Source: Halobacteria archaeon (GTDB lineage Archaea; Halobacteriota; Methanoliparia; Methanoliparales; Methanoliparaceae). From it: a stretch of 13,819 bases of DNA. Position 1 is the stretch's first letter. Each line of letters opens with the position of its first letter. This document shows, in pieces, positions 1 to 13,819 of the stretch. The DNA lies in assembly GCA_013329575.1 (NCBI GenBank), contig DUJX01000098.1:1-13819 (forward strand), given 5' to 3'. Both the position numbers and the translations under genes were made by a program. Below the pieces are notes generated by a model, which saw nothing but the letters and a program-made list of their open reading frames with translations, made no database searches and was not told the DNA's origin.

Positions 1-97
1 GATTTATCAAATCGCTTAGCATTCCAATCCCTCAGCATAAATGGAATGCTAAGCATCACAAATTTTGATTTGTGAGCCACGAATCGAAGATTCGTGA
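1..97. repeat. Cluster of abutting perfect hairpins
   Basis: Three perfect inverted repeats follow each other with almost no gap: 14-26 with 42-54 (13 bp, 15-nt loop), 56-63 with 68-75 (8 bp, 4-nt loop) and 78-85 with 89-96 (8 bp, 3-nt loop). A fourth, 1-5 with 9-13, is cut by the window edge. The second and third hairpins resemble each other (CACAAAT/ATTTGTG and CACGAAT/ATTCGTG), differing by a paired A-T to G-C change in the stem. No open frame explains the region. It could be a structured RNA, a terminator region of a gene to the left, or the end of a small mobile element. I cannot choose among these. Confidence 0.6.
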
Positions 98-140
98 CAT
101 TCATATTCTTAACTTGACACTTTCATAAAATCATACCAAT

Positions 141-152
141 AAAGTTATATTG
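141..152 (+). promoter_or_regulatory. Candidate TATA box for the MeaB-type GTPase gene
   Basis: An AT-rich TATA-like element (TTATAT at 145-150) is centred about 35 bases before the ATG at 182. With the usual archaeal TATA-to-start distance of about 25 bases, transcription would begin near 173, leaving a leader of under ten bases. No Shine-Dalgarno sequence precedes the ATG, which fits a leaderless or nearly leaderless message. Position and promoter class are inferred. Confidence 0.35.
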
Positions 153-181
153 TTAAAAAAAACAAACTCTTGTGACCAATT

Positions 182-1138
182 ATGGATAACAATGATCTTG
201 TTAAAAAGGTTTTATCCGGAGATAAAAAAACAATATCAAAGGTTATAACACTTGTAGACAATAGAGATCCGACTGTAAATAATATTATCGATAAGTTATA
301 CCCATATACGGGCCGAAGCCAGGTTGTTGGAATTACTGGACCTCTCGGTGTTGGTAAATCTACTCTGATAGGTCAGATGATAAAAAGCTGGAGTAAAAAA
401 GGCAAAAAAGTGGCAGTAATTGCAATAGATCCGACAAGTCCTTTTCATGGAGGGGCAATTTTAGGCGACCGAATAAGGATGCAGGATTGTTTTTTAGATG
501 AGAATATCTTTATCAGAAGTATAGGTACGAGAGGGGCTTACGGTGGATTGTCTAAATCCACAGATGAGATAACAAAGGTGTTTGATGCTGCAGGATACGA
601 CATAGTCTTGATCGAGACGGTAGGTGCCGGTCAGGTGGAAGTAGATATAGCAAAACTCGCTCATACCACCATTGTTGTAGTAGTACCTGGATTGGGCGAT
701 GTAATACAGACGATAAAGGCAGGAATGTTCGAAATTCCAGATATTGTGGTGGTTAACAAATCAGATTTGGCTGGTGCTGATCAGCTTGTAATGGATTTAG
801 AGACGGTGCTTAATTTGTCGCATAAAAAATGGAAACCGCCCGTACTTAAGACTGTATCTTTAAAAAACGAAGGGATAGACGATCTTATACGTGTAATAGA
901 AAAACATTGGAATTATCAAAAAGAGAAAGGACTTTTATACGAGAAAGAGACAAACAAAATCAGGGAAGAATTATTGAATCTTATAACAGACGATTTAAAA
1001 ACAAAAATATTAAACGAGATTAACAAAAGTGGATTGTTAGATTTATACACTAAAAAACTCATATCAAAGGAGATCACACCGTATATTGCCAAAGACGAGA
1101 TAATAAAAGAGATATTAAAAAATAAAAATATCTCATAA
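182..1138 (+). CDS. meaB: MeaB/ArgK-type GTPase, acyl-CoA mutase chaperone
   Basis: This is a SIMIBI-class G protein that in known systems guards B12-dependent acyl-CoA mutases, gating adenosylcobalamin loading and rescue of inactivated enzyme at the cost of GTP. At 318 residues it has normal family length. Visible motifs are the P-loop GPLGVGKS at 53-60, the IDPTSP and GGAILGDRIRM segments at about 82-100, the switch-like ETVGAGQ at 145-151, and the base-specificity motif NKSD at 192-195. The usual ETVGVGQSE stretch reads ETVGAGQVE, a mild divergence. The ATG at 182 has no Shine-Dalgarno site and a TATA-like box stands upstream. It lies head-to-tail against the mutase small-subunit gene, with 21 bases between the two stop codons, so it is transcribed separately from the mutase it presumably serves. 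Family assignment is secure; the partner is inferred from adjacency. Confidence 0.9.
   Translation: MDNNDLVKKVLSGDKKTISKVITLVDNRDPTVNNIIDKLYPYTGRSQVVGITGPLGVGKSTLIGQMIKSWSKKGKKVAVIAIDPTSPFHGGAILGDRIRMQDCFLDENIFIRSIGTRGAYGGLSKSTDEITKVFDAAGYDIVLIETVGAGQVEVDIAKLAHTTIVVVVPGLGDVIQTIKAGMFEIPDIVVVNKSDLAGADQLVMDLETVLNLSHKKWKPPVLKTVSLKNEGIDDLIRVIEKHWNYQKEKGLLYEKETNKIREELLNLITDDLKTKILNEINKSGLLDLYTKKLISKEITPYIAKDEIIKEILKNKNIS
1101..1134 (-). terminator. Candidate terminator of the ten-gene operon
   Basis: Just past the stop codon of the mutase small subunit, read on the minus strand, an 8-bp inverted repeat (1134-1127 with 1116-1109) encloses a T-rich 10-base loop and is followed by TTTTATTA. It lies inside the 3' end of the convergent MeaB-type gene. 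The layout resembles a hairpin-plus-T-tract terminator, and T-rich stretches alone can terminate archaeal transcription. Not tested. Confidence 0.35.
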
Positions 1139-1159
1139 AAGATAATCTAGTGCTTAATA

Positions 1160-1564
1160 TTAAGATGTGTCGCCAACTATCGATTTGATCCCTTCAACGA
1201 TTTCTTCTGAAGTTGCTCCAGGTTTAAAAAGTAATTCAAATCCTATATTTTTCAAATCAGTCTCCTCTTCTGGTGGGAAGATTCCGCCGAGTACAAATTT
1301 TATCCTGTCTTTCACACCTTTTTCATCGGCAATCCTCATCAGCTCTCTTCCAAGTTGTAAAGCACCACCGCACATCGAAGTTATCCCTATCACATCGGCA
1401 TCTTCTTGAATAGCAGATTCTATGATCTCCTCAGGCCGATTATTACCTATATAGACGACCTCCATCCCAGCATCCCTAAGGATACTTGCCACAGTAATAA
1501 TCCCTCTAGAATGCGTCTCAAGACTATAAGCAGATAATAATACTTTAATTTTCCTTTCACTCAT
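1160..1564 (-). CDS. B12-binding small subunit of an acyl-CoA mutase (divergent)
   Basis: A 134-residue B12-binding domain of the type that forms the small subunit of two-subunit acyl-CoA mutases. The fold is recognisable from the N-terminal beta strand, HSRG, the DAGMEVVYIG strand/turn at about 32-41, DVIGITS at about 57-63 and the GG at about 93-94. The cobalt-ligating His is H18. The usual D-x-H-x-x-G motif instead reads E16-T-H18-S-R-G21, the Lys four residues before that Asp in methylmalonyl-CoA mutase is Ala12, and the usual S-x-L reads T-S-M. The ATG at 1564 is preceded by a strong AGGAGGA site at 1571-1577 overlapping the stop codon of the large-subunit gene, so the two are likely translationally coupled. 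It is the last gene of the operon. Family sure; substrate unknown. Confidence 0.88.
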   Translation of the reverse strand: MSERKIKVLLSAYSLETHSRGIITVASILRDAGMEVVYIGNNRPEEIIESAIQEDADVIGITSMCGGALQLGRELMRIADEKGVKDRIKFVLGGIFPPEEETDLKNIGFELLFKPGATSEEIVEGIKSIVGDTS

Positions 1565-1575
1565 TTATAATCCTC

Positions 1576-3336
1576 CTATAAAACTAATGGTTGTCTCCAC
1601 AAACCAAATGCTTCTGTGAACTTTCTTCTCATCTCCCCCTCCGTAGCACCGGCTCTTGCAGCCTCAAGCGTCTTATAAGTCACATTTTCACCAGATTTGC
1701 ATGCATCTACGATTCCACCAAGGCAGCTCTCTACTTTATCGTTATCTCTCTCAGCCCTCCATTTTTTCAACTTCTTGATCTGGTTCTCTCTTATCTCCTC
1801 GGATACTTCTTGACATCTGATAGGAGGCTCTTTTACATCCGGCTGTCTGAAATAATTATATCCTACAACCTTGATCGTACCATCGTCGATCTTTCTACGC
1901 TCTTCCTGTATGAATCTCGAAATTTTGTTATGAATCCAGCCGCTTTCAATGATCTTGACATAACCACCTTGTTTTTCTATCTCTTCGATCTCGCCTAGTA
2001 TCTTCTCCTCCATAATATCTGTTAGGTTCTCTATATAGAACGATCCTGCCATGGGATCCACAACTTGTGTAACACCTGTCTCTACATTGATAATCTGCTG
2101 AGTTCTCAATGATAATAGCGAATCTTCTTCTAACGGTACGGAATAAGCCTCAGTATATGCATCTACATGCAAAGATTGGCAACCGCCCAAAATAGCTGCT
2201 AGAGCATGATATGCAGCCCTTATAACGTTATTATAAGGCTCTACACGTTGCAAAGATATACCGGATGTCTGAACGTGGCACCGCTCTAACTGAGATCGCG
2301 GTTGTTTTGAATCAAACCTATATTTCATTATTTTGTACCATAGCCTTCTTGCGGCGCGTAATCTTGCTACTTCCTCAAAAAAGTCGTTTCCCACACTCCA
2401 AAAGAATGCTATCCTCTCTGCCGTCCAATCTGGGTCGTATCCTCTCTTTTGCATCTCCTCGATGATTGATATACCGTTAGCAAAAGCAACGGCCATCTCT
2501 GTAATGCTTGATGTTCCATATTCTCGCAGATTGTATCCGTTTAAGGTAATATAATTCCATCTGGGTACTTCGTTTCTTATAAACTCTATGTTATCACATT
2601 GTACTCTGAAAGCATCAGCAGGAGGTATATACTCCGGTGCCCGTCTGACGATGCATTCCATCGTTACATCATTCTGCACACTTCCTGGCAGTTTTTTCCA
2701 ATCGTACCCTCTTTTTTCTGCCATTACTAAAAACATAGGAAATATAATAGCTGTGTTTCTGGGATAATGAGTTACGATAGACGAGCTGATCTCATCGATC
2801 GGAATACCATCATAAATAGTCTCCATATCCTGAACACAATCAACTGGCACACCAACCGTTCCTACTTGACCTATCGCCTCAGGCTCATCCGAATCGAACA
2901 TTTGAACCGTGGGTAGATCCAATGCCAGATTAGTTCCGGTTGAACCGGACTCTAAAAGAAATTTCATCCTTTTATTGACATTTTCAGGAGATCCTGCTCC
3001 GGATAGTTGCCGCATGGTGAATACCCTTCCTCTGTACATATTTGGATAACAGCCACGTGTGAACGGTTCATCTCCAGAAAATCCTATATCTTCCATATAA
3101 TCCAAATTTGCTGCATCTAAAGGAGTGTATAACAATTTTCTGGGAATTCCAGATCCTAACATTGTTTGTGGTACCACTTCCCATGTTTTTCTATCTTTTT
3201 CGCTTACATTTGTATTTTTCCACTCTTCAAAATTTTTTTTGGTCTTTTTTATTGTCTCTTGGTTATACAAGGGGGTTTCCCCTTTTTCTTTAATTTTTTC
3301 CTCTAAAATCTCTTTTGTCGTCTTTTTTTTATCCAT
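1576..3336 (-). CDS. Large catalytic subunit of a B12-dependent acyl-CoA mutase, atypical active site
   Basis: At 586 residues this is the TIM-barrel, CoA-binding subunit of a two-subunit methylmalonyl-CoA-mutase-family enzyme, which rearranges acyl-CoA carbon skeletons by adenosylcobalamin radical chemistry. Family landmarks are PFTRG at 91-95, MYRGR at 100-104, the D-L-P-T segment at 140-143, VQND at 220-223, FFW/GNDFFEEVARLRAAR at about 311-330 and the RAERD segment near 527-531. Hand alignment to Propionibacterium methylmalonyl-CoA mutase numbering gives L111 for Tyr89, N136 for Ser114, Q221 for Gln197, R231 for Arg207 and N269 for His244. The carboxylate-binding Arg is thus kept, while Tyr and the catalytically important His are lost. 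ATG 3336 follows a GAGGGGAG site. The usual name would be methylmalonyl-CoA mutase, but these residues argue for another, possibly bulkier, dicarboxylyl-CoA substrate. Confidence 0.88.
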   Translation of the reverse strand: MDKKKTTKEILEEKIKEKGETPLYNQETIKKTKKNFEEWKNTNVSEKDRKTWEVVPQTMLGSGIPRKLLYTPLDAANLDYMEDIGFSGDEPFTRGCYPNMYRGRVFTMRQLSGAGSPENVNKRMKFLLESGSTGTNLALDLPTVQMFDSDEPEAIGQVGTVGVPVDCVQDMETIYDGIPIDEISSSIVTHYPRNTAIIFPMFLVMAEKRGYDWKKLPGSVQNDVTMECIVRRAPEYIPPADAFRVQCDNIEFIRNEVPRWNYITLNGYNLREYGTSSITEMAVAFANGISIIEEMQKRGYDPDWTAERIAFFWSVGNDFFEEVARLRAARRLWYKIMKYRFDSKQPRSQLERCHVQTSGISLQRVEPYNNVIRAAYHALAAILGGCQSLHVDAYTEAYSVPLEEDSLLSLRTQQIINVETGVTQVVDPMAGSFYIENLTDIMEEKILGEIEEIEKQGGYVKIIESGWIHNKISRFIQEERRKIDDGTIKVVGYNYFRQPDVKEPPIRCQEVSEEIRENQIKKLKKWRAERDNDKVESCLGGIVDACKSGENVTYKTLEAARAGATEGEMRRKFTEAFGLWRQPLVL

Positions 3337-3355
3337 TTCTTCTCCCCTCTATACC

Positions 3356-4156
3356 TTAATTATTTTTACAAAATTTATTCTTTGCTATCAAAGCGGCTCC
3401 CAACGCACCGGTTATAAGCGGCTCGGGCGGAACATGGATAATATGTCCTATCTTCTCCTCTAAAGATTTTACAACACCAATATTCCTAGCAACACCACCG
3501 GTCATGACTACATCGTCCTCGATACCAGTACTTCTAGTTAATGCGCTCACTTTTGTGGCAATAGCATCGTGTATTCCAGCAATTACATCTTCTTTGCTTA
3601 TTTCAGACGCAATCATAGAAATTACCTCTGTTTCAGCAAAAACGGTACAGGTACTGCTAATACTAACTTTATTTTTAGATTTTAATGATAGCGGCCCAAG
3701 GTCATTGACATTTACTCCTATAACATTGCTCATTACTTCTAAAAACCTGCCACTGCCTGCAGCACATTTATCGTTCATTGCGAAAGAGGATACTCTGCCG
3801 TTTGCGTCCAATTTTATCGCCTTTGAGTCCTGCCCACCGATGTCTATCACCGTATGGCAGTTCGGAAATATTTTATGGACGCCTTTGGCATGACAGGTGA
3901 TCTCTGTCACTTTTTCGTCCGCAAAAAATGCTGATGCAACATTCCTGCCATAACCGGTCGCAACAATATACTTGATCTGATCTTCTTTGATTTTGTGTTC
4001 ATCTAAAATAGATCCGTATAGATCAGAGATTGTCTTTCTAATCTCAAATCCACTTTTAGAAAATTTATAGCCGATAATATCTTCTTTTTCATTAATTAAT
4101 ATTATCTTACTCATAGAAGATCCGATATCCAACCCACAAAAGTACATTTTATCCAT
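3356..4156 (-). CDS. 2-hydroxyacyl-CoA dehydratase activase (HgdC/BadF/BcrA family)
   Basis: A 266-residue ATPase of the ASKHA fold, the length of single-chain activators such as HgdC. As a homodimer bridged by one [4Fe-4S] cluster, it injects a single low-potential electron into the dehydratase at the expense of ATP. Nucleotide-binding motifs are DIGSS at 10-14, DIGGQDSK at 105-112 and TGGVARN near 219-225. The two expected cluster cysteines are C131 in the NDKCAAGSGRFLE segment and C170 in SSTCTVFAETE, spaced exactly as in HgdC (39 residues). The gene lies 17 bases after the dehydratase subunit and 19 bases before the mutase large subunit, in the same operon. Only one activase gene is present, unlike benzoyl-CoA reductase with its two activase-like subunits, which favours dehydratase-type chemistry. 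Confidence 0.92.
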   Translation of the reverse strand: MDKMYFCGLDIGSSMSKIILINEKEDIIGYKFSKSGFEIRKTISDLYGSILDEHKIKEDQIKYIVATGYGRNVASAFFADEKVTEITCHAKGVHKIFPNCHTVIDIGGQDSKAIKLDANGRVSSFAMNDKCAAGSGRFLEVMSNVIGVNVNDLGPLSLKSKNKVSISSTCTVFAETEVISMIASEISKEDVIAGIHDAIATKVSALTRSTGIEDDVVMTGGVARNIGVVKSLEEKIGHIIHVPPEPLITGALGAALIAKNKFCKNN

Positions 4157-4173
4157 TTTATATCTTAATGATA

Positions 4174-5415
4174 CTATCTCAACGACTCTATAAACGCATC
4201 AAATTGAGTCATCATTCTTTCAGGTGGCATCGCTCTCGAATCACATTGTGGTGCCTCAACGATCAGGCTAGGTATCCCTAATTCTTCATATAACGCCTTT
4301 TTGATAGGTCTCATAACACCACTAACTATCCTGCATCCAGTATTTTCGAATAAAATCGCTCCATCTAAGTCGGCATCTTTTGCCTTCTTAATCAAAGCAT
4401 CTAACATTAGATCATGCTCGACATTACAAAAAGTACTTATTCTTCTTGCCAAACTTTCGAAAGGTTTATTAGAATCATGTAAAACAGCTGAACAGTGCGC
4501 ATAAGGGTTTAACGGAAAAGTAGCTCCCAGCTCCTCTATATAGTTATACAAAGAAAGAGTATGCCAAGGCATGATTCCATGAGTCATCAATCTAAACTTC
4601 TCCTCCGGCACAACCCCCTCTTTTCTTCTCACTCTTTCTTTGATTAACTCATAACAGTTTTTAACATAATCCAATCCATATTTGCTTCCATGAACAAAAA
4701 ATCCTACAAAAGGATAGTTTGCTAAGTCTACCTGGCTTCCGGGGGTGGGTTTGGACATAAATAACTTAAATATTTCTGTAAAATATTTAGATGTCTCTTC
4801 TGAAATCTTCATTACCGATTTAAACTTATCATCATCCAATTCTTCCCCCGTTACTCCTTCCAAAAAAGTAACAAAATCTTTGAGCACTTGGACGGTATAT
4901 TCGAGAACATCTTTATCCATCCACTCCGTCATCTTAGTTATGTCATCGAAGGATCCGATATCTTCTTTCCTTATATAAGGAAAAGCCAGACTGTATCTTC
5001 TGGCATCATACATTCTTGCATGAACCTCTGCCATATCTCTATGACCGAAACATATAGAGTGATGATCTACCGTAAAATCAGGTTTGGGCATTAATGGCTT
5101 GGTTGCCAATTCTGGTTTATCTATTGCCCCGACTGAGCATTTAAAATAATCACAAAGAAAAGGACCGTAACCCATACTGTAATAATCGTCTATCATCATT
5201 GGGCTATCGCCTCTAGATGCACAATATGCCGAATATTGTTCAGGGAAGATATTTACTATATCAAAGACATAATTCAGTTCTGCAGGATGGTAACCATAAT
5301 ACCAACCACATGGTCTTTTATTTGCTAAAAGCTCATTTTGTCTCCCGAGATGGCTCTTATATGTCGGACCAAAGAGTTTCCCAAACCCCAAAAGATTAAG
5401 TTTCTGCCTCTGCAT
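4174..5415 (-). CDS. 2-hydroxyacyl-CoA dehydratase / benzoyl-CoA reductase-like subunit, larger
   Basis: About 413 residues, matching the HgdB/FldB/HadB/BcrB-type superfamily, which carries [4Fe-4S] clusters and removes water from (R)-2-hydroxyacyl-CoA by a ketyl-radical route, or reduces aromatic rings in the benzoyl-CoA reductase branch. Visible signatures are RPCGWYYGYHPAEL near 34-47, a conserved-looking CDYFKC at 88-93, and a C-terminal domain with FENTGCRIVSG and the closing EAPQCDSR. Cysteines at 36, 65, 88, 93 and 122 include the likely cluster ligands. I chose the ATG at 5415. A TTG three codons earlier is possible but lies in a GTTGAT element that looks like the ribosome-binding site. 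It sits between the partner subunit (26 bases upstream) and the activase. Substrate is not readable from sequence alone. Confidence 0.85.
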   Translation of the reverse strand: MQRQKLNLLGFGKLFGPTYKSHLGRQNELLANKRPCGWYYGYHPAELNYVFDIVNIFPEQYSAYCASRGDSPMMIDDYYSMGYGPFLCDYFKCSVGAIDKPELATKPLMPKPDFTVDHHSICFGHRDMAEVHARMYDARRYSLAFPYIRKEDIGSFDDITKMTEWMDKDVLEYTVQVLKDFVTFLEGVTGEELDDDKFKSVMKISEETSKYFTEIFKLFMSKPTPGSQVDLANYPFVGFFVHGSKYGLDYVKNCYELIKERVRRKEGVVPEEKFRLMTHGIMPWHTLSLYNYIEELGATFPLNPYAHCSAVLHDSNKPFESLARRISTFCNVEHDLMLDALIKKAKDADLDGAILFENTGCRIVSGVMRPIKKALYEELGIPSLIVEAPQCDSRAMPPERMMTQFDAFIESLR

Positions 5416-5419
5416 TTTT

Positions 5420-5426
5420 ATCAACC
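5420..5426 (-). promoter_or_regulatory. Putative TTGAT-type ribosome-binding site
   Basis: The bases before ATG 5415 read GTTGATAAAAATG, a one-mismatch version of the GTGATAAAA(A/G)TG element found before two other genes of the operon. It is partly complementary to the archaeal 16S tail (AUCACCUCC). It supports ATG 5415 over TTG 5424, which would lie within the element itself. Confidence 0.35.
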
Positions 5427-5441
5427 ATTTATGATTATAAA

Positions 5442-6563
5442 TTAAGATAAAGATTCTATGAAAGCCTCAATTCTGGTTTTGTGTTGTTCTACAGCGAGAG
5501 GAAAATCTATTTCTAAATAAAGTACAGGCTTTACCTTTGTTAACTCTTTTCTTAACTCTATCTGCGAGAATGCACATAATTCACAACCTTTATCGCCTAA
5601 GATAATTATACCGTCAGGATTTAAAGTTTTTAATCGTTCATTTATATACGATAATCGCTCATCAATGGCAAAACCGCCTTGCCTACTACAGGTGCCACAA
5701 GTGGGTTTTGATGCCAGATATCCCTCTGCAATTGCTTTAACAGGATCTTTAGCAGTTTCATCTATGGTAAAATCAAAATTCCTTGATCCTGTACAGAGAT
5801 CGTCAAAGATAATCGTAGAACCGCAACCTTCTATCATCTCAAAGACCTCAGGGTCATAAATAGGAACTCCTGTAACGTAAAGTCTTGGCTTGCCAGGTAA
5901 TTCGTTTTCATTGGATAATTTATCTATATATCTCTCTATCTTATCACTGAATTCTTCTTTAAGCATAGAATAACTGGCAAGGTTTACTTTTAAAACATCG
6001 GAGCCAGAAACCTTTGGCGGTATATAAAACCTATACTTGTAGAGTTCTTTGAGTAAAGACCTGTATCTGTTATAGATTTCGATTGAATTTCTCAAATCTT
6101 CATCTGTTATATCAACAGAATAATGATCTTCTAAAGACTTCTTAAACTTGTTCAATATTTTTACAAAGAATCTTTTAGATATTTCGTTTACTGCGAAAGG
6201 AAACTGCAACAGGTATGAATATTCTGCTTTTACATTCTTCTTCCATATCGAATACATCAATTCGTTTGTATCGTCGGATGTTAAGAATACAAAACCATCT
6301 AAAAAGTCATAACCGCCAGTTAATCCTTCTTCAAAGGTTCTTTTGCTATAATAACACAACCAATTTGGGATATAGGAAAAAGCCTGTGTTACATTGGTAG
6401 TTTTTCCAAATAAACGAACAGGAACAAGCCCAGCAGCATGAATAATCTCTTCTGGTATATAACTACAGAAAGTCCCTATTATCTTCTTATTATTACGTAT
6501 ATACTCTTCTATCTTCTTCGAATTAAGAAATATATCGTAAAATTCTTCAATATCAGTCCTCAT
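5442..6563 (-). CDS. 2-hydroxyacyl-CoA dehydratase / benzoyl-CoA reductase-like subunit, smaller
   Basis: About 373 residues, the size of FldC/HadC/HgdB-type subunits and slightly shorter than BcrC. The family hallmark near the N terminus is present: C33 followed by P-E-E-I-I-H-A-A-G at about 37-45, then W-L-C70 in the next segment. Further cysteines at 247, 257, 289, 292, 327 and 330 are seen, with GDKGCELCAFSQIE near 323-336 corresponding to the C-terminal cluster and CoA-binding domain. It is expected to pair with the product of the next gene and receive an electron from the activase. The ATG at 6563 is preferred; a TTG at 6566 is nearer in spacing to the GGAAGG site that overlaps the stop codon of the enoyl-CoA hydratase gene, so the start is uncertain by one codon. 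Family clear, substrate unknown. Confidence 0.85.
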   Translation of the reverse strand: MRTDIEEFYDIFLNSKKIEEYIRNNKKIIGTFCSYIPEEIIHAAGLVPVRLFGKTTNVTQAFSYIPNWLCYYSKRTFEEGLTGGYDFLDGFVFLTSDDTNELMYSIWKKNVKAEYSYLLQFPFAVNEISKRFFVKILNKFKKSLEDHYSVDITDEDLRNSIEIYNRYRSLLKELYKYRFYIPPKVSGSDVLKVNLASYSMLKEEFSDKIERYIDKLSNENELPGKPRLYVTGVPIYDPEVFEMIEGCGSTIIFDDLCTGSRNFDFTIDETAKDPVKAIAEGYLASKPTCGTCSRQGGFAIDERLSYINERLKTLNPDGIIILGDKGCELCAFSQIELRKELTKVKPVLYLEIDFPLAVEQHKTRIEAFIESLS

Positions 6564-6572
6564 CAAATTCTT

Positions 6573-7352
6573 TTACCTTCCTTTGAAATTGGCTTTTCTC
6601 TTCTCTAAAAATGCAGATATTCCTTCTTTAGCATCATCAGTCATTATAGCCAGCAAAAATTCGTCCGTTTCAAATGACAAGCCCTCCGTCAAAGGCATCT
6701 CAACCCCTTTGTTCACAGAATCCAGTACACAACCAACCGCTATCGGTGGTTTAGACGCCAGTTTTTCGACTAATGCCATAGATTCTTCATCCAATTTATC
6801 TGCCGGTACAACCTTATCGACCAGCCCGACCGTCCTTGCCTCGTCTGCATCGACCATATCCCCAGTCAGATCCATCAATTTTGCCATTCCTTTTCCTACA
6901 AGCCTTGGTAGCCGCTGTGTTCCGCCCCACCCCGGTATGATACCAAGATTTATCTCAGGTTGCCCAAACTTTGCCTTATCAGATGCTATCCGTATATCAC
7001 ACGCCATCGAGATCTCGCATCCTCCACCTAAAGCAAGACCGTTTATAGCTGCTATGAACGGCTTTTTCATCTGTTCAATCTTTGTTAGAACACTTTTTCC
7101 TTTATCGATTACTCTTTTCACGTCTATGTAATTTTTGTCTTTAAACATAGTTATATCGGCTCCAGCAGCAAATGCTCTGCCAGATCCCGTAATTATTGCT
7201 ACTTTTATATCGTCAGATTTTTCGATATCATCCGTTACCTCGTCAAGCTCTGAAATCATCGTCTCGTTTATGGCATTCAGGACATCTGGCCTATTTAATA
7301 TGATTTTTGCAATAGGCGGTTTCTTCTCGTATATTATTGTATCATATGTCAT
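6573..7352 (-). CDS. Enoyl-CoA hydratase (crotonase family)
   Basis: A 259-residue crotonase-fold protein that adds water across the double bond of a 2-enoyl-CoA to give a 3-hydroxyacyl-CoA. Residues for the oxyanion hole are in AFAAGADI (60-67) and NGLALGGGCE (104-113). Both catalytic glutamates of true hydratases are present: E113 after GGGC, and E133 in FGQPEINLG, followed by the IIPGWGGTQRL signature. This marks it as a hydratase rather than an isomerase, decarboxylase or ring-cleaving family member. I start at ATG 7352. A GTG at 7361 overlaps the stop of the upstream dehydrogenase gene (GTGA), but GTGAT there looks like the ribosome-binding site. In the operon it lies between the 3-hydroxyacyl-CoA dehydrogenase and the dehydratase subunits, so its substrate is probably the enoyl-CoA the dehydratase makes. 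Confidence 0.93.
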   Translation of the reverse strand: MTYDTIIYEKKPPIAKIILNRPDVLNAINETMISELDEVTDDIEKSDDIKVAIITGSGRAFAAGADITMFKDKNYIDVKRVIDKGKSVLTKIEQMKKPFIAAINGLALGGGCEISMACDIRIASDKAKFGQPEINLGIIPGWGGTQRLPRLVGKGMAKLMDLTGDMVDADEARTVGLVDKVVPADKLDEESMALVEKLASKPPIAVGCVLDSVNKGVEMPLTEGLSFETDEFLLAIMTDDAKEGISAFLEKRKANFKGR

Positions 7353-7356
7353 TTTT

Positions 7357-7361
7357 ATCAC
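7357..7361 (-). promoter_or_regulatory. Putative GTGAT ribosome-binding site overlapping a stop codon
   Basis: GTGATAAAAATG precedes the enoyl-CoA hydratase. GTGAT is complementary to AUCAC of the archaeal 16S 3' tail and contains the TGA stop of the preceding dehydrogenase gene, suggesting coupled translation. It supports ATG 7352 over GTG 7361. Confidence 0.4.
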
Positions 7362-8215
7362 TTTGAATAATCATAGAATCCTTTATTAGATTTTCTTCCA
7401 AGCCAACCGACTTCTTTCATTCTTTTTAGTAATGGTGCGGGTTTGTATCGTTCCCAGCCGGTCTCTCGATAAATGGACTCCAGCATATCATGAACTATAT
7501 CTATACCGATCAAATCTATTAATTGGAATGGCCCCATCGGCCAGTTGAATGATAATCTGGTCATCTTATCGATATCTTCTATGGTTGATAACCCGGTCTC
7601 ATATAACTTTACTGCCTCATTAACAAAAAGTGTCATTATCCTATTTGATATAAATCCAGGAGAATCTTTTACAACGACAGATTCTTTACCTAGGGAATCT
7701 ACAAATTTTAAAGAAGTATTCAACGTATCTTCAGATGTTACTATAGATTTTATAACCTCAACACCTCTCATCAAAGGTACAGGATTCATAAAATGGATCC
7801 CTATAACCTTATCTTGCCTTCTGGTTACGGAACCTAATAGAGATATCGGTATTGTCGAGGTATTACTGGCAAAGATTGTGTGTTCAGGACATATTTTATC
7901 CAAGTTTGAAAAAATATCTTTTTTAATATCTATTATTTCAGAAGCCGCCTCTATAACCAGATCGACATCTTTTGCTCCTTTTTCTCTGCTTGTAGTTGTT
8001 TTTATCCGTCCAAGCGTCTCATCCATATCTTTTTGTGCAATTTTTCCCTTCTCAACAAACTTAGATAGACTTTTTTTTATGTTTTCCAATCCTTTTTTAA
8101 GAATCTCATCGGTAATATCAACAATATTTGTTGCATAACCGGACTGTGCGCAGACCTGAGCTATACCACTACCCATTACTCCAGCACCTATAACACAAAC
8201 TTTTTTAATATCCAC
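7358..8215 (-). CDS. 3-hydroxyacyl-CoA (3-hydroxybutyryl-CoA) dehydrogenase
   Basis: A 285-residue single-function NAD-dependent dehydrogenase of the (S)-3-hydroxyacyl-CoA type, oxidising the hydroxyl made by the hydratase to a 3-oxoacyl-CoA, or the reverse in biosynthesis. The Rossmann motif GAGVMG is at 10-15, with an acidic residue (D33) at the end of the second strand, favouring NAD over NADP. Catalytic residues are in place: S120 in NTST, H141 in GIHFMNP, E153 in RGVEVI and N191 in DSPGFISNR. The C-terminal domain has the usual P-M-G-P-F-x-L-I-D-L-I-G segment near 226-237. The start is taken as GTG at 8215, giving the typical beginning just before the Rossmann fold; an upstream GTG at 8224 is more likely part of the ribosome-binding site. 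A second, unrelated dehydrogenase precedes it in the operon. Confidence 0.93.
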   Translation of the reverse strand: MDIKKVCVIGAGVMGSGIAQVCAQSGYATNIVDITDEILKKGLENIKKSLSKFVEKGKIAQKDMDETLGRIKTTTSREKGAKDVDLVIEAASEIIDIKKDIFSNLDKICPEHTIFASNTSTIPISLLGSVTRRQDKVIGIHFMNPVPLMRGVEVIKSIVTSEDTLNTSLKFVDSLGKESVVVKDSPGFISNRIMTLFVNEAVKLYETGLSTIEDIDKMTRLSFNWPMGPFQLIDLIGIDIVHDMLESIYRETGWERYKPAPLLKRMKEVGWLGRKSNKGFYDYSK

Positions 8216-8219
8216 TTTT

Positions 8220-8224
8220 ATCAC
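8220..8224 (-). promoter_or_regulatory. Putative GTGAT ribosome-binding site
   Basis: GTGATAAAAGTG precedes the 3-hydroxyacyl-CoA dehydrogenase. It is identical, apart from the start codon, to the element before the enoyl-CoA hydratase gene. The GTGAT core fits the archaeal 16S tail. This argues that translation starts at GTG 8215 rather than GTG 8224. Confidence 0.4.
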
Positions 8225-8262
8225 ATTTTTGAATAAATTTTATAAATTCTAATAAATCTGTT

Positions 8263-9036
8263 CTAAAACGTGAAAAGATCGATACCACCACCAACTACGA
8301 TTGCATCACCTGTAACATAACTTGCATCATCCGATGCTAAGAAAGCAAGCACGTTGCTCAGCTCTTTTGGATCTCCCGGTCTACGCATAGCCACTCTTTT
8401 TATGATCCGCTCTCTGAAAGGCTCAGCAACATCATAAAAACTGCTATCTTCTCTTCCTTTTCCACCAAAAACTCCTAAAACCAATGCATTGCATGTTATA
8501 TTATATCTCGCTCCTTCTAACGCAATAGTCTTGGTCAGACCTATAAGTCCTGCCTTAGTCGTAGCATAACTGCATTGCCCACTACCACCCATAGTTCCGG
8601 TTACCGATGATATATTGATTATTCTGCCCCAGTTGTTATTTTTCATATCTGGAATTACTGATTTGATGCAATTGAATGCCCCAGTAAGATTCACACGTAA
8701 ATCTTGATCCCAATCCTCTTTTGATGTCTTTTCTATTAAAACAGCCCGTACTATACCAGAAGCAGCATTATTTACTAAGATATCAACCGGACCCAACTCT
8801 TTTTTGATCTTTTCTATCCCTTGATTGACTTCATCCTCATCAGATACATCCATCTTGATTGCCAAAGCCTTTCTACCTAACGCCCGTATTTCGTTAGCCA
8901 CGGATTCTGCTCTATCGATATTTTTATTGCCTGTTACAGCAACATCAGCACCATTTTGAGCCAATGTTAAGGCATGTATCCGACCTAGTCCTCCAGAACC
9001 ACCGGTAACTAACGCCACTTTTTTTTCTAAAGACAT
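8263..9036 (-). CDS. Short-chain dehydrogenase/reductase (FabG/3-oxoacyl-CoA reductase-like)
   Basis: A 257-residue classical SDR. The cofactor loop TGGSGGLG is at 11-18, the NNAAS turn at 89-93, and the full catalytic tetrad is present as N116, S144, Y157 and K161 (Y-A-T-T-K). The C-terminal G-G-G-I-D segment is typical of FabG-like enzymes. In this setting it probably interconverts a 3-oxoacyl-CoA and a 3-hydroxyacyl-CoA. It may handle the opposite stereoisomer, a different chain or a different redox cofactor from the neighbouring 3-hydroxyacyl-CoA dehydrogenase, or act on another hydroxyl in the same pathway; BbsC/BbsD of anaerobic toluene breakdown are an SDR precedent next to a thiolase-DUF35 pair. 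ATG 9036 is preceded by a strong GAGGAGAG site. Gaps of 47 bases on either side are the largest in the operon. Confidence 0.9.
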   Translation of the reverse strand: MSLEKKVALVTGGSGGLGRIHALTLAQNGADVAVTGNKNIDRAESVANEIRALGRKALAIKMDVSDEDEVNQGIEKIKKELGPVDILVNNAASGIVRAVLIEKTSKEDWDQDLRVNLTGAFNCIKSVIPDMKNNNWGRIINISSVTGTMGGSGQCSYATTKAGLIGLTKTIALEGARYNITCNALVLGVFGGKGREDSSFYDVAEPFRERIIKRVAMRRPGDPKELSNVLAFLASDDASYVTGDAIVVGGGIDLFTF

Positions 9037-9083
9037 TTTAATCTCTCCTCTTTATCTTTTATATAGAATATCAAATATTTGGT

Positions 9084-9512
9084 TTAAATTGGTTTAAACA
9101 ATGGCATAACTCTTTCCCCTGCCGAAAATTTATCGCCCGGTATCACAAGATGGTCTAGCCGAACTCTCATTCCGATTATATCTTGAGACGCGTTACCATT
9201 CTTCAACGATGCCTTATCCTTGTCATAGTCCAACCGGCCCATTATAGTCGGTCCTTCATCAAGCCGTACTAAACAAACGATATAATCCGGCTCAAAACTT
9301 TCCGGTGGGACATAAACCCGTGCAAAAGTCAAGATTTCTCCCTTACCGCTAAGTTCTGTCTTTTCCAGATCAGTAGAACCACACCATTGGCATGTTGGCA
9401 ACGGAGGACATGTTATTTGACCACAATTTTTGCATCTTAACCCTAACAATTTGTTATTTTTTAACCCCTCATGATAATCGTTCGAGGTTAACACATAGAA
9501 CTCTTTTGACAT
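9084..9512 (-). CDS. DUF35 zinc-ribbon/OB-fold protein, thiolase partner
   Basis: A 142-residue protein of the DUF35 family, with a rubredoxin-like zinc ribbon and a C-terminal OB fold. The four probable zinc ligands are C27, C30, C41 and C44 (C-x-x-C-G...C-x-x-C-G). The OB part begins with the KGEILTFARVYVPP segment near 57-70. Family members bind next to thiolase-superfamily enzymes and shuttle or accommodate the CoA arm. In methanogens such a protein joins thiolase to HMG-CoA synthase, and BbsA does a similar job for benzoylsuccinyl-CoA thiolase. Its gene follows the thiolase gene by 5 bases, with its AGGAGG site (9521-9526) inside the last thiolase codons, so a stoichiometric complex is likely. 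No HMG-CoA synthase gene is present here. Confidence 0.88.
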   Translation of the reverse strand: MSKEFYVLTSNDYHEGLKNNKLLGLRCKNCGQITCPPLPTCQWCGSTDLEKTELSGKGEILTFARVYVPPESFEPDYIVCLVRLDEGPTIMGRLDYDKDKASLKNGNASQDIIGMRVRLDHLVIPGDKFSAGERVMPLFKPI

Positions 9513-9517
9513 ATCTG

Positions 9518-10705
9518 TTACCTCCTAGACCTTCCGAGAATCGTATGCGCTATGGTATTAAACCCGCCACCTAAGGTATCTGTCATACCGATCTCTGGAA
9601 CAGGATTTACTTGATTTCCGTTCGGTGCCTTTCCTTTAAGCTGTTCTACTATCGCATGAACCTGCGCCACTCCTGTCGCTCCGATAGGATGACCTTTACC
9701 CATGAGACCACCGCTTGAATTGATAACCGGTCTTCCTCCTATGTCAGTCTGGCCAGATTCTACAGCATCTGCACCTTTACCCCAATCAAAGAATCCCATA
9801 GCCTCGCTTGCTACAATCTCTGCTGAAGTAAAACAGTCATGAATCTCTACAACGTCAACGTCTTTTGGCCCAAGACCGGCCTGTTTAAAAGCGCTTCTTG
9901 CCGAAAAAACACGCGACGCAGGTTTTGTAATATCTGCTTGTGCTCCCATATGGCCCAAAGATCCTTGCCCGACACCCAAAACATATATTGGCTCATCCGT
10001 ATATCTTCTCGCTATGTCAGCAGATGCCAGAACAACCGCAGCGCCTCCATCAGAGAAAGGACAACAGTCCATCAATGTCAAAGGATCACAGACGACTGTA
10101 GAGTTTAGTACATCCTCTACTTTCAGGTTGCCCATCTTTTGATAAAACTGGGCGTGTGGGTTCAAAGCACCATGTTTATGATTCTTCATACTCACGTGTG
10201 CCATCTTCTCTCTAAGTTTATCCAGTGGTATATCATATATCTTCGAATAACGTCTCGCAACCATGGCAAAGACTCCTGGAAAGGTTATACCGGTAGTCCC
10301 TTCGTACTTGCAATCGTTCGCCATTGCAAACGTTCTCGTGGAAAAAGGTGTCCCCATTATCATCGCCCGTTCCATACCGCCTACTAAAACGATATCGTAA
10401 AAACCAGAAGCGACCCACATAAAAGCATCCCTGAAAGCAACAGTCCCTGAACAACATGCTCCCTCAAACCTCGTCGCAGGAATGTTACCAAGATGTAATG
10501 CCCCAACGAGATGACCACCGATGTTTATCTGTCCCTCCTCAAAACCGCCCAATACGTTACCGACAAATAACGCCTCTATATCTTTCTGTGAGACATTAGC
10601 GTCTTCCATAGCTGCTAAAGATGCATCGCAGAATAATTCCGTATTAGATTTTCCTAATTTTCCAAACTTTGTCTGGGCTGACCCAATTATTGCAACATCT
10701 CTCAC
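9518..10705 (-). CDS. Archaeal/SCP2-type thiolase (acetyl-CoA acyltransferase-like)
   Basis: A 395-residue thiolase of the archaeal, SCP2-like branch that cleaves a 3-oxoacyl-CoA with CoA or condenses two acyl-CoAs. The probable nucleophile is C84 in the E-G-A-C-C-S-G-T segment. The His of the second motif is H289 in EIHDCFTSAE, the branch-typical replacement of NEAF, and H339 lies in GGLMGKGHPIGATG. The C-terminal GGGFNT is also typical, whereas a classical thiolase has a terminal CxG cysteine motif. It starts with GTG at 10705, preceded seven bases upstream by AGGGG, and a TATA-like box is about 40 bases upstream. It is the first gene of the ten-gene block. The reaction it serves depends on the unknown substrate; the DUF35 partner and SDR neighbour recall BbsAB, but that is analogy. 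Confidence 0.9.
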   Translation of the reverse strand: MRDVAIIGSAQTKFGKLGKSNTELFCDASLAAMEDANVSQKDIEALFVGNVLGGFEEGQINIGGHLVGALHLGNIPATRFEGACCSGTVAFRDAFMWVASGFYDIVLVGGMERAMIMGTPFSTRTFAMANDCKYEGTTGITFPGVFAMVARRYSKIYDIPLDKLREKMAHVSMKNHKHGALNPHAQFYQKMGNLKVEDVLNSTVVCDPLTLMDCCPFSDGGAAVVLASADIARRYTDEPIYVLGVGQGSLGHMGAQADITKPASRVFSARSAFKQAGLGPKDVDVVEIHDCFTSAEIVASEAMGFFDWGKGADAVESGQTDIGGRPVINSSGGLMGKGHPIGATGVAQVHAIVEQLKGKAPNGNQVNPVPEIGMTDTLGGGFNTIAHTILGRSRR

Positions 10706-10712
10706 TTAATTA

Positions 10713-10760
10713 CCCCTAATATCATTTGAGATAATTAGTAATATAAATAGATATTGTTTA
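10713..10760 (-). promoter_or_regulatory. Candidate promoter of the ten-gene operon
   Basis: On the minus strand a TTTATAT element (10747-10741) lies about 40 bases before the GTG start of the thiolase gene, behind a run of 13 A's (10775-10763). A start about 26 bases downstream of the TATA centre falls near 10718, giving a leader of roughly a dozen bases that carries AGGGG at 10713-10717. Inferred from spacing only. Confidence 0.4.
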
Positions 10761-10829
10761 TATTTTTTTTTTTTTATTTTTAATAATTAGATTAAGATTA
10801 AAATTTAGAATAAATAATAAAATTGGTTT

Positions 10830-11645
10830 TTAACTGAGATTTGGAATATATTTTTTAATCAAAAAAGCGAAGATAAATGCTATAGACAGTATGAGTACTA
10901 TAGTTGCACCAGGGATTAAATCAAGTGTATATGAGACCAACAAACCGATTATCACTAAAATAGCGCTTATTATAGATGACGATACCATCAAATTTCGAAG
11001 ATTATCATGAATGAACTGTCTACTTATCAGGATAGGCATGGTTAATAGAGCCAATACGAGAATAATCCCGGCAACTCTTATCAAAACAATAATACTCAAT
11101 GCAACCATAGATAAAAGTAATAGATACAATGCGTTTGTTGGAACTCCTACCACAGTTGAGAATTCTTCATCAAAAGAGATAGATAAGAACTCTTTATAAA
11201 AAAGATAGACTATGGTTATGATGATCACGTCCAAGATAGACATTAAGATCAGATCAGAATGAGTAACTGTAAGAATGCTCCCAAACAAGTAACTGAATAG
11301 GTCTGGAGCGTATCCTTGTTTTAAACTTATAAAAATAAGCCCTAACGCCATACCAACGCTCCAAATTACTCCAATTATAGCATCCTCATTTATTTTGGTC
11401 TTTCTGTTTATGATGCCCACACTGACCGCGGATAGAACAGCAAAAGGGATCGCGGTTATCAATGGATTAATCCCAATCAAGTAGCCCAACCCGACGCCAC
11501 CAAAAGACGCATGGGATATTCCTCCGCTTATAAATACAATTTTTTTTACGACGATGTATGTACCAATAATCCCGCAGACTACGCTTGCCAGGATCGCAGC
11601 AATAATAGCGTTTCTCATAAACTCGTATTGAAATAGTTCAATCAC
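10830..11645 (-). CDS. Metal ABC transporter permease (ZnuB family)
   Basis: A 271-residue integral membrane protein of the ZnuB/MntB/TroC family, forming the channel of a zinc or manganese importer. About eight hydrophobic segments can be read, from residue 13 to near the C terminus. The conserved HASFGGVGLGY stretch is at about 45-55, and the family's cytoplasmic FDEEFSTVVGVP coupling region at about 157-168. Translation is taken from GTG 11645, supported by a very good GGTGATC ribosome-binding site five bases upstream. It is the last of three co-directional transporter genes, with 15 bases separating it from the ATPase gene. It is separated from the thiolase gene by about 124 AT-rich bases carrying the next promoter. 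Confidence 0.92.
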   Translation of the reverse strand: MIELFQYEFMRNAIIAAILASVVCGIIGTYIVVKKIVFISGGISHASFGGVGLGYLIGINPLITAIPFAVLSAVSVGIINRKTKINEDAIIGVIWSVGMALGLIFISLKQGYAPDLFSYLFGSILTVTHSDLILMSILDVIIITIVYLFYKEFLSISFDEEFSTVVGVPTNALYLLLLSMVALSIIVLIRVAGIILVLALLTMPILISRQFIHDNLRNLMVSSSIISAILVIIGLLVSYTLDLIPGATIVLILSIAFIFAFLIKKYIPNLS

Positions 11646-11650
11646 AGTTA

Positions 11651-11657
11651 GATCACC
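11651..11657 (-). promoter_or_regulatory. GGTGATC ribosome-binding site of the permease gene
   Basis: GGTGATC, five bases before GTG 11645, is fully complementary to GAUCACC of the archaeal 16S 3' end. It fixes the start of the permease on GTG and supports reading the shorter GTGAT elements elsewhere as ribosome-binding sites. Confidence 0.6.
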
Positions 11658-11660
11658 ATT

Positions 11661-12425
11661 TTATTCGTGTTCTCCTAAAAATCTATGCGGGATATCATGG
11701 AGTATCAATTCTACAGGCATCCGGTACATCTCTTCGATCTTATGTAACCCTTTCTCTTTCGGGCCATGATAATATATCTTTTGATTTAGACAGGCAATCT
11801 TATCGATGTATGGATAAATGACTCCAATGTCATGGGTTACTATAATTATAGTCATCGTCTCTTTAATCTTTAAAAGAAGTTCATAAAAAGAGTTTTGTGC
11901 CTTCATATCTATACTTACCGTCGGCTCGTCGAGTATAAGTAATTCCGGTCTTCTTGCCAGGGCTCTGGCCAATAATACTCGCTGCAGTTCTCCGCCCGAG
12001 AGGTTGCCTATTTGTCGGTCTCTATAATCAAACATACCGACACTCTTTAATGCATTGGTTACAATATTTTTATCCTCATCAGAATACCTTTTAAAGACTC
12101 TATTATATCGTGCAGTAAGAACCACATCAAAGACATTTATAGGGAAATCTCGGTCAAAAAGAGAATATTGAGGCAAATATCCGATTAAACTTCTTCCTTT
12201 TTCAGGATTTTTTCCAAAAACTTTGATGGTGCCTTTATCCGGCTTTAATAAACCGAGTATTATCTTTAAAAGAGTGGTCTTTCCTCCACCGTTCGGTCCT
12301 ATTATCGCAAGAAAATCATTCTTTTTGACGGATAAGTTTACGTTGTCCAGGACAATATTATCATCGAATGATGCCTGCACATCTTTTAATTCTAATACCA
12401 TCTCTGTCTCATTTGTATGATCCAT
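11661..12425 (-). CDS. Metal ABC transporter ATP-binding protein (ZnuC family)
   Basis: A 254-residue ABC ATPase that powers uptake through the permease encoded next. All nucleotide-binding motifs are intact: Walker A GPNGGGKT at 43-50, Q-loop Q86, signature LSGGE at 142-146, Walker B LLILDE at 162-167 and the switch His H198. The C-terminal tail has the IPHRFLGEHE segment, with several histidines, which is common in zinc/manganese-type members. The ATG at 12425 lies two bases after the stop of the binding-protein gene and has no strong ribosome-binding site, so translational coupling is likely. It is the middle gene of a three-gene import operon. Confidence 0.93.
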   Translation of the reverse strand: MDHTNETEMVLELKDVQASFDDNIVLDNVNLSVKKNDFLAIIGPNGGGKTTLLKIILGLLKPDKGTIKVFGKNPEKGRSLIGYLPQYSLFDRDFPINVFDVVLTARYNRVFKRYSDEDKNIVTNALKSVGMFDYRDRQIGNLSGGELQRVLLARALARRPELLILDEPTVSIDMKAQNSFYELLLKIKETMTIIIVTHDIGVIYPYIDKIACLNQKIYYHGPKEKGLHKIEEMYRMPVELILHDIPHRFLGEHE

Positions 12426-12427
12426 AT

Positions 12428-13300
12428 CTACTCGAACTCTAATATAAGCATATCAGATATTTTTGTCATGTTTTCTATGTAATTCTTAGGAAGTGGATCG
12501 ATGTAAACGATCTCACCACCGATCTCACTAGCTATAGCCTCTGCATATCTTTTAGGAAACTGAGGTTCTAAAAATACGTAAGATAAATTTAGCTCTTTTG
12601 CAAGGTCGACACATCGTCGGATATCCTGTGGTGTAGGCTCTTTTCCCTCAGACTCGACTGATATCTGGACGAGATCGTACTCTTTGGCAAGATACCCGAA
12701 AGATGGATGGTATGTAAGAAAAGCTTTGTTATCGTACCGGCTAAACTTGTCTTTTAGATCTTTATCTAGATCTGACAATTTTTCAACATATTTATTCTTA
12801 TTTTGCTCATAAAAACTCGTATTATCCGGATCTATCTTAACGATCTCATCATAAAAATTTTCCGTCATCGTTATTGCATTCAGGGGCGATAACCAGATAT
12901 GAGGGTCGTTATCTATAACTTTTATATCCTTCGATCCATCCACAATAATCATATTGGGATTTAGATCTTCTAACTTATCCATCCACGTCTTTTCAAAATC
13001 TATACCGGATCCAACCTTGAAATAAATTTTTGCGTTGCTAATCGATCTCAATTGGTCGGGCGATGGCTCGTATGTATGAGGATCGGCACCTGGCGGCGTC
13101 ATAACAATTATACTTGCTCGGTCACCCATTATGTTCTTTACAAAATCTGCCTGCGGCAGTATTGTTACACCCACTACAATCCTGGTATCGTCCTCAACAT
13201 CTTCTTCGTGCATGAAAAATATTGCTAACGCTGCACAGACGATTAAGATTGCCATAATGCTCATCAATAATATCTTTTTATTCATATCGGTCATAGCCAT
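12428..13300 (-). CDS. Metal ABC transporter substrate-binding protein (ZnuA family), probably zinc
   Basis: A 290-residue cluster A-I (ZnuA/PsaA) solute-binding protein that captures a divalent metal outside the membrane. Residues 10-30 are strongly hydrophobic and probably form an uncleaved anchor or signal; C22 sits inside this segment but lacks a convincing lipobox. The metal ligands can be placed at H75 (DPHTYEPS), H134 (DPHIWLSP), H198 (YHPSFGYLAKEY) and D268 (YIDPL). A His at the third position is typical of zinc-type proteins, where manganese-type ones usually have Glu. The His-rich loop found in many bacterial ZnuA proteins is absent. Possible starts are ATG 13300, 13294 and 13285. 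TATA spacing would suit a leaderless start at 13294, and no Shine-Dalgarno site is seen. First gene of the transport operon. Confidence 0.9.
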   Translation of the reverse strand: MAMTDMNKKILLMSIMAILIVCAALAIFFMHEEDVEDDTRIVVGVTILPQADFVKNIMGDRASIIVMTPPGADPHTYEPSPDQLRSISNAKIYFKVGSGIDFEKTWMDKLEDLNPNMIIVDGSKDIKVIDNDPHIWLSPLNAITMTENFYDEIVKIDPDNTSFYEQNKNKYVEKLSDLDKDLKDKFSRYDNKAFLTYHPSFGYLAKEYDLVQISVESEGKEPTPQDIRRCVDLAKELNLSYVFLEPQFPKRYAEAIASEIGGEIVYIDPLPKNYIENMTKISDMLILEFE

Positions 13301-13314
13301 ATTTTATTTATTTT

Positions 13315-13326
13315 TTGATATATTGT
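13315..13326 (-). promoter_or_regulatory. Candidate TATA box for the metal transporter operon
   Basis: On the minus strand CAATATATC (13325-13317) is centred near 13321. A start 26-27 bases downstream falls at about 13294, which is itself an in-frame ATG of the binding-protein gene, suggesting a leaderless message. Inferred from sequence and spacing. Confidence 0.4.
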
Positions 13327-13395
13327 TTTATTCTTAGATATTTACTCATCGATCGATCCGATCAAACAACCGATTCGATACCAAATCCGATATAG

Positions 13396-13414
13396 GTATA
13401 ATGCTCGATTATAC
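13396..13414. promoter_or_regulatory. Inverted repeat, possible metalloregulator operator
   Basis: GTATAAT (13396-13402) and ATTATAC (13408-13414) form a perfect 7-bp inverted repeat around a 5-base centre, a 19-bp element in the only gap before the metal transporter genes. Its size fits a dimeric DtxR/MntR-type repressor site, which would suit an archaeal metal-uptake operon. It lies about 80 bases upstream of the proposed TATA box, rather far for simple repression, so the role is uncertain. Confidence 0.3.
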
Positions 13415-13426
13415 TAACGTTTAGAC

Positions 13427-13433
13427 AAAAAAA
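13427..13433 (-). terminator. Oligo-T terminator candidate after phosphopantothenate synthetase
   Basis: Read on the minus strand, seven consecutive T's occur about 30 bases after the stop codon of the partial synthetase gene. A T-run without a strong hairpin is the usual archaeal intrinsic terminator. This would separate that gene from the transporter operon. Confidence 0.4.
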
Positions 13434-13463
13434 CCTTATCTTAAACTAAACCATATCTTAATC

Positions 13464-13819
13464 TTATTTTAAAAATTGTTCAAATTTTTCTATAAACACA
13501 TCTGCCTGACAAGCCAAATTTTTTTTATTATCAAAATTTTTTACTATCTCAATTAGTCTCTCTCTATCCTTATTCTTCATCTTTTTGGCATAATATATCA
13601 TACACGGAATCACATCAAGAACGTTGCCTACAATGGTTATAGATGCCATGTTGGCAGTTCTAGAGAAAGGATTGAGGTCTATGGCGATTATTTTTTTACC
13701 TAGTTCTATTAGTTTTTCTGTTCTGTCCCCATCTTCTAACGAGACTAAGATAGTATCTGCTATCATTATACCTCTCTCGTCTACCAATCCTCTCGCATGT
13801 TCTATCTCTTTCAATTTTA
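13464..13819 (-). CDS. 4-phosphopantoate--beta-alanine ligase (phosphopantothenate synthetase), C-terminal part
   Basis: The open frame runs off the right edge of the window. The visible 117 residues are the C-terminal half of the archaeal phosphopantothenate synthetase (former DUF137; about 260 residues when complete), which joins 4-phosphopantoate and beta-alanine with ATP on the archaeal route to coenzyme A. Recognisable stretches are H-A-R-G-L-V followed by GIMIADTILV, the LEDGDRTEKL segment, and DLNPFSRTA with the following SITIVGNV strand. A TTG near the edge at 13814 is not the true start, because the frame continues upstream of it and the homologous region is internal in the family. 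A CoA biosynthesis gene beside CoA-thioester enzymes may be coincidence, since the transporter operon separates them. Confidence 0.88.
   Translation of the reverse strand, partial: KLKEIEHARGLVDERGIMIADTILVSLEDGDRTEKLIELGKKIIAIDLNPFSRTANMASITIVGNVLDVIPCMIYYAKKMKNKDRERLIEIVKNFDNKKNLACQADVFIEKFEQFLK

Follow-up and report, generated by a model that had tools for sequence, protein, structure and literature searches.

The window (the whole 13,819-nucleotide stretch of DNA that was analysed) comes from a Ca. Methanoliparum-like archaeon, an oil-degrading methanogen, the genome of which (G000:C14) amounts to 1.24 Mb at 85% completeness. Ten minus strand genes were found in series from 10705 to 1160, with intergenic gaps of -4 to 47 bases. 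The first is an SCP2-type thiolase gene (9518..10705), followed by genes for a DUF35-type OB-fold/Zn-ribbon thiolase partner (9084..9512), an SDR oxidoreductase (8263..9036), a 3-hydroxyacyl-CoA dehydrogenase of the HAD family (7358..8224; PRK05808, 346.6 bits, below the cut-off of 408) and an enoyl-CoA hydratase (6573..7361; PRK05809, 312.8 bits, below the cut-off of 394). Next are two HGD-D subunit genes, one HadC/BzdN-like (5442..6566), with Cys 71 and 328 in 14/14 aligned sequences and Cys 290 in 12/14, and the other HadB/BzdO-like (4174..5424), with Cys 68, 91, 125 and 364 in 14/14, and the gene for an activator ATPase of the 2-hydroxyacyl-CoA dehydratase/benzoyl-CoA reductase type (3356..4156; HadI 4eht, 246.8 bits; MbdQ, 234.5). 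The operon ends with mutL (1576..3336), encoding the 586 aa large subunit of a mutase (MM_CoA_mutase, PF01642, 527.7 bits) that lacks a B12 domain, and mutS (1160..1564), encoding the small, B12-binding subunit (134 aa; TIGR00640, PF02310). A gene for a MeaB-type GTPase chaperone (182..1138; TIGR00750, PF03308) lies on the plus strand, convergent with mutS. Repeat, tRNA and Rfam scans of the window and a promoter scan of 10600-10850 gave nothing relevant.

The mutL product shares 93% identity with its counterpart in Ca. M. thermophilum NM1a, in which the operon (L003) has the same order, and 80% with the one in Ca. Methanolliviera (L006), in which the genes form two separate blocks and the SDR gene is absent. 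Among 392 sampled genomes of the phylum, the matches listed include a mutase at least 80% identical in five genomes of the same family, and family genomes without the mutase may also be present in the sample; the next best matches are at most 45% identical.

MutL was aligned to the methylmalonyl-CoA mutases (MCM) of Propionibacterium (1REQ) and human, and to the 2-hydroxyisobutyryl-CoA mutase (HCM) of Aquincola tertiaricarbonis (HcmAB; 4R3U). Tyr89, Ser114 and His244 of MCM are replaced by L111, N136 and N269, while the fold, Gln197 and Arg207 are kept, the two residues as Q221 and R231. The segment equivalent to SMTMNGAV reads SIVTHYPRNTA (THYPRN at 189-194), in which Y191 and P192 are two added residues, and A233 is a single added residue after R231. 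These are the substitutions and insertions described in the initial annotation, and all were seen in the alignment. Aquincola HCM has Ile90, Asp117 and Gln208, keeps the His and lacks the insertion, whereas the corresponding residues of MutL are L111, A138 and R231. In the best 120 of 7021 matches, N269, H190, P192 and R231 were each found in 120/120 and N136 in 119/120, and position 111 is L in 104 and I in 16. As the changes are nearly fixed among these relatives, they are not sequencing noise. In an AlphaFold2 model of MutL (mean pLDDT 85.3), N136 is within strand 134-139 and Q221 at the end of strand 218-221. The THYP segment and the NGYN motif that includes N269 come after strands 184-188 and 260-266, respectively, and neither L111 nor R231 belongs to any of these strands. 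If MutL is arranged as MCM is, the catalytic face would be formed by the strand ends. The description of MutL as an acyl-CoA mutase with a rewired pocket was right.

Among mutases with these Tyr, His and insertion changes, those with Arg at position 231 (207 in MCM), including that of the window, are here called R-type, and those with Gly at this position RcmA-type. In quick trees, with SH-aLRT support only and with two partial sequences left out (L040 and L041; 431 and 344 aa), the R-type (15 rows) and the RcmA-type (5 rows) formed one branch as sister groups (support 99). Joint clades of the R-type with MCM (p-AU 9.95e-79) or with Aquincola HCM (p-AU 0.0007) were rejected. The earlier warning that a methylmalonyl-CoA mutase name would mislead is thus borne out, and the named records among the mutL matches listed carry this very label. 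Its list of known relatives was incomplete, as the RcmA type, which has the same changes at the Tyr and His positions and in the insertion, had been omitted. Like the window mutase, RcmA-type enzymes have separate large and small subunits, Ile or Leu for Tyr89, NGYN with Asn for His244, the THxP two-residue insertion, an extra residue after 207 and no Asp117, and they are 46-50% identical to it among the matches listed. NGYN and the insertion were found in 120/120 sequences of both the R-type and the RcmA-type match sets. The RcmA-type differs in having Gly for Arg207, R-G for Q145-M146 and PST for the PRN or PSN of the R-type. Position 231 is Arg in 158/158 R-type rows and Gly in 120/120 RcmA-type rows, and position 145 is Gln in 158/158 and Arg in 120/120, respectively (the R-type counts omit L004_13, L005_06, L005_08 and L010_00, which are paralogues or partial). 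To judge from this swap, an arginine may have been relocated between opposite sides of the pocket, and the substrate preference of the two groups may differ. As Arg231 stands where Gly would be expected, the window mutase was assigned to a sister subclade of RcmA and not to RcmA itself.

Two RcmA-type proteins, P0175 of Kyrpidia tusciae and P0159 of Bacillus (Robertmurraya) massiliosenegalensis, have Ile for Tyr89, NGYN, an added residue following position 207 and the two-residue insertion within THLPS. P0175 also has Val at 117, reportedly the hallmark of RcmA (Weichler 2015), and was assigned to RcmA by its name. P0159 holds V92, E102, E137 and P163, the same four large-subunit residues at which the purified mutase of B. 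massiliosenegalensis for 2-hydroxyisobutyryl-CoA (2-HIB-CoA; kcat 0.29/s; PMC11599936) had been mutated, and is therefore very likely that enzyme. The R-type was traced to 39 loci in archaeal, Chloroflexota, Desulfobacterota-type, Actinomycetota and Bacillota genomes, 39/39 of them with Arg. No assay of an R-type enzyme was found in the literature, and this branch of a known enzyme kind, marked by its Arg, is new, widely distributed and so far uncharacterised.

The invariant Arg207, together with the benzoyl-CoA reductase (BCR)-like subunits and the BbsA-like DUF35 protein adjoining the mutase, could be taken to indicate a substituted malonyl- or succinyl-CoA substrate (alkyl- or arylsuccinyl-CoA) and an aromatic or alkylsuccinate pathway; aromatic degradation was raised as possible by Laso-Perez 2019. 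The initial annotation had likewise concluded from the kept Arg and the lost Tyr that the substrate bears a carboxylate. A probable IaaGH benzylmalonyl-CoA mutase, which would act on an aryl-substituted malonyl/succinyl-CoA (G024, L119), shares Arg207 and the replacement of Ser114 by Asn with the window mutase, but it keeps Tyr89 and His244 and has no insertion. In G024 the probable IaaG gene comes after a dehydrogenase gene with the GGG motif that marks IaaF, LEG being the motif given for isobutyryl-CoA dehydrogenase (PMC8360864). A joint clade of the R-type with this IaaG, itself a predicted assignment, was rejected in a quick tree (p-AU 7e-22). The IaaGH reading had been weighed because the Chloroflexota operon, with its dehydrogenase, MaoC, thiolase, BCR-like subunits and two activators, would suit a conversion of cinnamoyl-CoA to benzoyl-CoA; it was set aside on the residues of the probable IaaG, the tree and the absence of GGG from the dehydrogenases described below. 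As for an aromatic pathway, later benzoyl-CoA enzymes such as the cyclic dienoyl-CoA hydratase were undetected in two Methanoliparia MAGs, according to PMC6703427. Since an R-type mutase and BCR-like subunits are moreover produced on acetone by Desulfotomaculum (Desulfoscipio) geothermicum, a carboxylate-type mutase is considered unlikely.

According to PMC8084838, growth of D. geothermicum on acetone induces the mutase Ga0056068_101202/101201, two 'benzoyl-CoA reductase' subunits (101197/101198), BtrH (101194), an ECH-type isomerase (101193), a thiolase (101191), a hypothetical protein (101190), an SDR (101189), an HMG-CoA lyase (101184) and a ThDP enzyme (101183). The corresponding locus of Desulfoscipio geothermicus DSM 3669 (L020/L100) matches this cluster gene by gene and in the same order, provided that the 1 kb separating the dehydratase pair from MaoC holds one small gene. 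Its mutase is the sole R-type enzyme found in that genome, the two others being at 40-41% identity, and its link to acetone is proteomic. All ten genes of the window operon have a homologue in or beside the acetone cluster, with identities of 59% for MutL, 47% for MutS, 58% for the thiolase (101191), 48% for the DUF35 protein (101190), 30% for the SDR and 24-31% for the dehydratase subunits; the HAD homologue (L020_05) is not among the proteins given as acetone-induced in the available text (PMC8084838). The two clusters share the mutase, HadBC-like, activator, ECH, DUF35-thiolase and SDR families, and that of D. geothermicum adds a ThDP ketone enzyme, an HMGL-like gene, MaoC and a second activator, all of which are absent from the window. 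The mutase of Desulfococcus biacutus, 47% identical to that of D. geothermicum (PMC8084838), was heterologously produced and a reaction with 2-hydroxyisobutyryl-CoA is reported (PMC7888143). G765 and G727 were considered as the published D. biacutus cluster; related genes occur there, but the gene arrangement does not fit. The acetone-type ThDP enzyme and the RcmA/R-type lineage go together: the enzyme was found in 2/395 genomes of the phylum of locus L025, both with an RcmA-type mutase, and three more genomes, chosen for their mutase (G392, G486 and G487), carry it with a mutase of this lineage.

Ten Arg-type loci carry an HCL-like ligase gene, directly after the mutase pair in seven and after an intervening dehydratase-like pair in three. 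The ligases are 49-57% identical to Xaut_5019, the ligase of an HcmA-type operon, and the one of the ten that was scored (L030) matched the 2-HIB-CoA synthetase 6hdw with 605.6 bits but PaaK, a phenylacetate-CoA ligase, with only 246. According to PMC7176365, hcl is found in operons with hcmAB or rcmAB. The ligases and the acetone context of the Arg-type relatives point to uncharged substrates. Thus, on the evidence of D. geothermicum, the ligases and IaaG, a kept Arg207 need not imply a carboxylate, and the initial annotation was probably wrong on the substrate class. Within the subclade to which MutL belongs, the substrate may yet carry an extra charge. A 2-hydroxyacyl-CoA that also bears a carboxylate held by Arg231, such as a citramalyl-CoA- or 2-hydroxyglutaryl-CoA-like compound, would unite the RcmA lineage with the invariant Arg, and a gene of the HpcH/HpaI aldolase/citrate-lyase family (malyl/citramalyl-CoA-lyase-like) is located near the R-type mutase gene of L018; this locus also carries an HCL-like ligase, however, and with the uncharged substrates indicated by the relatives such a compound is judged improbable.

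The genes at 3356-6566 have what is expected of a 2-hydroxyacyl-CoA dehydratase, i.e. two HGD-D subunits with Cys ligands and an activator. In the PDB, HadB was the best match of one subunit, BzdN that of the other and HadI that of the activator, and the subunits are roughly as similar to benzoyl-CoA reductases as they are to HadBC. The window's subclade (11 loci, L003-L013) was compared with the 28 other R-type loci; the counts are lower bounds because the contigs, 3.3-21.7 kb in the subclade, end early. An activator gene was found in 10/11 subclade loci and 1/28 others, at least one dehydratase subunit in 8/11 and 4/28 (weak HadB and HadC matches of 28 and 23% in L025 being left out), an HCL-family ligase in 0/11 and 11/28 (that of L023 at only 29% identity to Xaut_5019) and an F8 acyl-CoA dehydrogenase in 6/11 and 0/28. 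The partial L041 has the residues of the subclade and was counted among the others; if it is moved, the activator and dehydratase counts become 10/12 and 8/12. The window has one activator gene, and two are found in L007-L009 and L012, which are Chloroflexota loci. Neither a dehydratase nor an activator was found at five non-R-type archaeal mutase loci (L102-L106), a small set of 6-20 kb each. The RcmA-type locus of G765 contains dehydratase subunits and two activators, so the partnership of mutase and dehydratase is not private to the R-type.

The acyl-CoA dehydrogenase gene is near the mutase gene in Chloroflexota and L006, and elsewhere in the genome in Methanoliparum. The motif of the six F8 dehydrogenases is YEG (FEG in L006), with GGG in 0/6; having YEG or FEG instead of LEG argues mildly against isobutyryl-CoA itself. 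A plain mutase for isobutyryl/n-butyryl-type, non-hydroxy acyl-CoAs, to which the linked dehydrogenases might point, is highly improbable, as the genome encodes another mutase (L102) that is ICM-like, with Phe89/Gln207, and MutL shares its clade and gene context with 2-hydroxyacyl mutases.

Searches of the Methanoliparia genomes and of four Chloroflexota genomes did not find the acetone-type ThDP enzyme, and the search for HCL in these groups gave only PaaK-like paralogues of 31-37% identity or nothing. An acetone route in Methanoliparum was set aside, as the five family genomes contain only a generic acetolactate-synthase-like ThDP enzyme (26-31%). Where the 2-hydroxyacyl-CoA of the subclade comes from is a guess; with neither of these enzymes found, the simplest view is that the dehydratase makes or uses it.

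On balance, MutLS is probably an adenosylcobalamin-dependent 2-hydroxyacyl-CoA/3-hydroxyacyl-CoA mutase of an Arg-bearing subclade of the RcmA lineage, encoded in a ten-gene operon. For its substrate and direction, and for the catalytic roles including that of the dehydratase, we infer the following. The substrate would be a 2-hydroxy-2-methylacyl-CoA, i.e. 2-hydroxyisobutyryl-CoA or a longer homologue, and in the radical rearrangement usual for such mutases its thioester group would migrate to the adjacent methyl carbon, so that a linear 3-hydroxyacyl-CoA is formed. Asn269 may donate the hydrogen bond to the thioester carbonyl in place of His244, and the pocket may be widened and reshaped by Leu111 and the THxP insertion. 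Upstream of the mutase, an acyl-CoA dehydrogenase would convert 2-methylacyl-CoA to a 2-methyl-2-enoyl-CoA of the methacrylyl-CoA type, and the HadBC-like enzyme with its activator would most likely connect this compound to the 2-hydroxyacyl-CoA. Here the radical dehydratase would operate in reverse, as a hydratase placing a hydroxyl on the tertiary carbon. Because 2-hydroxyacyl-CoA dehydratases take the hydroxyl off C2 and the proton off C3, the chemistry permits a tertiary hydroxyl. The HAD or the SDR of the operon would then oxidise the 3-hydroxyacyl-CoA, and cleavage by the DUF35-thiolase would yield acetyl-CoA and an acyl-CoA.

The occurrence of dehydratase and mutase without ligase or lyase recurs in Chloroflexota, which suggests a so far undescribed route for 2-methyl-branched acyl-CoAs. 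We tentatively propose, at less than even probability, that the operon represents such an anaerobic pathway, in which a dehydrogenase, a reverse dehydratase, an Arg-type B12 mutase and a DUF35-thiolase would produce acetyl-CoA units. A limited literature search gave no report tying a 2-hydroxyacyl-CoA dehydratase to methacrylyl-CoA and 2-hydroxyisobutyryl-CoA. The opposite direction, or a ketone metabolism without a known ThDP enzyme, is also possible. If true, the pathway would have two serial radical enzymes in place of the valine-type route via methylmalonate semialdehyde, and branched intermediates of hydrocarbon oxidation would be handled by it in the alkane-degrading Methanoliparia, the Chloroflexota version having the dehydrogenase built in.

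The operon of oil archaea was earlier read as a possible benzoyl-CoA reductase with a methylmalonyl-CoA mutase, according to PMC6703427. If this widespread, anaerobic R-type group, named methylmalonyl-CoA mutase, works on branched hydroxyacyl-CoAs, as is probable, pathway predictions for these archaea change. It also bears on why sulfate reducers degrading acetone or other ketones induce 'benzoyl-CoA reductase' subunits, as described in PMC8084838 and PMC7888143. Last, the RcmA-type enzyme of B. massiliosenegalensis is the scaffold of Lcm, and R-type mutases would be new scaffolds for the engineering of 2-hydroxyisobutyrate and lactyl-CoA mutases.

Two further divergent mutase pairs occur in tandem in Methanolliviera, at 4859-9053 of locus L005 and 12173-15327 of locus L004, opposite to the Arg-type mutase studied. 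Numbered as in the Propionibacterium methylmalonyl-CoA mutase, both have His244 replaced by Asn and Gln197 by Glu, and the region of Arg207 is rebuilt. The Asn is present in 118 of the 120 relatives among the matches listed, which include Ca. Syntrophoarchaeum butanivorans, Syntrophoarchaeum GoM_oil, a Bathyarchaeote, a Helarchaeote and Desulfoferrobacter. This mutase clade is carried by alkane-oxidising archaea, among other organisms. As a guess, it may be linked to the step from alkyl-CoM to acyl-CoA.

The genome of the window carries a second, isobutyryl-CoA-mutase-like mutase (locus L102, contig C133) with Phe89 and Gln207, which adjoins genes for an acyl-CoA dehydrogenase, a CoA transferase and MeaB. 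In genome G024, presumably Ferroglobus, of the same phylum, a gene cluster (L119, contig C1, 1995000-2013000) includes a dehydrogenase with the GGG motif, a mutase pair, HAD and DUF35-thiolase genes and, as judged by inspection of the sequence, hydantoinase-like genes; it is probably an iaa (indoleacetate) operon.

Within the acetone-induced cluster of D. geothermicum (L020), the segment 20803-21672 encodes a 289 aa C-terminal piece of a ThDP enzyme, 82% identical to part of the full-length ThDP enzyme of this organism; the piece is either a small paralogue or a fragment that arose by duplication.

Upstream of the operon, positions 10830-13814 of the window hold a zinc-type ABC transporter (permease, ATPase and binding protein) and a partial archaeal phosphopantothenate/pantothenate synthetase gene.
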